Positions 1 through 64,000 of a stretch of 64,000 nucleotides of DNA are shown piece by piece (the first letter of the stretch is position 1; every line of letters begins with the position of its first letter). A program made the position numbers and the translations under genes. The notes under the pieces are model-generated. The model was not told the origin of the DNA. It made no database searches and saw nothing but the letters and a program-made list of their open reading frames with translations. Origin of the DNA: Alphaproteobacteria bacterium (lineage in GTDB: Bacteria; Pseudomonadota; Alphaproteobacteria; Micavibrionales; Micavibrionaceae); NCBI GenBank assembly GCA_009995595.1, contig JAACPE010000005.1, forward strand, positions 1 through 64,000, given 5' to 3'.

Positions 1-531
1 TAAACGCGCCCCATAACCAAGGGCGAAAAACCAACAAAATGAAGCGATCATCGCGCCAAGACCAAATATGTATTTGCCCTGTTCTCCATATCCCGCCGCA
101 AGGCCGCCTATAAGAACAACAGTATCCAGATAGACATGCGGGTTGAGAAGGCTGATTCCCATGATAATGAGGATAATTTCTTTGGCTGACCCTTGTTGTA
201 TCAATCCTTTGGCTTGGTCCTGACTTAAGACTGCTGGCTTAAACGCGCGGTAAAATGATTTTGCACCGTAAACAATTAAAAATGCGGCGCCTCCCCATGT
301 AATATAGGTAATGAGGCTTGGAAATTTTTCAAGAAGCGCGCCAAACCCTAAAACTCCTGAGCCAATCAACATGACATCTATAAGGCTCGCGGTTAGCGCC
401 GTGACAAAAACATGATGTTTTTTTATCCCTTGACGCAAAACAAATGCATTTTGCAGGCCAATCGCCATAATTAAAGATGCCCCTAAAAAGAAGCCTTTGA
501 AGAATGTGACAGCGGTCATATCGATATCCAT
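1..531 (-). CDS. LysE/ArgO-family amino-acid exporter (partial, C-terminus outside window)
   Basis: Partial gene: 177 codons are open from the ATG at 531 to the window edge, so the C-terminus is missing. The translation starts MDIDMTAVTFFKGFFLGASL and has several hydrophobic segments. Two family-like stretches are visible: LIDVMLIGSGVLGFG near residue 47 and LLNPHVYLDTVVLIGG near residue 130, the latter matching the NPxxYLDT signature of LysE/ArgO exporters. These inner-membrane proteins export lysine or arginine; the substrate here is inferred only. A second in-frame ATG at 519 is possible, and neither start has a strong ribosome-binding site. It is divergent from guaB. Confidence 0.85.
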   Translation of the reverse strand, partial: MDIDMTAVTFFKGFFLGASLIMAIGLQNAFVLRQGIKKHHVFVTALTASLIDVMLIGSGVLGFGALLEKFPSLITYITWGGAAFLIVYGAKSFYRAFKPAVLSQDQAKGLIQQGSAKEIILIIMGISLLNPHVYLDTVVLIGGLAAGYGEQGKYIFGLGAMIASFCWFFALGYGARL

Positions 532-575
532 AGGGCTTTTATAGCGACTATTGCGACTATTTGAAGAGTTTATCG

Positions 576-603
576 TTTACTTTTATTAAAAAAAGCGTAT
601 ATC
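576..603 (+). promoter_or_regulatory. candidate guaB promoter
   Basis: TTTACT (576-581) and TATATC (598-603) are separated by 16 bp, about 45 bp upstream of the guaB start, in the divergent region with the exporter gene. Both boxes are only partial matches to a sigma-70 consensus. A 9-bp tandem duplication (GCGACTATT at 544-552 and 553-561) lies just upstream. Confidence 0.35.
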
Positions 604-622
604 TATGCTGCAAATTCAATAG

Positions 623-2137
<1,515 letters not shown>

Positions 2138-2142
2138 CGCCT

Positions 2143-2682
2143 GTGGAGATTATTAGGGCATCAAAAGATCATATCTGCGACCTTGCGGGTGTTCATCTGG
2201 CAAGTAAGCTTGTTGCAGAGGAGGGCATCGTTGATCCGGATTATCTTGCAAGCTTTTCCAAAGCAGGCTACGAGGCCAAATGGTCACAATGGGTGAGCGC
2301 GGAAGAGACGCAAACCTATATCGGCTATGTCGATAATACCCCCGTCGGTCTTGTGAGTTTTGGTAAACTAAGAACTCCACCCGCGGGAACATCAAAAATC
2401 CGCCCGCTTTATTCTTCAGAAATCTATGCCATTTACATTCACCCCGACTATTTCCAAAAAGGGTATGGCCGCACCCTTATGAGTTTTGCTGCGCAGGAAT
2501 TAATGGCGCAAAACCACAAATCCATGTGCCTTTGGGCCATTGAAAAAAATAAACGGGCTTGTGCGTTTTATAACGCGCTTGGCGGTGCGCGCGTTGGTAA
2601 GCAAGTGGTTGAGATGGGTCGCTCTCATATCAAAGAAGCCTGCTATGCATGGCGCAATCTTTCTGTTATAACTGGTCGCTAA
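2143..2682 (+). CDS. GNAT-family N-acetyltransferase
   Basis: A 179-residue acetyl-CoA-dependent acyltransferase of the GNAT fold. The acetyl-CoA loop is visible as YIHPDYFQKGYGRTLM near residue 100, with the Q-x-x-G-x-G arrangement typical of motif A, followed by CLWAIEKNKRACAFYNALGG, which is motif B-like. The start is a GTG five bases after the guaB stop, so it is probably transcribed with guaB. The acyl acceptor cannot be told from sequence. Functions seen in this family include antibiotic, polyamine or protein N-acetylation. Confidence 0.88.
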   Translation: MEIIRASKDHICDLAGVHLASKLVAEEGIVDPDYLASFSKAGYEAKWSQWVSAEETQTYIGYVDNTPVGLVSFGKLRTPPAGTSKIRPLYSSEIYAIYIHPDYFQKGYGRTLMSFAAQELMAQNHKSMCLWAIEKNKRACAFYNALGGARVGKQVVEMGRSHIKEACYAWRNLSVITGR

Positions 2683-2729
2683 CAACCCCTTGTTAGCAGA
2701 AACGTTATAATAACAAGGAGTGTGACCTC

Positions 2730-3176
2730 ATGAATATTGCCATCTTATTTCCTGTTCTCGCTTTTATGGCGGGAGCGATGACGGCGTTTCAGCCCCTAAC
2801 GAATGCGAAGCTAAATCAGCATGTTGATTCAGCGATTTGGGTATCGTTTATCTCTTTTGCCTTTGGCACAGTTCTGCTCTTTGTGCTCGGTATGATCACT
2901 CAAGGAAAATTTATGACATTAGAGATGTCAGGCTTGAAATGGTGGATGTTCGTGAGCGGCGCTTTAGGGGCTTTTTATGTCACTGCCGCTTTATATGTTG
3001 TGCCTTATCTTGGCGTTGCGGTGCTGGCGTCCTTATCTACGGCTGGCGCTCTTATTATGTCTGCCATATTATCACATTATGGCGTCCTTTCAGATATGCC
3101 GCGCCCGATCACGATGCAAAAATTCGTTGGTATGACCCTTTTGGCGATTGGCGCTATCGTGACGTTAAAAGCATAA
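2730..3176 (+). CDS. DMT-superfamily membrane protein, YdcZ/DUF606-like
   Basis: A 148-residue inner-membrane protein with about five hydrophobic helices, the size of a half-length small multidrug-type transporter. The N-terminal helix followed by TAFQPLTNAKLNQHV and the later AALYVVPYLGVAVLASLSTAG resemble the YdcZ (DUF606) family, which has no established substrate. It starts at ATG 2730 behind AAGGAG (2716-2721) with good spacing. No functional partner is evident nearby. Confidence 0.8.
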   Translation: MNIAILFPVLAFMAGAMTAFQPLTNAKLNQHVDSAIWVSFISFAFGTVLLFVLGMITQGKFMTLEMSGLKWWMFVSGALGAFYVTAALYVVPYLGVAVLASLSTAGALIMSAILSHYGVLSDMPRPITMQKFVGMTLLAIGAIVTLKA

Positions 3177-3274
3177 AAATATGTATGAACGGTCAAGCTT
3201 ATATGAATATCCTCTTGCTATTTTAAAGCGTTGGAATATGCTCCCTCAACTATTTTGTTAAAGGAGATAACATA

Positions 3275-3532
3275 ATGAAATATCTAAGCATAATGACACT
3301 CGCATTCGTTCTTGGTTTTGCTTCAACACCTGTTAAAGCATATGAAGAGCCAGTGGCAGAAGTAACAACTGAAACAGCTTGTAAAGAAGTTGTGGCTGAA
3401 GACGGTACTGTAACAGAAGTCTGTGAAGACGCTGCTACAGAAGCGGCAGTAGAAGCTGTTGAAGGCATGGCTGATAAAGCACATGAGTCAACAGATACTG
3501 AATCAACAATGGATGAGCCATCAGCTGAATAA
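3275..3532 (+). CDS. small acidic exported protein, unknown function
   Basis: An 85-residue protein with a clear Sec signal peptide (MKYLSIMTLAFVLGFASTPVKA, cleavage probably after VKA). The mature part is rich in Glu, Asp, Thr and Ala and has two cysteines (TACKEV and EVCEDA) that could form a disulfide. AAAGGAG lies 7 bases upstream and a strong terminator follows, so this is probably a single-gene transcript. It is periplasmic by inference. I recognise no family. Confidence 0.75.
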   Translation: MKYLSIMTLAFVLGFASTPVKAYEEPVAEVTTETACKEVVAEDGTVTEVCEDAATEAAVEAVEGMADKAHESTDTESTMDEPSAE

Positions 3533-3556
3533 TCTGGGTAAACATCTAGAATAAGA

Positions 3557-3590
3557 AAAAGCCTCTCTTTATCTAAAGAGGGGCTTTTTT
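3557..3590 (+). terminator. rho-independent terminator
   Basis: A GC-containing stem (AAGCCTCTCTTT with AAAGAGGGGCTT, loop ATCT) is followed by a T-run. It lies 25 bases after the small exported-protein gene. Confidence 0.85.
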
Positions 3591-3626
3591 CTTTCCTTTT
3601 GTCCTTAAAAACTTTAGAACAGGGCT

Positions 3627-4934
3627 ATGAAACAAGGTGCTTGTATACAAGCTGTTATTGATATCTCTGAGCGTATCGCCAAAAGCCGTATCCCTATGGA
3701 TAATGTGTTACGCGATTACATGCAGCATAAGCGCTATATTGGCTCTAAAGATCGGGCTTCAATCGTTGAACTTGCCTATGACGTAATGCGTTCAACGGCG
3801 CGGCTTGGTTGGTGGCTGGATACTATAAAAAGTGCCGATACACCGCGCCTTCGTGTTCTTGCTTATTTGTGTTTGGCCGAAGAAAAAAACAAATTCTTGC
3901 TTGATCAAATTTTTGATGGTGAAAAATATTCTCCTGAAGTTTTAACCAGTGAAGAGTACCAAATCATCAAACAGCTTGAAGGCAAAACCCTAGATCATGA
4001 TGAGATGCCCGACGATGTACGCGCTGAATGCCCTCCATGGGCGGTGGATCGCCTAAAGGCGCTTTATGGTGACAATTTCGAACATGAATTAAAGGCCATG
4101 CTGCCAACTGCGGCGCTTGATCTTCGGGTTAATACCATTAAAACAGATATTGAAGGCGTGCAAAAATCTCTCGCTAAAGATGGTGTTATAACCCATAAAA
4201 CGCCTTATTCTCCCGTGGCTTTACGTGTCGAAGGTAAAGCGTATATGAGCGCAACAAAAGCCTTTCATGCGGGTCTTGTTGAAATCCAAGACGAGGGCTC
4301 ACAGCTTATTGCGCTTGTATGTGGCGTAAAACCGGGTATGCGTGTCCTTGATTTTTGTGCGGGCGGGGGCGGCAAAACGCTGGCCTTGGCGGCGCAGATG
4401 GAAAACAAAGGGATCATTATGGCGATGGATAACGATTCCCGCCGCCTTGAAAAGGGGCGCAGACGGTATAAAAAAGCAGGCGTTCATAATATTGAAGTGC
4501 GCTCTTTGGAGGATGAAAAAAACCGTAAATGGCTACGCCGTCAAAAAGGGACGATGGATGTTGTTTTGGTTGATGCCCCGTGTTCAAGCTCGGGCACATG
4601 GCGCCGAAACCCTGATTTACGCTGGAATCAATATGGGCCGAGCCTCGATGAAATTAAAGTTATGCAAGAAGAAATTCTTGAACGCGTAGCCGATAAGGTA
4701 AAGCCAGAAGGTCGTTTGGTTTATGCCACGTGTTCTCTTTTCCCTGAAGAAAATGAAAATCAGGTTAAAAAATTCCTAGAAAAACACCCTGATTATGAGG
4801 TTTTGCCTCTCTCTCAGATATGGGATAGTAATTGGGGAAAAAAGCCAGAATCAGACCCTTACTTGAGGCTTTCTCCCCTTCAAAGCAATACTGATGGCTT
4901 CTTTGCAGCCATTTTGCAGAGAAAAAATTCCTAA
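3627..4934 (+). CDS. rsmB: 16S rRNA m5C methyltransferase, RsmB/NOL1-NOP2-Sun family
   Basis: A 435-residue SAM-dependent RNA cytosine-C5 methyltransferase. The N-terminal 130 residues resemble the NusB-like RNA-binding domain of RsmB. The Rossmann-like catalytic domain follows, with VLDFCAGGGGKTLALAAQM for SAM binding, VLVDAPCSSSGTWRRNPDL for motif IV with its PC, and VYATCSLFPEEN for motif VI with the catalytic cysteine. By homology the target is 16S rRNA (C967 in E. coli); other family members hit different rRNA or tRNA positions, so the exact site is inferred. Confidence 0.9.
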   Translation: MKQGACIQAVIDISERIAKSRIPMDNVLRDYMQHKRYIGSKDRASIVELAYDVMRSTARLGWWLDTIKSADTPRLRVLAYLCLAEEKNKFLLDQIFDGEKYSPEVLTSEEYQIIKQLEGKTLDHDEMPDDVRAECPPWAVDRLKALYGDNFEHELKAMLPTAALDLRVNTIKTDIEGVQKSLAKDGVITHKTPYSPVALRVEGKAYMSATKAFHAGLVEIQDEGSQLIALVCGVKPGMRVLDFCAGGGGKTLALAAQMENKGIIMAMDNDSRRLEKGRRRYKKAGVHNIEVRSLEDEKNRKWLRRQKGTMDVVLVDAPCSSSGTWRRNPDLRWNQYGPSLDEIKVMQEEILERVADKVKPEGRLVYATCSLFPEENENQVKKFLEKHPDYEVLPLSQIWDSNWGKKPESDPYLRLSPLQSNTDGFFAAILQRKNS

Positions 4935-5022
4935 ATTTAATTAAATATTCTTGACATTATAATCGCCATATACCAACACTATATTTAGTTGGCATTAAAC
5001 ATTTATAATTAAGGAGTAAATA

Positions 5023-5631
5023 ATGCGTTTAATTTCTGTGTGTGGGGATACACTTTTCAAAAGCTCTTATATAACAATAAAAGAATCTGTCGAAGAAGCA
5101 GTCTCTGAAGGGGCGTCCCTTCATAATATTAACTTAAGAGGCGCTAAGTTATCAGGCGCGCGCCTTGATATGGCTAAAATGAATCATGCCTGTTTATGGG
5201 GCGCCGATTTAACGGGGGCAGATATGAGTGATGGTTTATTTAAGGGCGCTGATTTTAGGACGGCCATTTTGAAAGATACCTGCCTTGCCGATAGTGACTG
5301 TGGTGGTGCAAACTTCCATGGAGCTTATTTTTCAAGAACGATCTTGAATGGTACTCATTTATCACAATCTAAATTTTCCTGCCCTAGTCTTTTTTCCTGC
5401 GATTTATCGCATGTTCAGACATTGCGGGGTGCTGTTTTTTGCCACCAAGGGGAAATTGATTGCCCAATGGATCATCCACCAATTGTTATCCATGGTTTGC
5501 ATCAGCCGATCGTCATTATGGGGCATGATTTATTAATTGGTACACAGCGGCTCTCAAAGGACTGTTTTGGGGTAGCTCAAAAAACTATTATTCATGAGAT
5601 CACAAAAAGTCTTTGCAACCATAAAGTGTAA
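5023..5631 (+). CDS. pentapeptide-repeat protein
   Basis: A 202-residue protein. From about residue 37 to 120 it has tandem A(D/N)LxG-like pentapeptides (for example INLRGAKLSGARLDMAKM and ADLTGADMSDGLFKGADF), which fold as a right-handed quadrilateral beta-helix. The repeats degrade toward residue 130, after which a non-repeat tail (IDCPMDHPPIVIHGLHQPIV) follows. Some family members mimic DNA and protect gyrase, but most have no known role. AAGGAG precedes the ATG. It is surrounded by unknown genes in a more AT-rich stretch. Confidence 0.85.
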   Translation: MRLISVCGDTLFKSSYITIKESVEEAVSEGASLHNINLRGAKLSGARLDMAKMNHACLWGADLTGADMSDGLFKGADFRTAILKDTCLADSDCGGANFHGAYFSRTILNGTHLSQSKFSCPSLFSCDLSHVQTLRGAVFCHQGEIDCPMDHPPIVIHGLHQPIVIMGHDLLIGTQRLSKDCFGVAQKTIIHEITKSLCNHKV

Positions 5632-5773
5632 TTATTTTTTATTTATTTGACGAAATATTGACAAAAAATAGGCTTTTACAACGTTTTTAGATTTTTATTA
5701 ACCTCTCCTTAATATTTTTTACTTATAAAAACACAACTATAAGTTTTACATAACAGTAAAGGGGGCGACCATA

Positions 5774-6130
5774 ATGTGTAAAAAACAAATAGCGAATGAC
5801 AATATCAAAATCGGCCAATATCAACTGCCAAAAACAAGGATTCAAGAACTATGTATTTTTGAAATAAAACAACTAGCAGATAAAGAAGCGACCTATAAAG
5901 CTCAATGCCTTCAGGCAATTAAGGAGTATAAACAATGGCAAAAAGCGATAGCGCAGGAAACTGATTTAATTGAGCTTTTATATGGCACGATGGAAGGAAA
6001 AATACACCACGATAAAATGAAAAATATGATCCAGCTTTACTGGGCCATACGCAAACATTTTCGAAGTGCCTTTACATCCTATATCAATCAAACAAAAATT
6101 TACACACCACCAATCCGGATGGCTGCGTAG
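5774..6130 (+). CDS. hypothetical protein
   Basis: A 118-residue Lys- and Gln-rich soluble protein, predicted mostly helical (for example KEATYKAQCLQAIKEYKQWQ), with no signal peptide or recognisable catalytic motif. The start at ATG 5774 has a purine-rich AAAGGGGG upstream at 5758-5765. It sits between the pentapeptide-repeat gene and a MarR-like regulator in a locally AT-rich block. I do not recognise a family. Confidence 0.65.
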   Translation: MCKKQIANDNIKIGQYQLPKTRIQELCIFEIKQLADKEATYKAQCLQAIKEYKQWQKAIAQETDLIELLYGTMEGKIHHDKMKNMIQLYWAIRKHFRSAFTSYINQTKIYTPPIRMAA

Positions 6131-6161
6131 TCTTAATCACAATCATAGTAAGGGGAAAATT

Positions 6162-6383
6162 ATGATTACATTTATAAAATTAGGAAAGGTTCGTGCCTTA
6201 TCACTCGAAATAAAAAAAGAACTTGGTTTGAAACCATTTTTTCAAAAAAATAGTTTTCATTACGAAACTATTATTGATATACCATATGTACAAATTACAT
6301 ATACATCTGGTAAATGGTTCCCGAAAAGGAGGGCTGCTAATGTCAATAAAGAAAATGGAAAAACTAGAAAAAACTCTGGCTGA
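6162..6383 (+). CDS. small hypothetical protein
   Basis: A possible 73-residue basic protein starting at ATG 6162, with AAGGGG at 6150-6155. Its last 44 bases overlap the following MarR-like gene in another frame. The C-terminal residues (KRRAANVNKENGKTRKNSG) come from that overlap and look non-globular, so the reading frame may be real but decayed, or spurious. Confidence 0.35.
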   Translation: MITFIKLGKVRALSLEIKKELGLKPFFQKNSFHYETIIDIPYVQITYTSGKWFPKRRAANVNKENGKTRKNSG

Positions 6384-6663
6384 ATTTACAAAGATTGATC
6401 CTGAGTTTCCACTGCAATGGGCGCTTGTTTTTATTGAAATAGTTAAAGATGAGGGCGCATCACTGAAAGATATTTCAGAGCGAACAGGGATCTCCATGTC
6501 GGTTATGTCACGAACAATTGGCGCTTTATCAAATTACCGCCGTATGGGTAAACCTTATGGGCTGGTTTTGGTAAAATATGCCAAGGATGACAAACGCCGC
6601 AAAGTTTTAACATTGAGCGCGAAGGGTAAAAAACTTGCTACTGCTCTGGCTAAAACGATCTAA
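6340..6663 (+). CDS. MarR-like winged-helix transcriptional regulator
   Basis: A 107-residue DNA-binding protein. The helix-turn-helix is GASLKDISERTGISMSVMSR (about residues 46-65), followed by a wing with LVKYAKDDKRRKVLTLSAKG, the pattern of MarR-type wings. It is shorter than full MarR proteins (about 140 residues) and may lack part of the dimerisation helices. I choose ATG 6340 because AAAGGAGGG (6325-6333) stands 6 bases upstream; the frame is open further upstream but has no better site. A terminator follows. Its target is unknown. Confidence 0.75.
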   Translation: MSIKKMEKLEKTLAEFTKIDPEFPLQWALVFIEIVKDEGASLKDISERTGISMSVMSRTIGALSNYRRMGKPYGLVLVKYAKDDKRRKVLTLSAKGKKLATALAKTI

Positions 6664-6681
6664 AGTGATTGAGTTATAAAA

Positions 6682-6710
6682 AAGGCTCTTTGCTGAAAAC
6701 AAAGAGCCTT
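6682..6710 (+). terminator. rho-independent terminator, possibly bidirectional
   Basis: A stem of AAGGCTCTTT and AAAGAGCCTT with a 9-base loop and a T-run after it lies between the convergent MarR-like gene and the barrel-protein gene. The A-run before the stem gives a T-run on the minus strand too. Confidence 0.8.
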
Positions 6711-6743
6711 TTTTCTTTTCTGTTCTGTATGCTTTAGAGAGCC

Positions 6744-7847
6744 TTAGAAAGCTTTAGACCACCCTAAAACAACCATATTATCTCGTTTCATTTGAGGCCC
6801 ATTGAGATCTTGATAAACAGGTACTGTTCCTTCAACTGATAAACGGTGGCCGGCAAGTACGCCTTTTGGAACGACATAATTCATACCAAGCGATAAGGCG
6901 ATGCGCTCACCTCCAAAATTATCGGGATTAGCTGTCTGGACAGGAGCTACAATTCGGCGGTCAATACCATCAATATCACCTTCTGTTTCTGCACTCACGC
7001 GAAGCGATGTGCTTAAAGAGGGCACCCAACTATACGCACCCCACGCGCTCACTTCATGCTTATTGCCTAAGGTGTAATCTTGCGAATTTTCACCAAGGCG
7101 CAAAGTTGCCATATATTGCGCCCCCCAGCTATAGGCGTTTGAGCGGCCTGTATAAGTGACGCCTGGCATGAGATCATAAGTCCCAGATCCTAGCTGCATT
7201 GCGTAAGGAAGGCGCATTGTCGGCCTTGTACCCATTGGCGTTAAAACTTGATCTTCCTCTTTAATAGAGCCTGTAGGAAGACTCAAGCCAGCATTAAGGT
7301 GTATATGGTGTTTGCTATCATCATACATACGGATAAGGCCGCCCACACGCGTATCACCCCATCCAGATGTTTCGGTTGTAAATTCTCCAAGGCGTGTTGT
7401 CCCGGCTCCACCGGCAAAGGTGATATGATCCATTTCACGCTTGATATAATTTGCCATCACCATAAGCGTTACACTATCTGTTGGCGCATACATAGCGCCT
7501 AGCATATGCATATCTGTTGTCATTTCTGTCGGAACAACGCGCAAGGTAGCAGGTTGCATTGGTGTGCCAAAAAAACGGTTTGGTATGCTGGTTACAATTT
7601 GCTCAGGAGATAAGTCGTTCGTGCCATTACGGTTATCTTCCATATGCATGCGCATGTAACGATATGACATCATCCATTCGCCTTTTTCATGCATATGATC
7701 CCCCATAACCCCTTTTGGGGCATGGCCGTCTGCACGGTATTCGCCATGATGATGGTTGCCGGAAACGGCAAGCTCATTCGCTTGAGAAGGTGTACCAAAA
7801 GCTAGAGTAGAGAGCGCGCACGCGCCCATAAGTAATGTTTTTTTCAT
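6744..7847 (-). CDS. outer-membrane beta-barrel protein, Phenol_MetA_deg-like
   Basis: A 367-residue protein with a Sec signal peptide (MKKTLLMGACALSTLAFGTPSQA). A His/Met-rich N-terminal stretch (HHHGEYRADGH, MGDHMHEKGEWMMSYRYMRM) precedes alternating beta-strands, and it ends in WSKAF with the terminal Phe typical of barrel proteins recognised by BamA. The fold resembles the MetA-pathway/DUF3570-like barrels. The His and Met residues and the adjacent DUF2946 gene suggest a link to metal, probably copper, but this is inference. AAGGAT lies upstream of the ATG. Confidence 0.75.
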   Translation of the reverse strand: MKKTLLMGACALSTLAFGTPSQANELAVSGNHHHGEYRADGHAPKGVMGDHMHEKGEWMMSYRYMRMHMEDNRNGTNDLSPEQIVTSIPNRFFGTPMQPATLRVVPTEMTTDMHMLGAMYAPTDSVTLMVMANYIKREMDHITFAGGAGTTRLGEFTTETSGWGDTRVGGLIRMYDDSKHHIHLNAGLSLPTGSIKEEDQVLTPMGTRPTMRLPYAMQLGSGTYDLMPGVTYTGRSNAYSWGAQYMATLRLGENSQDYTLGNKHEVSAWGAYSWVPSLSTSLRVSAETEGDIDGIDRRIVAPVQTANPDNFGGERIALSLGMNYVVPKGVLAGHRLSVEGTVPVYQDLNGPQMKRDNMVVLGWSKAF

Positions 7848-7859
7848 TTTAATGAATCC

Positions 7860-8243
7860 TTATTTAGAAAATTTTATTTTTTGGGTAATTTTTCTAAACG
7901 AAGGAGGGGGCGCACGGGGATTTTGTAAGCTGCGCTCATGCGCGATAAGCACGCTTTGATACTGATAAACTTGATTTCGGGTTAAAGCGGCATAATAGAC
8001 CGGTAAATCCAAAGGCAAAAGGCCATAGTCTTTTATATGGGCATTTTGGAAACAAAATTGACATTGATCGCTCGTTTGCCCATGATCGCCCGATTGGTTG
8101 TTTTCAACGATACGGCGCTCAAAGCCTTCGGCTGTACATATCTCAATGACGCTGAACTTGCCTCCCCATGAAAAACCGCAAGCGGGGGCTATAACACCCA
8201 CTAAAAAGCACGTAAACACCAATATGTGGCAGAAACGATTCAT
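7860..8243 (-). CDS. DUF2946-like small exported protein
   Basis: A 127-residue protein starting at ATG 8243 with a hydrophobic signal segment (FCHILVFTCFLVGVIAPACG). It contains ICTAEG and QCQFCFQNAH, the cysteine pattern of DUF2946 proteins, which are often found near copper-handling genes. It ends 12 bases before the barrel-protein gene, so the two are likely cotranscribed. The frame is open upstream past 8243 to 8639, but that part runs antisense through guaA and is not credible as coding. The function is not established. Confidence 0.7.
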   Translation of the reverse strand: MNRFCHILVFTCFLVGVIAPACGFSWGGKFSVIEICTAEGFERRIVENNQSGDHGQTSDQCQFCFQNAHIKDYGLLPLDLPVYYAALTRNQVYQYQSVLIAHERSLQNPRAPPPSFRKITQKIKFSK

Positions 8244-8324
8244 TTGCCCTGAAAATTCCTTAATTTGTTTTCTATTTGCCCTATTTTTACTTGTCAGACA
8301 AGGGGTAAATGCAATACATAAACT

Positions 8325-9932
8325 ATGGAACAGACAGCAAAAACAATCACCCCGAACATCAACCTGAACCACCAGCATATCCTTATTTTGGATTTTGGCT
8401 CCCAAGTGACGCAGCTCATTGCGCGCCGCCTTCGAGAAAGCGGGGTTTACTGCGAAATTTGGCCGTTTAATCAGGCTGATGAGGCTAAAATTAAGGCCTA
8501 TAACCCTAAGGGTATTATCCTCTCTGGTGGCCCTTGTAGTGTCCTTGATGCGGATAGCCCGCGCGTACCTGATTGTGTCTTCACCATGAATGTTCCGGTG
8601 CTCGGTATCTGTTACGGGCAACAAGTGATGGTGCATCAACTTGGTGGTATTGTTGAAGGCGAAGAAAACAAAACAGGTGGAAGCCGTGAATTTGGCCGCG
8701 CTTATGTTGATATTATTGAAGACACGCCGCTATTTTCTGGCGCATGGGCCAAAGGTGGCAGAGAGCAAGTTTGGATGAGCCATGGCGATCATGTTGCCAA
8801 ACTTCCCGATGGGTTTAAAGCGGTCGGTAAATCGGATGGGGCGCCTTTTGCGATGATCGCCAACGAAGACAAAAAATTCTACGCCGTACAGTTCCACCCC
8901 GAAGTCGTGCATACCACAAACGGTAAAGAGCTCTATAAAAACTTTACACATAATATATGTGGCTGCTCTGGTGACTGGACGATGGCCTCCTTTCGTGAAG
9001 AGGCGATTGAAAAAATCCGCAACCAAGTGGGTCGTTCAAAAGTCATTTGCGGCCTGTCTGGCGGCGTTGACTCCTCAGTAACAGCTGTGCTTTTACACGA
9101 AGCTATTGGTGACCAACTCACTTGTATTTATGTGGATACGGGTATGATGCGACTTGGCGAGAGCGAACAAGTCGTGACCTTGTTCCGTGATCATTACAAT
9201 ATCCCCCTTATACACGAAGATGCCTCTGCGCTCTTTTTGGGGAAATTAAACGGCGTTTCTGACCCTGAAACAAAACGTAAAATTATTGGGGGCACATTTA
9301 TTGATGTCTTTGATGAGTGCGCTAAACGTATTGGCGGTGCAGACTTTTTGGCGCAAGGGACTCTTTACCCAGATGTTATTGAATCCGTCTCCTTTACTGG
9401 CGGCCCTTCAGTCACGATTAAATCACATCATAATGTTGGCGGCCTGCCTGAACGCATGAATATGAAACTGGTTGAACCCATGCGCGAATTGTTCAAAGAC
9501 GAGGTGCGCGCCTTGGGGCGCGAACTTGGCATGCCCGAAGATTTTATCGCCCGTCATCCTTTCCCCGGACCGGGTTTAGCGATCCGCTTGCCGGGTGAAA
9601 TTACCCCTGAAAAACTCGACATCCTCCGCCAAGCCGATGCGGTCTATATTGATGAGATTAAAAAAGCAGGACTTTATGATGAAATCTGGCAAGCCTTTGC
9701 CGTGCTCTTACCCGTTAAAACGGTCGGCGTAATGGGTGATGGCAGAACATACGAATATGTCTGCGCCATCCGCGCCGTGACATCAACCGACGGTATGACC
9801 GCCGATTACTACCCATTTGAGCACGAATTTTTGGGCCGCGTCATGACCCGTATGATTAACGAAGTAAAAGGCATTAACCGCGTCGTCTATGATATTACGA
9901 GTAAGCCACCGGGCACGATTGAGTGGGAGTAA
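8325..9932 (+). CDS. guaA: GMP synthase (glutamine-hydrolysing)
   Basis: Amidates XMP to GMP using glutamine and ATP. The 535-residue product has a class-I glutamine amidotransferase domain ([18 protein letters not shown]; nucleophile in [16 protein letters not shown] with the catalytic His and Glu), an ATP-pyrophosphatase domain with the PP-loop [10 protein letters not shown] near residue 240, and the C-terminal dimerisation domain ending in [13 protein letters not shown]. Length and domain order are standard. It works with guaB earlier in the window. The start at ATG 8325 gives a somewhat long N-terminus of about 15 residues before the first domain. Confidence 0.97.
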
Positions 9933-10180
9933 GGGCAAAGTTAATAGGGGTCGTGACGGAAGGACAAGCTATTTATATAGACGGTTTGAACATCTGGGAT
10001 TATGTTTGGCAAGATACTACAGAGCCAGATCTTGTTGTTTTTGATCCTCAATACCCTAAACAGAGACACTCTTTAACTGTATATAAAATAATAAATAATG
10101 AAAAATCTATTCAATTCGCAGCGGGAGAATTTTCAAATTGTGTATGGGGATTTTATAAGCTTAGTTTTAATGAAAATTGA
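9923..10180 (+). CDS. hypothetical protein
   Basis: An 85-residue open frame that begins with a GTG inside the last codons of guaA (10-base overlap); an alternative GTG at 9953 would remove the overlap. The sequence ([49 protein letters not shown]) has a balanced composition and looks like a small globular beta-rich protein rather than a chance frame. I recognise no family. Neither start has a convincing ribosome-binding site. Confidence 0.5.
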
Positions 10181-10214
10181 AAATTTTTAATACTTTAATA
10201 AGAAAGACCTAACC

Positions 10215-10412
10215 ATGACGAATTTTAGCCGTATTAAAAACCTTTTACGTGGGTCGAGCACGATGCCCTCTACTATCGTGCAATCGGGTCATGTTCATTC
10301 TGCTGATGGATCATGTTGTGGCCACGACCACAGCGAGCCGATGAAGCAAGAGAGCGCTCATCATCATCACCATGATGGGTCTTGTTGTGATCATGATCAC
10401 AGTAAAGATTAA
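10215..10412 (+). CDS. His/Cys-rich small metal-binding-like protein
   Basis: A 65-residue protein. The C-terminal half carries two copies of a D-G-S-C-C-x-H-D-H-S motif (DGSCCGHDHS and DGSCCDHDHS) separated by a run of five histidines, an obvious metal-binding composition. There is no signal peptide, so a cytoplasmic metal buffer or chaperone role (zinc, nickel or copper) is plausible but unproven. ATG 10215 follows an AAGAAAG stretch. No transporter or enzyme partner adjoins it. Confidence 0.7.
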   Translation: MTNFSRIKNLLRGSSTMPSTIVQSGHVHSADGSCCGHDHSEPMKQESAHHHHHDGSCCDHDHSKD

Positions 10413-10666
10413 ATAAGGATTTGAAAAAAGAGGAAAGAAATTTTCTCTTTTTTTACTATGAAGATAAAATTCAGTTCGACTCAGAAAAAGTGATTATTAA
10501 AAATAGTTTTCCTTTTTCGTAATTTTGTATTATGATTCGTGTAATGTGTACTCACTCATTCACTTGGTTATAAATTTTTTAATAATAGTTTATTAACCCA
10601 ATCCAAATATTATCGTTCGATAAAAGTATATTTTAAAAACAGAAACTACATTAATGGAGATTTGAC

Positions 10667-11092
10667 ATGGCGACGCCAAAGAAAAAACCTGTGGCCAAAA
10701 AGGCTACTACTACAAAGAAAAAGCCGGCAGCGGCTTTAGCTACAGCAGTAAAGAAAAAAACTGCTCCTAAAAAATCAACAGCAGCGAAAAAAGCAGCAGC
10801 TACAGCAGCGGAAGTATCTGCAGCAGCAACTAAATCTGCAGCAACAGCAAAAAAGAAAGCCGCTCCTAAAAAAGCAGTAGCTGCCAAGAAAAAGCCAGCA
10901 GCAAAAAAGAAAGCCGCTCCTAAAAAAGCAGTAGCCGCTAAGAAAAAGCCAGCAGCAACAAAGAAAGCTGCTCCTAAAAAAGCAGTAGCCGCTAAGAAAA
11001 AGCCAGCAGCGAAAAAGAAAGCTGCTCCTAAAAAAGCAGTAGCCGCTAAGAAAAAGCCAGCAGCGAAAAAGCCAGCCGCTAAGAAAAAGTAA
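10667..11092 (+). CDS. AlgP/histone-H1-like Lys/Ala/Pro-rich DNA-binding protein
   Basis: A 141-residue protein made almost entirely of Lys, Ala, Pro, Thr and Val, like eukaryotic H1 tails and bacterial AlgP/Hc-type proteins that coat DNA non-specifically. Residues 62-133 are four near-identical 18-residue units with the core APKKAVAAKKKPAA. No globular domain is visible. GGAG stands upstream of the ATG and a strong terminator follows, so this is a single-gene transcript. About 250 bases of AT-rich sequence without a gene precede it. A nucleoid-associated role is inferred from composition. Confidence 0.8.
   Translation: MATPKKKPVAKKATTTKKKPAAALATAVKKKTAPKKSTAAKKAAATAAEVSAAATKSAATAKKKAAPKKAVAAKKKPAAKKKAAPKKAVAAKKKPAATKKAAPKKAVAAKKKPAAKKKAAPKKAVAAKKKPAAKKPAAKKK
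10850..11065 (+). repeat. four tandem 54-bp repeats inside the AlgP-like gene
   Basis: Four consecutive 54-bp units encode an 18-residue Lys/Ala/Pro unit. The DNA copies are almost identical (differences such as GCTGCC versus GCCGCT), pointing to recent expansion by slippage or unequal recombination. Confidence 0.9.
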
Positions 11093-11118
11093 GCTTTTTA
11101 CTTATAATAATTCAAAAG

Positions 11119-11141
11119 CCCGCCTTATTGGCGGGTTTTTT
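11119..11141 (+). terminator. rho-independent terminator
   Basis: CCCGCC/GGCGGG stem with loop TTATT and a following T-run, 27 bases after the AlgP-like gene. Confidence 0.9.
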
Positions 11142-11217
11142 ATTGCCTCATGACTTACTTAAGACTTAGACACTGTAGTGATTTCATGTTTATATATAAA
11201 GAAAACAGGTAGAAATA

Positions 11218-12942
11218 ATGTCCTTTCATTTTCCCTTTTTAATACCCTCCTTTAAATCTCTTTTTTCTTTCTTTAAAAAAGAAAAATGGATCAAAACAAT
11301 TAAAAAAATTCTCCCTTTTAAAATCCGCCGCAAAAAAATATTGGAGCTTCCTTCCCCTTCTCAAAATTTTGATGAAGAAGAAGTATCCAAGCAGTATCAA
11401 AATCATGCTTGCCCGAATTACATGGATCTTAAAATGCGCTTTCGCGATATCGGACGGATGAACGCGATCATCGAAACATTGGGACGTGATTTTTTAACGG
11501 CGATGCCAGAGGGGGCTTATAAAAGCCGCCTTGGCCAAATAGCGTTTTTATCCCGCCGTCTTCATGAAGATATTGCTAATCAAGAGCTTGCGACTCTCAT
11601 TGAAAAGGCAAACATCCATATCGAAAAATGTCCCGAGGAGTGGGATGAATGGGATACTGCGAATTTATATGAGATGGAAATTATGTATCGCCATCACTGT
11701 AAAGTCGATCCAGCGCTCATGGAAAAACGCGGCCGTTTATCTTATGAGGGGCGTCGGCGTCATCGGGATGTTTTAAAAAATAATGACTGGGAATCGGCAA
11801 AGGGATTTTTACAAGAAATGATCGACCTGCAACGCGAAATTGCAGAATCAAAATGTTTGATCGATAATGAACACCCCACTGAAGCACCGTATCAAGCGTT
11901 GATGCGCGAATATATTCCTGGTGCACGTCTTGATGATGTTGACAATCTTTTTAAAGACCTTGATGGAAAACTCCGTAAATTATTACCCCAAGCCATCGAA
12001 AAACAAAGCAATGATAATACGCCTATTCCTCTTGAAGGCCTCTATACAGGTCAAAAACAACTTTGGCTGAATAAAGAGCTTTTAAAAGTAATAGGTTTTG
12101 ATTTTGATCGCGGCGGTCTTTATGAAACCGGTCACAACCCTGTTGAAGGGGGCACTCCCGATGATACCCGTCTTGTTATTAAAACATCAAATCGCGAAAA
12201 CTTTCTTGAATCAATGAAAAGCGCTTTGCATGAAGGGGGTCACGGGCTTTACATCCAAGGTCTTCCAAGAACGCAGTGGCGCTATCAACCTGTGGGGCAA
12301 GACTTAGGTGCCGCCGTTCAAGAATCCCAAGCGCTCTTGGTTGAAATGATTTTGGGCCGTATGAAGCCCTTCTTTCAATACATCTCACCGCGCGTTGAGG
12401 GCTTATTCCAAAGCTTTGGGCAACTCGCCTTGACCGCTGATAACCTGCATGCTTTAAAAACACGTGTTTGCCCAACAGTTGACCGCAAGCATGCCGATGA
12501 AATTTCCTATTTCTTTCATATTGATTTGCGTATGCAGTTGGAACGCCAACTCATTAGCGGCAGCTTAAAAGTGAAAGATCTTCCAGAAGCATGGAATGAA
12601 GGTCTCTTTAAACGTCTAGGCGTTAGACCAACCAGCTATGCTAATGGATGTCTCCAAGACGTTCACTGGTTTGTCGGCAAATTTGGTTATTTCCCATCTT
12701 ACACATTAGGCCACGCGATGGGCGCACAATTTTACATGCAGATGAAAAAGGAAATACAAAACATTCCGGGGCTTATGCGCGAGGGGGATTTTAAACCGAT
12801 TACCAAATGGCTGAATACTAATATTCATTCTAAAGGGCGTTTAATGCGTATGGATGAATTGATGATAGATGTAACAGGCGCGGCGCTTAATGCCAACGCA
12901 CTCATTAATCATCTAGAAAACCGTTATTTGAGCGCCGCTTAA
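11218..12942 (+). CDS. M32-family metallocarboxypeptidase (carboxypeptidase Taq type)
   Basis: A zinc carboxypeptidase that removes C-terminal residues from peptides. The active-site signature is ALHEGGHGLYIQG (HExxH form), followed by AAVQESQALLVEMILGR, with the third ligand and other conserved glutamates of the M32 family. The 574-residue product is longer than the usual roughly 500 because about 60 N-terminal residues are added. That extension is hydrophobic then very basic (FPFLIPSFKSLFSFFKKEKW, KKILPFKIRRKK) and may be a membrane-association segment. Start ATG 11218 has AGGTAG upstream; a start further inside is possible. Confidence 0.9.
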   Translation: MSFHFPFLIPSFKSLFSFFKKEKWIKTIKKILPFKIRRKKILELPSPSQNFDEEEVSKQYQNHACPNYMDLKMRFRDIGRMNAIIETLGRDFLTAMPEGAYKSRLGQIAFLSRRLHEDIANQELATLIEKANIHIEKCPEEWDEWDTANLYEMEIMYRHHCKVDPALMEKRGRLSYEGRRRHRDVLKNNDWESAKGFLQEMIDLQREIAESKCLIDNEHPTEAPYQALMREYIPGARLDDVDNLFKDLDGKLRKLLPQAIEKQSNDNTPIPLEGLYTGQKQLWLNKELLKVIGFDFDRGGLYETGHNPVEGGTPDDTRLVIKTSNRENFLESMKSALHEGGHGLYIQGLPRTQWRYQPVGQDLGAAVQESQALLVEMILGRMKPFFQYISPRVEGLFQSFGQLALTADNLHALKTRVCPTVDRKHADEISYFFHIDLRMQLERQLISGSLKVKDLPEAWNEGLFKRLGVRPTSYANGCLQDVHWFVGKFGYFPSYTLGHAMGAQFYMQMKKEIQNIPGLMREGDFKPITKWLNTNIHSKGRLMRMDELMIDVTGAALNANALINHLENRYLSAA

Positions 12943-13103
12943 TTCTAATAATCTAGCAATCTTACGCTGTTTCACTATGACCTTCTGTCATCATATTATC
13001 ATAAAGATTGTTTATTGCGTATTTGGCAAAAAGAGTAATGAATCTACTTTGCTGTTCATTAAGGGTATAGGGTCACTATAATGTCAAATTTTTTGATATC
13101 GCC

Positions 13104-13121
13104 GTAGTCGCTTAAGACTAC
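13104..13121. promoter_or_regulatory. inverted repeat upstream of mini-protein gene
   Basis: GTAGTC and GACTAC flank a 6-base loop (GCTTAA), ending 18 bases before the start of the 37-residue gene. It could be an operator or an mRNA hairpin near the ribosome-binding site. A TATAAT at 13077-13082 lies just upstream, without a good -35 box. Confidence 0.35.
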
Positions 13122-13139
13122 ATTATGGAGGAACTATCC

Positions 13140-13253
13140 ATGCAAAATCCAAAACTAGCACCTAAGCCAGACGCTGAAAAATCAGCCAAGCCAGAGCACA
13201 AACCTGGCCAGCCAGCAAATAAGCCAGATGACAAGCAGGCTACAAAAAAATAA
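13140..13253 (+). CDS. Pro/Lys-rich mini-protein (37 residues)
   Basis: A 37-codon gene starting at ATG 13140 with GGAGGA seven bases upstream (13127-13132), one of the best ribosome-binding sites in the window. The product (beginning MQNPKLAPKPDAEKSAKPEH) is Pro, Lys, Ala and Asp-rich with PKP/KPE/KPD spacing and is probably disordered. A terminator follows 33 bases later, so it has its own transcription unit. No family recognised. Confidence 0.6.
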   Translation: MQNPKLAPKPDAEKSAKPEHKPGQPANKPDDKQATKK

Positions 13254-13285
13254 GGTAAACCTTTAGGTTCTTATTTTTACCTTCT

Positions 13286-13321
13286 AAAACCCCGTTATGT
13301 TGAGACACAGGGCGGGGTTTT
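13286..13321 (+). terminator. rho-independent terminator
   Basis: AAAACCCCG and CGGGGTTTT form a stem with an 18-base loop, after the mini-protein gene and before thrC. Confidence 0.75.
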
Positions 13322-13384
13322 ATTATGCTGAATAAGTCGAACAAACGGTGACATTTGCCAAAATTTATGCTTTAAAATGGGGCT

Positions 13385-14785
13385 ATGACAAGATATTTAG
13401 CGACCCGCGGCGCGGACACCAATAAAACCTTTACCGATGTGCTTTTAAACGGCCTTGCCTCTGATGGCGGCTTGTTTATTCCCGAAAAATGGCCAACTTT
13501 ATCACGCGAAGACATTAGCCATTTGGGCGGCGTCCCTTATGCCGATATCGCCTATAAAGTCACTGAAGGCTTTATCGGTGATAGTATTGATAAAACTACC
13601 TATAAAAATATCCTGCGGGATGTCTATCAAAATGAATTCAATCATTCTTGCGTTGCGCCACTTGTACAAATTGGCCCTAACGCGTGGGTGCTTGAATTAT
13701 TTCATGGCCCAACCTTGGCTTTTAAAGACTACGCGCTACAGCTCTTGGGGCGTCTATTCGACCATGTTCTTGAACAGCGTGGGGAGCGTGTCACAATTGT
13801 TGGTGCAACCTCTGGTGATACTGGATCCGCCGCGATTGAGGCGTGCCGCCATTGTAAAAATATTGATATCTTCATTATGCATCCTGAAGGACGCACCTCA
13901 GATGTACAGCGCCGCCAGATGACAACGATTGATGCCCCAAATGTTCATAATATTGCTTTACAAGGCACATTTGATGATTGTCAAAACCTTGTTAAAGCGA
14001 TGTTTAATGATAAGAAATTTCGTGGGGATATGAATTTATCTGCTGTAAATTCTATCAACTGGGCTCGTATTATGGCGCAAATTGTTTATTATTTTACCGC
14101 TGCTATTTCTTTGGGCGCGCCAGCGCGCCAAGTTTCCTTTGCTGTACCAACAGGAAACTTTGGCAATATCTATGCGGCCTATGCGGCTCGCCAAATGGGA
14201 CTGCCGATTAAACGTCTTATTATTGGTTCAAACCGCAATGATATCCTTACTCGCTTTTTCGAGACAGGATCGATGAAAACACAAAGCGTAGAGCCTTCTC
14301 TGTCCCCCAGCATGGACATTCAAATTTCAAGTAATTTTGAGCGCTATTTATGCGATCTTTTAGGGCGTGATACAGCAGGCATTGCAAAACTCATGAAGTC
14401 ATTTAAAGAAAAAGGAAGCTTTTCAATTAATGCTGAACACATGCGCCAAGCTACGCAAGAGTTCGATGCGCGTCGCTGCGATGATCATCAAACCCAAGCA
14501 CTTATGGCCGCCTGTTACAAAGAAACAGGCTATATTCTTGACCCGCACACGGCTGTGGGTTTGTTCGCAGGGATGCAAGTGCGCGAAGATCCCTCTGTGC
14601 CTCTTGTTGCGCTCGCTTGCGCGCATCCGGCTAAATTCCCAGACGCTGTTGAAAAAGCGATTGGCCTGCGCCCACAATTGCCGCCGCATTTGGCTGATCT
14701 TTTTGACCGGACAGAGCTTTATACACCGCTCCAAAACGATCTGGCCAAAGTGCAAGACTTTGTCCGTTCAAATGTAAATCGTTAA
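13385..14785 (+). CDS. thrC: threonine synthase
   Basis: Converts O-phosphohomoserine to threonine with pyridoxal phosphate. The 466-residue product has the N-terminal threonine-synthase signature (MTRYLATRGAD, LNGLASDGGLFIPEKWP), the PLP lysine in GPTLAFKDYALQ (residues about 107-118), and the phosphate-binding GATSGDTGSAA. Length fits the long class found in enterics and alphaproteobacteria. An M16 protease gene follows 27 bases later; the thrC-M16 order is common in alphaproteobacteria. Confidence 0.96.
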   Translation: MTRYLATRGADTNKTFTDVLLNGLASDGGLFIPEKWPTLSREDISHLGGVPYADIAYKVTEGFIGDSIDKTTYKNILRDVYQNEFNHSCVAPLVQIGPNAWVLELFHGPTLAFKDYALQLLGRLFDHVLEQRGERVTIVGATSGDTGSAAIEACRHCKNIDIFIMHPEGRTSDVQRRQMTTIDAPNVHNIALQGTFDDCQNLVKAMFNDKKFRGDMNLSAVNSINWARIMAQIVYYFTAAISLGAPARQVSFAVPTGNFGNIYAAYAARQMGLPIKRLIIGSNRNDILTRFFETGSMKTQSVEPSLSPSMDIQISSNFERYLCDLLGRDTAGIAKLMKSFKEKGSFSINAEHMRQATQEFDARRCDDHQTQALMAACYKETGYILDPHTAVGLFAGMQVREDPSVPLVALACAHPAKFPDAVEKAIGLRPQLPPHLADLFDRTELYTPLQNDLAKVQDFVRSNVNR

Positions 14786-14812
14786 TATTGCCCTCTAAAG
14801 AAAGTCTAACCA

Positions 14813-16075
14813 ATGAGTATTCAATCAACAACTTTACCCACTGGCCTGCGTGTTATTACAGATTCTGTGCCAACTGTTGAATCTGTTGCCCTAGGTATTT
14901 GGTGTGATGTTGGCACGCGCCATGAAAATATGGCACATAACGGCGTGGCGCATATGGTTGAACACATGATGTTTAACGGCACATCCACAAGAACCGCCCA
15001 AGATATCGTAAGCCAGATTGAAACAGTTGGGGGGCAAATGAATGCTTTTACTTCCCGTGAAATAACGGCCTATTACGTTCATCTTTTAAAAGACCACACC
15101 GAAATGGCTGTTGATATTCTCTCTGATATGCTCCAACGCTCAACCTTTCCCGACGCCGAGATTGAAAAAGAGCGCGGCGTCATTGTCCAAGAAATCGGTA
15201 TGACTAACGATACGCCAGATGATCTTGTCTTTGATTTTTACCAAGAGACCGCTTATCCAAACCAATCGCTTGGCGCGCCAATTCTGGGTACAGCGCAAAT
15301 TGTTGAGGGGATGACCAAACAAACAATGGTTGATTATGTGTCACAGTTTTACACCCCGTCAAAATTGGTAATTTCGGCTTCTGGTAATCTGGATCACGAT
15401 CAATTTGTGGCGATGGTAGAAAAATATTTTACTGATCTGCCTGATGACAAAACCCAAGAATTAAAGGCCGCCGCTTATCAAGGCGGTGAAAGCCGCACTG
15501 AAAAAGATCTTGAGCAAAGCCATATTGTCTTTGGTTTTAAAAGCATTGAAAAATCGCATGATAAATATTATGCCGCTGTTTTGCTCGCCACTATTTTAGG
15601 GGGCGGCATGTCGTCGCGGCTTTTTCAAGAAGTGCGTGAAAAGCGCGGCCTCGTCTATTCAACTTATGCGAGTCACACCTCCTTCGTTGATGAAGGACAG
15701 TTTGAAATTTATGCCGGCACAGGGCCCGACAAACTCCCCGAACTGATGCCTGTTATCTGTGATGAGCTTAAGAAAATTAGAGATATTAAAGTATCGGATG
15801 AGGAATTATCCCGCGCCAAAGCACAAATTAAATCAAGCATTCTTATGAGCCGCGAATCCATGCTATCGCGCGTCAACAGGCAGGCAAAATATTTGATTAA
15901 CACCAATACCAATCTTGATATTCAATTATTGATACAAAAAATTGATGCCATTACTGTGCGTGATATTCAGGGAATGGCATTGCATATCTTTGCAGAAAAA
16001 CCAACGCTATCCGCCCTTGGACCCCTTGCAGCGCTTGAAGATTTCGACAAAATTCAAGCGCGCCTTGCGGCCTAA
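14813..16075 (+). CDS. M16-family zinc peptidase (mitochondrial-processing-peptidase-like)
   Basis: A 420-residue metallopeptidase of the pitrilysin/MPP group. The inverted zinc motif HxxEH is HMVEH near residue 45, with the distal glutamate expected in the following helix region (ERGVIVQEI). A glycine-rich loop (GGGMSSRLFQEVREKRGLVY) matches the MPP beta-subunit-like signature. Single-chain bacterial members act on peptides, in the cytoplasm or periplasm; no signal peptide is seen, so a cytoplasmic location is inferred. It is downstream of thrC. Confidence 0.92.
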   Translation: MSIQSTTLPTGLRVITDSVPTVESVALGIWCDVGTRHENMAHNGVAHMVEHMMFNGTSTRTAQDIVSQIETVGGQMNAFTSREITAYYVHLLKDHTEMAVDILSDMLQRSTFPDAEIEKERGVIVQEIGMTNDTPDDLVFDFYQETAYPNQSLGAPILGTAQIVEGMTKQTMVDYVSQFYTPSKLVISASGNLDHDQFVAMVEKYFTDLPDDKTQELKAAAYQGGESRTEKDLEQSHIVFGFKSIEKSHDKYYAAVLLATILGGGMSSRLFQEVREKRGLVYSTYASHTSFVDEGQFEIYAGTGPDKLPELMPVICDELKKIRDIKVSDEELSRAKAQIKSSILMSRESMLSRVNRQAKYLINTNTNLDIQLLIQKIDAITVRDIQGMALHIFAEKPTLSALGPLAALEDFDKIQARLAA

Positions 16076-16332
16076 AGTATTCGAAATTCTTGACGCCTCA
16101 GGGTAGGCAGACATTTACTTCTTGCTTCTTGTGCTAAGGCTTTTAATTGATCGATAGGGATATGATATGTGGCATCGTCACAGTCATGACGCGCACCAAT
16201 GGCATCGCGCCCTAAAATTCCATCTAAGAAACTAGCCGCCGCAGCGCTAAGACGGTAATGCTCACCAAACTGGGGTAAGTCACCATGATCTATAGCATTT
16301 AAAAAATCTGTGGCGCGGGAAACAATAATCAT
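16072..16332 (-). CDS. hypothetical protein
   Basis: An 86-residue protein convergent with the M16 peptidase gene, overlapping its stop by 4 bases. The sequence (FLNAIDHGDLPQFGEHYRLS, ASFLDGILGRDAIGARHDCD, YHIPIDQLKALAQEARSK) is compact and globular-looking, without signal peptide or membrane segment. I do not recognise a family or motif. Confidence 0.6.
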   Translation of the reverse strand: MIIVSRATDFLNAIDHGDLPQFGEHYRLSAAAASFLDGILGRDAIGARHDCDDATYHIPIDQLKALAQEARSKCLPTLRRQEFRIL

Positions 16333-16372
16333 AAAAGGATATTATGAAAAAATAAAATATTGTCAATACGCT

Positions 16373-16954
16373 TTAGGCGTGACCGATTTGATCGCTCATT
16401 AAATGTGGGTTCACACCGATTGCGGCCATGGCTTTGTCCCAGACTTTTTCGGGCGCCGTATGAAAAACAAGCTCTTTTGTAGCAGGTGAAACCATCCATG
16501 CATTTTCCATGATTTCAATTTCCAATTGATCTTTGCCCCATCCTGCATAACCAAGTGTAAAAAGAAGATTCTGAGGTCGCTGCTTTTGCGCCATTTCTTC
16601 TATGGCATCTAATGTGCCTGTAACATGAATTTCTGGGCTAACCTTAATTGTGCTCTCTTGTTCAAAATCGGCACTATGTAATAAAAATCCTCGTGCAATC
16701 TCAACGGGGCCACCGCATATAACAGGCAGTTTTAAAAGACTCTCTGGAACTTTTATATTCGATTCAATCTCTAGGCTTTGGATTACAGTTCCAAGCTTTA
16801 AATCAGGCAGAACATGGTTAATCACAAGCCCCATTGCACCGCTTTCATCATGGGCGCAAATAAGAATGGCGGCCTTGTAAAAACGCGGGTCACCCAAATT
16901 GGGCATCGCAAGCAAAAGCTTTCCAGCTAATGATGATGTATCAAATTGTCCCAT
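16373..16954 (-). CDS. YqgE/AlgH family protein
   Basis: A 193-residue cytoplasmic protein of the UPF0301 (YqgE/AlgH) family. Visible family features are LAGKLLLAMPNLGDPRF at the N-terminus, AMGLVINHVL, VICGGPVEIARGFLLHS and LGYAGWGKDQLEIEIMENAW. AlgH was named for an effect on alginate genes, but the molecular role is unknown. It starts 49 bases before the PBP1A stop, both on the minus strand, so it lies downstream of nothing obvious and could be transcribed after PBP1A. Confidence 0.92.
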   Translation of the reverse strand: MGQFDTSSLAGKLLLAMPNLGDPRFYKAAILICAHDESGAMGLVINHVLPDLKLGTVIQSLEIESNIKVPESLLKLPVICGGPVEIARGFLLHSADFEQESTIKVSPEIHVTGTLDAIEEMAQKQRPQNLLFTLGYAGWGKDQLEIEIMENAWMVSPATKELVFHTAPEKVWDKAMAAIGVNPHLMSDQIGHA

Positions 16955-17003
16955 GACTTAACCATGAGATAAATCTAAACTTGAATCAAGCAGTTTTAAG
17001 GTT

Positions 17004-19652
17004 TTAATAAATCCCGCCAGTGCCCGAAAATGAATCTTCATTATTGCGCGATGGGGCGGATCCGCTGGATGGCGCACTCTGCCTTATGACCCGTTCATCA
17101 TTTGATGTGTTTTGATTTTGCTGATTTTGGAAATAGGAAAAAGGATTATCTTCCGAAGTGTTCTGGCCATCTGCGGGGTAAACATCAACAGTATTATTCG
17201 GATCATACCCATCGGAGTAATCTTCAACGCCAAATTGCTCATATCCATTCACATCATCAAACGCATCTGGGGCATTTACAACGCGCTGGCCTAAAACACC
17301 GCTACTATGGGCAAAAGCTTCTGTGTTGGGCTCTGTTCCTGCAACAAACGCCTCCCAGATAACATCTGTATCGCCTGGCTGCGGTGGGCGCCCTGTTGTT
17401 GCATTGACGCGCACATGCTTCACACCTGCTGGAACGCGAAAGGGAGTAGGGGATACATCTTTAAGCGCCACCTCCATAAAATCGGAAAAAATAGGCGCGG
17501 CTACCGATGACCCAGTTTCACGTTTCCCCATTGATTTTGGATCATCAAACCCAACAAAAACACCGACAACAAGATTGGGTGAAAACCCAATAAACCACGC
17601 ATCTTTTGATTCGTTGGTTGTGCCCGTTTTGCCGCCAAGCGGGTGATCAAATTTTTCGCCTATTTTACGCGCTGTACCGCGTTCAACAACGCCTTCAAGA
17701 ATAGATACAATCTGATAGACTGTTTTTTCATCCGCAATTTGCGCCCGTTCATCGGCGACACTCGGGGCGCGTTGTCCTTCCCACCGAATAAGCGTCCCAC
17801 AATTGGCACAATCGCGACGATCATAAGAGAAAATAGTCTTTCCATCGCGGTCTTGCACGCGGTCAATAAAAGTAGGGGTTATTTTCTTGCCGCCATTAAC
17901 CAGCATACCATACGCCGTTGTCATCTTTATAAGCGTCGTCTCACCTGCACCAAGAGAGTAAGAAAGCAAAGGCTTCATTTGATCAGCGATGCCAAAGCGC
18001 GTGGCATAATCAACTACCTTTTCCATACCCACATGATCTGCAAGGCGCACTGTCATCAAGTTACGTGATTTTTCAATTCCCACACGAATGGGCGTTGGGC
18101 CATAGACTTTATTTGAATAATTTGTTGGACGCCAAAAATCACCTGGGGCTTGTTCATACACAAATGGCGCGTCAAGAACGCGCGATGAGGGCGTGAATCC
18201 GTCATCAAGCGCAGCAAGGTAAACAAAAGGCTTAAACGCTGAACCGGGTTGACGCTGTGCCTGCGTGGCGCGGTTGAATTTGGACGCACTAAAGGTCCAG
18301 CCGCCCTGCATCGCCAAAACACGGCCCGTATGCGGATCTAACGCAATAAGCGCCCCTTGCACTTTAGGAATTTGGCGCATGACATAGGCATCATTTTCTT
18401 TTTCAACAATAATCACATCGCCGACTTTAACAACATCGCTCACACGGATAATCTCGGGGCCAAGGGCATAACAATCTTGTAAACATTTGCGCGCCCATCT
18501 GACACCTTCCAATGTCAGGCTTTCTTTTTTACCGCCAGAAAACCCGAGAGACGCGCTTTGTGCATTGGCATCCAGAACAACGCTAAGCTCCCATTCATCA
18601 AGCATGCCTTCGGGGATTGCAATCGCTTCTAATCCTTCTTGCCAAGCGTCCATATCTTTGAGATTAGCAATGCGCCCGCGATAGCCATGGCGCTCATCAT
18701 AAGCCATCAACCCATCCCGCAGTGCTTTTTCCGCGGCCATTTGCAATGTTGGATCAACACTGGTTTTCACAGTAAGCCCTCCTTGATACAGACTATCGCC
18801 GCCATATTGCCTGTTTAATTCACGGCGCACTTCTTCGGCAAAAAACTGCGCATCAACCACGTCATTATCCCGCCTTGTTTGTGTTTCAAGTGGTTTGGCC
18901 TGTGCCAGTTCGGCTTGAGAGTTTGTGATAAAATCATTAACAGCCATACGCTCAATAACCCAATTGCGCCGTGCAATCGCCGCGTCATGTTTACGTACGG
19001 GGTGATAATTATTCGGCGCTTTTGGTAACGCCGCCAAATACGCAGCTTCATCTATGCTAAGTTCATCAAGTGATTTATTAAAATAAATAAGAGAGGCCGC
19101 CGCTACGCCATAAGCGCGCTGCCCTAAGAAAATTTCATTTAAATAAAGCTCAAGGAGGCGATTTTTGCTCAATACTTTTTCCATCCGCATCGCCAAAATC
19201 GCTTCTTTGATTTTTCGCTCAAAACGTACTTCATTTGTCAGCAAAAAGTTTTTTGCTACTTGTTGTGTGATCGTCGATGCCCCGACAAGGCGTCGATCGC
19301 CCCCTAAATTTTTAAGGTTCACGACAACGGCGCGCGCTATAGCCGTAAAATCAATACCATTATGATCATAAAAATTCTGATCTTCCGCCGCTAAAAAGGC
19401 GTTTTTAACTATATCTGGGATTTTTTCAACGGGCATAAAAATACGCCGCTGCTGCGCGTATTCCGCCATTAACCGTCCATCACCGGCATATATACGGGTA
19501 ATAATCGGCGGCTCATAAGATTGTAATTGGCTGTAATCGGGCAAGTCTTCGCTGTAATGATGGATTACAAATGACACAACACCAACTCCCGCAATAAGCC
19601 CCAAAAGCCCGACGGAGATAAGTGCGAGTAATGCTGATCTAAACCATTTCAT
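17004..19652 (-). CDS. mrcA: penicillin-binding protein 1A, bifunctional glycosyltransferase/transpeptidase
   Basis: Polymerises and crosslinks peptidoglycan at the outer face of the inner membrane. The 882-residue product has an N-terminal membrane anchor (ALLALISVGLLGLIAGVGVV), a GT51 domain with the catalytic region AAEDQNFYDHNGID and GASTITQQVAKNF, a PBP1A-type OB insert, and a transpeptidase domain with the nucleophile in GSAFKPF (SxxK), SRN (second motif) and GGKTGTTNE (KTG). A Gln/Asn/Ser-rich tail of about 100 residues ends the protein. Start ATG 19652. Confidence 0.96.
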   Translation of the reverse strand: MKWFRSALLALISVGLLGLIAGVGVVSFVIHHYSEDLPDYSQLQSYEPPIITRIYAGDGRLMAEYAQQRRIFMPVEKIPDIVKNAFLAAEDQNFYDHNGIDFTAIARAVVVNLKNLGGDRRLVGASTITQQVAKNFLLTNEVRFERKIKEAILAMRMEKVLSKNRLLELYLNEIFLGQRAYGVAAASLIYFNKSLDELSIDEAAYLAALPKAPNNYHPVRKHDAAIARRNWVIERMAVNDFITNSQAELAQAKPLETQTRRDNDVVDAQFFAEEVRRELNRQYGGDSLYQGGLTVKTSVDPTLQMAAEKALRDGLMAYDERHGYRGRIANLKDMDAWQEGLEAIAIPEGMLDEWELSVVLDANAQSASLGFSGGKKESLTLEGVRWARKCLQDCYALGPEIIRVSDVVKVGDVIIVEKENDAYVMRQIPKVQGALIALDPHTGRVLAMQGGWTFSASKFNRATQAQRQPGSAFKPFVYLAALDDGFTPSSRVLDAPFVYEQAPGDFWRPTNYSNKVYGPTPIRVGIEKSRNLMTVRLADHVGMEKVVDYATRFGIADQMKPLLSYSLGAGETTLIKMTTAYGMLVNGGKKITPTFIDRVQDRDGKTIFSYDRRDCANCGTLIRWEGQRAPSVADERAQIADEKTVYQIVSILEGVVERGTARKIGEKFDHPLGGKTGTTNESKDAWFIGFSPNLVVGVFVGFDDPKSMGKRETGSSVAAPIFSDFMEVALKDVSPTPFRVPAGVKHVRVNATTGRPPQPGDTDVIWEAFVAGTEPNTEAFAHSSGVLGQRVVNAPDAFDDVNGYEQFGVEDYSDGYDPNNTVDVYPADGQNTSEDNPFSYFQNQQNQNTSNDERVIRQSAPSSGSAPSRNNEDSFSGTGGIY

Positions 19653-19772
19653 AGCTCAATGTTATGGCACAGCTTTAGGGCAAGTTAAAGGCGCAAAATT
19701 TATATGGTTCTTGATAGCATGATCCTGTGGATTGCGCGCGCGGTCATAACGTTTGAAACACGGCAAAAAGAT

Positions 19773-20555
19773 TTAGGCCTTAAAGCCGGCATGTTTTGTA
19801 ATAGGGCCGTCGGCGCGGCCATGAATGAATTGCTCCACATATGAATTGCCAGAATCATAAAGGCTTTTCACGGGACCGTTCCAGATAATTTTGCCTTCAT
19901 AAATCATCGCAACGTGGTCGGCAATCTTACGGGCGCTCGACATGTCGTGTGTAATGGATAGGGCTGTCGCACCAAGCTCTTTGACGCATTCTTTAATTAA
20001 ATCATTAATGACATCGGCCATAATAGGATCAAGACCTGTTGTGGGTTCATCAAAGAAAATAATTTCAGGCTCTGTGGCAATCGCGCGGGCAAGGCCAACA
20101 CGTTTTTGCATACCCCCCGATAATTCGGCAGGATACAAATCGCCCACTTGTGGCGCAAGGCCAACACGGCGAATTTTTTCTAAAGCGATAACACGTGCTT
20201 CATCGCGATGTATTCTTTTTCCCTGTATCAGGCCAAAGGCAACGTTTTCCCATACTTTCATGGAGTCAAAAAGTGCGCCGCCTTGAAATAACATGCCAAA
20301 TTTTTGCATCATCGCATCGCGTTCTTTGGCGCTCATGGATAAGGCATCTTTGCCATCAACCTCAACATCCCCACTGTCGGGAGTGATAAGGCCAAGAATA
20401 GATTTAAGCGTGACAGATTTCCCTGTTCCCGATCCGCCAATGATAACAAGCGATTCACCTGCCGCTACATCAAAACTCACGCCATCTAAGACTATCTTAT
20501 CACCAAAAGATTTCTTAACATCGCGCAGTCTGATTTTGGGGTGCGTCACACTCAT
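19773..20555 (-). CDS. mlaF: MlaF-like ABC transporter ATPase (phospholipid transport)
   Basis: A 260-residue ABC ATPase. Walker A is GGSGTGKSVTLK, the signature is LSGGMQKRVGLARAI, and Walker B is EIIFFDEPTTGLDP, with a switch histidine in SITHDM. It matches the MlaF/Ttg2A type that energises phospholipid movement between the membranes. It overlaps the permease gene mlaE by 4 bases (start at 20555, mlaE stop at 20552), so the two are translationally coupled. The substrate-binding partner (MlaD-like) is not in this window. Confidence 0.93.
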   Translation of the reverse strand: MSVTHPKIRLRDVKKSFGDKIVLDGVSFDVAAGESLVIIGGSGTGKSVTLKSILGLITPDSGDVEVDGKDALSMSAKERDAMMQKFGMLFQGGALFDSMKVWENVAFGLIQGKRIHRDEARVIALEKIRRVGLAPQVGDLYPAELSGGMQKRVGLARAIATEPEIIFFDEPTTGLDPIMADVINDLIKECVKELGATALSITHDMSSARKIADHVAMIYEGKIIWNGPVKSLYDSGNSYVEQFIHGRADGPITKHAGFKA

Positions 20556-21409
20556 GAGAAAAACACCTGTGTCAGGATAAAGTTTGAAATCAGAATAAGG
20601 ATAGACGCCGATACAACCGCGTATGTTGTCGCTGTTCCAACGCCTTGCGCTCCGCGCCCTGAATTATATCCATGATAACAACCCATCATGGTCACAATAA
20701 ATCCAAAGACGGCCGCCTTAACAAGACCAGAGATAACATCCATTTGCTCCAAGATATCCCATGTTTGCTGAATATAACTGCCTGAGGCAAATCCAAGGTC
20801 ATAAATGCTCACAATATAACCGCCATAAATCCCAATTATATCACCTATTAAAACCAATATGGGGAGCATGATTGTGCCCGCAATAATACGCGGCGCAATC
20901 AGATATTTAAACGGGTTTACCGATAAAGTGACAAGCGCATCAATCTGCTCAGTGACCCGCATTGTACCAATAACCGCGGCAATTGACGCACCAACACGAC
21001 CAGCCACCATCAGCCCTGCCAAAACAGGCGCTAGCTCGCGTGTCATCGAGAGCGCAACAACACCTGCAATCGCTCCTTCGGCATTAAAACGCGTAAATCC
21101 GGTATAGCTTTGAAGCGCCAAAACCATCCCCGTAAAAAGGGCTGTCATCCCAACAACAGGTAGAGAGTAATAGCCAATATCAACAAATTGTTTTAAAATT
21201 AGCTTGGGGTAAAAAGGGGGGGTGAAAATGTGACGCACCGCTGTCCCCACAAAGCTGGCAAGCGCGCCGATGCTCTGAAAAAAGCTCAAAATACTATGCC
21301 CAACAGCTTGAGAAATACTTAAAATCCCGCACGCGCTCATCATCATAAGACAATTTTTTTTGCTTATAATCGGCTCTTTTGCTGCGTTTTGTGTTGGTGT
21401 TTTAGCCAT
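20552..21409 (-). CDS. mlaE: MlaE-like ABC transporter permease
   Basis: A 285-residue inner-membrane permease of the MlaE/Ttg2B family with about five to six helices. The family signature is visible as TRELAPVLAGLMVAGRVGAS, followed by EQIDALVTLSVNPFKYLIAPR. I use ATG 21409 as start; the frame is open back to a TTG at 21484, which would overlap alr by 32 bases and gives no better ribosome-binding site. It forms a complex with MlaF for lipid transport. The alr-mlaE-mlaF order is common in alphaproteobacteria. Confidence 0.92.
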   Translation of the reverse strand: MAKTPTQNAAKEPIISKKNCLMMMSACGILSISQAVGHSILSFFQSIGALASFVGTAVRHIFTPPFYPKLILKQFVDIGYYSLPVVGMTALFTGMVLALQSYTGFTRFNAEGAIAGVVALSMTRELAPVLAGLMVAGRVGASIAAVIGTMRVTEQIDALVTLSVNPFKYLIAPRIIAGTIMLPILVLIGDIIGIYGGYIVSIYDLGFASGSYIQQTWDILEQMDVISGLVKAAVFGFIVTMMGCYHGYNSGRGAQGVGTATTYAVVSASILILISNFILTQVFFS

Positions 21410-21452
21410 TGAAAAGTTGTAGCCTGTTTCTAAGCCTCTGAAAAGATTAAAT

Positions 21453-22559
21453 TTAGATGTAGGCGCGTTTGTACCGCGCGCCAAGGCTGGTCAGTATTTC
21501 ATAGCCAATAGTGCCGCTCGTTTCCGCCAGATCATCAACACCCTGATTAAAGCCTAAAACCTCAAGCCAATCGCCCTGTTTAAGCTGGGGGATATGGCTT
21601 ATATCCACGGTTACTAAATCCATTGAGACACGCCCAATTACATCACACGGCGTATCTTCAAAAAAGAGTTTTGCATTGGGTTTATGCGGGTATGACGAAT
21701 GCGACCTTAAAAACCCGTCGGCATAACCAAGAGCGACCGTTGCTGTGCGTGTGTCTTTATCAAAACCATAAGACGCGCCATAGCCTATACTCTCCCCTTT
21801 TTTACATACCCGAATTTGAAGCACACGCGTTTTTAAATGCGCAACAGGCTTCATCGGGTTATTCAAATGCGGCGTCGGGTTGCCCCCATAAAGCGCGTAG
21901 CCTGGGCGAGCCATATCATAATGATATGCCTTGTCTAAAAACAGCCCCGATGAGTTGGCCAGTGACTTTTTAATGGTCGGAAAATGCGCCGAAATCGCCG
22001 CAAACTGATCGGCCTGGCTTTGCGTAAGGGCGTGCGTGTGATCATCAGCGCAGGCAAAATGGCTCATGATGGCTTGTACGTCTATGCCCTCTAAAATACT
22101 TTGATCATCAATTAACGCTTTTGCCTCATCGGCGCTCAGACCCAATCTGTTCATGCCTGTATCAAAATGGATAAAGGCGGGAAGTTTTCTTTGCACGCTT
22201 TTGGCCATGGCCGCCCATGTTTGAATATCCTGCGGCGTGTTCAAAACAGGGGTAATATTGTGGGCGGCGTACGTGTTTTCTGCGCCTGTAAACAGCCCGC
22301 CCAAAACCGCGATATTCGCGTTATGATGATGGTCTCGAAGCGCGAGTGCTTCATCCAATGTCGCCACAAAAAACTGCGGACACCCAATAGTAATAAGCCG
22401 ATCAAAGACTTGAATTGCCCCTAATCCATAGGCATTGGCTTTAATTACCCCTGCAATAGCGCAATTTTGCACCGCAACAGATTGTAACAGGCGATAATTG
22501 TCTTCTAACGCCTTCAAATCTATCGTGAGTGACCCACTATATGTCATTGAATCTTGCAT
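21453..22559 (-). CDS. alr: alanine racemase
   Basis: Interconverts L- and D-alanine with PLP, supplying D-Ala for peptidoglycan. The 368-residue product has the PLP-lysine signature AGVIKANAYGLGA near residue 35-47 and the second catalytic tyrosine in SIGYGASYGF, plus the C-terminal beta-domain with DVIGRVSMDLVTVD. It ends 44 bases before the mlaE start and follows dnaB, the usual alphaproteobacterial dnaB-alr order. Only one alr-type gene is seen in the window, so it is probably the biosynthetic form. Confidence 0.95.
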   Translation of the reverse strand: MQDSMTYSGSLTIDLKALEDNYRLLQSVAVQNCAIAGVIKANAYGLGAIQVFDRLITIGCPQFFVATLDEALALRDHHHNANIAVLGGLFTGAENTYAAHNITPVLNTPQDIQTWAAMAKSVQRKLPAFIHFDTGMNRLGLSADEAKALIDDQSILEGIDVQAIMSHFACADDHTHALTQSQADQFAAISAHFPTIKKSLANSSGLFLDKAYHYDMARPGYALYGGNPTPHLNNPMKPVAHLKTRVLQIRVCKKGESIGYGASYGFDKDTRTATVALGYADGFLRSHSSYPHKPNAKLFFEDTPCDVIGRVSMDLVTVDISHIPQLKQGDWLEVLGFNQGVDDLAETSGTIGYEILTSLGARYKRAYI

Positions 22560-22683
22560 ATATAATTTACATAATCTATGAAATGACCTTGTAGCTAAAG
22601 ATCACATATAACTGAGCCCAGATCAAATGAAATTGGTTGAGGCTTTTGAAGCCACCGCCAATTATTTTTTTTGCCCGTCAACG

Positions 22684-24234
22684 TTAATCATACCGATCTT
22701 CAAGATCAGAAAAGCGCGTGCGGCTCGCATCAAAGTAAAGCGGCACTGACCCAATCGGGCCGTGACGTTGTTTAACAATAATACATTCGGCCTTGCTCGC
22801 GCATTCGCCTAAATCACGTTGCCAATCGGCATAACGATCATTGAATTTACTCTCATCTTCACCTTGTTTCTTTTGTGGCTCTTCGCGGGCCAAATAATAT
22901 TCGCGCCGATAAACAAATTTAACCACATCGGCATCTTGCTCAATCGACCCTGATTCACGCAAATCAGAGAGCATCGGACGCTTGTCTTCACGCTGCTCCA
23001 CTGCACGCGACAGCTGCGATAACGCAAGCACAGGAATTTGCAATTCTTTGGCAATGGCTTTCAGGCCACGGGTAATTTCTGAAACCTCATTGACACGATT
23101 TTCTGTCGATTGCTTTGACCCACTGCCTCGCAATAATTGAAGGTAGTCAATAATCAACAAGCCCAAACCATGTTGACGTTTTAATCGCCGCGCCCGCGTT
23201 CGCACTGCGCCAATCGAAAGAGCAGGCGTGTCATCAATGTAAAATGGAATTTGTGATAGCCTTTGGGACGCCTCAACAAAGCGCCTAAAGTCATCTTGTT
23301 TCAAATTACCTTTTCGCAAATCATCACCAGAGATATCGGCCTGGTCTGCCAAAATACGACCTGCTAACTGATCGGATGCCATCTCAAGGGAAAAAAATCC
23401 AACAACAGCGCCTTCTTTGCCGCCGCTTTCGGCATAGGCTTTAGCGGCGTTAAATCCTATATTAACCGCTAGTGCTGTCTTACCCATGGACGGACGCCCT
23501 GCCAAAATAAGAAGGTCAGAATTATGAAGACCGCCCAGTTTTGAATCCAGGTCAGAAAGACCCGTTGTCACGCCTGCAATACCATCTGTGTTGGCCGCCT
23601 TTTCTGCATGTTCAATCGCCACCAAAACAGAATCGCGCAAAGTGACAAATCCGCCCTGTGTTGCCCCTGTTTCGGAGAGCTTAAAGAGCTGACTTTCCGC
23701 GTCCTCAATAATATCAACCGCTTCCTTATCAATGTCGTAATTATACGCATCGCGCGACAAGTCCATATTCATACGGATAATTTCGCGGCGTAAATACCGG
23801 TCATAAATTGTTTTCGCGTAATCCATCGCGTTATTGAGCATCGGGACTTCGGTCGCAAGCTCAACCAAATATCCAGTGCCTCCAACGGCCTCAAGACTCT
23901 CATCTTTTTCAAAATAATCCTTAAGCGTCGCGGGCTTTGCTTCTAACCCACGTTCAACCATTTTTTCGATAGTTTGATAGATACGCTGATGCGTCGGGTG
24001 GCTAAAATGTTCGGGGCGAAGCATATCGTTGATGCGCTCAAGGTGTTGATTATCAACAAGGAGCATGCCCAATAACCCTTGCTCAGCTTCAAAATTATGC
24101 GGCAATTCTTGATAAGCAGGTGTTTCTTTAACCGCAGAAAAATTTTGACCAGAGCTTTTCACAGCGCTATGCGCCGTGTCTGGTGCAAAGTCCTGCTCAT
24201 AATTGGGCTGTATCGAAAAAACGTCTGAACTCAT
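22684..24234 (-). CDS. dnaB: replicative DNA helicase DnaB
   Basis: Hexameric helicase that unwinds DNA at the replication fork. The 516-residue product has an N-terminal DnaB domain (PHNFEAEQGLLGMLLVDNQH), a linker, and a RecA-like domain with Walker A AGRPSMGKTALAV, Walker B LLIIDYLQLLRG and the DnaB signature QREDKRPMLSDLRESGSIEQ. It is a single continuous protein with no intein. It sits between rplI and alr. Confidence 0.97.
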   Translation of the reverse strand: MSSDVFSIQPNYEQDFAPDTAHSAVKSSGQNFSAVKETPAYQELPHNFEAEQGLLGMLLVDNQHLERINDMLRPEHFSHPTHQRIYQTIEKMVERGLEAKPATLKDYFEKDESLEAVGGTGYLVELATEVPMLNNAMDYAKTIYDRYLRREIIRMNMDLSRDAYNYDIDKEAVDIIEDAESQLFKLSETGATQGGFVTLRDSVLVAIEHAEKAANTDGIAGVTTGLSDLDSKLGGLHNSDLLILAGRPSMGKTALAVNIGFNAAKAYAESGGKEGAVVGFFSLEMASDQLAGRILADQADISGDDLRKGNLKQDDFRRFVEASQRLSQIPFYIDDTPALSIGAVRTRARRLKRQHGLGLLIIDYLQLLRGSGSKQSTENRVNEVSEITRGLKAIAKELQIPVLALSQLSRAVEQREDKRPMLSDLRESGSIEQDADVVKFVYRREYYLAREEPQKKQGEDESKFNDRYADWQRDLGECASKAECIIVKQRHGPIGSVPLYFDASRTRFSDLEDRYD

Positions 24235-24310
24235 AATGATCCTTTATAAACACATCTTAGCCCAAACCTAATAAAACCACCAGCGCGCCCTGTGAATAAC
24301 GGGCATAAAA

Positions 24311-24339
24311 AAACCCGCATCAGATAATCATGCGGGTTT
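24311..24339 (-). terminator. rho-independent terminator after rplI
   Basis: AAACCCGCAT and ATGCGGGTTT form a strong stem with a 9-base loop; on the minus strand it is followed by a T-run. It lies 21 bases after the rplI stop and separates the ribosomal-protein operon from dnaB. Confidence 0.88.
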
Positions 24340-24360
24340 TTAAAAATTGTTTTATAAAGC

Positions 24361-25110
24361 TTATGCTTTTGCTTCCTCTGCTGATCCCAAAACAGCTTGT
24401 GCTTCTTCACCTTCATTGGCTTCTGCTTCGGCAGCAGCCTTCTTCTCGGCGCGGGCGGCAGATTTTGCTTCAGATTTTGCTGCTTCCGCAGCTGCTTTGT
24501 CTTTAGCTTTTTCAGTTGCAGCTTTTTCAGCTTCTAGTGCGTCTGCATCCATCAATTCAGCCTTCATATCATCCGTCATATCATTTGCCGCTTGTGGGGC
24601 AAAATCATCTTGCGTGATATGAGCTTTACCAGTTTTTTCCTGTTTCGCTGCTTCGTCTTCTGTACGGGCAACGTTCACAGTAACAGTCACTTTGACTTCT
24701 GGGTGAAGCGCAACTTCAACAGGGATCAAACCAATTGTTTTGATGTTTTGATTAAGCACAACCATGTTGCGTTCGATCTTGTCTGTCACCATTTCATTAA
24801 TAGCATCAGCAATATCGCGCGCCGTAACAGAGCCATACATTTGGCCTGTTTCGCCAGCCTGACGGATCATGACAACCTTAAGGCCATCAATAGTCTTTGC
24901 GTGGTCTTGCGCAACTTTTTTCTTCTCGCCATTTACTTTTTCTAATGACGCTTTTTGCGTTTCAAAATAAGCAATGTTGTCTTTTGTTGCACGAAGCGCT
25001 TTGCTTTGTGGCAAAAGGTAATTACGGGCATAACCAGGTTTAACATTAACAATGTCCCCCATCGCGCCTAATTTTTCAATGCGTTCCAGCAAGATAACTT
25101 GTGTAGCCAT
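24361..25110 (-). CDS. rplI: 50S ribosomal protein L9 with long C-terminal extension
   Basis: A 23S rRNA-binding protein of the large subunit. Residues 1-150 are a normal L9 (VILLERIEKLGAMGDIVNVK, YARNYLLPQSKAL, then the C-domain with GQMYGSVTARDIADAI). About 100 further residues, mostly Ala, Glu, Lys and Asp (for example AEKAATEKAKDKAAAEAAKS), extend beyond the usual length and are predicted as charged helix. Such tails occur on L9 in some alphaproteobacteria. It is third in the operon rpsF-rpsR-rplI, starting 26 bases after rpsR. Confidence 0.95.
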   Translation of the reverse strand: MATQVILLERIEKLGAMGDIVNVKPGYARNYLLPQSKALRATKDNIAYFETQKASLEKVNGEKKKVAQDHAKTIDGLKVVMIRQAGETGQMYGSVTARDIADAINEMVTDKIERNMVVLNQNIKTIGLIPVEVALHPEVKVTVTVNVARTEDEAAKQEKTGKAHITQDDFAPQAANDMTDDMKAELMDADALEAEKAATEKAKDKAAAEAAKSEAKSAARAEKKAAAEAEANEGEEAQAVLGSAEEAKA

Positions 25111-25135
25111 TTTCTATTCCTTTCCTGCTGTGTTC

Positions 25136-25420
25136 TTACGAGCGTTTGTCGTATTTGTTGTCGTATGATGGGCGTTGTTCGCCTTCAATACGAAGATAAG
25201 GCATAAGCGCCATGTAACGTGAACGCTTGATTGCTGTTGCAAGCTCGCGTTGTTTCTTGTTCGACACCGCAGTGATACGGCTTGGCGTGATTTTGCCACG
25301 CTCAGAAATATAGCGTCCGAGTGTTTTTAGATCTTTCCAATCAATCTCCGGGGCGTGCTCGCCTGTGAACGGACAGCTTTTTGGGCGTCTAAAGAAAGTT
25401 TTTTTACCAAGGTCAGACAT
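25136..25420 (-). CDS. rpsR: 30S ribosomal protein S18
   Basis: A 94-residue small-subunit protein that binds 16S rRNA next to S6. Recognised from [14 protein letters not shown] at the N-terminus and the core [19 protein letters not shown] followed by [20 protein letters not shown]. The CPF motif cysteine is single, i.e. the zinc-independent form. Its ATG shares one base with the rpsF stop (TAATG), so S6 and S18 are translationally coupled in the usual order. Confidence 0.96.
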
Positions 25421-25791
25421 TATGCAGCATCCTTTTCATATGTTTCTTTGTTGTCTCTTGTATCGCGGCCTGATTTATCAATAATTGCTGACGGGCCCTT
25501 TGATGGCGCTTTGAGCTTGATAGTCATGTAACGCAAAATATCTTCTGATAGGCGCATTTGACGCTCCATCTCTATGACCGGCGCTGGCTCTGAGTCTGAT
25601 TCAATCAGAACATAGTGACCACGACGGTTTTTGCTGATTTTATACGCCAATGTACGTAATCCCCAATTTTCGACTTTCAGGATTTTGCCTTTGGCATCTT
25701 TAATGATTTTCGAATACGCTTCCGTTAATTCCTTAACCTGCGCTTCACTAAGGTCTTGCCGTGCGATAAACACGGTTTCATAATAAGGCAT
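25420..25791 (-). CDS. rpsF: 30S ribosomal protein S6
   Basis: A 123-residue small-subunit protein, partner of S18. The sequence [20 protein letters not shown] and [20 protein letters not shown] is characteristic. I choose ATG 25791 because GAGGAG stands 6 bases upstream and S6 proteins start with M-x-x-Y-E; an upstream in-frame ATG at 25815 would add eight residues and place that site inside the gene. A short acidic C-terminal tail ([19 protein letters not shown]) follows the domain. First gene of the operon. Confidence 0.96.
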
Positions 25792-25912
25792 ATTTTTCTC
25801 CTCTTGAGTTGACATCCATACGGGCTTATTCCCGCGGAATTAAGCCAATTTCGTACCTTTCAAAACTGGCGAGGTATTAGGATTTATATCTATAAATCGT
25901 CTAATGAGGCGT

Positions 25913-25941
25913 GTTATAGGCGCTGCTTTACCTAAAATCAA
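25913..25941 (-). promoter_or_regulatory. sigma-70-like promoter of rpsF-rpsR-rplI
   Basis: On the minus strand TTGATT (25941-25936) and TATAAC (25918-25913) are exactly 17 bp apart, about 120 bases upstream of rpsF. This leaves a 5' leader long enough for autoregulatory structure. Confidence 0.65.
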
Positions 25942-25944
25942 GAA

Positions 25945-25972
25945 AAAACCACGCTTTTTGAGGCGTGGTTTT
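25945..25972 (-). terminator. rho-independent terminator of the upstream small gene
   Basis: AAAACCACGC and GCGTGGTTTT form a 10-bp stem. On the minus strand the T-run that follows runs directly into the -35 box of the rpsF promoter, so one unit ends where the next begins. Confidence 0.8.
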
Positions 25973-26004
25973 AAAATCTAAGGGCGTTTCGCACGTTCTG
26001 GGTC

Positions 26005-26310
26005 TTAGGACTGCCCGTTTGCGTTGCTGCTACCATGTTTTTGAATGTAATTGGCCATAAATAAAGACCACGGTGTTTTGCAATGTCTGTGATTTTCGCG
26101 AATGCTGGCGCGTCTTAGGATCTTGCACAATTCATCATAGGTAAGATCAGGGTCTTTTAATGCTTTTTGGAACGAAGAGAGCGAACTGGTGCTCGCGTAA
26201 TCCGCGTAATCCGTATTCACATGCTGCTCACAGATCATACGAAACGCATCATTGGTTTCTTCGAGTACTTTTTGTACTTTAATTGATTTTTCTTTAATCG
26301 CTTGGCTCAT
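26005..26310 (-). CDS. hypothetical protein
   Basis: A 101-residue protein of unknown family, mostly helical and charged (MSQAIKEKSIKVQKVLEETN, SFQKALKDPDLTYDELCKIL), with no signal peptide. ATG 26310 is preceded by a full-length Shine-Dalgarno sequence (TAAGGAGGTGA), unusually strong for this window, which suggests high expression; an in-frame GTG at 26319 lies inside that site and is rejected. It has its own terminator. Confidence 0.7.
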   Translation of the reverse strand: MSQAIKEKSIKVQKVLEETNDAFRMICEQHVNTDYADYASTSSLSSFQKALKDPDLTYDELCKILRRASIRENHRHCKTPWSLFMANYIQKHGSSNANGQS

Positions 26311-26682
26311 ACTTGTCACCTCCTTATTGAGTGGATTGTTAAGTACAGCCTCTATTTCCCTGCCAGTTGGCCTGTTATTCAGGCCTTACTGAGTATGCAA
26401 TTGCGGGACATAATATTTCCTTTGCGCGGATCTATAATGGCTAAAAGTTTCCTGCAATGTTGTATAAGATTACTTATATACCAAACGCGGGCAAAAATCA
26501 CTCTATTTCTGTTGTTCATAGACTGAATAGCGATAAAGGCCTGTTTTTGCACATATAAAACTTATCGGGGATGTGTATAACCTTTGGCACGCAGCCCCCT
26601 AAAACCTTGACCTTTGGGCTTTTTGCTCTCATTCTTCGCGGCAAATAACAGATCTAATGATAACAGCATAAAGAGCACACAC
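26311..26682. other. 372-bp intergenic region
   Basis: No gene is supported here. It separates the divergent small gene (26310) and fabD (26683). I see scattered AT-rich hexamers but no promoter pair with good spacing. An upstream in-frame extension of fabD starts at 26614 but has no ribosome-binding site and does not match FabD N-termini. Confidence 0.6.
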
Positions 26683-27633
26683 ATGACTTCAGCCTTCATT
26701 TTCCCCGGACAAGGATCACAATTTATCGGCATGGGAAAAGACCTCGCCGAATCGTTTGCAGACGCCAAAGCGGTGTTCCAAGAAGTGGATGACGCGCTGG
26801 GGCAGGACTTATCAGGCCTCATGTTTTCTGGCGAGGCCGATGATCTCAACCTCACCGAAAATACACAGCCCGCGTTGATGGCGGTGTCGATGGCAGTTGT
26901 GCGTGTGCTTCAAAAACAAGGCGGTCTTGATCTTGCCAAAACCTGCGCGTTTGTTGCGGGGCATTCTTTGGGTGAATATGCGGCGTTAACGGCGGCGGGC
27001 TCGTTCGCGCTGGGTGATACCGCCAAGCTCTTGAAATTACGCGGTCAGGCGATGCAACGCGCTGTTCCTGTTGGCGCGGGCGCGATGGCCGCTATTTTGG
27101 GTCTGGATTATGACGTGGTCGCCGATATCGCACATAAGGCATCAAGCGATGGCGCACAATGTGAGCTTGCCAATGATAATTCCCCCGGTCAAATCGTGGT
27201 CAGCGGCGCAAAAGACGCCGTCGAAAAAGCGTGCGAATTGGCCAAAGACGCGGGCGCAAAGCGCGCCCTTCTTCTGCCCGTGAGCGCGCCGTTCCATTGC
27301 TCACTCATGCGTCCCGCTGCCGATGAAATGAAGGCGGCGTTGGCTCAGGCAACAATTAACGCACCAGCCGTTCCCGTTGTTGCGAATGTAACGGCACAGG
27401 CAGAGAGCGATCCCGCCACTATTCAAAATCTTCTTGTTGATCAAATCACAGGGCGCGTGCGCTGGCGTGAGAGTGTCCTTTGGATGGGCGAAAACGGCGT
27501 GACCGATATGGTCGAGCTCGGCGCAGGTAAAGTCCTAAACGGCCTCGTCAAACGTATTAACCCCGACATCACCGTTGAAAGCGTCGGCACACCAGAGCAA
27601 GTTGAAGCGTTGATCGAGAAGTTAAGCGCTTAA
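26683..27633 (+). CDS. fabD: malonyl-CoA:ACP transacylase
   Basis: Transfers malonate from CoA to acyl carrier protein, feeding type II fatty-acid synthesis. The 316-residue product begins MTSAFIFPGQGSQFIGMGKD, has the active-site serine in FVAGHSLGEYAAL, and the catalytic histidine in SAPFHCSLM. I start at ATG 26683, matching the family N-terminus. fabG, acpP and fabF follow in the same direction, though unrelated small genes intervene. Confidence 0.96.
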   Translation: MTSAFIFPGQGSQFIGMGKDLAESFADAKAVFQEVDDALGQDLSGLMFSGEADDLNLTENTQPALMAVSMAVVRVLQKQGGLDLAKTCAFVAGHSLGEYAALTAAGSFALGDTAKLLKLRGQAMQRAVPVGAGAMAAILGLDYDVVADIAHKASSDGAQCELANDNSPGQIVVSGAKDAVEKACELAKDAGAKRALLLPVSAPFHCSLMRPAADEMKAALAQATINAPAVPVVANVTAQAESDPATIQNLLVDQITGRVRWRESVLWMGENGVTDMVELGAGKVLNGLVKRINPDITVESVGTPEQVEALIEKLSA

Positions 27634-27703
27634 CCTTAAATTTTCATATTGACATTTAATCAGAAAAATAATTTTATCCTCTCAAATACACAGGAAAGTA
27701 ATA

Positions 27704-28162
27704 ATGGTTAGTTCTTATCGACAAGAGGCAATACAACTAAGGCAAGCTATGAAAAAAGCAGGTTTTTATGTTGACGCTTTAAATGACCCCTCTATAGAAG
27801 TTATTTTAGAGAATACGAGTGTGCAAGTACCCGAGGCTATAGTTGCAGTTAAGCCAAAAGGACACTTTAATTGTGGTGTTTTATGTTTAACTCAAGATTT
27901 TAAGATTTTTGCAAAACGTCATCCATTTAGACTTTTACCAGATATATTTGTTGCAGAAAAACGCGATGACAATTCTCTCTACAATTATGACTTTAGTACT
28001 GCTCACTTTGGTTCAGTTTTTATTGATGGAAGCGAAAAACTGGGATTATCCTTTTCTAATTCCGACGCTTTAAGTCAGCTGAATGTTTTTAGAACACATG
28101 GCCGTACACCAATAGAACCTGCGCCAAATATAGTCAAGTCCCGCGGCGGCCCACAACTCTAA
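27704..28162 (+). CDS. hypothetical protein
   Basis: A 152-residue protein inserted between fabD and fabG. AGGAAAG lies upstream of ATG 27704. The composition is normal (for example VILENTSVQVPEAIVAVKPK and SVFIDGSEKLGLSFSNSDAL), with no signal peptide or membrane helix, and base use is more AT-rich than in fabD and fabG, which suggests a later arrival. No family recognised. Confidence 0.6.
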   Translation: MVSSYRQEAIQLRQAMKKAGFYVDALNDPSIEVILENTSVQVPEAIVAVKPKGHFNCGVLCLTQDFKIFAKRHPFRLLPDIFVAEKRDDNSLYNYDFSTAHFGSVFIDGSEKLGLSFSNSDALSQLNVFRTHGRTPIEPAPNIVKSRGGPQL

Positions 28163-28276
28163 CTTAAGACTAAATTCCTATATTTTTCTTTATAATAATG
28201 CTATTCTGATAGATGGCTTATTTCACACAAAACCAACAATCTCCCAAATTTACATCAAAACCCCGTTTCCCCAAAA

Positions 28277-28353
28277 AACGAACTAAAGGCAAATTGTTTA
28301 AAATCAAACACTTGACCTCCCCCCATCAGGCGCTCAGGGGAACGAACTAAAGG
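28277..28353. repeat. 13-bp direct repeat upstream of fabG
   Basis: AACGAACTAAAGG occurs at 28277-28289 and again at 28341-28353, 64 bp apart, in the 287-bp region before fabG. Function unknown; each copy follows a C- or G-rich run. Could be a regulatory site or a remnant of a small duplication. Confidence 0.6.
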
Positions 28354-28449
28354 ACGTTAAAATGCCATGGTGATGAGGGGGAAAACGCTCTTTTCTTTTA
28401 TTAAAACATGCCCTAGTCTGTGTGCAGTATTCGTTAAAGGAGAGAGTAA

Positions 28450-29187
28450 ATGTTTGATTTAAGCGGAAAAACAGCCCTCATTACGGGCGCAACAGGCGGC
28501 ATTGGCGGCGAAATTGCCAAGGCGCTGCACGCGCAAGGCGCGGTTGTTGCCATTTCTGGCCGTAATAAAGAAAAGCTTGATGCGCTTGCCGCTGAGCTTG
28601 GATCAAATACGCACGCGATTATCGCCGATCTTTCCAATTCCGAAGGCATCGCGCAACTGATTAAAGACGCCGAAGACGCAATGGGTCAAATTGATATCCT
28701 CGTGAATAATGCTGGGCTTACGCGCGATAATCTCTCCATGCGGATGAAGGATGAAGAATGGGACGAAGTGATCGATGTCAATCTCACCGCGCCGTTCAAA
28801 CTCGCCAAGGCCTGTCAGCGTGGCATGATGAAACGCCGCAATGGGCGCATTATCAACATCTCCTCCGTTGTTGGCACAACAGGAAATCCGGGTCAATGTA
28901 ACTACGTCGCGTCAAAGGCCGGTTTAATGGGCTGGACAAAAGCAATGGGCATGGAAGTCGCCAGCCGCGGTATTACCGTGAACTGCGTCGCGCCGGGTTT
29001 TATCGCTACGGCGATGACGGAAGCTTTAACGGATGACCAGAAAGCCAAGATCAACGCCACTATCCCAATGAGCCGCATGGGCGCGCCCCATGAGATCGCC
29101 AGCGCTGTTGTGTATCTCGCCAGTGACGAAGCCGCCTACATGACAGGGGCAACTTTGCATGTTAATGGCGGGATGGCTATGGTATAG
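28450..29187 (+). CDS. fabG: 3-oxoacyl-ACP reductase
   Basis: An NADPH-dependent short-chain dehydrogenase that reduces the 3-keto group of growing acyl-ACP. The 245-residue product has the nucleotide motif TGATGGIGGEIAK, NNAG at about residue 85, the catalytic Ser in NISSVVG and the YxxxK pair in YVASKAG. AAAGGAGAG precedes the ATG. Its position between fabD and acpP supports the FabG role over other SDR functions. Confidence 0.95.
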   Translation: MFDLSGKTALITGATGGIGGEIAKALHAQGAVVAISGRNKEKLDALAAELGSNTHAIIADLSNSEGIAQLIKDAEDAMGQIDILVNNAGLTRDNLSMRMKDEEWDEVIDVNLTAPFKLAKACQRGMMKRRNGRIINISSVVGTTGNPGQCNYVASKAGLMGWTKAMGMEVASRGITVNCVAPGFIATAMTEALTDDQKAKINATIPMSRMGAPHEIASAVVYLASDEAAYMTGATLHVNGGMAMV

Positions 29188-29197
29188 TCGAGGGACG

Positions 29198-29620
29198 ATG
29201 AGCACATATAAAACACTCACCTATTTAGGGGCTGGGCCCTTCTTGTTTTTAACAGTGTTTATGCTGCTCAATCCGCCTGCTGAACAAATTTTTGCTTTTC
29301 TTATCCTTATTTATGGCGGTTTTATAACGTCATTTTTGGCGGGATCGCATTGGAAAGAGGCGATTAAGAAAAAAGATAAATCATTGCAATTTATATGTAT
29401 GATACCAACAATCGTGAGTGTTTTTATTGTCATCTCCGCGGTTGTTTTCAATCCAATTTGGCTTTTGCCAATGCTCATGATCTTGTTTGTCTGGCTTTAC
29501 AGGTTAGATACCAGCTTGTCAAAAGAGACACATAAAGATTACATCCTGGTGCGCCGAAATATCACAGTATTGATTTGTACGCTTCTTATTATTGCTTTTG
29601 CGATTTCTTATGACTTTTAA
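29198..29620 (+). CDS. DUF3429-like membrane protein
   Basis: A 140-residue protein with about five hydrophobic segments (for example AGPFLFLTVFMLLNPP, FLILIYGGFITSFLAGSHW, ITVLICTLLIIAFAIS). The AGSHW segment matches the DUF3429 pattern. I start at ATG 29198 (GAGGG upstream); an upstream frame start at 29159 overlaps fabG. Its stop overlaps the next gene by 11 bases. Function unknown. Confidence 0.75.
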   Translation: MSTYKTLTYLGAGPFLFLTVFMLLNPPAEQIFAFLILIYGGFITSFLAGSHWKEAIKKKDKSLQFICMIPTIVSVFIVISAVVFNPIWLLPMLMILFVWLYRLDTSLSKETHKDYILVRRNITVLICTLLIIAFAISYDF

Positions 29621-30302
29621 ATTTCCTTATGATCTCATCATCTTTGACTGCGATGGAACGCTTGTGGATAGCGAATATCTGAACAATAAAATCAGTTCAG
29701 ACTTACTCATCGAATTTGGCTTGACTGATTACACACCGCAGCGCTGTATCCAAGAGTTTGCAGGCGTTAGCTGGACGACGATCAAACAGACATTAGAAGC
29801 GCGTCATGATGTCGAAATCCCGCGCGACCTCGTTGATAATTATATTACCCGCGTGAATGAGGCGATGACCACACTGCTTAAACCCATTCACGGTATGTTG
29901 GAATTTGTTGTTGATTGCAAGGCGCAGACAAAGATTGCTGTTGGATCCAATGGCATGCGCGATAATGTCTGGCGGTCATTGGAACTTACGGGTTTTTTAG
30001 ACCATTTTACGCCAGAGCAGATCATCACCAAAATTGATGTTCCCAATCCAAAACCGGCGCCTGATATGTTTTTAATGGCCGCCAATCTCGTAAATGCCAA
30101 TCCTCAAAAATGCCTCGTGCTAGAGGACAGCGTGACAGGCACGCTGGCTGGAAATGCCGCCGGGATGGAGGTTTGGGGCGTGATGATGGCTTCACATGGC
30201 GATGAAAATGATAAAATAAACCAAAAACAAAAGCTAATCAGCGCGGGCGCATCGCATGTTTTTGAGGATATTATCCACATGCGGAAGCATCTAGGTATCT
30301 GA
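29610..30302 (+). CDS. HAD-superfamily hydrolase (phosphoglycolate phosphatase/PGMB-like)
   Basis: A 230-residue HAD subfamily IA phosphatase. Motif I is IIFDCDGTLVDSE with both nucleophile and acid/base aspartates, motif II is AVGSNG, and motif III/IV is NPKPAPDMF then LVLEDSVTGTLAGNAAGM. The substrate is a small phosphate ester and cannot be named. The start ATG overlaps the end of the DUF3429 gene (ATGACTTTTAA), suggesting coupled translation. Confidence 0.88.
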   Translation: MTFKFPYDLIIFDCDGTLVDSEYLNNKISSDLLIEFGLTDYTPQRCIQEFAGVSWTTIKQTLEARHDVEIPRDLVDNYITRVNEAMTTLLKPIHGMLEFVVDCKAQTKIAVGSNGMRDNVWRSLELTGFLDHFTPEQIITKIDVPNPKPAPDMFLMAANLVNANPQKCLVLEDSVTGTLAGNAAGMEVWGVMMASHGDENDKINQKQKLISAGASHVFEDIIHMRKHLGI

Positions 30303-30348
30303 TATTATTATGATATTTCTACCTAAGGTGATAAAAAGACGAAATGAC

Positions 30349-30376
30349 TTGCAATCATTCAATGGATTGGTAAAGT
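30349..30376 (+). promoter_or_regulatory. candidate acpP promoter
   Basis: TTGCAA (30349-30354) and TAAAGT (30371-30376) are 16 bp apart, about 58 bases before the acpP start. Both boxes match the consensus at four of six positions. Confidence 0.4.
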
Positions 30377-30433
30377 CCAGCCGAATTTGTTAATCAAAGT
30401 AATCATAGAAACAACCGAAAGTAAGGGGATATT

Positions 30434-30673
30434 ATGAGCGATATTGCAGACCGCGTTAAAAAGATTGTTATTGAACATCTTGGCGTAGATGAAGGCAAAG
30501 TAAATGAAGGCGCAAGCTTCATTGATGATTTAGGTGCTGACTCACTGGACACAGTTGAGCTTGTTATGGCATTTGAAGAAGAATTTGGTGTTGAAATCCC
30601 AGATGACGCAGCAGAAAAAATCCAAACTGTTGGCGACGCTGTTTCTTTCATCACAGAAAACTCAGCATCTTAA
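30434..30673 (+). CDS. acpP: acyl carrier protein
   Basis: A 79-residue acidic protein carrying acyl chains on a 4'-phosphopantetheine arm. The attachment serine is in the canonical [26 protein letters not shown] precedes the ATG. It is followed 41 bases later by fabF, and the acpS gene encoding its activating transferase is also in this window. Confidence 0.97.
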
Positions 30674-30714
30674 TTGTTGATCATTCTGTTTTTCATACAG
30701 AATATTAAAGTACA

Positions 30715-32001
30715 ATGAGACGCGTTGTTGTCACTGGACTTGGAATAATATCCCCGCATGGCCTTGGTGTCGCGCGTAATTGGGATTGTATTACCTCAGG
30801 GAAAAGTGGTCTGTCTAAAATAGAGCATTTTAACGCGCCTCATAATATAGATGATTTTGCCTCACGCATTGCTGGGGTTATTCCAAAAACGACGGATGAA
30901 AACCCCCAAAACGGCGCTTTCAACGCTGATCTTTTTGTGACGTCAAAAGAACAGCGCAAGATTGATCCTTTCATTACTTACGGTATTGTTGCTGCTGATG
31001 AAGCGATTGCTGATTCTGGATGGAAACCTGAAACGGATGAACAGTTTGAACGCACTGGTGTTTTGATTGGCTCTGGTATTGGTGGTTTAAGCACAATTTA
31101 CGACAGTGCGATTACCTTGCATGAGCGTGGTCCGCGTAAATTATCACCCTTTTGTATTCCGGCAATGTTAATCAATCTTGTATCGGGTCATGTATCTATC
31201 CGTCATGGTTTTAAAGGCCCGAATCACTCAGTTGTGACGGCTTGTTCCACGGGAGCACATGCGATAGGGGATTCGGCGCGCCTTATTATGCTAGGTGATG
31301 CGGATGTAATGGTTGCTGGTGGTGCAGAAGCGGCGGTTACACCGCTTGGTGTTGGTGGCTTTGCAGCGGCAAGAGCGCTGTCAACTTCGTATAACGATAA
31401 CCCATCTGCAGGATCACGCCCGTTTGATGAAGGGCGTGATGGTTTTGTGATTGCTGAAGGTGCGGGCGTTCTTGTGCTTGAAGAATACGAACACGCAAAA
31501 GCGCGCGGTGCAAAAATTTACGCTGAAATTATTGGGTATGGCCTTTCTGGTGATGCCTATCATATTACATCTCCTGCCGAAAATGGTGACGGTGGCTATC
31601 GGGCCATGAAGGCCGCATTAAAACGCGCCGAAATTAACCCAGAAGATATTGGCTACATTAATGCACATGGCACATCGACACCTGTTGGTGATGGTATTGA
31701 ATGCACGGCGGTGAAACGCTTATTTGAAGGTCATTTGGACAATTTATCAATGTCGTCAACGAAATCATCAATCGGGCATTTGCTCGGCGCGGCTGGCGCG
31801 GTTGAAGCTATTTATTCTATTAAAGCGATTGAGACAGGTATCTTACCACCAACGCTTAATTTAGAAAATGTGTCGGATCCATGTCAGGGATTAGACCTTG
31901 TGCCGAAAGTTGCTAAAGAGAAAAAAGTCACGACTGTATTATCTAATTCATTTGGATTTGGCGGGACGAATGCGTCGATTATTATGCGTGCAATTGATTA
32001 A
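30715..32001 (+). CDS. fabF: 3-oxoacyl-ACP synthase II
   Basis: Condenses malonyl-ACP with acyl-ACP in fatty-acid elongation. The 428-residue product has the catalytic triad in VVTACSTGAHAIGDSA (Cys), INAHGTSTPVGDG (His) and SSTKSSIGHLLGAAGA (His, with Lys), and the C-terminal NSFGFGGTNAS loop. Length and order are standard for FabF. It follows acpP, as in most alphaproteobacteria, where mltG usually comes next; here a ligase-like gene intervenes on the other strand. Confidence 0.96.
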   Translation: MRRVVVTGLGIISPHGLGVARNWDCITSGKSGLSKIEHFNAPHNIDDFASRIAGVIPKTTDENPQNGAFNADLFVTSKEQRKIDPFITYGIVAADEAIADSGWKPETDEQFERTGVLIGSGIGGLSTIYDSAITLHERGPRKLSPFCIPAMLINLVSGHVSIRHGFKGPNHSVVTACSTGAHAIGDSARLIMLGDADVMVAGGAEAAVTPLGVGGFAAARALSTSYNDNPSAGSRPFDEGRDGFVIAEGAGVLVLEEYEHAKARGAKIYAEIIGYGLSGDAYHITSPAENGDGGYRAMKAALKRAEINPEDIGYINAHGTSTPVGDGIECTAVKRLFEGHLDNLSMSSTKSSIGHLLGAAGAVEAIYSIKAIETGILPPTLNLENVSDPCQGLDLVPKVAKEKKVTTVLSNSFGFGGTNASIIMRAID

Positions 32002-32026
32002 TGTTATAATCTGCGCTTAATTTCCT

Positions 32027-33259
32027 TCATTTTTGTATCTTCTGATAGCTCAAATTCTTTTTTTTGTAATTCTTATCACGCGCTGCATAATAAAGATGAT
32101 GTGAATGGGCAATCCCTAAGAAAATCCAAAAATATGTAAATCGAATATTCTGGTGCGGTATTCCAAACAGAAAAACCATGCCAAGCAATAAATAATAATG
32201 TGTCGGCAATCGATAGAAGACAGCGGAAATAAACATCAAAAAGAATAAAACGCCGGCAATGCCGTAACTGAAAATTAGAGTGCCAAATCCAGAATGAATT
32301 TCTTGGGCGCCAATACCGAAACGATAGAAAGCACCTTCGCCAGCCCCAAAGAAAATGTAATGGGGGAATTCGATAATTCGGTCATAGCCGCGCCCTGAGG
32401 CGCTATCATCATCTTCTTCGCCGATATTATGAATGCGATCTGCCACAGCCGTAAATTGTTCAATCTGGGTAAAGCGGCGCTGTAACGTGTCAGGCTGAAT
32501 GGCTTGAGAGAATAAAAATGCAAATAAGCCCACTAAAGTCAGTATCCGACCATAGTTTGGCATATTAGGTAAAAACACAATAAGTGGAATTAACAGTGCA
32601 GACACAATCAGTCCCGCTTTTGATAAAGAGAGGCTTTGGAGGAATAGCAGCATTCCAAAAAGGGCTAGATCAAGAAGTGTGAAGGGCTGATCGCGCTTTA
32701 AGATAATCAGAATGGCAGTTGATAACACGCACCAATACGCCAATTGGTTTGGGTTGTTAAAGGTGCCTGTATTGCGAGAGACATCTATACCCCCAAAAAA
32801 TGGGGCATAGATAAATTGGAACGTAATTGCCGCGGCTACAGCGATGTATGTGAGGCGGTTGAGTATTTCTGGGCTTTGGCGGAACATCACAATGGTGTAA
32901 TAAAACGCCGCAAAATTGAACATGTAATAAACGCTGTGTTTGAGTAATCGGTCATCAAATAAAAAACTAAAATGCACCAAATTTATGGCCATTGTGAGAA
33001 GGGCAAACATAAACCCAAATAAAAATACTTTAGATAATCCCCCACGATGACGGATCATTGTCACAAAAAGCGCTGGGAAGCCGCAAAAAAAGAGAAGATA
33101 ATCGGCGGGTTGCGGCAATCCTTTTGAAAAGATGTAAAGAGGTGAGAGCAGAATGTATAAAATCCAGACAGCTGTGAAAAACAACGAAATGCGTTCTTCC
33201 AGAATATATCTATTCTGGTTGGGTTGCCATTGATGGGGGGCTTGCGCAAAGCTTGTCAT
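32027..33259 (-). CDS. O-antigen ligase-like (Wzy_C family) membrane protein
   Basis: A 410-residue inner-membrane protein with about ten hydrophobic helices and a large soluble loop around residues 270-330 (QFTAVADRIHNIGEEDDDSA, SGRGYDRIIEFPHYIFFGAG), the layout of WaaL/Wzy-type ligases and polymerases. GNAFNNPNQ-like motif appears as TGTFNNPNQLAY. It is convergent with fabF. A link to the polysaccharide genes at 34-39 kb is likely from proximity and type, not proven. Confidence 0.78.
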   Translation of the reverse strand: MTSFAQAPHQWQPNQNRYILEERISLFFTAVWILYILLSPLYIFSKGLPQPADYLLFFCGFPALFVTMIRHRGGLSKVFLFGFMFALLTMAINLVHFSFLFDDRLLKHSVYYMFNFAAFYYTIVMFRQSPEILNRLTYIAVAAAITFQFIYAPFFGGIDVSRNTGTFNNPNQLAYWCVLSTAILIILKRDQPFTLLDLALFGMLLFLQSLSLSKAGLIVSALLIPLIVFLPNMPNYGRILTLVGLFAFLFSQAIQPDTLQRRFTQIEQFTAVADRIHNIGEEDDDSASGRGYDRIIEFPHYIFFGAGEGAFYRFGIGAQEIHSGFGTLIFSYGIAGVLFFLMFISAVFYRLPTHYYLLLGMVFLFGIPHQNIRFTYFWIFLGIAHSHHLYYAARDKNYKKKNLSYQKIQK

Positions 33260-33370
33260 ATATCAGAAAGACCGAATAAGGCGTGATTTAGTATTGTTTC
33301 AAATGCTATTGTGCCTAAAATGAACGCAAAAATCACGTCACAACTTGTTTATTATAAAAGTTTTTTATTT

Positions 33371-34375
33371 ATGGCTCAAAAAAAAGGTATTTTTCTCTCT
33401 CTTTTATCCATTTTACTGTTGTTATGCGCGGGCGGCGCGGCACTTGGCGGGCTTGGTATCTATAAATTCTTGGAAGCGGGGCCTTTGGAGCAGCAGCGTC
33501 TTGTGCATGTAAAATCGGGAATGGGTGTGAGTGCGATTGCGGCGCTTCTTGAAAAAGAGCAAGTTATTGAAAATGCTCTCATTTTTAATATTGCGGCACG
33601 TTTGACGGAACAAGAAGGGTTTTTAAAGGCGGGTGAATATGAATTTCCCGCTAAAATTTCAATGGCCCAAGCGCTTCACAGGGTTCGCGCAGGCGATGTA
33701 TTTGAGCGTAAAGTGACTATTCCTGAGGGACTGACGAGTTATCAGGTGGTAAAAATTCTAGAGGCTAGGGAAGATTTAGAGGGAGAGGTTGCCCAAATTC
33801 CAGAGGAAGGGACATTGCTTCCTGAAACATATCTATTTGTGGCAGGAGAGCAGCGCAACGATAAAATTAAAAAAATGCAGGATGCCTTGCAAACTATTTT
33901 AGATGCAGCATGGGAAAGCCGTCAGGCGGGATTGCCGCTAGAAAACAAGAGAGAGGCACTGACGCTTGCCTCGATTATAGAAAAAGAAACCAGTGTAGCA
34001 GAGGAGCGCCGCCGCATTGCAGGTGTTTTTATTAACCGCCTTAAAAAAGGTATGCCCCTTCAAACAGACCCGACAGTGATTTATGCAATTACAAAGGGCA
34101 AAATTCAAGATGAGGGTAAAGGGCCGTTAGGGCGGCGCTTGCTGCGCAAGGATTTAGATTTTGATGATCCTTATAACACTTATAAATATCCGGGCTTACC
34201 GCCGGGGCCGATTGCTAATCCGGGGAAGGCGTCGATTGAGGCGGCACTTAACCCTGAAAGCCATGATTATATCTATTTTGTGGCTGATGGGACAGGTGGG
34301 CATGCCTTTGCAAAAACGCTTTCGGAACATAATGCAAATGTGGCACAATGGCGCAAAGTTAGAGCGCGTCAATAA
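33371..34375 (+). CDS. mltG: endolytic murein transglycosylase MltG (YceG)
   Basis: Cleaves nascent glycan strands to set their length. The 334-residue product (from ATG 33371) has one N-terminal membrane helix (FLSLLSILLLLCAGGAALGG), a LysM-like region (IPEGLTSYQVVKILEA), and the catalytic glutamate segment LASIIEKETSVAEERRRIAGVFINRL, then GMPLQTDPTVIYA. An upstream GTG at 33311 or ATG at 33320 would add about 20 residues; neither has a strong ribosome site. Follows the fab genes as usual. Confidence 0.94.
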   Translation: MAQKKGIFLSLLSILLLLCAGGAALGGLGIYKFLEAGPLEQQRLVHVKSGMGVSAIAALLEKEQVIENALIFNIAARLTEQEGFLKAGEYEFPAKISMAQALHRVRAGDVFERKVTIPEGLTSYQVVKILEAREDLEGEVAQIPEEGTLLPETYLFVAGEQRNDKIKKMQDALQTILDAAWESRQAGLPLENKREALTLASIIEKETSVAEERRRIAGVFINRLKKGMPLQTDPTVIYAITKGKIQDEGKGPLGRRLLRKDLDFDDPYNTYKYPGLPPGPIANPGKASIEAALNPESHDYIYFVADGTGGHAFAKTLSEHNANVAQWRKVRARQ

Positions 34376-34414
34376 AGGCTGCGCCAATATTCTTTTTTAA
34401 AGGTCATAATTTCA

Positions 34415-36352
34415 ATGTGCGGTATCGCAGGATATTTTAGTTTAGATAAAAATACAGATCGCGCCCAAATGCTGGGTGTTGCTGATGCGATGCAAAAAAC
34501 AATCGCTCATCGTGGCCCTGATGGGCATGGGGTGTGGCAAGATCCAGAGCTTCCTCTTATCTTAGCGCATCGACGCCTTGCTATTATAGATTTATCAAAA
34601 GATGGTCATCAGCCTATGCAGTCCCAATCGGGCCGTTTTGTTATCAGTTTTAATGGTGAGGTTTATAATTATCTTGAGATTAAAAAGAAGCTGCAAGAGG
34701 CCGGCCTGGATTTTAAAACTAAAACAGATACCGAAGTTTTACTCACCGCGATTGAAACATGGGGATTTGAAAAAGCGCTCTCAAAGGTGAACGGCATGTT
34801 TGCGTTTGCACTTTGGGATAAGGAGACTCAACAGCTTCGTTTTGCGCGCGATCGGTTTGGTAAAAAGCCGCTTTATATTGGTTGGGCGGGACAAAATCTT
34901 GTCTTTGCCTCTGAGCTTAAAGCGTTCCACGCTCATCCTGCCTTTAAAAAAGAAGTGAACCGCAGCAGCCTTGCTCTATATATGCAATATGGTTATGTCT
35001 GCGCGCCGCATTCTATTTTTTCAAATGTGTGGCAGTTTTTGCCAGGGTCTTGTCTTACGCTGGAGGTTCAAACACTTCGCTCTGGTACAAATTTATCTGA
35101 TTATTTCCAAAAATACTGGGATTTACCGAGTGTTGTGCGCGACAGAGGAATTGGTTCTTTTGCGCTTAGAGATGCTTATGAACAATTTGAAACCTTATTA
35201 GAAAAAGCGGTGTCACAGCGCATGATCTCAGATGTGCCTTTAGGCGCATTTTTATCAGGCGGTATAGATTCAAGCGCTATCGTTGCATTGATGCAGAAAA
35301 ATGCACCTGCGCCGATTAAAACGTTTTCGATTGGTTTTCAAGAGGCACATTATAACGAAGCCGAAAAAGCCAAAGCTATTGCGGCGCATTTAGGCACGCA
35401 GCATGAAGAATTTTATGTTAGTGCCCAAGATGCAATGAATGTCGTGCCAAGCTTAGCGGCTATGTATGATGAGCCGTTTGCTGATTCATCGCAAATCCCA
35501 ACGCATTTAATAAGTAAGCTTGCCCGTCAAAAAGTGACAGTTGCCCTCACGGGCGATGGTGGTGATGAGATATTAGGCGGCTATGAGCGACATACCCATA
35601 TCCCTGCGCTCTGGTCAAAAATGAGCTGGGCGCCGCAGTTTATCCGTCAGCCCATTGGGATTGCCGCGCAATTTATTCCGCAATCGCTGTATGATAAGAT
35701 GAACTCAAAAACGCCGCATTTTGGCCGAAAAATGCACCGCGCGTTAAAGTTGATGACGCTCAAAGATCAGCAAGAAATTTATGAGCATCTTTTAGCAGCA
35801 TGGCCAAATCCTGAGCAAGTCGTCACAGGATCCACGCTCCCTGACATTCCTCTAAAGCAGCGTGTTGGCTGGTCAAAAAATCTATCTTTTGCTGAAGAGA
35901 TGATGATGTCTGATTGCATCTCCTATCGCAGTGATGATGTGATGGTCAAGGCAGATCGCGCCAGTATGGCGGTAGGATTAGAGCTTCGCGCGCCTTTGAT
36001 GGACTATGAGCTTGCTGAATTTTGCTGGGAACTTCCGCTTAACATGAAAATTAAAGGAACAACGGGCAAGTTGCTTTTGCGGCATCTTTTAAAACAATAT
36101 GTCCCGCAAAATTTAACGCATGGGCCAAAACAACATTTTGGCCTTCCACTGGATGAGTGGCTGAATGGGCCGCTTAAAGGGTGGGCAAATGATATGTTAT
36201 CGGTGGAGCAGTTAAAAAAACAAAATTATTTAGACGCTGAGCTTGTATCAAAGGCGTGGCAGGTTTATCAATCAGGAAAGCGAGACAAAGTATCGGCCAA
36301 GGCAATTTGGACGGCGCTTATGTTTCAATCTTGGTCACAGCGCTGGCTTTAA
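34415..36352 (+). CDS. asnB: asparagine synthase (glutamine-hydrolysing)
   Basis: Transfers amide nitrogen from glutamine to aspartate with ATP, or acts as an amidotransferase on sugars or lipids. The 645-residue product has the N-terminal nucleophile cysteine (MCGIAGYFSL), and the synthetase PP-loop FLSGGIDSSAIVALM. AsnB-type enzymes are frequent in surface-polysaccharide clusters, where they may amidate sugar carboxylates; the three genes after it support that here. AAAGG stands upstream of the ATG. Confidence 0.93.
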   Translation: MCGIAGYFSLDKNTDRAQMLGVADAMQKTIAHRGPDGHGVWQDPELPLILAHRRLAIIDLSKDGHQPMQSQSGRFVISFNGEVYNYLEIKKKLQEAGLDFKTKTDTEVLLTAIETWGFEKALSKVNGMFAFALWDKETQQLRFARDRFGKKPLYIGWAGQNLVFASELKAFHAHPAFKKEVNRSSLALYMQYGYVCAPHSIFSNVWQFLPGSCLTLEVQTLRSGTNLSDYFQKYWDLPSVVRDRGIGSFALRDAYEQFETLLEKAVSQRMISDVPLGAFLSGGIDSSAIVALMQKNAPAPIKTFSIGFQEAHYNEAEKAKAIAAHLGTQHEEFYVSAQDAMNVVPSLAAMYDEPFADSSQIPTHLISKLARQKVTVALTGDGGDEILGGYERHTHIPALWSKMSWAPQFIRQPIGIAAQFIPQSLYDKMNSKTPHFGRKMHRALKLMTLKDQQEIYEHLLAAWPNPEQVVTGSTLPDIPLKQRVGWSKNLSFAEEMMMSDCISYRSDDVMVKADRASMAVGLELRAPLMDYELAEFCWELPLNMKIKGTTGKLLLRHLLKQYVPQNLTHGPKQHFGLPLDEWLNGPLKGWANDMLSVEQLKKQNYLDAELVSKAWQVYQSGKRDKVSAKAIWTALMFQSWSQRWL

Positions 36353-36373
36353 GAGAATTTAGGATTATTGAAC

Positions 36374-37348
36374 ATGAAAATTGCAGTAACAGGTGGGTCA
36401 GGATTTATTGGGGGACGTCTTATCAAGCGTCTACAAATGCAAGGTCATGAGATTATTAATATTGATATCGCGTCAATAGCGCCAATTGACATTGAACATA
36501 AAGAGCCACTTATTCAAGCTTGCGCGGGGTGCGATGCGATTTATCATTTGGCGGCATTGCATCGTGATGATATTTTCCCCCGCTCGCGCTATTATGACGT
36601 TAATTCTGATGGTACAAAGAATGTTATTGAAGCGGCAAAAGCAAACGGTATCAAACGCATTATTTTTACAAGCACATTTGCGCTTTATGGATTGAACACC
36701 GGCATGCCTGATGAGATGAGCCAGCCAAAACCATTTAATGATTATGGTGCGAGTAAGCTGGAGGCCGAGGTGGCGCTTAAAACTTGGGCGCAAAGTAATT
36801 CTTCAAATATTGCAACCATCATTCGTCCTGTTGTGGTTTTTGGTGAGGGCAATCGTGGAAATGTTTATACGCTTCTAAATCAAATTACGAAAAAGCAATT
36901 TTTTATGATTGGCGATGGAACCAATAAAAAATCTATGGCGTATGTTGAAAATGTTGCGGCGTTTTTAGAGTATTGCCTCAACGAAAAATCAAACTTTGAA
37001 ATTTATAATTATGCGGATAAGCCTGATTTTAATATGAAGGATTTGATTACCTTAATTTATACGCATTTAGGTTGGGAAAAGCCAAAAATTTCAATTCCGT
37101 ATGCTTTTGGCTTATATGCAGGGTATGGGTTTGATGCGATTGCGCGTCTTACCAAAAAACAACTCCCCATAAGCGCGGTGCGTGTACAAAAATTTTGTGC
37201 CAACACAACGTGTGAAGCAGAAAAATATCGTAAAGTGGGTTTTGTTCCTGAGTTTACGTTAGGTGAAGGTGTCCGCAGACAAATCGACCATGATTTTGCA
37301 GAATTTATCGCCAAAAGCGGCGATTCAAAAATATCTAAATCTGCATGA
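36374..37348 (+). CDS. NAD-dependent epimerase/dehydratase (extended SDR)
   Basis: A 324-residue Rossmann enzyme acting on nucleotide sugars. NAD motif is VTGGSGFIGGRLIKRL, the catalytic YxxxK is in FNDYGASKLEAEVAL, with TSTFALYG before it. The substrate (UDP- or GDP-sugar) is not evident. Start ATG 36374 has AGGAT 8 bases upstream; the frame has an earlier TTG at 36368. Its stop overlaps the next start (ATGA). Confidence 0.9.
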   Translation: MKIAVTGGSGFIGGRLIKRLQMQGHEIINIDIASIAPIDIEHKEPLIQACAGCDAIYHLAALHRDDIFPRSRYYDVNSDGTKNVIEAAKANGIKRIIFTSTFALYGLNTGMPDEMSQPKPFNDYGASKLEAEVALKTWAQSNSSNIATIIRPVVVFGEGNRGNVYTLLNQITKKQFFMIGDGTNKKSMAYVENVAAFLEYCLNEKSNFEIYNYADKPDFNMKDLITLIYTHLGWEKPKISIPYAFGLYAGYGFDAIARLTKKQLPISAVRVQKFCANTTCEAEKYRKVGFVPEFTLGEGVRRQIDHDFAEFIAKSGDSKISKSA

Positions 37349-38490
37349 TTGAAAAAAAGCATCCCCATGTTCTTATGATCTTAAATGATTTGGCTTGGTT
37401 TTGGTCTCATCGTCAGCCATTGGCCAAAGCAATCTTAAAACGCGATTATCGTCTTAGTCTTGCAACATCTGGCGCGGCGCATAGTGAAGAGGTCGCAAAA
37501 ATGAATGTGGCGGGTTATGAATTACCAGATCATGGTAAAGGGATTGGCCTTTTTTTTCATCTGAAAATCTTAATGGCCTTGATTAGTGTTATCAGCAAAA
37601 CCAAACCTGATATTATTCATGTTATTACTTTACGCCATGCATTTTATACAGGGATTGCGGCGCGTTTAATATTCTATAAGCCTGTGGTCTTTACGGTTGC
37701 TGGTCTTGGAAGTTTGTTTACCGATAAATCCGCCAAAATGAATATGCTCCGTTCTATTGCAATACCTTTATTGCGTTTGGCGTTTAAAGGGCAAGGACGT
37801 TTTTTGATTTTTCAAAACCCAGATGACCATCAATTGATGATTGAGCATGGCGTGGTTAAAGATGCTCAAACAACGATTATACGGGGATCTGGCGTTGATA
37901 TATCAGAGTTTCCTTACACGCCTGAAAGTAGCATGCCAGAGCGTCCGATTGTTTTATTTTCCTCGCGCCTTATTCGTGAAAAAGGAATTGATGATTTTAT
38001 CGAGGCCGCCCGCCTTTTAAAGGCAAAAGGCACGCGCGCCCGCTTTCAAATTGCGGGTGATGTATATGAAAAAAACCCTCACTCTTTAACGCGCGATGAA
38101 ATATTGCGCCTTCATGATGAAGGGATCATTGAGTGGTTGGGTCAGGTTCATGATATGCCTGCGTTGTTTAAAAAGATTAGTATCATGGTTTTGCCGTCCT
38201 ATTACGGTGAGGGCGTGCCTAAGATTCTGTTAGAGGCGGCGGCGATGGGGCGCCCTATTATTACATGTGATGTGCCCGGATGCCGCGAAGCGGTGCAAGA
38301 TGGTGTTAATGGTATTTTAGTGCCGCCGAAAAGTCCGAGAGAGCTGAGCGCTGCTATAGAAAGGCTTTTGACTGATTTTGATCTTCGTCAAGTCTATGGC
38401 CGAGCAGGGCGTACTATAGTTGAAAAAGATTTTCATGTTGAGAGCGTAGTTTCACGTACGCTTGATATTTATGATTTAATGATGAAATAA
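37345..38490 (+). CDS. glycosyltransferase family 4 protein
   Basis: A 381-residue GT-B fold retaining glycosyltransferase. The C-terminal donor-binding domain shows LFSSRLIREKGIDDFIEAAR and the EX7E-like segment YYGEGVPKILLEAAAMGRP followed by ITCDVPGCREAV. N-terminal acceptor domain is less conserved. ATG overlaps the epimerase stop by four bases (ATGA), so the genes are cotranslated. It probably extends a lipid-linked surface glycan; the sugar is unknown. Confidence 0.9.
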   Translation: MIEKKHPHVLMILNDLAWFWSHRQPLAKAILKRDYRLSLATSGAAHSEEVAKMNVAGYELPDHGKGIGLFFHLKILMALISVISKTKPDIIHVITLRHAFYTGIAARLIFYKPVVFTVAGLGSLFTDKSAKMNMLRSIAIPLLRLAFKGQGRFLIFQNPDDHQLMIEHGVVKDAQTTIIRGSGVDISEFPYTPESSMPERPIVLFSSRLIREKGIDDFIEAARLLKAKGTRARFQIAGDVYEKNPHSLTRDEILRLHDEGIIEWLGQVHDMPALFKKISIMVLPSYYGEGVPKILLEAAAMGRPIITCDVPGCREAVQDGVNGILVPPKSPRELSAAIERLLTDFDLRQVYGRAGRTIVEKDFHVESVVSRTLDIYDLMMK

Positions 38491-38519
38491 TACATAACAA
38501 TTTTTAAAAGGGCCGCCAA

Positions 38520-39827
38520 ATGACATCATCTAAAAACCCACTTATTCTGCTCGGACTAAACGAAGTTAATTTTGATTATATTCAGCATTATATTTCGCTG
38601 GGATATTTGCCAAATTTTAAAAAATTATTTGAAAAATCGGCGCTTATTAAAACGAGTTCAGAAAAAACTTATGAAGAGCTTGAGCCTTGGATTCAATGGG
38701 TTTCAGTACAAACAGGAAAAACATTTTCCGAACATGGGATTTTTCGTCTTGGTGACGTTGTGGATAATGAGCACACTCAAATTTGGGAGCATTTAGAAGA
38801 AAAATACGGGGTTCGCGTTGCTGCTCTGTCCCCGTTTAATGCCGCAAATCGCGCGAAAAAACCTGCTTTTTTTGTGCCTGATCCATGGACAAAAACCACG
38901 GTTACGGGTGGCTGGCTCATGAAAAAAGTGGCAGGCGCGGTTGCCGATGCCGTTAATGAAAATGCGACAGGAGGGAGTAAGCTTACAACCTATATTTATT
39001 TAATGTTGGCTGTTTTGCGTTTTTCTCTTATTAAACGCCATATCCATATAGTACTTTTGATACTTAAGGCATTACGTAGCCATTACCACCGCGCTATTTT
39101 ACTTGATGAGATTTTAACAGATGTTTTCTGCAGTGCCTACAAACAAACAAAACCTGATTTTTCATCTTTATTTTTAAATAGTGTGGCCCATTTACAACAC
39201 CATTATATGTTTAATTCAGCCGCTTATAAGGGGAAAAACGTAAACCCTGATTGGTACATGGCACAAGACAAAGATCCTATGTTAGAAGGGCTTAGAAGCT
39301 ATGATCAGCTCCTTCAACAAATTCTTGATTTGCCCAATAATCCTCGCGTTTTTATTGCGACGGGATTACATCAAAACCCTGTTGAAACTCCCGTTTTTTA
39401 TTGGCGTTTAAAAGACCATGCGGCGTTTTTAGAAAATATTGGCCTAGAGTTTGATGATGTGCAGGCGCGTATGTCGCGTGATTTTTTAATCAAATGTGAT
39501 GATGTAGACCAAGCCAAAGATGCCGAAGACGCGTTACGATCTTTTGTTGACCCGGACGGGATAAAGCTTTTTGAAGAAGTTGATAATCGGGGCACATCCT
39601 TATTCGTGACCTTGACCTATCCGCATGATTTTGAAGAGGGAAAAATAATTTCTTATGATGGCGGTATCGTCAAAAATATGAAAGATCACGTCGGTTTTGT
39701 TGCTCTTAAAAATGGTGAGCATGACGGCGAAGGGTATTTCGTTGATAGTGCTAATAAAACGTATGTAAATGATAATTTGCCGATTACAGATATTTATGCC
39801 CTTATGGATAAGCATTTTAGTGAATAA
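38520..39827 (+). CDS. alkaline-phosphatase-superfamily / type I phosphodiesterase-like protein
   Basis: A 435-residue protein whose N-terminus (PLILLGLNEVNFDYIQHYIS, then LPNFKKLFEKSA and WIQWVSVQTGK) resembles the type I phosphodiesterase/nucleotide pyrophosphatase fold, with the threonine or serine of the metal site in this region and a later IATGLHQNPV. Not all metal ligands can be assigned. Last gene of the polysaccharide-like cluster; it may modify glycans with phosphate-linked groups. The genomic island begins 20 bases after its stop, so the cluster may once have continued to the sequence now beyond 53.9 kb. Confidence 0.6.
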   Translation: MTSSKNPLILLGLNEVNFDYIQHYISLGYLPNFKKLFEKSALIKTSSEKTYEELEPWIQWVSVQTGKTFSEHGIFRLGDVVDNEHTQIWEHLEEKYGVRVAALSPFNAANRAKKPAFFVPDPWTKTTVTGGWLMKKVAGAVADAVNENATGGSKLTTYIYLMLAVLRFSLIKRHIHIVLLILKALRSHYHRAILLDEILTDVFCSAYKQTKPDFSSLFLNSVAHLQHHYMFNSAAYKGKNVNPDWYMAQDKDPMLEGLRSYDQLLQQILDLPNNPRVFIATGLHQNPVETPVFYWRLKDHAAFLENIGLEFDDVQARMSRDFLIKCDDVDQAKDAEDALRSFVDPDGIKLFEEVDNRGTSLFVTLTYPHDFEEGKIISYDGGIVKNMKDHVGFVALKNGEHDGEGYFVDSANKTYVNDNLPITDIYALMDKHFSE

Positions 39828-39846
39828 CTGAGGGGAAATAAAATCT

Positions 39847-39864
39847 TGGAGCGGTGAAGGGATT
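39847..39864. repeat. left attachment-site copy of tRNA-Gly 3' end
   Basis: Matches the 3' end of tRNA-Gly (complement strand, including the CCA-encoding TGG) apart from one missing G in a GGG run. This is the expected outer boundary of an element that integrated in the tRNA gene. Confidence 0.8.
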
Positions 39865-39923
39865 ACTAATTAGGAAATAAAATATTGTTATAAATAGTTA
39901 AAGTATAATTCAAACTTATAAAG

Positions 39924-39942
39924 TACCCCCAAATATACCCCC
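39924..39942. promoter_or_regulatory. candidate integrase arm-type sites, left end
   Basis: Two TACCCCC heptamers 12 bp apart (39924-39930 and 39936-39942). The 17-mer beginning at 39924 is identical to 53750-53766 near the integrase gene, at the other end of the island. Confidence 0.5.
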
Positions 39943-39953
39943 GAGTGTTGAAA

Positions 39954-39983
39954 AAACCCAGAGGGGTTTAATCCTCTGGGTTT
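39954..39983 (-). terminator. rho-independent terminator of the CMD gene
   Basis: AAACCCAGAGG and CCTCTGGGTTT form an 11-bp stem with an 8-base loop. On the minus strand a T-run follows, 27 bases after the stop of the carboxymuconolactone-decarboxylase-like gene. Confidence 0.85.
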
Positions 39984-40010
39984 GTGTGATGGGGAAATAT
40001 CACAAACTTT

Positions 40011-40358
40011 TTAATCCTGCAAATCTTCATCCCAGACTGTCATGGCGCGGCGAATGTGGGGAATGGTTATAGAGCCGCCAACAAGCATCCCGATAGAGAC
40101 AGCCTCGGATAATTCTTCCGATGTAACGCCAGCTTCTTTACAAGCAATCAGATGATATAAAATACAATCATCACAACGCAGGACAAGAGAAGCAGTAAAT
40201 CCTAAAAGTTCCTTTGTTTTCTTATCCAAAGCCCCTTTTTGATAAGCACCAGCATCTATACCATAAAACTTCTTTTGATTGATATTGGCATACTTAGCCA
40301 GAATTTCATTCTGCCTATCTCTTGTTTCTTTAAACTCTTCTACTTTTGATTTTGTCAT
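40011..40358 (-). CDS. carboxymuconolactone decarboxylase (AhpD-like) family protein
   Basis: A 115-residue protein of the AhpD/CMD fold. The family core is visible as LGFTASLVLRCDDCILYHLI with a CxxC pair and downstream histidine, then ACKEAGVTSEELSEAVSIGM. Such proteins are either alkylhydroperoxidases using the CxxC or ring-acid decarboxylases; the CxxC plus His favours a redox role. It follows the FAD/NAD(P) gene by 13 bases on the same strand and is probably cotranscribed. The physiological substrate is unknown. Confidence 0.88.
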   Translation of the reverse strand: MTKSKVEEFKETRDRQNEILAKYANINQKKFYGIDAGAYQKGALDKKTKELLGFTASLVLRCDDCILYHLIACKEAGVTSEELSEAVSIGMLVGGSITIPHIRRAMTVWDEDLQD

Positions 40359-40371
40359 TTATTTTCCTTTG

Positions 40372-41811
40372 TTAAGATGGAGCGGCAATCATACCCTGTT
40401 TTATTTTTTGGACTGATCTTTCGGCTATATGCGAAAGACCATCCCTGAATGTTTCTACCCCCCATCGCTGAGAATTGCAGGATGGACCAGCGAGAAACAA
40501 ATTATTCCAATTTTGTTCGCCAAAAGCAAAGGCATTTTTATCACGATCATGCCGTTTCAATGCTTTTCTTTCATCTAATTTTCTTAGTAAAGGCGAAGAA
40601 ACGTAATTATTATCTGAAATAGCCTTCATAGAATAAGAAGAACTATTAAAAAATCCAGCAATCTTGAGAGGGTTGTGTCCTTGAAGTGTAACAACAAAGC
40701 CATCTGTTACCTCAGCTATATCAGCTTTTAGCATATCAGCCTGTAAAAACCGTAATTGGCCACTCTTCTCATATTCTTGCATCAATTTGAAGCGTTCTGG
40801 CGAGGTTGGATTGCCGTATAATGCTCCAACATGACCAATAAACTTAGAAAAGTTATCGCGTGTGTAGCGGTTTTCAATTACTTCTAAGAGATCATGAGGG
40901 TTAAATCGTGAAACGATATGCCCCATCGGAAACCCTTGGCTTTGCCCCTCCTGTAGGTCTTTATCAAACAAGTCCTTTAAATCTTCAAAACATAACTCGA
41001 CTTCTTGAGTAACCGCCTGTTTTGTCAAAAATTGATATTGGTAACTTCCTTTATTTTCTCTATGTGCCTTTGCATCAAATAGCCACGGCTTTACCAAACG
41101 GCGTGACACCGCATAAATAGGATTAGGAAACTTGATATGATCTAGTAAGGCCAAGCTATCTAGCATTGACTGACTTGTGCCTACAATCATAACAGGGTCG
41201 ACATTGCCTTGTAAGGCGCGTTTAGCCTTTTCTTTATCATAAGGCGCTGAGAAATAATGCGGATTGTGGCTATATTCTGAAAGTAAATCGGAACGAGAAT
41301 GCCCAGAGGCTAAGACAATCATGTCTGCATGATCGGCATTATAGTTGTCCGAAACAACAATATATTTTCCATTATCTGTGGGGCAAATATTAGCCACATT
41401 GGAAACAACCACATCCACACGGCCAAAGGCTAATTTTGTATAGGTTTGGGCGGCTTTTTGAAAAACCTCCTGTAAATATTCACCATAAATACTTCTGGGT
41501 ACAAAATCGTCTTGATTATAAGGATGTTGCTTATTTTCCAGCCATGTAGAAAAATGCTCAGGATATTCTGGGAAGGGTGACATGGCATAAGCGGGCTGAT
41601 TTAAAAGAAAGACCCCTTCATTGTCTAAGGCATAAGGCTCTCCTCTGCCAATAGACCCATCTTTATCATATAGTCTAAAGTTTATTTTATGATCAGGGGC
41701 AGAAGCCCAATCTGATATTGTTTTTTGTTCTATAAGTTTTAGCATTTGTTGTGCGGCAATCATTGTTCCTGAACAGCCGCCGCCGATAATAGCAATAGTT
41801 GTGTTACTCAT
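40372..41811 (-). CDS. YdhS-like FAD/NAD(P)-binding protein
   Basis: A 479-residue flavoprotein. The N-terminal dinucleotide motif is IAIIGGGCSGTMIAAQQML and a second nucleotide site follows as VDPVMIVGTSQSMLDSLALL near residue 205. GRGEPYALDNEGVFLLNQPA resembles the COG4529/HpyO-like group of FAD-NAD(P)-binding proteins, which includes N-hydroxylase-like enzymes. GGGAGAG stands upstream of the ATG. Its neighbour is a CMD-family protein. It could be a tailoring oxidoreductase for a small molecule, but this is inference. Confidence 0.82.
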   Translation of the reverse strand: MSNTTIAIIGGGCSGTMIAAQQMLKLIEQKTISDWASAPDHKINFRLYDKDGSIGRGEPYALDNEGVFLLNQPAYAMSPFPEYPEHFSTWLENKQHPYNQDDFVPRSIYGEYLQEVFQKAAQTYTKLAFGRVDVVVSNVANICPTDNGKYIVVSDNYNADHADMIVLASGHSRSDLLSEYSHNPHYFSAPYDKEKAKRALQGNVDPVMIVGTSQSMLDSLALLDHIKFPNPIYAVSRRLVKPWLFDAKAHRENKGSYQYQFLTKQAVTQEVELCFEDLKDLFDKDLQEGQSQGFPMGHIVSRFNPHDLLEVIENRYTRDNFSKFIGHVGALYGNPTSPERFKLMQEYEKSGQLRFLQADMLKADIAEVTDGFVVTLQGHNPLKIAGFFNSSSYSMKAISDNNYVSSPLLRKLDERKALKRHDRDKNAFAFGEQNWNNLFLAGPSCNSQRWGVETFRDGLSHIAERSVQKIKQGMIAAPS

Positions 41812-41985
41812 TTTTACTCTCCCAAAAAGTTATTGTTCTTGAGAGAAGATGACTGATTACCTGATATACCTTCAATAAAACCAATGAAAACAGGGCATTT
41901 TGCAACCATTAGCGAATAACTTGAGTTTTGATTACACTTTTATGGTGTGGTTTTTTGGGTAAGAAAAATATCTTACAACTACTAT

Positions 41986-42240
41986 TCAATCGTTAAGGCG
42001 GTTTTTCTTTTCAAAATCATTGGCTATGTTACGTAAAAAATTTGCCGTGTGGTATTGTAGCTCCCGTGATACGTCACAGTTTTTATCAGGATTTATTTCT
42101 CGTTCTATATCACTGTGCTTTTTCTTCGCATAGGCTTCAATTCTTTTGAAAGAACCATCAATGTAATCCATGTGATCAAAAATTCCTGATAACTGTTCTG
42201 ACAGTGTTGATAGGCTTTTAGATTTTTTATTGTCGTTCAT
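41986..42240 (-). CDS. small hypothetical protein
   Basis: An 84-residue charged, helical protein (for example KSLSTLSEQLSGIFDHMDYI and DGSFKRIEAYAKKKHSDIER) of unknown family. ATG 42240 has GGAGGA upstream with good spacing; the in-frame GTG at 42252 lies within that site. No transmembrane or signal segment. It lies between the FAD gene and the terminator of the cyclodipeptide-synthase-like operon. Confidence 0.6.
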   Translation of the reverse strand: MNDNKKSKSLSTLSEQLSGIFDHMDYIDGSFKRIEAYAKKKHSDIEREINPDKNCDVSRELQYHTANFLRNIANDFEKKNRLND

Positions 42241-42386
42241 GTCTTCCTCCACAATTTAAAGGTCATTGTTAAATGAAAGAAAAAAATCAGAAGAAAAAAT
42301 ATCCTGAAAACCTTATTATACAACTGCTAGCGTATACTCTTACGATTAAATACACCTGTATCGTGTGATGAAGGTTGTAAAAGAAA

Positions 42387-42416
42387 CCGCTCTTGCTTAT
42401 AAGAAAACAAGAGCGG
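42387..42416 (-). terminator. rho-independent terminator of the XRE-CDPS operon
   Basis: CCGCTCTTG and CAAGAGCGG form a 9-bp stem with a 12-base loop; on the minus strand a T-rich stretch follows. It lies 21 bases after the stop of the 42438-43193 gene. Confidence 0.82.
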
Positions 42417-42437
42417 CTCTGTGGTGGGGAAAACTTC

Positions 42438-43193
42438 TTATTTTAAAGCCGATACCAAAGGTTGTTTTTGATTTGCGGCAATTGGTTGAGCAGAAAAAGA
42501 AGAATGTCTTTCATCAGCTTGTGTTCCATGAATAGCCAATCGTATAAAACCTGTATTAGAAATGGCCGAAGGTAAGTGGCTTGGTTTATTATCACGGAGA
42601 TAGGCGAAACAATTTAATTGTTTTCCAGGGTATATAGTGGTTGCGGGTAACTCCTTTAAAATGACAGAGTAAACAGCAAGTTCTTCGATAAGATATTTAA
42701 TACTGGTGTTTATCTTGGCGGTATCTGTTTCTGGATGCCCGTTCTTTCTAAGTGAAAAAGCATGAACATCTTCCATTATAGATTGACGAAATTCGGGGTC
42801 AGTTTCTAATGCAGAATTAAAAATCCGTCTATTTTCTTCAACTTCTTGTGCGTGATCTGTCAACCAATGTGACCAACGGACAACATCATAAGGCATAGAA
42901 AGATTATCAAGAATAGGTAGGTTTTGCTCCAACCATTTATCACCTGCCAGCGTTGATATAGCAAAAGCCTGTTGCAGAGGAATGCCGCGCTCCTGTGCAT
43001 AATTAAAACGGTTTAGAGTATCTGAAAGACCAATTCGGAAGCGTTTAAAGCCCTGTTGATTTGCCCAATCCACCATTGCTTCAAGACCTTCGCCCTGATG
43101 GTTACGACTATGTAGGCTTATACCCATATAGCCAGTCTTCCCTATTAGCCTTTGCCATGCTTTTTTTGCGCCTGCTGCTTTTGCAATAGCCAT
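42438..43193 (-). CDS. probable tRNA-dependent cyclodipeptide synthase (CDPS)
   Basis: CDPSs make cyclic dipeptides from two aminoacyl-tRNAs. This 251-residue protein resembles the CDPS fold by eye: YMGISLHSRNHQGEGLEAMV aligns with the nucleophile region of AlbC (G-I-S with Ser as the equivalent of Ser37), DPEFRQSIMEDVHAFSL aligns with the segment containing ED in AlbC, and YLIEELAVYSVILKELPATT aligns with the Y178-x3-E182 catalytic pair. Residues equivalent to AlbC N40, Y202 and H203 appear to be Ser, Phe and Ala, so it does not fit the NYH or XYP subfamily types. Its ATG shares one base with the upstream XRE stop (TAATG). Substrate tRNAs are unknown; the call rests on reading, not a search. 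Confidence 0.72.
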   Translation of the reverse strand: MAIAKAAGAKKAWQRLIGKTGYMGISLHSRNHQGEGLEAMVDWANQQGFKRFRIGLSDTLNRFNYAQERGIPLQQAFAISTLAGDKWLEQNLPILDNLSMPYDVVRWSHWLTDHAQEVEENRRIFNSALETDPEFRQSIMEDVHAFSLRKNGHPETDTAKINTSIKYLIEELAVYSVILKELPATTIYPGKQLNCFAYLRDNKPSHLPSAISNTGFIRLAIHGTQADERHSSFSAQPIAANQKQPLVSALK

Positions 43194-43849
43194 TATTTCA
43201 CCCCGTTAAATTTATTAGGGGCTGTTGAGGTATCAGGGATTTTTGATTGTCTCCAGATATATTCAAAAGTTCTTCTTGCTTCTTCTGAAATGACTTTGTC
43301 TTCGATAACAATAATCCGAGGAATATCTGTCCAAGTCACAAGATAAGCAACTTTATTTCCGAACATAACTTTCACATCGCCCTTAACGTAAAGGTTTTCG
43401 TCCATCCATCTATATTCACTAAGATTACCCATGATGTGGGTATCATTTAATTTTATTAAAGAACGAGTTTTAATACCCATATCTCGTAGTAATTGATTTT
43501 GCGCTATAACTTCAGGAGAAGATTTGCGCTCGTCAGCACCGCTTTTTAAAACTTCATCGCCCTTATTAAGCGTTGCTTCAATTTCTTTTAATAACTGTAA
43601 GTAACAGTTTGTACCTTCAATAGTATAGGTGTTAGTTGTTCTGTGTTCGATGCCGTTTGGTGTAAAAAAGAAACCGTCTGCTTCAAAGGCATTAACAATG
43701 GCAGAAATGGTTTTACTGTTGGGATCAGCAATTTCACCACGCTCTAAACCTGAGATAGTAGGTTGCGTTAAACCAGCCTGTTTAGCCAGTTGCCCCTGTG
43801 ACCAACCTCTAGCTTCTCTTATTGCTCTTAATTGCCATGCCTTAAACAT
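43193..43849 (-). CDS. XRE-family regulator with C-terminal effector-like domain, coupled to CDPS
   Basis: A 218-residue protein. Residues 8-40 are a classic XRE helix-turn-helix (IREARGWSQGQLAKQAGLTQ then PTISGLERGE). After a linker, residues about 130-210 form a second domain (EYRWMDENLYVKGDVKVMFG, then RRTFEYIWRQS) that I cannot name. Its stop overlaps the CDPS start by one base, so the two proteins are made together. It is probably an autoregulator of the operon that responds to a signal through the C-domain; this is inferred. Confidence 0.83.
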   Translation of the reverse strand: MFKAWQLRAIREARGWSQGQLAKQAGLTQPTISGLERGEIADPNSKTISAIVNAFEADGFFFTPNGIEHRTTNTYTIEGTNCYLQLLKEIEATLNKGDEVLKSGADERKSSPEVIAQNQLLRDMGIKTRSLIKLNDTHIMGNLSEYRWMDENLYVKGDVKVMFGNKVAYLVTWTDIPRIIVIEDKVISEEARRTFEYIWRQSKIPDTSTAPNKFNGVK

Positions 43850-43855
43850 AAATTC

Positions 43856-43884
43856 TGTATAAACACTATATTTTATAAAATCAA
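43856..43884 (-). promoter_or_regulatory. promoter of XRE-CDPS operon, giving a near-leaderless mRNA
   Basis: On the minus strand TTGATT (43884-43879) and TATACA (43861-43856) are exactly 17 bp apart. The ATG of the XRE gene lies 6 bases after the -10 box, so transcription should start at or next to the start codon, without room for a ribosome-binding site. Confidence 0.6.
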
Positions 43885-43892
43885 TTTATTTT

Positions 43893-43907
43893 TTAACTGA
43901 TTGTTAA
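43893..43907. promoter_or_regulatory. candidate operator between divergent operons
   Basis: TTAAC and GTTAA flank five bases (TGATT) just upstream of the -35 box of the XRE-CDPS promoter. The short inverted repeat is a plausible XRE-regulator site; no second copy is seen. Confidence 0.4.
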
Positions 43908-43972
43908 CCTTTTAAGCGTAAAACAACATCATTCATTAATTATGTTAATTACTTTGTAAGGGGAAACTACAA

Positions 43973-44398
43973 ATGCTAAATACTAAAAAAGACCAAGAAA
44001 CGAGCCTACAGGCTCTTTATGAACAGCTAGAGGTGCGCTATGGCGCAGGATTAGCTCAAGAAATCGTCAATCAAATCAAAAAGACCGAAGATCAGGACAA
44101 TAAGCCTGAATTTATGGCTGTGAAGGCTTTATCGGAAGTTTTAGAGGTTTTTAGATCCGAGGCACAGGAAATCGTTAAAAAGTTAAAAATTGAGCGTTCT
44201 AAACCGTTACCAACCGAAATTGCTAATTTGGATGCAAAACGCCTTCAAAACGACCTTAACAACATTTTTGAATGTTACTGGCTTGTTCAACATGGTTTTT
44301 ACAGGGCTTACAACCAAGCCATGAAAATCTGTGAAGTTCCTACAACCTATCGCTACGATAAATATACAAAGCCAACAAAAATGAAGATGGCAGCGTAA
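43973..44398 (+). CDS. hypothetical protein
   Basis: A 141-residue, highly helical soluble protein (SLQALYEQLEVRYGAGLAQE, KALSEVLEVFRSEAQEIVKK) divergent from the XRE-CDPS operon. AAGGGG lies upstream of the ATG. It precedes a second XRE gene by 37 bases, so the two may be one transcript. No family recognised. Confidence 0.65.
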   Translation: MLNTKKDQETSLQALYEQLEVRYGAGLAQEIVNQIKKTEDQDNKPEFMAVKALSEVLEVFRSEAQEIVKKLKIERSKPLPTEIANLDAKRLQNDLNNIFECYWLVQHGFYRAYNQAMKICEVPTTYRYDKYTKPTKMKMAA

Positions 44399-44435
44399 TA
44401 TTTAGAAAAGCGTAAACACGGTAGGGAAAAAGACC

Positions 44436-44837
44436 ATGAATACACGATATGAAGAAGAATTTAACAAGGCGTTGGGTTTTAGGCTTATGACGCTAAGGCA
44501 GAGCCATAAAATGTCACAAGAGTATTTAGGCGCAAAGTTGGGCGTACGCTACCAGCAGATACAGAAATATGAAACTGGCGCAACGCGAATGCCACCAGAA
44601 CGCATTGCAACCTGTGCTAGGCTGTTTTCTGTGCCGGTCGAGTATTTCTTTGGATCAGAACAATCAGAAGTACATTCAGGCTATAGCAAAGCTGTTTTAA
44701 CGGTTGCTGCTGAAATCATGGCCTTACCTAATGATGATGTTCGCAAAAGCGTTTATCATCTGGCGCGGACAATTAATAAGTCATGGGATATTCAGGATAA
44801 TGAGGAAGTGAAAATTAAGAACAAAGTTAGTAGATAA
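44436..44837 (+). CDS. XRE-family transcriptional regulator
   Basis: A 133-residue regulator with a helix-turn-helix at residues about 14-45 (MTLRQSHKMSQEYLGAKLGV, then QQIQKYETGATRMPPERIA), the style common in alphaproteobacterial prophages and islands. The remaining half (AAEIMALPNDDVRKSVYHLA) is probably for dimerisation. It faces the res gene, convergent, and is downstream of a hypothetical gene. Its target is not evident. Confidence 0.85.
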   Translation: MNTRYEEEFNKALGFRLMTLRQSHKMSQEYLGAKLGVRYQQIQKYETGATRMPPERIATCARLFSVPVEYFFGSEQSEVHSGYSKAVLTVAAEIMALPNDDVRKSVYHLARTINKSWDIQDNEEVKIKNKVSR

Positions 44838-44853
44838 TTTTTTCACTTTAAGG

Positions 44854-44889
44854 AGGTAGGTTCTTTTAATTAGTGAAAGACCCTACCTT
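44854..44889. terminator. possible bidirectional terminator between XRE gene and res
   Basis: AGGTAGGTTCTTT and AAAGACCCTACCT form an imperfect stem with one mismatch. The 3' arm overlaps the res stop region at 44866. T-runs on both sides are short. Confidence 0.4.
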
Positions 44890-47487
44890 TTCTTCCCAAT
44901 CATCTTCCATCAGCATGTGTAATGACATTGATGTATTGCTATCGGCTTTCAGGTCTATTGTGCCAATATCAAAAGGCTGGCGATAATAATCGGTAAGCAA
45001 ATCAAAAAGACGGGTTTTATATTCCGTATCATCATTCCCTTTTAGCTGTAATCCTTTTGTTTCCAATACAAATAAACGATTTTCACTCATACAGGCAATA
45101 AAATCGGGGTAAATTTTGTTTCTTTGCCATCCTTGTAATGAATACGCATCCTGTTTTCTTTCAACCATTCTATGCCACCATGTTACGGCATCACCATCCG
45201 CTAAGTATAAGGCAAAATCTTTTTCAAGGTTATTTAAGTCTTTTTCAAAAACCAGCTCAAACAGGCCATTTTCAACCTTATCGCCGCTTTCTTTGAATAA
45301 TTTGCGCTCATTTTGACGCGCCATAACTTTTAGTTGATTTGCAATTTCAAAATTAAGGTAATCATTTCCGTTAGTAATAAGGCGGAAAATAATATCACCT
45401 GATTTTAGTCTATCTTTGAAGATTTTTTCAGAATACTCATGAACACGTTGTTTCAAATGCCGTTTCATACTATCCAAAAGATAAAGGCGGCTATTATAAA
45501 TTGCTTCATCGTCATATCCCTTTTTATTGAGGGCTTCTATAGTTTCCATCAATATTCGTGTGGCTTGCCAAGGATTAGGAATAACATCCATTAAAGGGCG
45601 TGAAAGAAAGGCTAAATCAAGTTTCTTTTCAACCCAAACGTCATGTTTTTGTGTTTTTGTAACAAGTTCCAATTCGCTTTGCTGATAGGCTAGATTTTTG
45701 CGTTCTTCAACATCAATAGCGGTTTCTGTTGTTAAGGGAATGTCTGTTGAATCCAAGAAATGTTCAATGTTATAGGTCAATTCATGCCAAGGGATATGGC
45801 TAAGAATATCTTGGTCATAGTTTATATCGCGCCAATTATTCCCATCTTTATGTAAGACTTTGGGGAGAAAAACCCTCAACCCCTCAAATTTTTCATTACG
45901 CTTTATTATGCGTGGCTCTGCACCCTGAATATCTGGATTACCTTCTGCACCTTCTGCTCGTACAAATTCAGAAAGCCCTGACATACCTTCATCTTCTAAT
46001 CCTTTTCGGACATTATCAACGGCAGTGTTTACATCCTGATCATAGCAAAACACATAGCATTGATTTAGCGCATCAATGCTGGTTGAGCGAGCATCAGGTT
46101 GGCGTAAGACACGTCCAACCATTTGCGTCATAGCTGTTTGCGCTGTGGTTTTATCCAGTAAAGCCAAGACATAAGCGAAAGAGCAATCCCACCCTTCCTG
46201 CAAGGCTTCTTTGGTGATGATATATTTAACAGGGCATAATGGATCAAATAGATCAGTATTGCCTAATTCATCGGTTTCTGATGATTTGATACGTATTTCA
46301 TCTTCTTTCACCGAAAGCCGTTCAATGAGATAATCACGGGCGTCTAGCGCATGAATTTTCTGTCCATCACGCTGGTCTTTACCTGTACGTTCAACACGCA
46401 CAACCATAATTGGCCTAATATAACGCCCATCATCTGCTTGTAAGTCATGTGCTTTATCCGCTAACTCTGCTAAACGACCATGAGCCATCGTTAGCGTATT
46501 GTGCCAATCGCCATTTTTTGTATTGATTATGTTGATAGGTAGCTTGACCATTTGTTCATCTTTTAGATCAAGGCCAGATACATCCACCAATATATTGCTG
46601 ATGGGACTACGCACATTTGGGGTGGCAGATAACTCTAAAATAAAAGAGGGGTTAAACCCATTCAGACTGTCACGGGTATTTTCAGAATAGGCTTTGTGAC
46701 CTTCGTCAATCACAACAACAGGACGCAACATTTTAAGCGTATTCACAAGGCTTTGTTTAACTGATATTCCTGCGATTGCCCCTGCATCGGCCATATCATT
46801 GGTATCAAGGTCAGGATATTCATTTAACAATTCGTTGTTGGCGGTGTGATCATCCAATTCAGGAAAAAAGCTGGTATATTTACCCGCATCCCGAAAGATT
46901 TTGAGAAAATCCCTATTATTGGCGCGGTTCGTTGCGGCCAAGCGCACAAGCATAATACAAAGATAATTTTCTGTATCTGCTTTGGTGAACGGATCATCTT
47001 TTTCTAAAACCTTTACACGACCACCAGAGGCACGTTCCAAACATTGCCGATAGGGGTGTTCACGACTGGCTAAGGCTTTCCATGTTTGGCGGTAAATTTG
47101 TACCGTTGGGACAACCCATAAAACAAGCCCCGTTTGTTTTTTGAAAAAATCAGTTTGAACGCGACCAACACATTCTGCTGCCAACAGAGTTTTACCACCA
47201 CCTGTTGGGACTTTCAGGCAGATATGGGGGATTGAACGCTGGCGGGTGTCATATCGCGCCACATAATCAGGAATCTTTAATCCAGCAGGCGTTTTAACAC
47301 GAGGAATAACAGTCTTGATTTGCGCCCATGCGTTTTTTGGCCAATCGCCCATCCCATCGGGAATATCTACATCAGCGTCAATAAGGGCTTTAATAGCCTT
47401 TTCTGCTTTGTGTTTTTCACTATAAAGGGCGCGTAAATAATCATCATAACGCTCAATCACACGGCGTTGGTATTCCTTTAACTCCAT
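44866..47487 (-). CDS. type III restriction enzyme, Res subunit
   Basis: The ATP-dependent endonuclease of a type III R-M system. The 873-residue product has a superfamily 2 helicase core (Walker A VPTGGGKTLLAA, DEGH in VVIDEGHKAYSE, ELSATPN, and a QEGWDCSF motif with QMVGRVLRQ), and a C-terminal PD-ExK nuclease region (PDFIACMSENRLFVLETKGL). It starts 4 bases after the mod stop, so mod and res form an operon. Full length with no frameshift seen, so it is likely active. Confidence 0.94.
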   Translation of the reverse strand: MELKEYQRRVIERYDDYLRALYSEKHKAEKAIKALIDADVDIPDGMGDWPKNAWAQIKTVIPRVKTPAGLKIPDYVARYDTRQRSIPHICLKVPTGGGKTLLAAECVGRVQTDFFKKQTGLVLWVVPTVQIYRQTWKALASREHPYRQCLERASGGRVKVLEKDDPFTKADTENYLCIMLVRLAATNRANNRDFLKIFRDAGKYTSFFPELDDHTANNELLNEYPDLDTNDMADAGAIAGISVKQSLVNTLKMLRPVVVIDEGHKAYSENTRDSLNGFNPSFILELSATPNVRSPISNILVDVSGLDLKDEQMVKLPINIINTKNGDWHNTLTMAHGRLAELADKAHDLQADDGRYIRPIMVVRVERTGKDQRDGQKIHALDARDYLIERLSVKEDEIRIKSSETDELGNTDLFDPLCPVKYIITKEALQEGWDCSFAYVLALLDKTTAQTAMTQMVGRVLRQPDARSTSIDALNQCYVFCYDQDVNTAVDNVRKGLEDEGMSGLSEFVRAEGAEGNPDIQGAEPRIIKRNEKFEGLRVFLPKVLHKDGNNWRDINYDQDILSHIPWHELTYNIEHFLDSTDIPLTTETAIDVEERKNLAYQQSELELVTKTQKHDVWVEKKLDLAFLSRPLMDVIPNPWQATRILMETIEALNKKGYDDEAIYNSRLYLLDSMKRHLKQRVHEYSEKIFKDRLKSGDIIFRLITNGNDYLNFEIANQLKVMARQNERKLFKESGDKVENGLFELVFEKDLNNLEKDFALYLADGDAVTWWHRMVERKQDAYSLQGWQRNKIYPDFIACMSENRLFVLETKGLQLKGNDDTEYKTRLFDLLTDYYRQPFDIGTIDLKADSNTSMSLHMLMEDDWEEKVGSFTN

Positions 47488-47491
47488 AGGG

Positions 47492-49267
47492 CTAATCCCC
47501 CATGACGCGGTGAATGGCGTATGGTAATTGGCAATAGGTAATACCCATTTCGGTTAATTCCTTCTGCCCCATAAATTTATGCGTTGCAAAAACCAGCGCA
47601 GATTTTCCTGTATCCTCACGCGCCTTTGATATGCTTTGCGCCAATGGCATGTTGAGGGCAGAGTCACCAGAGCGTAAAAAAGCAATATCAGGTTTGTAAA
47701 CTAGATGAACACGGTAATTTTCTGTTTCACCGATGTAATAATCTGCCCCTTGTTCCACTTTATCCAGCGTTAAGCCCGTAGCGGTATAAAACGCATAGCG
47801 TGCCAATTCATCATAAGAGGGAAGTTTTTCACCTTTCAGAAGGTTTTCAATGTTAATTTCTTGTCCTAATTCACAGAAAGTAAATGACCCGCCTAGCCCT
47901 TCTTTTAAGGCTATGTCCTTGGCGGTTGGCACACCCTTTATGACACGCCGCACCCGTTCGGCGGTTGTGTCATTGGCATATTCTTCCATTTCCACCAGAA
48001 TAAATTTACGATTGCCGCCATCTTCTTTATTTAAGGCTAAAACAGCATGAGCCGTTGTTCCTGATCCAGCGAAGGAGTCTAAAATAATAGCATCCGTTTT
48101 AGCTGCAATTTTAATTATATCCTTAACGAAAAAAGATGATTTTGTTGTAAAGTTTATATTTTTTTGAAAGATATTTTTCGTCTCATTTTTAGCAGTAGTC
48201 GTACTATATTCTGGTTTATAGAATAGAGATTTTTGCTTATTTGAAGGTAATTCTCCTAATTCTGGTCTTTGTTTTTTATAGAGTGAGTAGCCTTTCTTTC
48301 CTTTGAAAAAAAGAACGTCGTAAGAAATTCTATGTGAATTTTCTTCACTATATCCCCACCGCCATCTTCCAAAATTTCCGTATTCATCCTTTGGTAAAAC
48401 GACAGTATATGCTTGTTCTTCATACTTTTTTATTAAGGACTCTAGATAATTATCATTAAAAGAATTATTTTCGCTATTATATATTTCTTTATGTTCTTCA
48501 CTGGAAATTGTTGTAACTTTACTGTTCTTTATTAAAATAGGGTAGAACATATAAGGTCTTTTTTCTCTTAGCGCATCTTCTCCTGTCGCGCGTAATGGAG
48601 CACCTTTTTTATAAAGTCCAATATCATCCTCTTGCCAATTTTGTAAGTCCTCGTCTGTAAGAGGATATTCTTTAATTGCGCAAAGACTTTTATTTTTTGC
48701 AAAAACAACCAGATATTCATGTGTTCCCGCAAAGCCAAATTGATCTTGATTACCTTTCAAATTACTAATAACAGGACAAGCGGCAATTAAATTCTGCTCA
48801 CCCAACAATTCTGATAAAACAGATATCAAGTTATGTAATTCATTATCATCTATACTTATAAAAATTAGTCCTTTTTCAGATAATAATTCGCACAATAACG
48901 TCAGACGAGGCCACATCATGCAGAGCCATTTATCATGGCGTTCTAAATCTTCCTTATCTACGGGATTACCCTCTTTTTTTAGCCACTCCTTCATAGTTGG
49001 GGCATTTACATTGTCACTGTAACACCACCCTTCATTGCCTGTGTTATAGGGAGGATCAATGTAAATACATTTAATTTTTCCAGCGTATTGGGGCAAAAGG
49101 GCTTTCAGGGCATGAAGATTATCACCCTGAATAATCAAATTATCATCCAGCGAAGGTTTACCGTCTTTTGGTAGGGATTTGGCTCGATCAATGTCCAGCT
49201 GCTTAAACGGCACACTTAAATGATGCGCGTAAACAAATTGTTTTCCCTTAAAATCCAGTGTTGGCAT
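47492..49267 (-). CDS. type III DNA methyltransferase, Mod subunit (adenine-N6)
   Basis: Methylates adenine in an asymmetric site and gives the complex its specificity. The 591-residue product has motif IV as YIDPPYNTG near residue 70 and motif I as DSFAGSGTTAHAVL near residue 393, an order (IV before I) typical of beta-class Mod proteins. The middle (about residues 160-370) is the target-recognition domain and its DNA, roughly 48100-48850, is visibly more AT-rich than the ends, as when such domains are swapped. Upstream is a shared control region with a small HTH gene. Confidence 0.93.
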   Translation of the reverse strand: MPTLDFKGKQFVYAHHLSVPFKQLDIDRAKSLPKDGKPSLDDNLIIQGDNLHALKALLPQYAGKIKCIYIDPPYNTGNEGWCYSDNVNAPTMKEWLKKEGNPVDKEDLERHDKWLCMMWPRLTLLCELLSEKGLIFISIDDNELHNLISVLSELLGEQNLIAACPVISNLKGNQDQFGFAGTHEYLVVFAKNKSLCAIKEYPLTDEDLQNWQEDDIGLYKKGAPLRATGEDALREKRPYMFYPILIKNSKVTTISSEEHKEIYNSENNSFNDNYLESLIKKYEEQAYTVVLPKDEYGNFGRWRWGYSEENSHRISYDVLFFKGKKGYSLYKKQRPELGELPSNKQKSLFYKPEYSTTTAKNETKNIFQKNINFTTKSSFFVKDIIKIAAKTDAIILDSFAGSGTTAHAVLALNKEDGGNRKFILVEMEEYANDTTAERVRRVIKGVPTAKDIALKEGLGGSFTFCELGQEINIENLLKGEKLPSYDELARYAFYTATGLTLDKVEQGADYYIGETENYRVHLVYKPDIAFLRSGDSALNMPLAQSISKAREDTGKSALVFATHKFMGQKELTEMGITYCQLPYAIHRVMGD

Positions 49268-49292
49268 GTAAAAACCCCTTTAATTGTTACGG

Positions 49293-49361
49293 GTAGTCTA
49301 CACAAGGGCCGCCACATTTCCAAGACGAATGTTACAGGTCGTCTATAGACGAGTAGTCTAC
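49293..49361. promoter_or_regulatory. C-box-like operator cluster between mod and the HTH gene
   Basis: The 113-base divergent gap has two identical GTAGTCTAC boxes (49293-49301 and 49353-49361) and a perfect 14-bp palindrome TCGTCTATAGACGA (49339-49352) joined to the second box, plus a half-site AGACGA at 49323-49328. The spacing resembles the paired sites bound by controller (C) proteins of R-M systems. Confidence 0.65.
49295..49323 (-). promoter_or_regulatory. candidate mod-res promoter overlapping the operator
   Basis: On the minus strand TTGGAA (49323-49318) and TAGACT (49300-49295) are 17 bp apart, each matching consensus at four of six positions. The -10 box is inside the first GTAGTCTAC box, so a bound regulator would block it. 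Confidence 0.45.
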
Positions 49362-49380
49362 AATATCGCTTGCTTGTGGC

Positions 49381-49596
49381 ATGGATGTTTATGGGCATTT
49401 GGCAACAAAAATAAGAAAGTTGAGAAGTGATCGGCAATGGTCACAGGAAGAACTTGCTTATCGTACTGATTTGCACCGCACATATATAAGCCACATTGAA
49501 AACGGGAAAAGAGAAATATCAGTTGAAACCATGTGCAAAATTGCAAAAGGATTTGATATTACCCCATCTGAATTGATGCAAGACATTCAGTTATAA
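49381..49596 (+). CDS. small XRE/C-protein-like regulator
   Basis: A 71-residue single-domain helix-turn-helix protein (ATKIRKLRSDRQWSQEELAY, RTYISHIENGKREISVETMC), the size and composition of R-M controller proteins. It is divergent from mod, with the operator cluster between them, and no further gene downstream except a convergent recombinase it overlaps by 10 bases. As a C protein it would set the timing of R-M expression after entry into a new host; this is inferred from position and sequence. Confidence 0.82.
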   Translation: MDVYGHLATKIRKLRSDRQWSQEELAYRTDLHRTYISHIENGKREISVETMCKIAKGFDITPSELMQDIQL

Positions 49597-50630
49597 GGTT
49601 TTTCTTGTTCTATGTTATGTAATTTTACGCTGGATATAATTTCTATCTGATCATCAACCGAAAGATGGCCATAACTGCTTAATGTCGTATCAATAGATTC
49701 ATGGCCTAAATTCTGACGGACTGCGTTCAAAAATGCGGGGCTTTGTGTTTGAGCATACCGCGCCAATGTTGAACGAAAAGAATGAGGGCGAATATATTCA
49801 AACCCCGCCTCTATGAAGGCTTTTTTGAATACGTTCCTAATTGTTGTATCTGACTTTATAATTTCCTTTTTAATTTTTTGTTCCAGCAGGTTTTTTGTAC
49901 CAAAGCGGTTATCAACTTTTGGGAATAGTGGATCAGATTCACTAAAACCTATTGATCGTAAATAATCACGCCAATCAATGACGTTTGTTATAATATCATC
50001 GGGCAAGGGGATAAAAACAACATGCCTTGTTTTTCCAAATTTGACGTTCATGTTTTTGGGGCAAACATAGATAAAATAGCGACCATCTTGTTCTATCAAA
50101 TTTTTCAATTTAACCGTGCGTAATTCAGATATACGCAATGTACAAATAGCCTGTAAAGATACCATTGCTTTGTCCCTTCTTTCCTTATCGGTTTTAGAGG
50201 GCATCTTTCTGACTGTTTTCAAAATTTGATCAAAACTATATGATTTTTGATATTCTTTGGCTTTTGCGGCATTGCGATGGTTACGTGACACGTTAAGAAA
50301 ATCAATATCATTATAATTGATTTTGCTGCGATACCCGCGCTGGCGTTCCAACCATCTTAAAAAATCTTTGAGCGCGCGAAGAGTATCCGTGATGTAAGAA
50401 GACGAAACATCACTGTTCAAAAGGCTTTGCACGTACTTACTAGCGATATGGCTGTTAAATTTTTCAAATCCTGCAAAATCCATGAATAATTCATAGTCAC
50501 GGATATTCTTTAAGGATGCAATAATCGTCTTTTCATCTTTATGGTCAATGCCTCGCAAATGTTGGCGGTACTTATACTTTACACGCTCATTCGCTGGGTT
50601 GTATTTGTGCTTTTTCTTATCTTTTATCAT
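49587..50630 (-). CDS. tyrosine recombinase (phage-type integrase)
   Basis: A 347-residue site-specific recombinase. The catalytic set is visible: first Arg in ICTLRISELRTV, HxxR as PHSFRSTLARYA, and the final LGHESIDTTLSSYGHL with His and the nucleophile Tyr. The N-terminal part contains a core-binding domain. I start at ATG 50630 because CAGGAG stands 9 bases upstream; an in-frame GTG at 50657 overlaps the upstream gene further. It is distinct from the P4-type integrase at the tRNA end. What it acts on is unknown. Confidence 0.92.
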   Translation of the reverse strand: MIKDKKKHKYNPANERVKYKYRQHLRGIDHKDEKTIIASLKNIRDYELFMDFAGFEKFNSHIASKYVQSLLNSDVSSSYITDTLRALKDFLRWLERQRGYRSKINYNDIDFLNVSRNHRNAAKAKEYQKSYSFDQILKTVRKMPSKTDKERRDKAMVSLQAICTLRISELRTVKLKNLIEQDGRYFIYVCPKNMNVKFGKTRHVVFIPLPDDIITNVIDWRDYLRSIGFSESDPLFPKVDNRFGTKNLLEQKIKKEIIKSDTTIRNVFKKAFIEAGFEYIRPHSFRSTLARYAQTQSPAFLNAVRQNLGHESIDTTLSSYGHLSVDDQIEIISSVKLHNIEQEKPYN

Positions 50631-51144
50631 CAAACAAATCTCCTGTGGTTGACTCACCTAATGTGCTGTCGGTAATTGTTTCTAAGTGAGTCTTACCGTG
50701 GGGATGTTCACAATCGTATAATTCCGAAACACCAACCAGTTTGAATTTATGCCGTAACTTGGATAAATCAGATAATTTGTAGAATTGATACATTGGCTTT
50801 TTACAGGTTCGGCAGATTCCCTTGACTGATAATTTCTGAACATCCTGCGTTACATGAATTTTGTTTTCAAAGATATGGCGTGCATCCTGACAGCTTGGGC
50901 AATAAAGCTGGTCAAAGTCAGTTTTGCATTTGTTCTTGTTATTGTTTTCTTTGAGATAGGTGATTAGGTCATTGCCATAGATTAAGGCTGGTCTGCCCTT
51001 ATCTGTTATTTTAAGGCCGTTCTTAATCCATTTTCTGACAGTTTGAGGGTGCAGCCTCAAATCAGAAAACACAGCACAAATATCGTCAACATCATACGTT
51101 TGCCAATATCGCACCAACCTATGTGGGTACAAGCGTTTTGACAA
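50617..51144 (-). CDS. zinc-ribbon protein with helix-turn-helix-like N-terminus
   Basis: A 175-residue protein. The first half has a DNA-binding-like segment (VDDICAVFSDLRLHPQTVRK). The second half has CPSCQDARHIF and CRTCKKPM, two CxxC pairs forming a zinc ribbon. The gene overlaps the recombinase start by 14 bases and starts with TTG four bases after the AlpA-like gene's stop (GAGG upstream), so all three are one operon. Possibly an accessory factor for recombination or transcription; no family recognised. Confidence 0.65.
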   Translation of the reverse strand: MSKRLYPHRLVRYWQTYDVDDICAVFSDLRLHPQTVRKWIKNGLKITDKGRPALIYGNDLITYLKENNNKNKCKTDFDQLYCPSCQDARHIFENKIHVTQDVQKLSVKGICRTCKKPMYQFYKLSDLSKLRHKFKLVGVSELYDCEHPHGKTHLETITDSTLGESTTGDLFDDKR

Positions 51145-51148
51145 AAGA

Positions 51149-51343
51149 CTAACCTCGTGTAGATGCGATTAACTCTTTAATATCTTCAACGCGCCATGCG
51201 GTCATTTTTGGGCCAAGTTTGACGGGCTTGGGATAGCGGCCATCTTTAACCCCTGCCCACCATGTTGATTTTGATACAGGGAATACTTTTAAGACTTGGG
51301 GTAAACGGACAAAGCCTGTTTCGGGTAAAATATAGTTGTGCAT
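51149..51343 (-). CDS. AlpA-like transcriptional activator/excisionase
   Basis: A 64-residue winged-helix protein of the AlpA/MerR-like group. The pattern is GFVRLPQVLKVFPVSKSTWW, then GRYPKPVKLGPKMTAWRVED, including the typical P-x-P-V-K-L-G-P run and W-R-x-x-D/E-I. In prophages and integrative elements such proteins activate integrase genes or promote excision. AAGGAG precedes the ATG. First gene of an operon with the zinc-ribbon and recombinase genes. Confidence 0.9.
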   Translation of the reverse strand: MHNYILPETGFVRLPQVLKVFPVSKSTWWAGVKDGRYPKPVKLGPKMTAWRVEDIKELIASTRG

Positions 51344-51405
51344 TACTGTTCTCCTTCATGCGATTAACATTAAGGAAAGCCTATGCAGTTTATTTTAAGA
51401 AAACA

Positions 51406-51438
51406 CCGTAGTTGCGGCATCCAGTACCGCAGTTGCGG
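51406..51438. promoter_or_regulatory. two CCG-N6-CGG boxes 21 bp apart
   Basis: CCGTAGTTGCGG (51406-51417) and CCGCAGTTGCGG (51427-51438) start 21 bp apart, two helical turns, in the space between the 51448-52485 gene and the AlpA-like gene. A dimeric regulator could bind both on one face of the helix. Confidence 0.55.
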
Positions 51439-51447
51439 TAAAAGAAG

Positions 51448-52485
51448 TTAAGAAGGGTCATTCAATGCTTTTTTACCTTCTGCGAATTTTGCTTCAAGCT
51501 GCCTTTTTGACAAACCCTCTTTTTCTCCATAATTTCCATGAATAGCGTCAATTATAGATTGTTGGGTTCTGAATTTAGAATAGGGCTTACCGTTAGAGTC
51601 TTCTCCAAGAGTCAATCCCACCAGCGCACCAATTATTTTTTGGTAGCCGCGCCGTTCTCTGTCATTAAGCGGTTTTCTGCTTTGGGGTTGTTTTGTATTT
51701 TCTAAACCGTTAAGATACAAAGGTAGTGTCTTTGCCCAATCAATAAACTCCATCGGTCTTACTTTGCACTCTTGTAAGCTACAATCTTTTTCCTCTTTAT
51801 CCGTATTGTAGTCTATAAATTCTAAATTATGGGCTTTATACGCATCTATCACGTATTCAATAACTTTCTGTCCTGTTTTTTTAGATTTAATAAATATGAA
51901 ATTTTTTTCAGTATTTAATTTTGCTTCGTACCCTAAAACGTAGGCAATAGCGTTTGGTAGTTGCCACAGAGGCTCTTTCATCAAATTTTTTAATGTATCC
52001 TGATTAATTTTAGGAAAAGATGCGTTTTGACCATCGCGGTAACTTTTATCAAATTGATAGCTGGAAATGAGGGGTTTTATATCTTTGATAATATCATCAC
52101 TTAATCTCATACCAGTAGATTCAGCCCAAATTACAAAACTTACTGTATAGGCTTCTGGCCATTCATTGGGTTTAGGGGGTGAAGGTGATGGATCGGGGTC
52201 TTCTGTATATCCCTCAATCTCCCCATTAGATAAGGCTTTTTGTGCTTGTTCATATAGTACATACCCCTCTTTATCTTCTTTCAGGGATTTTTCTAATTGA
52301 CCGTATAATTCAGGGTCATGGAAATAAGAAAAAAGTTGGTTGATTTGTTCTATTCTGTGTTCGTCATTTTCAAAATCTAAAAACAAATAAAACACCAAAC
52401 AAATTAATGGTGCATGATTTTTAAGAATGGCTCTTTTAGGAATAAGATCGTAAAGAGGTGACGAAAAAGTATTTTGCTCTGACAT
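51448..52485 (-). CDS. hypothetical protein
   Basis: A 345-residue soluble protein of unknown family. Charged and helical stretches alternate (for example LEKSLKEDKEGYVLYEQAQK and WAESTGMRLSDDIIKDIKPL). A Pro-rich stretch (DPDPSPSPPKPNEWPEAY) lies near residue 100. The stop is 104 bases from the AlpA-like start and the gene begins 10 bases after the P4-type integrase stop, so it may be cotranscribed with the integrase. Confidence 0.6.
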   Translation of the reverse strand: MSEQNTFSSPLYDLIPKRAILKNHAPLICLVFYLFLDFENDEHRIEQINQLFSYFHDPELYGQLEKSLKEDKEGYVLYEQAQKALSNGEIEGYTEDPDPSPSPPKPNEWPEAYTVSFVIWAESTGMRLSDDIIKDIKPLISSYQFDKSYRDGQNASFPKINQDTLKNLMKEPLWQLPNAIAYVLGYEAKLNTEKNFIFIKSKKTGQKVIEYVIDAYKAHNLEFIDYNTDKEEKDCSLQECKVRPMEFIDWAKTLPLYLNGLENTKQPQSRKPLNDRERRGYQKIIGALVGLTLGEDSNGKPYSKFRTQQSIIDAIHGNYGEKEGLSKRQLEAKFAEGKKALNDPS

Positions 52486-52494
52486 AAACCATTT

Positions 52495-53718
52495 TTAGGC
52501 TTTTTTAGGGAACTTGCCAACTATTACGGTTTTATTTTGTGCAATATCATCCAAATAATTTGCCCATTCTTGCATCATTTTTTTACGCTCATTGAGAAAT
52601 TGCGCCCTGTCATAGGCTCTTTGCACCATACTTTGCGGCGCATGTGCAAGTTGGCGGTCTATAACCTCATGACGGTAATTCAAGTTTTCTTTAATTGTTG
52701 TCATGGCTAACGCACGGAAGCCATGGCCTGTCATGCGTCCCTTAAAGCCTAATCGCTCCAATCCTTTTAAGACTGTATTGTTGCTCATATGCTTACGTGG
52801 TGAATGATGACCTGGAAAAATCCATCCCCATTCTTCATTTCTTGATTTTAAGTCTTTCAATATATCTATGGCTTGTTTTGAAAGAGGAACGACATGCTCA
52901 TTACGCATTTTCATTCTTTCGGCAGGAATAATCCATTGGGCATTGTCTAAATCAAATTCATCCCATGTGGCTTCAATCAACTCTTTTGTTCTGACGAATG
53001 TTAGCATTAACAAACGCATAGCGTGACGGGTATCAACATGCAATCTGGCATCATTGCGGGTAATGGCATTTAATAACTCAGGAATTTCTTTAGTATCTAT
53101 GCAAGCATAATGCTTTTTAACAACAGGTTTTAAGACCATGCCAATGTCAGATACAGGGTTAATTTCAGCTTTTTCATTGATGATGGCATAGGCAAAAATC
53201 TGATTGCAATACTGACGTAAGCGATGTGCAGGTTCATACGCACCGCGACTTTGGACTTTTTTCAATGCTTTGATTACGTTTCTTGGTTTTATTTCTGTTA
53301 TGGGCATATAGCCGATTTCAGGGAAAACATCCCTTTCAAGCCGCCTTAAAACAGTGTCGGCGTGTCGTGGCGTCCATTTGTGCTTGAAATTATCATGCCA
53401 TTCGCGTGCTGTAGACTCAAAGGTGTTGGTTGCTCTTTCTTCTGCGTTTTCTTTGTTATCCTTTTTGGCTTTTAGAGGATCAATGTTTTGCTCAAGAAGT
53501 TTTCTGGCTTCTGTACATCTTTCTTCTGCTTCTTTCAGTGAAATTTCAGGATATACCCCAAAAGCCAATAATTTTTCTTTACCCGCAAAGCGGTATTTCA
53601 TGCGCCAGTATTTTGCGCCGTTCGGCATGACATGAAGATACAAACCACGTCCAGCCGCCAATTTATAAGCCTTTTCCGCTAATTTGGCGTTTTTGCATTG
53701 CAGATTCGTTAGGGTCAT
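52495..53718 (-). CDS. P4-type tyrosine integrase
   Basis: Catalyses integration and excision of the island at the tRNA-Gly gene. The 407-residue product has the N-terminal DUF4102-like arm-binding domain (GLYLHVMPNGAKYWRMKY, KLLAFGVYPEISLKEAEERC) typical of P4/tRNA-targeting integrases, then the core-binding and catalytic domains with Arg in TRHAMRLLMLTFVRTKEL and HGFRALAMT, and an AQHA-like motif near the C-terminus (LAHAPQSMVQRAYDRA) with the Tyr. ATG 53718 is chosen; a TTG at 53730 also exists. It adjoins the tRNA as expected. Confidence 0.93.
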   Translation of the reverse strand: MTLTNLQCKNAKLAEKAYKLAAGRGLYLHVMPNGAKYWRMKYRFAGKEKLLAFGVYPEISLKEAEERCTEARKLLEQNIDPLKAKKDNKENAEERATNTFESTAREWHDNFKHKWTPRHADTVLRRLERDVFPEIGYMPITEIKPRNVIKALKKVQSRGAYEPAHRLRQYCNQIFAYAIINEKAEINPVSDIGMVLKPVVKKHYACIDTKEIPELLNAITRNDARLHVDTRHAMRLLMLTFVRTKELIEATWDEFDLDNAQWIIPAERMKMRNEHVVPLSKQAIDILKDLKSRNEEWGWIFPGHHSPRKHMSNNTVLKGLERLGFKGRMTGHGFRALAMTTIKENLNYRHEVIDRQLAHAPQSMVQRAYDRAQFLNERKKMMQEWANYLDDIAQNKTVIVGKFPKKA

Positions 53719-53719
53719 T

Positions 53720-53790
53720 GGGGGTATCAACTCCGTCCATTTTTATTTATACCCCCAAATATACCCTCAAAAATCTTGGATTTGGGGGTA
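53720..53790. promoter_or_regulatory. candidate integrase arm-type sites, right end
   Basis: Heptamer TACCCCC or its complement occurs at 53720-53726, 53750-53756 and 53784-53790, plus TACCCTC at 53762-53768. The 17-mer at 53750-53766 is identical to 39924-39940. The first copy touches the integrase start codon, so binding there could also regulate the integrase gene. Confidence 0.5.
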
Positions 53791-53881
53791 TCGTATTTTA
53801 TGGGGCTGGACAAATGCTTGCATAAAAACCTATAAATATCAATGATTTTTGGTCTTTATTGCACTATATTGGGGGAGAAAA

Positions 53882-53956
53882 TGGAGCGGGTGAAGGGATT
53901 CGAACCCTCGGCTTCAACCTTGGCAAGGTTGCGCTCTACCCCTGAGCTACACCCGC
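53882..53956 (-). tRNA. tRNA-Gly (anticodon GCC)
   Basis: A 75-base tRNA on the minus strand (reads GCGGGTGTAGCTCAGGGGTA to start, ends in CCA encoded as TGG at 53882-53884). The acceptor stem GCGGGTG/CACCCGC pairs fully; the anticodon loop is TTGCCAA giving GCC; the T arm contains GGTTCGAAT. It is complete at the right end of the island, and its 3' end is copied at the left end. Confidence 0.97.
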
Positions 53957-54036
53957 TTATGCCTAAGATGAATAGAGTTATAGCCTGTGGATTTTGAAAA
54001 TCAAGTAAAAATCGTCATTTAAATGAAGATGAAGCC

Positions 54037-54315
54037 CTATAAGCCTATTTGGACAAGCGGGACTTGATAACCATATGGTTCACGCCCTTTTTCAGCCATA
54101 GCAATCACAATAATATCGGGGCTTCTAATTACTTTGACGGCTGTTTCTTCACTTATTTCACAAGGCATCAGATCACTGCCATGATCTTCATTTTCATAAA
54201 CAAGAATAAAAAGCTTCATGTCGCGGTAATATTCAACGCGCCGCACTTCTGAGGGGAATTTTTGATTGCTAGCGATAATAAGCCTGCCGTCTTTGTTTTG
54301 AGCGAGTTGAATCAT
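54037..54315 (-). CDS. hypothetical protein
   Basis: A 92-residue protein with balanced composition and beta-strand character (RRVEYYRDMKLFILVYENED, EETAVKVIRSPDIIVIAMAE). AGGAGGG stands upstream of the ATG. Its ATG overlaps the stop of a 56-residue upstream frame by four bases. No family recognised. Confidence 0.65.
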   Translation of the reverse strand: MIQLAQNKDGRLIIASNQKFPSEVRRVEYYRDMKLFILVYENEDHGSDLMPCEISEETAVKVIRSPDIIVIAMAEKGREPYGYQVPLVQIGL

Positions 54316-54482
54316 ATATTGTACCCTCCTATTTTCATTTCTATGGTAAAAGCAGGGGTGATGTGATTTCTAGGAGTTTCTATTATTCCTGTATCTCTAT
54401 GAAAATCCATAGGCGGCGGTCCATTGCTTAAAGTTTCAAGAACGGTTGCCTGTAAGCTACTTAAAGGGATTCGTGAATTCAT
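54312..54482 (-). CDS. small hypothetical protein (56 residues)
   Basis: A short frame starting at ATG 54482 (product begins MNSRIPLSSLQATVLETLSN). Its stop TGA overlaps the ATG of the following 92-residue gene (ATGA), the common mark of translational coupling. No signal peptide or motif; ribosome-binding site weak. It was found by reading, as it is too short for routine calling. Confidence 0.45.
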   Translation of the reverse strand: MNSRIPLSSLQATVLETLSNGPPPMDFHRDTGIIETPRNHITPAFTIEMKIGGYNI

Positions 54483-54600
54483 ATCTTATTATGTCATAGG
54501 TGCAATGCTAAAAACAAATGAGGCGGGAGAATATCTTTATCAAATCCTTGAAAAATATAGGTAATTGGCTTAAAAAATATCTCATAAGAAAAGAGAGCCC

Positions 54601-55152
54601 ATGAGCCAAACTTTAGAAAAACAAGTAGATGATTCAATGCCAACAAGTCCAGAGGATTTAATGGCAAAGCTAGAGGAGCTCGGTATTGCCTATACACTCC
54701 ATCATCATCAGGCGGTTTTTACGGTTGCCGAAAGTGATAAGGTTGATGCCCAAATTGACGGGACGCATTGCCGCAATTTATTTTTGCGTGATAAGAAGAA
54801 AAAGAATTTCTTGCTTGTGCTTCAAAATGCGACGGATGTGGATATCAAAAAACTCCCCGCCATTATTAAGTCTTATCGTCTTTCTTTTGGCTCAAGTGAG
54901 AGGCTTTGGGAATATTTGGGCGTGCGCCCTGGTTCTGTGTGTCCGTTTGCTATCATGAATGATACAAATCATCAGGTTAAAATATTGTTGGATAAGAGCA
55001 TGATGGAAACGAATATCGTTAATTATCACCCGCTTTTAAACACAATGACGATTGGTCTTAAGCCGACAGATTTGCTTAAATTTATTGAAACAACAGGGCA
55101 TGAGGCGCATATTGTGGACTTATCCGATGCCAAACCTGATGGAGCCGAGTAG
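54601..55152 (+). CDS. YbaK/ProXp-type aminoacyl-tRNA deacylase
   Basis: A 183-residue trans-editing enzyme that hydrolyses mischarged tRNA-Pro. The YbaK/INS domain is visible (AYTLHHHQAVFTVAESDKV, HCRNLFLRDKKKKNFLLVLQ, SERLWEYLGVRPGSVCPFAI). The spacing agrees with the ProXp-ala subgroup, which removes Ala from tRNA-Pro; the exact specificity is inferred. The next gene begins one base after its stop. Confidence 0.85.
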   Translation: MSQTLEKQVDDSMPTSPEDLMAKLEELGIAYTLHHHQAVFTVAESDKVDAQIDGTHCRNLFLRDKKKKNFLLVLQNATDVDIKKLPAIIKSYRLSFGSSERLWEYLGVRPGSVCPFAIMNDTNHQVKILLDKSMMETNIVNYHPLLNTMTIGLKPTDLLKFIETTGHEAHIVDLSDAKPDGAE

Positions 55153-55347
55153 ATGAGCCACGAGATAGACCCTAAATTGCTAGAAATTTTAGTCTGCCCC
55201 ATAACTAAAGTGCCCTTGCGTTATGACTTAAAGGCCCATGAGCTTATTTCCGATCAAGCAGGCTTGGCTTACCCCATACGTGATGGTATTCCTGTGATGC
55301 TTACTGATGAGGCGCGCACGCTTAAGCCTTCAGAGATAAAGAAATAA
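55153..55347 (+). CDS. Trm112-family small zinc-finger-like protein
   Basis: A 64-residue protein of the YcaR/Trm112 family ([40 protein letters not shown]). In other organisms it partners methyltransferases acting on tRNA, rRNA or release factors. It follows the deacylase gene directly. Only one of the expected cysteines is seen (VCPITK), so zinc binding may be lost. Confidence 0.85.
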
Positions 55348-55376
55348 TTGACTTTATTTTTTAGATCGCTTTATAT
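55348..55376 (+). promoter_or_regulatory. leuA leader promoter
   Basis: TTGACT (55348-55353) and TTATAT (55371-55376) are 17 bp apart, just upstream of the leader peptide; the -35 box overlaps the end of the Trm112 gene by none and starts right after its stop. Confidence 0.6.
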
Positions 55377-55379
55377 CTG

Positions 55380-55489
55380 TTTTATGAATAAACGAGCTCA
55401 CACACTCTTGGCTCTCCTCCTTCTTATCGCCCTCTAAGTGGGCATGAGGCAGTTTTATCTGCCTGCACTTAGGGGATTTATTCATAAAA
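55380..55489 (+). promoter_or_regulatory. attenuator-like leader of leuA
   Basis: TTTTATGAATAAA (55380-55392) is exactly complementary to TTTATTCATAAAA (55477-55489), and covers the leader start codon. Between them sits a hairpin with inner stem AGGCAG/CTGCCT (55447-55452, 55459-55464) and outer arms CCCTCTAAGTG/CACTTAGGGG. Ribosome stalling on the leucine codons would change which of these folds forms. No long T-run follows the hairpin, so the exact termination step is unclear. Confidence 0.6.
55384..55437 (+). CDS. leucine-rich leader peptide of leuA
   Basis: Seventeen codons: MNKRAHTLLALLLLIAL. Seven leucine codons, five of them CTC or CTT, and one isoleucine lie in positions 8-17, as in LeuL-type leader peptides that sense charged tRNA-Leu. 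It lies 91 bases before leuA. Confidence 0.8.
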   Translation: MNKRAHTLLALLLLIAL

Positions 55490-55528
55490 TCAAAAAAAGC
55501 CAGAAAATATAAAAGATAAGGAAGAATT

Positions 55529-57085
55529 ATGTCTGATATTCAGCAAACAGTGAACGAAGCCAACCGTGTCATCATTTTTGATACGACTTTACGCGATGGG
55601 GAACAATCGCCTGGTTGTTCGATGAACCTTGAAGAAAAACTTAAGATTGCTTACTTGCTCGATGAGATGGGTGTTGACGTCATTGAAGCAGGATTTCCGA
55701 TTGCGTCTGCTGGGGATTGGGAAGCGGTGAATGAAATTGCCAAAGTGCTCAAAAACTCAATTGTTTGTGGTTTGTCACGGGCGACGAAAAAAGATATTGA
55801 AGCCAGCGCGAGCGCATTAAAGCCTGCCCGCCAAAGCCGTATTCATACCTTTATCTCAACGTCACCGCTTCATATGAAATATAAACTTCAAATGACGCCA
55901 GAAGCTGTTTTAGAGGCTGTTGCTGAAAGTGTGACTTTTGCGCGCAGTTTTACAGATGATGTTGAATGGTCTGCTGAAGATGGTAGCCGCACCGAAGATG
56001 ATTTTTTGTGTCAGGCTGTAGAAATAGCGATTAAATGCGGCGCAACAACAATTAATATTCCTGATACGGTTGGGTATTCCGTTCCTGAAGAATACGCCGC
56101 GCAAATCAAAATGCTGATGAACCGTGTGCCCAATATTGATAAGGCGCGACTTTCTGTTCACTGTCACAATGACTTGGGCTTGGCGGTTGCAAATTCACTT
56201 GCGGGTGTTCAAGCGGGGGCGCGTCAAATTGAATGCACGATTAATGGTATCGGTGAGCGCGCTGGTAATGCAGCGCTTGAAGAAATTGTCATGGCGATAC
56301 GCACCCGTAATGATAAGGCGCCGTTTCATAATAATATAAAAACCGAAATGCTCACGAAGGCCTCAAAAACTTTATCGACAACAGTTGGATTTAACGTCCA
56401 GCCCAATAAGGCGATTGTTGGCGCGAATGCTTTTGCTCATGAAAGCGGCATCCATCAAGATGGTATGTTAAAAAACGCGCAGACTTATGAAATTATGACA
56501 CCTGAATCTGTTGGCCTTAAGAAATCTGAATTGGTTTTGGGTAAGCATTCTGGCCGTCATGCGCTGAAAGATAAAATCCAATCTTTGGGCTACGATATTG
56601 GTGACAACGCGTTTCAAGATTTCTTCAAACGGTTTAAAGATTTAGCCGATAAGAAAAAAGAAATTTTTGATGAAGATATTATTGCGCTGATTGATGATGA
56701 GGTTGGACGCGATCATGACCATATTAAATTTAGAGCGCTTCAAATTGTAGCGGGCACTGAAGGGCCGCAAACAGCAGAGATGAAGCTTATCGTTGATGGG
56801 GTTGAAAAACATACCAAAGTGAATGGAAATGGTCCTGTTGATGCGATTTTTAAAGCTATCCGTGACATTGTTCCGCATGAGAATGCACATCTGCAACTCT
56901 ATCAAGTGCACGCTGTAACGGGCGGAACAGACGCCCAAGCGGGCGTGACCGTGCGCCTCGAAGAAGAGGGTAAAACGGTGACAGGTCAGGGGTCAGATTC
57001 TGATACGCTTGTTGCTTCGGCGCGCGCCTATATTCATGCGCTGAACAAACTCATGACCAAACGCCTAAAATCTAAGCCAGAATAA
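55529..57085 (+). CDS. leuA: 2-isopropylmalate synthase
   Basis: Condenses 2-ketoisovalerate with acetyl-CoA, first step of leucine synthesis. The 518-residue product has the HMGL-like catalytic signatures FDTTLRDGEQSPGCSM and HCHNDLGLAVANSLAG and the C-terminal LeuA allosteric domain that binds leucine (about residues 390-510). AAGGAAG lies upstream of the ATG. The leader peptide in front indicates control by leucine supply in addition to feedback inhibition. Confidence 0.96.
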   Translation: MSDIQQTVNEANRVIIFDTTLRDGEQSPGCSMNLEEKLKIAYLLDEMGVDVIEAGFPIASAGDWEAVNEIAKVLKNSIVCGLSRATKKDIEASASALKPARQSRIHTFISTSPLHMKYKLQMTPEAVLEAVAESVTFARSFTDDVEWSAEDGSRTEDDFLCQAVEIAIKCGATTINIPDTVGYSVPEEYAAQIKMLMNRVPNIDKARLSVHCHNDLGLAVANSLAGVQAGARQIECTINGIGERAGNAALEEIVMAIRTRNDKAPFHNNIKTEMLTKASKTLSTTVGFNVQPNKAIVGANAFAHESGIHQDGMLKNAQTYEIMTPESVGLKKSELVLGKHSGRHALKDKIQSLGYDIGDNAFQDFFKRFKDLADKKKEIFDEDIIALIDDEVGRDHDHIKFRALQIVAGTEGPQTAEMKLIVDGVEKHTKVNGNGPVDAIFKAIRDIVPHENAHLQLYQVHAVTGGTDAQAGVTVRLEEEGKTVTGQGSDSDTLVASARAYIHALNKLMTKRLKSKPE

Positions 57086-57088
57086 TAT

Positions 57089-57727
57089 TTATAAATATTG
57101 TTGGATCGTCTTAAAAACATCATGGAACATTTGTTCTGTAAGACGTTTGGTTGAGGTGTTGTATTTCGAGCAGTGATAGCTGTCAATTAATGTCAGGCCA
57201 CCGCCTAAATCATGGGTGGCGTTATGCGCGAATTTATAAGCCGAAAGTTTCTCCGCGCGCGCTTTTAAAACAGTGTTGTGGGAAACAAGGCCAAGGGAGA
57301 GAATGACTTTTAAATTGGGCATGGTCTCTATCTGGCTTTTAAGATAGGGCATGCATGTATTAATTTCTGAGCCTAAAGGTTTATTTTCAGGGGGCAGGCA
57401 GCGCACGGCGTTTGTAATGCGCGCATTAATAAGCTCTAACCCGTCATCAGGGCGGGCTTTAAATTCACCTTTAGCAAGGCCGTATTTTAAAAGGGTCCCG
57501 TAAAGAAGCTCTCCAGCGAAATCGCCCGTGAAGGGCCTTCCTGAGAAATTGGCACCTTTTAGCCCCGGCGCAAGGCCAACAATAAGTAATTTGGCACTTT
57601 CATCTCCAAAAGACGGCACAGGAGCGTTGAACTTATCAGGATATTTGATCTTGTTTTCGCTCCGAAAAGCGGCAAGGCGTGGGCATAATTGGCAATTAGG
57701 GTCTGGATTGACGCAGTTTTCACTCAT
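57089..57727 (-). CDS. uracil-DNA glycosylase, family 5 (UDGb)-like
   Basis: Removes uracil and possibly other deaminated bases from DNA. The 212-residue product has motif 1 as IVGLAPGLKGANFSGRPFTG and the segment NAVRCLPPENKP, and cysteines CQLC and VRC consistent with a [4Fe-4S] cluster, as in families 4 and 5. Motif GLAPG rather than GEAPG fits family 5. Motif 2 appears as SYHCSKYNT. Convergent with leuA by 4 bases. Confidence 0.86.
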   Translation of the reverse strand: MSENCVNPDPNCQLCPRLAAFRSENKIKYPDKFNAPVPSFGDESAKLLIVGLAPGLKGANFSGRPFTGDFAGELLYGTLLKYGLAKGEFKARPDDGLELINARITNAVRCLPPENKPLGSEINTCMPYLKSQIETMPNLKVILSLGLVSHNTVLKARAEKLSAYKFAHNATHDLGGGLTLIDSYHCSKYNTSTKRLTEQMFHDVFKTIQQYL

Positions 57728-57777
57728 ACCCTTAATTTGGCGGAAAATAATGGTGCTGGCAATAAAGATATAAATTC

Positions 57778-57806
57778 TTGCAGTTTTGAATAAAACCCCC
57801 TATAAA
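57778..57806 (+). promoter_or_regulatory. promoter of rpoZ
   Basis: TTGCAG (57778-57783) and TATAAA (57801-57806) are exactly 17 bp apart, 43 bases before the rpoZ start. Confidence 0.7.
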
Positions 57807-57849
57807 CAGCCTTTCTGAGGCTAATAATGACAAATTTAAAGGAAAAACG

Positions 57850-58215
57850 ATGGCTCGCGTAACTGTAGAAGATTGTATTCAAGAAATTCCAAACCGCTTT
57901 GAGCTTGTGATGGTGGCAGCGCAGCGCGCCCGTAAAATAGGCTCTGGCGCTCTTTTGACTGTTGATCGTGACAATGACAAAAACCCTGTTGTCGCTTTGC
58001 GTGAAATTGCAGAAGAAACAGTTAATATTGAAGACCTGAAAGAAGATATTATTCGCAGCAAACAACGCATTATCGCGATGGATGATGATGGTGAAGATGT
58101 GATCGACATGATGGACGGCGAAGAAGAATGGGGCAAAATGAGCGATGAAGAGCCTAAAGCCAAGAATGAGCCAAGTCTGAAAGATATTGCAGGCAGCCTC
58201 ATTGATGAAGATTAA
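57850..58215 (+). CDS. rpoZ: RNA polymerase omega subunit
   Basis: A 121-residue small subunit that helps fold the beta' subunit and binds ppGpp. N-terminal domain is recognisable ([48 protein letters not shown]), followed by an acidic linker and tail longer than in E. coli (91 residues). AAAGG stands upstream. The adjacent rsh gene makes and degrades ppGpp, and the two are neighbours in most alphaproteobacteria. A terminator separates them. Confidence 0.95.
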
Positions 58216-58237
58216 TTGACTTCTCCTATAATTTTTA

Positions 58238-58260
58238 AAAGGTCGGCTTTGCCGGCCTTT
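58238..58260 (+). terminator. rho-independent terminator after rpoZ
   Basis: AAAGGTCGGC and GCCGGCCTTT form a stem with a TTT loop, followed by a T-run. It should limit read-through into rsh. Confidence 0.88.
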
Positions 58261-58297
58261 TTTTATGGGATTTCGATTTGCGGCGTGATAGTTTAAA

Positions 58298-60523
58298 TTG
58301 TTAATATTTGAACGCTTTACCCCTCAAAGAGACCTCACATTGCCTAAAGACGAATACGCCAATTTGCTCGATGATTTACTGCTTAAAGTAAAGGCCTATA
58401 CGCCTGACTTGACCCCGGAGATGATTACCAATGCGTATGAGTTTGCTAAATTAAAGCATGAGGGTCAGACCCGCGTATCGGGAGAGCCTTATTACACACA
58501 CCCAATGGAAGTGGCTACAATTTTGGCTGATATGCGTATGGATGAGCCAACCATTGTTACGGCAATCTTGCATGATACGCTTGAGGATACATCTGCAACC
58601 TTTGCCGAGGTCGAAAAGAAGTTTAGCAAAGAAGTTGCAGATCTTGTGAATGGTGTTAGTAAGCTGACTAAAATTGAAAGCCAGAGCTTTGAAGGCAAGC
58701 AGGCGGAAAATTTTAGAAAGCTTCTGGTGGCAATGTCAGAGGATATTCGGGTTCTTCTGGTTAAGCTTGCTGACCGGTTACATAACATGCGCACGCTTTA
58801 CCATTTTAAAGACCGCCCTGATAAATGCATTCGCATATCCAAGGAAACAACAGATATTTACGCGCCGCTGGCAGAACGTATTGGTATTCACCAAATTAAA
58901 GAAGAGCTTGATGACCTTGCTTTTAGTTATATGTTTCCCGAAGCTCAAGCGAGCATAACCAACCGTCTTTCTTATTTGCGCCAAGAAGGCGGCGAGATTA
59001 TTAAGAAAATTATTAAAACGCTTGAAGCAAAAATGAAAGCCGCAAAAATTAATGCGGAAATTACTGGTCGTGAGAAAACACGTTATTCTATCTGGAAAAA
59101 GATGCAACGTAAGAATGTGTCATTCGAGCAGCTCTCTGACATCATGGCTTTTCGTATTGTGGTTGATAATATAGAGGAGTGTTATCATACTCTTGGTATT
59201 TTACACTCCCATTATCCTACTGTGCCAGGGCGTTTTAAAGATTATATTTCAACACCAAAGCCAAACGGATACCGCTCTATTCACACGACTGTGATTGGGC
59301 CAGAAAATCAACGCATTGAAATTCAAATACGCACCCAAGATATGCACCGCGAAGCCGACCTTGGGGTTGCCGCGCACTGGGCGTATAAGGACGGCAAGAA
59401 AAAGACAGATCAAAAAGACATAAAAAGCTATCGCTGGATGCGCGAGCTTCTTGAGATTTTGGAGCAATCATCACGCCCAGAGGATTTTTTAGAAAACACA
59501 AAGCTGGAACTTTTCCAAGATCGCGTTTTTGTATTCTCCCCGCGCGGCGATTTGATGGAACTCCCCAATGGATCAACGCCTGTTGATTTTGCCTATGCTA
59601 TTCACTCGGATGTGGGTGATAAAACAGTGGGTGCAAAGGTGAATGGGCGTATTGCTCCTTTAAATACAAAGTTAAATAACGGCGACCAAGTTGAAATCAT
59701 AACATCAAAAACACAAAATCCGTCACCCGCATGGGAGCGTTTTGTTGTAACAGGAAAAGCGCGCTCACACATTAAACGCTATATCCGTCTACAGCAAAAA
59801 ACAGAATATGCCGCGCTGGGTCAGGCTATGCTTAAAAAAATATTCCAGCAGGAGGGTTATAATTTAACCGACAAAGCTGTTGCCGGTGTTCTTAAACAAT
59901 TGCGGGTTGATGATGTTGAAGATGTTTATGCCAATATCGGATCAGGTCATTTTAAAGCAGGCGATGTTTTTAAAACTATTTTTCCAGGTCATAAAACAGA
60001 AGTCGCCAAAGCGCCCAAGGATCAAAATCCCAAAGACTATGCAATGGCCAAGCGCCCTGATTCTGATAAGCCACTGCCGATTAAAGGGCTTATTCCGGGC
60101 ATGGCCGTTCATTTTGCACGGTGCTGTCACCCGCTTCCCGGGGACCGTATTGTCGGGATTGTTACAACCGGTAAGGGCGTTACCATTCACACAATTGATT
60201 GTGAAACATTGGAGACTTTTGCCGACACACCAGAGCGCTGGATTGATGTGTCATGGGGTGAGGGTCCCGATAGTCCTGAATCACATGTTGGACGCTTGAA
60301 TGTTACTTTTGTTAACGAGCCAGGCGGACTTGGGACTGTCTCAACGGTGATTGGTAAAAATGGCGGCAATATTGTGAATTTGAAAATCACAAATCGCTCT
60401 CTTGATTTTTGGGAAGTGATTATTGATGTCTATGTGAAAGATATTAAACATCTCAACAATGTTATTGCTGCGCTGCGGGCGACCCCTGAAGTCACATCAG
60501 TTGATCGCGCAAAAGGTCGTTAA
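58298..60523 (+). CDS. RelA/SpoT homologue (bifunctional (p)ppGpp synthetase/hydrolase)
   Basis: Makes and degrades (p)ppGpp for the stringent response. The 741-residue product has an HD hydrolase domain (HPMEVATILAD, AILHDTLEDTSATF, RLHNMRTLYHF), a synthetase domain (GRFKDYISTPKPNGYRSIHT), TGS (FVFSPRGDLMELPNGSTPVD) and a C-terminal ACT domain. Conserved HD residues suggest both activities. The start is a TTG at 58298 (another TTG at 58340 is possible), unsupported by a strong ribosome site, so the exact start is uncertain. Confidence 0.94.
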   Translation: MLIFERFTPQRDLTLPKDEYANLLDDLLLKVKAYTPDLTPEMITNAYEFAKLKHEGQTRVSGEPYYTHPMEVATILADMRMDEPTIVTAILHDTLEDTSATFAEVEKKFSKEVADLVNGVSKLTKIESQSFEGKQAENFRKLLVAMSEDIRVLLVKLADRLHNMRTLYHFKDRPDKCIRISKETTDIYAPLAERIGIHQIKEELDDLAFSYMFPEAQASITNRLSYLRQEGGEIIKKIIKTLEAKMKAAKINAEITGREKTRYSIWKKMQRKNVSFEQLSDIMAFRIVVDNIEECYHTLGILHSHYPTVPGRFKDYISTPKPNGYRSIHTTVIGPENQRIEIQIRTQDMHREADLGVAAHWAYKDGKKKTDQKDIKSYRWMRELLEILEQSSRPEDFLENTKLELFQDRVFVFSPRGDLMELPNGSTPVDFAYAIHSDVGDKTVGAKVNGRIAPLNTKLNNGDQVEIITSKTQNPSPAWERFVVTGKARSHIKRYIRLQQKTEYAALGQAMLKKIFQQEGYNLTDKAVAGVLKQLRVDDVEDVYANIGSGHFKAGDVFKTIFPGHKTEVAKAPKDQNPKDYAMAKRPDSDKPLPIKGLIPGMAVHFARCCHPLPGDRIVGIVTTGKGVTIHTIDCETLETFADTPERWIDVSWGEGPDSPESHVGRLNVTFVNEPGGLGTVSTVIGKNGGNIVNLKITNRSLDFWEVIIDVYVKDIKHLNNVIAALRATPEVTSVDRAKGR

Positions 60524-60537
60524 GGCGGGAATAGGAC

Positions 60538-61104
60538 ATGGTTTTTAAAAGGAAAAAAAAACCAAAAATTTGGGCGCGACTTAAAAACTTTTTTTGGCCT
60601 TCAATGGGTTGGAAACGCTCTTTTTCTTATATTAAACACAGGGCAATCCGTCTTAATGCTTCGAGCTACGCTGTATCTGCTGGCCTTGCTTTTGGTGCGT
60701 CTATTTCTTTCGCCCCGACAGTGGGGTTTCATATCTTGCAATGCTTTTTCCTTTGTCTCATTTTTCGTGCCAATTTTATTGCAAGCGTCTTAGGCACGCT
60801 CATAGGAAATCCATGGACTTTTCCGTTTTTGTTTTTGATATCTTATAAAATAGGATGGCTTATTTTAAATATGGCAGGTCTGCACGCTCCTTTTGCTCAA
60901 GATATTGATTTTAGCTTTTCGAGCATGACGCAAGCGCCTTGGGCGATTTTAACCCCGATGTTGATAGGGGGGTATATCATGGCAATTCTGACTTTTCCGT
61001 TATTTTACTTTGCTTTTTATTCTATGATTAAACCCGCGCGTGAGGCGCGCCGACGTTTGATTAAAAAAGCAAAACGAAAGAATAAAGAGCGAGTGATTAA
61101 ATGA
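60538..61104 (+). CDS. DUF2062-family membrane protein
   Basis: A 188-residue inner-membrane protein with two to three hydrophobic helices (SAGLAFGASISFAPTVGFHI, SVLGTLIGNPWTFPFLFLIS). The N-terminus is strongly basic and the C-terminus has a Lys/Arg-rich cluster (AREARRRLIKKAKRKNKE). The sequence pattern G-x-x-IGNPWT is the DUF2062 mark. Function unknown. Its stop overlaps the acpS start by 4 bases (ATGA), where many alphaproteobacteria have pdxJ. Confidence 0.88.
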   Translation: MVFKRKKKPKIWARLKNFFWPSMGWKRSFSYIKHRAIRLNASSYAVSAGLAFGASISFAPTVGFHILQCFFLCLIFRANFIASVLGTLIGNPWTFPFLFLISYKIGWLILNMAGLHAPFAQDIDFSFSSMTQAPWAILTPMLIGGYIMAILTFPLFYFAFYSMIKPAREARRRLIKKAKRKNKERVIK

Positions 61105-61502
61105 TTGTGGGGACTGGCATTGATTTAATAGATGTGCGCCGGCTCGAAAAGTTGATGGAGATACATGGGCAGCGCTTTAAGTCACGTTATTTTACGAAAA
61201 ATGAAATCGCTCTTGCCGAGAGCCGTGCCCACTCGGGGCGAGAGATTTTGGCGCTCGCTAAACGCTTTGCCGCTAAAGAGGCTTGTGCCAAGGCGCTTGG
61301 TACCGGCTTTATTGACGGACTTAAAATGGTCGAGATTGAGGTCATTTTGGATCAAAAAGGGCGCCCAAGCCTACATTTAACGGGTAAAGCGCTAGATTTA
61401 CTGGAAGGCCTGATACCTGAACCCCGTGAGCCCTTTATCCACTTGAGTTTAACTGATGAGCCGCCTTATGCACAGGCGCAAGTCATCATTGAAGCTTTAT
61501 AG
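61101..61502 (+). CDS. acpS: holo-[acyl-carrier-protein] synthase
   Basis: Transfers 4'-phosphopantetheine to the serine of apo-ACP. The 133-residue product has the N-terminal GTGIDLIDVRRLEKLM with the metal-binding Asp, and KRFAAKEACAKALGTGF with the second metal-binding Glu. It activates the acpP product encoded earlier in the window. Coupled to DUF2062 by ATGA and followed by lepB, the standard alphaproteobacterial neighbour order. Confidence 0.95.
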   Translation: MIVGTGIDLIDVRRLEKLMEIHGQRFKSRYFTKNEIALAESRAHSGREILALAKRFAAKEACAKALGTGFIDGLKMVEIEVILDQKGRPSLHLTGKALDLLEGLIPEPREPFIHLSLTDEPPYAQAQVIIEAL

Positions 61503-61537
61503 TTTCTTTCACACTAAAAACTGGGCTAATTTGAGGT

Positions 61538-62365
61538 ATGACAAGTGATAAAAAAATAGAAAATCAACAAGACGAACAGGCCCAAGAAACGCCAGCCCTT
61601 AAAGAAAAAGGGGAAATGGGAGAACTTGCAAAAACAGTGATTATTGCCCTGTTATTGGCTTTTACTATTCGCACTTTTTTGTATGAGCCATTTAATATCC
61701 CTTCAGGGTCAATGTTGCCAACACTTAAAGTGGGTGATTATCTCTTTGTGAGCAAGCCTGCCTATGGGTACAGCGAGCATTCTTTTCCATTTGGCCTTGC
61801 AAGTTTTGAAGGGCGCGTCATGAATGACGATGGTAAAAAAATGCCTCAGCGCGGCGATGTTATAGTCTTCAAATTGCCCACCAACCCCTCGGTGGATTAC
61901 ATTAAACGCCTTATTGGCATGCCAGGAGACCGCGTTCAGGTTATTAATGGACGTCTTTATCTGAACGGCACACGCGTTGAGCGCGAACCTGTAGGCCTTC
62001 GCCAAGAAGAGGGCGGTGATTATGAAACGCAGAATTTAATGGAATATATTGAAACACTGCCGGGCGGTATTATGCATCGCATTTATGAGAAGTCTGACAA
62101 TGAGATGCTCGATAATACGGCAGAATATAAAGTGCCTGCAGGACATTATTTTTTGATGGGTGATAATCGTGATAATTCACAAGATAGTCGTGTTCAAAAC
62201 CTCGTTGGTTTTGTCCCCTATGATAATCTTGTTGGACGCGCCGATATTTTATTCTTCTCTGTTGATCAAAAGGCTGCATTATTAAAGCCATGGACTTGGG
62301 TTACCTCAATCCGCTTTAGCCGTATTTTTGATAAAATTGGCCCTGTAAGGCCAAAGGCCGAATAG
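61538..62365 (+). CDS. lepB: signal peptidase I
   Basis: Cuts signal peptides from exported proteins at the periplasmic face. The 275-residue product has one N-terminal membrane helix (TVIIALLLAFTIRTFLYEPF), the catalytic serine in IPSGSMLPTLKVGDY, the catalytic lysine in YIKRLIGMPGDRV, and the MGDNRDNSQDSR box. Start ATG 61538. Its stop is 3 bases from rnc, so the two are one transcript. Confidence 0.96.
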   Translation: MTSDKKIENQQDEQAQETPALKEKGEMGELAKTVIIALLLAFTIRTFLYEPFNIPSGSMLPTLKVGDYLFVSKPAYGYSEHSFPFGLASFEGRVMNDDGKKMPQRGDVIVFKLPTNPSVDYIKRLIGMPGDRVQVINGRLYLNGTRVEREPVGLRQEEGGDYETQNLMEYIETLPGGIMHRIYEKSDNEMLDNTAEYKVPAGHYFLMGDNRDNSQDSRVQNLVGFVPYDNLVGRADILFFSVDQKAALLKPWTWVTSIRFSRIFDKIGPVRPKAE

Positions 62366-62368
62366 AAA

Positions 62369-63046
62369 ATGGCACACGTAGATTTTGAAAAAATCGAAGG
62401 TATTTTAGGATATAAATTTAAAGATCGTCATCTTTTAGAACGTGCTTTAACCCACTCAAGTACAGGCGAGGAGTATAGTTACCAGCGCCTTGAGTTTTTA
62501 GGAGACCGCGTAGTGGGTCTTGTTATTGCGCAGGCGCTCTTTGAAAAGTTTAGGCAAGAAAACGAGGGCGGGCTCGCAAAACGCCACACTGCGCTTGTGC
62601 AAGGGGCAACACTGACAGTGATTGGTCAGGCCCACGGGCTGAATGAATTTATCATCTTCTCGAACGCCGAAAAAGAGGCTGGAGGGCATCAGAATGAAAA
62701 TATCATTAGTGATGTTGTTGAATCGCTTTTGGGTGCGTTGTTCATTGATGGTGGCTACGAAGTTGTTCGTGACGTTATTCTTCGCTTGTGGGGCGATAAC
62801 ATTGAAACGCTTGTTAAAGCGCCGCAAGATCCCAAGACGGAGCTTCAAGAATGGGTTCAGGCACGCGGCCTTCCCCTGCCTGTTTATCAAATTGTATCTC
62901 GTGATGGGCCAGACCATGCCCCTGTTTTTACAATATCATTGACCGTTCAGGGGTTTGAGCCTATTCATCAAGAGGGGGCATCCCGCAGGGCGGCAGAAAA
63001 AACGGCCGCACGTAAAATGGTTAAAATGCTAAAAAAAGAAAAATGA
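62369..63046 (+). CDS. rnc: ribonuclease III
   Basis: Double-strand-specific endoribonuclease for rRNA maturation and RNA decay. The 225-residue product has the catalytic signature RLEFLGDRVVGLVIAQ, the second acidic site in DVVESLLGALFIDGG, and a C-terminal dsRBD (DPKTELQEWVQARGLPLPVY, then GASRRAAEKTAARKM). Starts 3 bases after lepB and precedes era by 13 bases. Confidence 0.96.
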   Translation: MAHVDFEKIEGILGYKFKDRHLLERALTHSSTGEEYSYQRLEFLGDRVVGLVIAQALFEKFRQENEGGLAKRHTALVQGATLTVIGQAHGLNEFIIFSNAEKEAGGHQNENIISDVVESLLGALFIDGGYEVVRDVILRLWGDNIETLVKAPQDPKTELQEWVQARGLPLPVYQIVSRDGPDHAPVFTISLTVQGFEPIHQEGASRRAAEKTAARKMVKMLKKEK

Positions 63047-63059
63047 AAAGTATAAATAT

Positions 63060-63977
63060 ATGAGTGAGCATAATCAAAAATTTGGGTTTGTTGCCGTTGC
63101 AGGCGCGCCAAATGCTGGGAAATCGACGCTCATTAATGCTCTGGTTGGGGCAAAAGTTTCGATTGTATCACCCAAAGTACAAACAACCAGAACACGCGTT
63201 TTGGGCATTGCCTTGCATGAAAACGCGCAGATTGTTTTTGTGGATACGCCAGGGATTTTTCAGCCATCACAAAATAATAAACTTGAAAAAGCAATTGTTT
63301 CTGCGGCATGGGAGGGGGTTGAGGATTCAGAAACATTACTGCTTATGGTCGACGCCTCTAAAAAATCGGGTAAGGCAACACAGTATATTTTGGATCATCT
63401 TAAAGATGGAAAAGCGCGTAAGACAATTTTGGTTTTAAACAAAATTGATAAAGTGCGCCGTGCAGAATTACTCGATATCTCGCAAAAATTAAATGAAAGC
63501 TTTGATTTTGAGGCAACCTTCATGATCTCTGCCTTAAAAGAAGATGGCACGAAACAGCTCCTGTCCTATTTAGCAAGTCAAATGGCAGATGAACAATGGC
63601 ATTATCCCGAAGATCACATTACAGATATGCCGATGCGTCTTATGGCGGCGGAAGTAACGCGCGAAAAATTATTTTATAAATTACACCAAGAGCTTCCCTA
63701 TAACCTTACGGTTGAGACAGATACATGGGAGAATTTCGAAAATGGCGATATTAAAATTGAACAAACAATTTATGTCACGCGTGATACGCATAAGAAAATT
63801 ATTTTGGGTAAAGATGGCGCTATGATTAAACAGGTGGGGCAGCAATCTCGCCAAGAACTCAGCACCTTTATGGAGACCCCTGTTCACCTTAAGCTTTTTG
63901 TTAAAGTCCGTGAAAATTGGCAAGACGACGCAGAGCGTTACAGTATGTGGGGTTTAGACCCAAAGGCGTCCTCTTAA
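63060..63977 (+). CDS. era: GTPase Era
   Basis: Ribosome-associated GTPase that binds 16S rRNA during small-subunit maturation. The 305-residue product has the G1 loop GAPNAGKSTLINALVG, G3 DTPGIF, G4 NKIDK and a C-terminal KH domain (LGKDGAMIKQVGQQSRQEL). Follows rnc in the usual order. The complete gene ends 23 bases before the window edge. Confidence 0.97.
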   Translation: MSEHNQKFGFVAVAGAPNAGKSTLINALVGAKVSIVSPKVQTTRTRVLGIALHENAQIVFVDTPGIFQPSQNNKLEKAIVSAAWEGVEDSETLLLMVDASKKSGKATQYILDHLKDGKARKTILVLNKIDKVRRAELLDISQKLNESFDFEATFMISALKEDGTKQLLSYLASQMADEQWHYPEDHITDMPMRLMAAEVTREKLFYKLHQELPYNLTVETDTWENFENGDIKIEQTIYVTRDTHKKIILGKDGAMIKQVGQQSRQELSTFMETPVHLKLFVKVRENWQDDAERYSMWGLDPKASS

Positions 63978-64000
63978 AATAAAATTAATTTGTTTTTGTG

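Follow-up and report, generated by a model that had tools for sequence, protein, structure and literature searches.

In type II restriction–modification (R–M) systems, the controller (C) protein switch works because the restriction gene (res, R) lies behind the C gene; in PvuII, the C and M genes are divergent, with C boxes between them. C proteins are widespread among type II systems and have been described almost exclusively there, with a type I case known from Mycoplasma, in one Mollicutes group (PMC5282649, PMC12707154). In the type II system Esp1396I, for example, the C protein binds a single operator located at the start site of the M gene and thereby represses that gene (PMC4041747). 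For the type III systems EcoP1I and EcoP15I, the reported regulation consists of transcription from separate promoters with limited read-through and of a delay in translating res (PMC12707154). Here, we report the computational analysis of a 64,000-nt stretch of DNA from an alphaproteobacterium (the window), in which a C gene lies divergent from a mod–res pair of type III, a class for which no dedicated genetic switch is known. We consider it likely that the two share a 113-bp control region containing three C-dimer operators, of which the one nearest mod, O_mod, represses mod–res.

The initial annotation had described positions 44866–49596 as a type III R–M system, and Pfam, PADLOC and the order of the motifs confirm both enzyme genes. 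The mod gene (47492–49267, minus strand) encodes a 591-residue methyltransferase that matches PADLOC MTase_III (PDLC03640, E = 1e-168), in agreement with Pfam (PF01555), and its motifs, DPPY at residue 71 followed by FAGSG at residue 399, are arranged in the beta-class order. The res gene (44866–47487, minus strand) encodes an 873-residue restriction subunit with a full-length match to PADLOC REase_III (PDLC03653, E = 2e-274), again in agreement with Pfam (PF04851, ResIII), and contains a Walker A motif (GGGKT), a DEGH motif and a C-terminal PD...ETK motif. At the sequence level, the catalytic motifs of both Mod and Res are intact, and the genes themselves look intact. A beta-class N6 methyltransferase adjoining a helicase-nuclease is the composition of a type III system; the pair does not consist of separate R and M enzymes with C before R, as a type II system would. 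Because mod lies 4 bp upstream of res, the two genes are likely to form one operon; a separate res promoter may lie inside mod. The 71-residue XRE gene that had been placed divergently from mod is found at 49381–49596 on the plus strand, and the intervening gap (49268–49380) is exactly 113 bp long, as first described.

The product of this 71-residue XRE/HTH_3 gene is, by homology, a genuine R–M controller (C) protein. It matches PADLOC Control_protein (E = 1e-21), and its nearest solved R–M relatives in the PDB are C.BclI (E = 2e-9), C.AhdI (E = 6e-9) and C.Esp1396I (E = 8e-9). Residues R33, T34, Y35 and R44 align without gaps with R35, T36, Y37 and R46 of C.Esp1396I, in which R35, T36 and R46 are DNA- and base-contacting residues (PMC4041747). 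A structure model of the protein built without an alignment was of mediocre quality (pLDDT 71.5), and Foldseek ranked C.AhdI, C.Esp1396I and C.BclI at the top; because no match reached E ≤ 0.001, we do not use this ranking as evidence. The locus thus combines the marks of the C family, that is, a small XRE/HTH_3 homologue, conserved base-contacting residues and a tandem C-box before its own start. The usual, although not universal, type II layout, with R directly behind C under the C promoter, is absent: the C gene runs instead into the 3′ end of a convergent integrase gene, and res is located downstream of mod. The plasmid homologues of C that we examined (54% identity and lower) adjoin a methyltransferase gene, and in two of them the HTH gene is immediately followed by one annotated as a ScaI-family endonuclease. 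The same genome also carries a second C-like gene (40% identity) with its own C-box (L147:7327–10003, at about 27–30 kb of G000:C1). After it come two short frames, which may together be a single broken R gene, and then a convergent N6_N4 methyltransferase. This second locus appears type II-like, resembling a C–R/M locus, and with two C proteins in one cell cross-talk is conceivable.

The initial annotation had reported two identical boxes and a 14-bp palindrome in the gap, with a candidate mod −10 element inside one box, and each of these elements is present. The box GTAGTCTAC occurs at 49293–49301 and 49353–49361 and nowhere else in the 64 kb, against an expectation of 0.05 copies; none of the shuffled sequences contained as many as two. 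The palindrome TCGTCTATAGACGA occupies 49339–49352, and the candidate −10 element, TAGACT (49295–49300, minus strand), falls within the left GTAGTCTAC. As a refinement of this description, we suggest that the functional units are three dimer operators of about 19 bp rather than two boxes and a palindrome. The upstream regions of C homologues have a common tandem box, roughly ATGTnACTnATAGTCTGTAGACTnATAGTCTAC. A profile built from C-gene upstream regions, with the window left out, scores 25.8 at 49329–49361, compared with 9.9 for the next best position in the 64 kb, and a second profile gives 22.8 at the same site compared with 6.2. The palindrome and the right-hand GTAGTCTAC are pieces of this one canonical tandem C-box, whose halves are the distal operator OL (49329–49347, plus strand) and the proximal operator OR (49344–49362, plus strand). 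Between the end of the 33-bp match and the ATG of the C gene are 19 bp; the corresponding distance in homologues is mostly 19–22 bp.

The left GTAGTCTAC is part of a single predicted operator, O_mod (TTGTTACGGGTAGTCTACA; 49284–49302, plus strand), which covers the candidate mod −10 element and start region. O_mod is identical to OL at 15 of 19 positions and lies exactly 45 bp from it. The distance between O_mod and the mod start codon is 17 bp, and that between the third operator and the start of the neighbouring gene in L139/L107 is 18 bp. Scored alone with the general family profile, O_mod is unremarkable (rank 14 or 26 of 127,966 positions); the case for it, and its weakness, is that it draws on likeness to OL and on conserved spacing rather than on a single-operator profile score. 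A candidate mod −35 element, TTGGAA (49318–49323, minus strand), is separated from the −10 element by a 17-bp spacer. The promoter so read from the sequence is weak, with four of six matches in each hexamer, and a generic sigma-70 promoter scan of the region returned none at 9/12. Measured from the respective operator, genome G019 has AAGACT where TAGACT stands here.

This arrangement suggests a mechanism in which C dimers would bind three sites, O_mod, OL and OR. As in other members of the C family, OL–OR would autoregulate C, with activation at low and repression at high C concentration. C bound at O_mod would exclude RNA polymerase from the putative mod −10 element and so repress mod, and the downstream res would be repressed together with it through the operon structure. 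In a new cell lacking C, mod–res would be freely expressed; as C builds up, it would reduce expression of the operon to a maintenance level. Because res follows mod and not C, the type II delay logic is not transferable to this locus, and a brake on the whole operon is to be expected. The role of C is likely to be that of an autoregulated brake on mod–res, and such a burst followed by braking is more likely than the timing scheme of type II systems. The proposal of a C-protein-style switch in the initial annotation stands in part: the C protein is real, its operator is canonical, and an extra operator, conserved in position and spacing, lies over the putative mod promoter. What does not carry over is the type II wiring, in that C is alone and convergent with an integrase gene and res lies behind mod. 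Given a C-family protein, a canonical operator and a conserved extra operator, the sequence is best read as a C-regulated type III system.

Because the mod promoter is weak, C might instead activate rather than repress mod from OL. C would then switch on mod–res, and itself, from OL–OR at low concentration and shut mod off through O_mod at high concentration, producing a pulse. Type II C proteins do activate at low concentration (PMC12707154), and OL is situated near −50 relative to the putative mod start. However, OL–OR is placed and oriented for the C gene, 19 bp from its start codon, and the literature examined contains no case of a C protein activating a divergent gene. We regard activation of mod by C as unlikely, and favour repression through O_mod.

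Comparison with other loci provides further evidence on the third operator. It is found exactly 45 bp from OL in five loci, namely the window and four loci from other genera whose C proteins are 73% (L184), 53% (L107), 52% (L186) and 46% (L188) identical to the one described here, and in each of the five, of up to 90 spacings tested, that of 45 bp gives the sequence most similar to OL. In a search of 385 genomes of the class, the three-operator pattern, allowing at most two mismatches, occurs in two (the source genome and G019), both times beside a C gene; the reversed control pattern has no match in the same 385 genomes. The divergent gene encodes an Mrr_cat endonuclease in L184 and L186, a 405-residue protein with a weak PADLOC candidate match and a nuclease-like appearance by eye in L107, and a 166-residue uncharacterized protein with no Pfam match in L188. 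From a conserved 45-bp spacing next to differing genes, we infer that the third operator is functional and the module portable. The C gene, OL–OR and a single operator at 45 bp would constitute a portable cassette, which here has an integrase gene on one side and a type III operon on the other.

The third operator is not present at every C homologue. Four further homologues (L112, L114, L119 and L160) are divergent from members of the Mrr-like or 405-residue families and have OL–OR, with no third site at 45 bp. In L185 (66% C identity), OL–OR is kept, the third operator is absent and the divergent gene is no recognized nuclease. This last locus, together with C homologues that have no R–M gene nearby (L142, L143 and L145), would fit a reading in which C controls no gene but its own, O_mod is residual or of low affinity, and mod–res is independent of C. 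Against such a reading, the exact 45-bp placement of the third operator is preserved in five loci with divergent C proteins (46–73% identity to the one described here), and this operator tends to accompany a divergent restriction-type gene. We consider control of C alone quite improbable, and continue to read O_mod as a probable repressor site for mod–res.

The genes divergent from C homologues include two recurrent families. One, an Mrr_cat family of about 310 residues with the N-terminus ...YIKLGxxGKWE..., is found divergent from C-protein genes at L184:424–1434 and L186:466–1389 and in L112, L114 and L160; these proteins are apparently C-regulated solitary restriction endonucleases. The other, of 405–410 residues, occurs divergent from C genes in two distant genera (L139:7130–8347 and L119:131–1363, in C-oriented coordinates on the reverse complement of the stored locus), has no Pfam match and looks nuclease-like. 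The C gene of G019 is, in addition, directly adjacent to the end of a type I hsd operon. Downstream of the L185 C homologue is an RloB-like gene (L185:1821–2384), itself preceded by another gene.

The pairing of C with mod is, by comparison, narrowly distributed. The initial annotation had proposed searching type III loci for similar C genes and boxes, and among about 80 loci with relatives of this Mod we found none with a divergent C gene or a comparable C-box; the survey covered 79 loci from genome contigs and relatives, each checked for divergent HTH genes and for C-boxes. The best C-box score in these loci is 16.7, far from mod, compared with 24.2 in the window and at most 19.4 in 64-kb shuffles. 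One divergent HMM match close to mod (L062) arose from a drifting iterative profile and a low-complexity reading frame, and was rejected on its sequence. The viral contigs hold no Mod relatives, and the plasmids hold only relatives below 60% identity. In the loci tested by tblastn with this Mod and Res, no other C homologue lies beside a type III mod, although the test could miss distant type III families. With about 80 Mod relatives lacking such a C gene or box, the C–mod pairing is known from one genome. In L025, whose res is 80% identical, and in L104, from the same genus, integrase-like genes lie upstream of mod and the C gene is absent. Given these two loci and the other Mod relatives without C, the C gene was probably inserted between the integrase gene and mod in this lineage, and the pairing, on this comparison, is not ancient. 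The Mod of G007, of the same genus, aligns in two pieces in different frames (L104:12517–14218), the first 75% identical (residues 1–124) and the second 41%, possibly through a frameshift or a domain swap.

The C gene overlaps by 10 bp the 3′ end of a convergent tyrosine recombinase gene (49587–50657, minus strand; PF00589). The surrounding island (39924–53766, about 13.8 kb) is bounded by two copies of a 17-bp direct repeat, TACCCCCAAATATACCC, candidate att sites at 39924–39940 and 53750–53766 (both plus strand), and encodes a P4-type integrase (52495–53730, minus strand; PF13356, PF22022 and PF00589) that adjoins tRNA-Gly (53882–53956). A related genome (G001; L183) holds a different insert of about 8 kb at the same tRNA-Gly position, with a 58-bp tRNA-end repeat, which marks this tRNA gene as an integration hotspot. 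Elsewhere in the island, a 251-residue protein (42438–43193) with no Pfam match adjoins an XRE gene and recalls, by eye, cyclodipeptide synthases; near it are genes for an FAD-NAD(P)-binding protein (40372–41811) and a CMD-family protein (40011–40358). The mobile appearance of the island and the overlap with the recombinase gene could suggest that the HTH gene belongs to the mobile element as an integrase repressor and neighbours mod by chance. However, the C operators are not at the integrase promoter, because the C gene is convergent with the integrase gene. Furthermore, L025 and L104 have integrase-like genes before mod but lack the C gene, and C homologues occur at other nucleases without this integrase. 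An integrase repressor is therefore very unlikely, and assignment of the HTH gene to the control of mod–res is preferred.

In the open literature searched we found no C-regulated type III system; this is weak evidence, and an earlier listing in a survey of C proteins is possible. We regard the locus as a case of a known regulator family linked to an enzyme class where it is apparently undescribed, as part of a recurrent cassette. More broadly, and with reasonable though not high confidence, we propose that type II systems are not the main setting of C proteins: several restriction functions outside type II would have recruited a portable divergent cassette as an autoregulated brake, namely a type III mod–res operon at this locus and, in relatives, Mrr-like genes and others of nuclease-like appearance. 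If so, the C switch is transferable to enzymes in which R need not be delayed behind M in the same way, because Res acts only with Mod, and the function of C would be to restrain expression, not to set the timing of R. That the cassette recurs at Mrr-like endonucleases points to a broader set of C-regulated restriction genes, which searches centred on type II systems would miss, and the 45-bp operator rule is a possible means of finding them.

Several described systems share parts of this organization. A Geobacillus plasmid system (L138) resembles the locus in having divergent C and M genes with C boxes between them; in it, as in PvuII-type systems, R follows C, unlike here, and a third operator 45 bp away was not found in L138. 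EcoP1I and EcoP15I share the enzyme class and the mod–res gene order, and differ in that a C protein is not mentioned in their reported regulation (PMC12707154). The type I-associated RptR of E. coli is likewise a small dedicated repressor whose sites overlap the −10 element of an R–M operon (PMC12255303), but it is not a C protein and it uses 6-bp TAGCTA sites. HsdC of Mycoplasma gallisepticum, a member of the C family from outside type II, apparently represses an entire R–M operon (PMC5282649, PMC12707154); that system, however, is type I, C is the first gene of the operon and the sites are direct repeats (GTGTTAN5) with no palindromic C-box. Esp1396I, a type II system, shares with the locus a tandem OL–OR at the C promoter, a single operator (OM) over the methyltransferase start (PMC4041747, PMC3758141) and the aligned base-contacting residues of C. 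It differs in its type, in having R behind C under OL–OR and in the convergent arrangement of C/R and M, whereas in the present locus a single promoter probably serves both mod and res, and the C gene stands alone in divergent orientation. By analogy, the nearest precedent for O_mod is the OM operator of Esp1396I.
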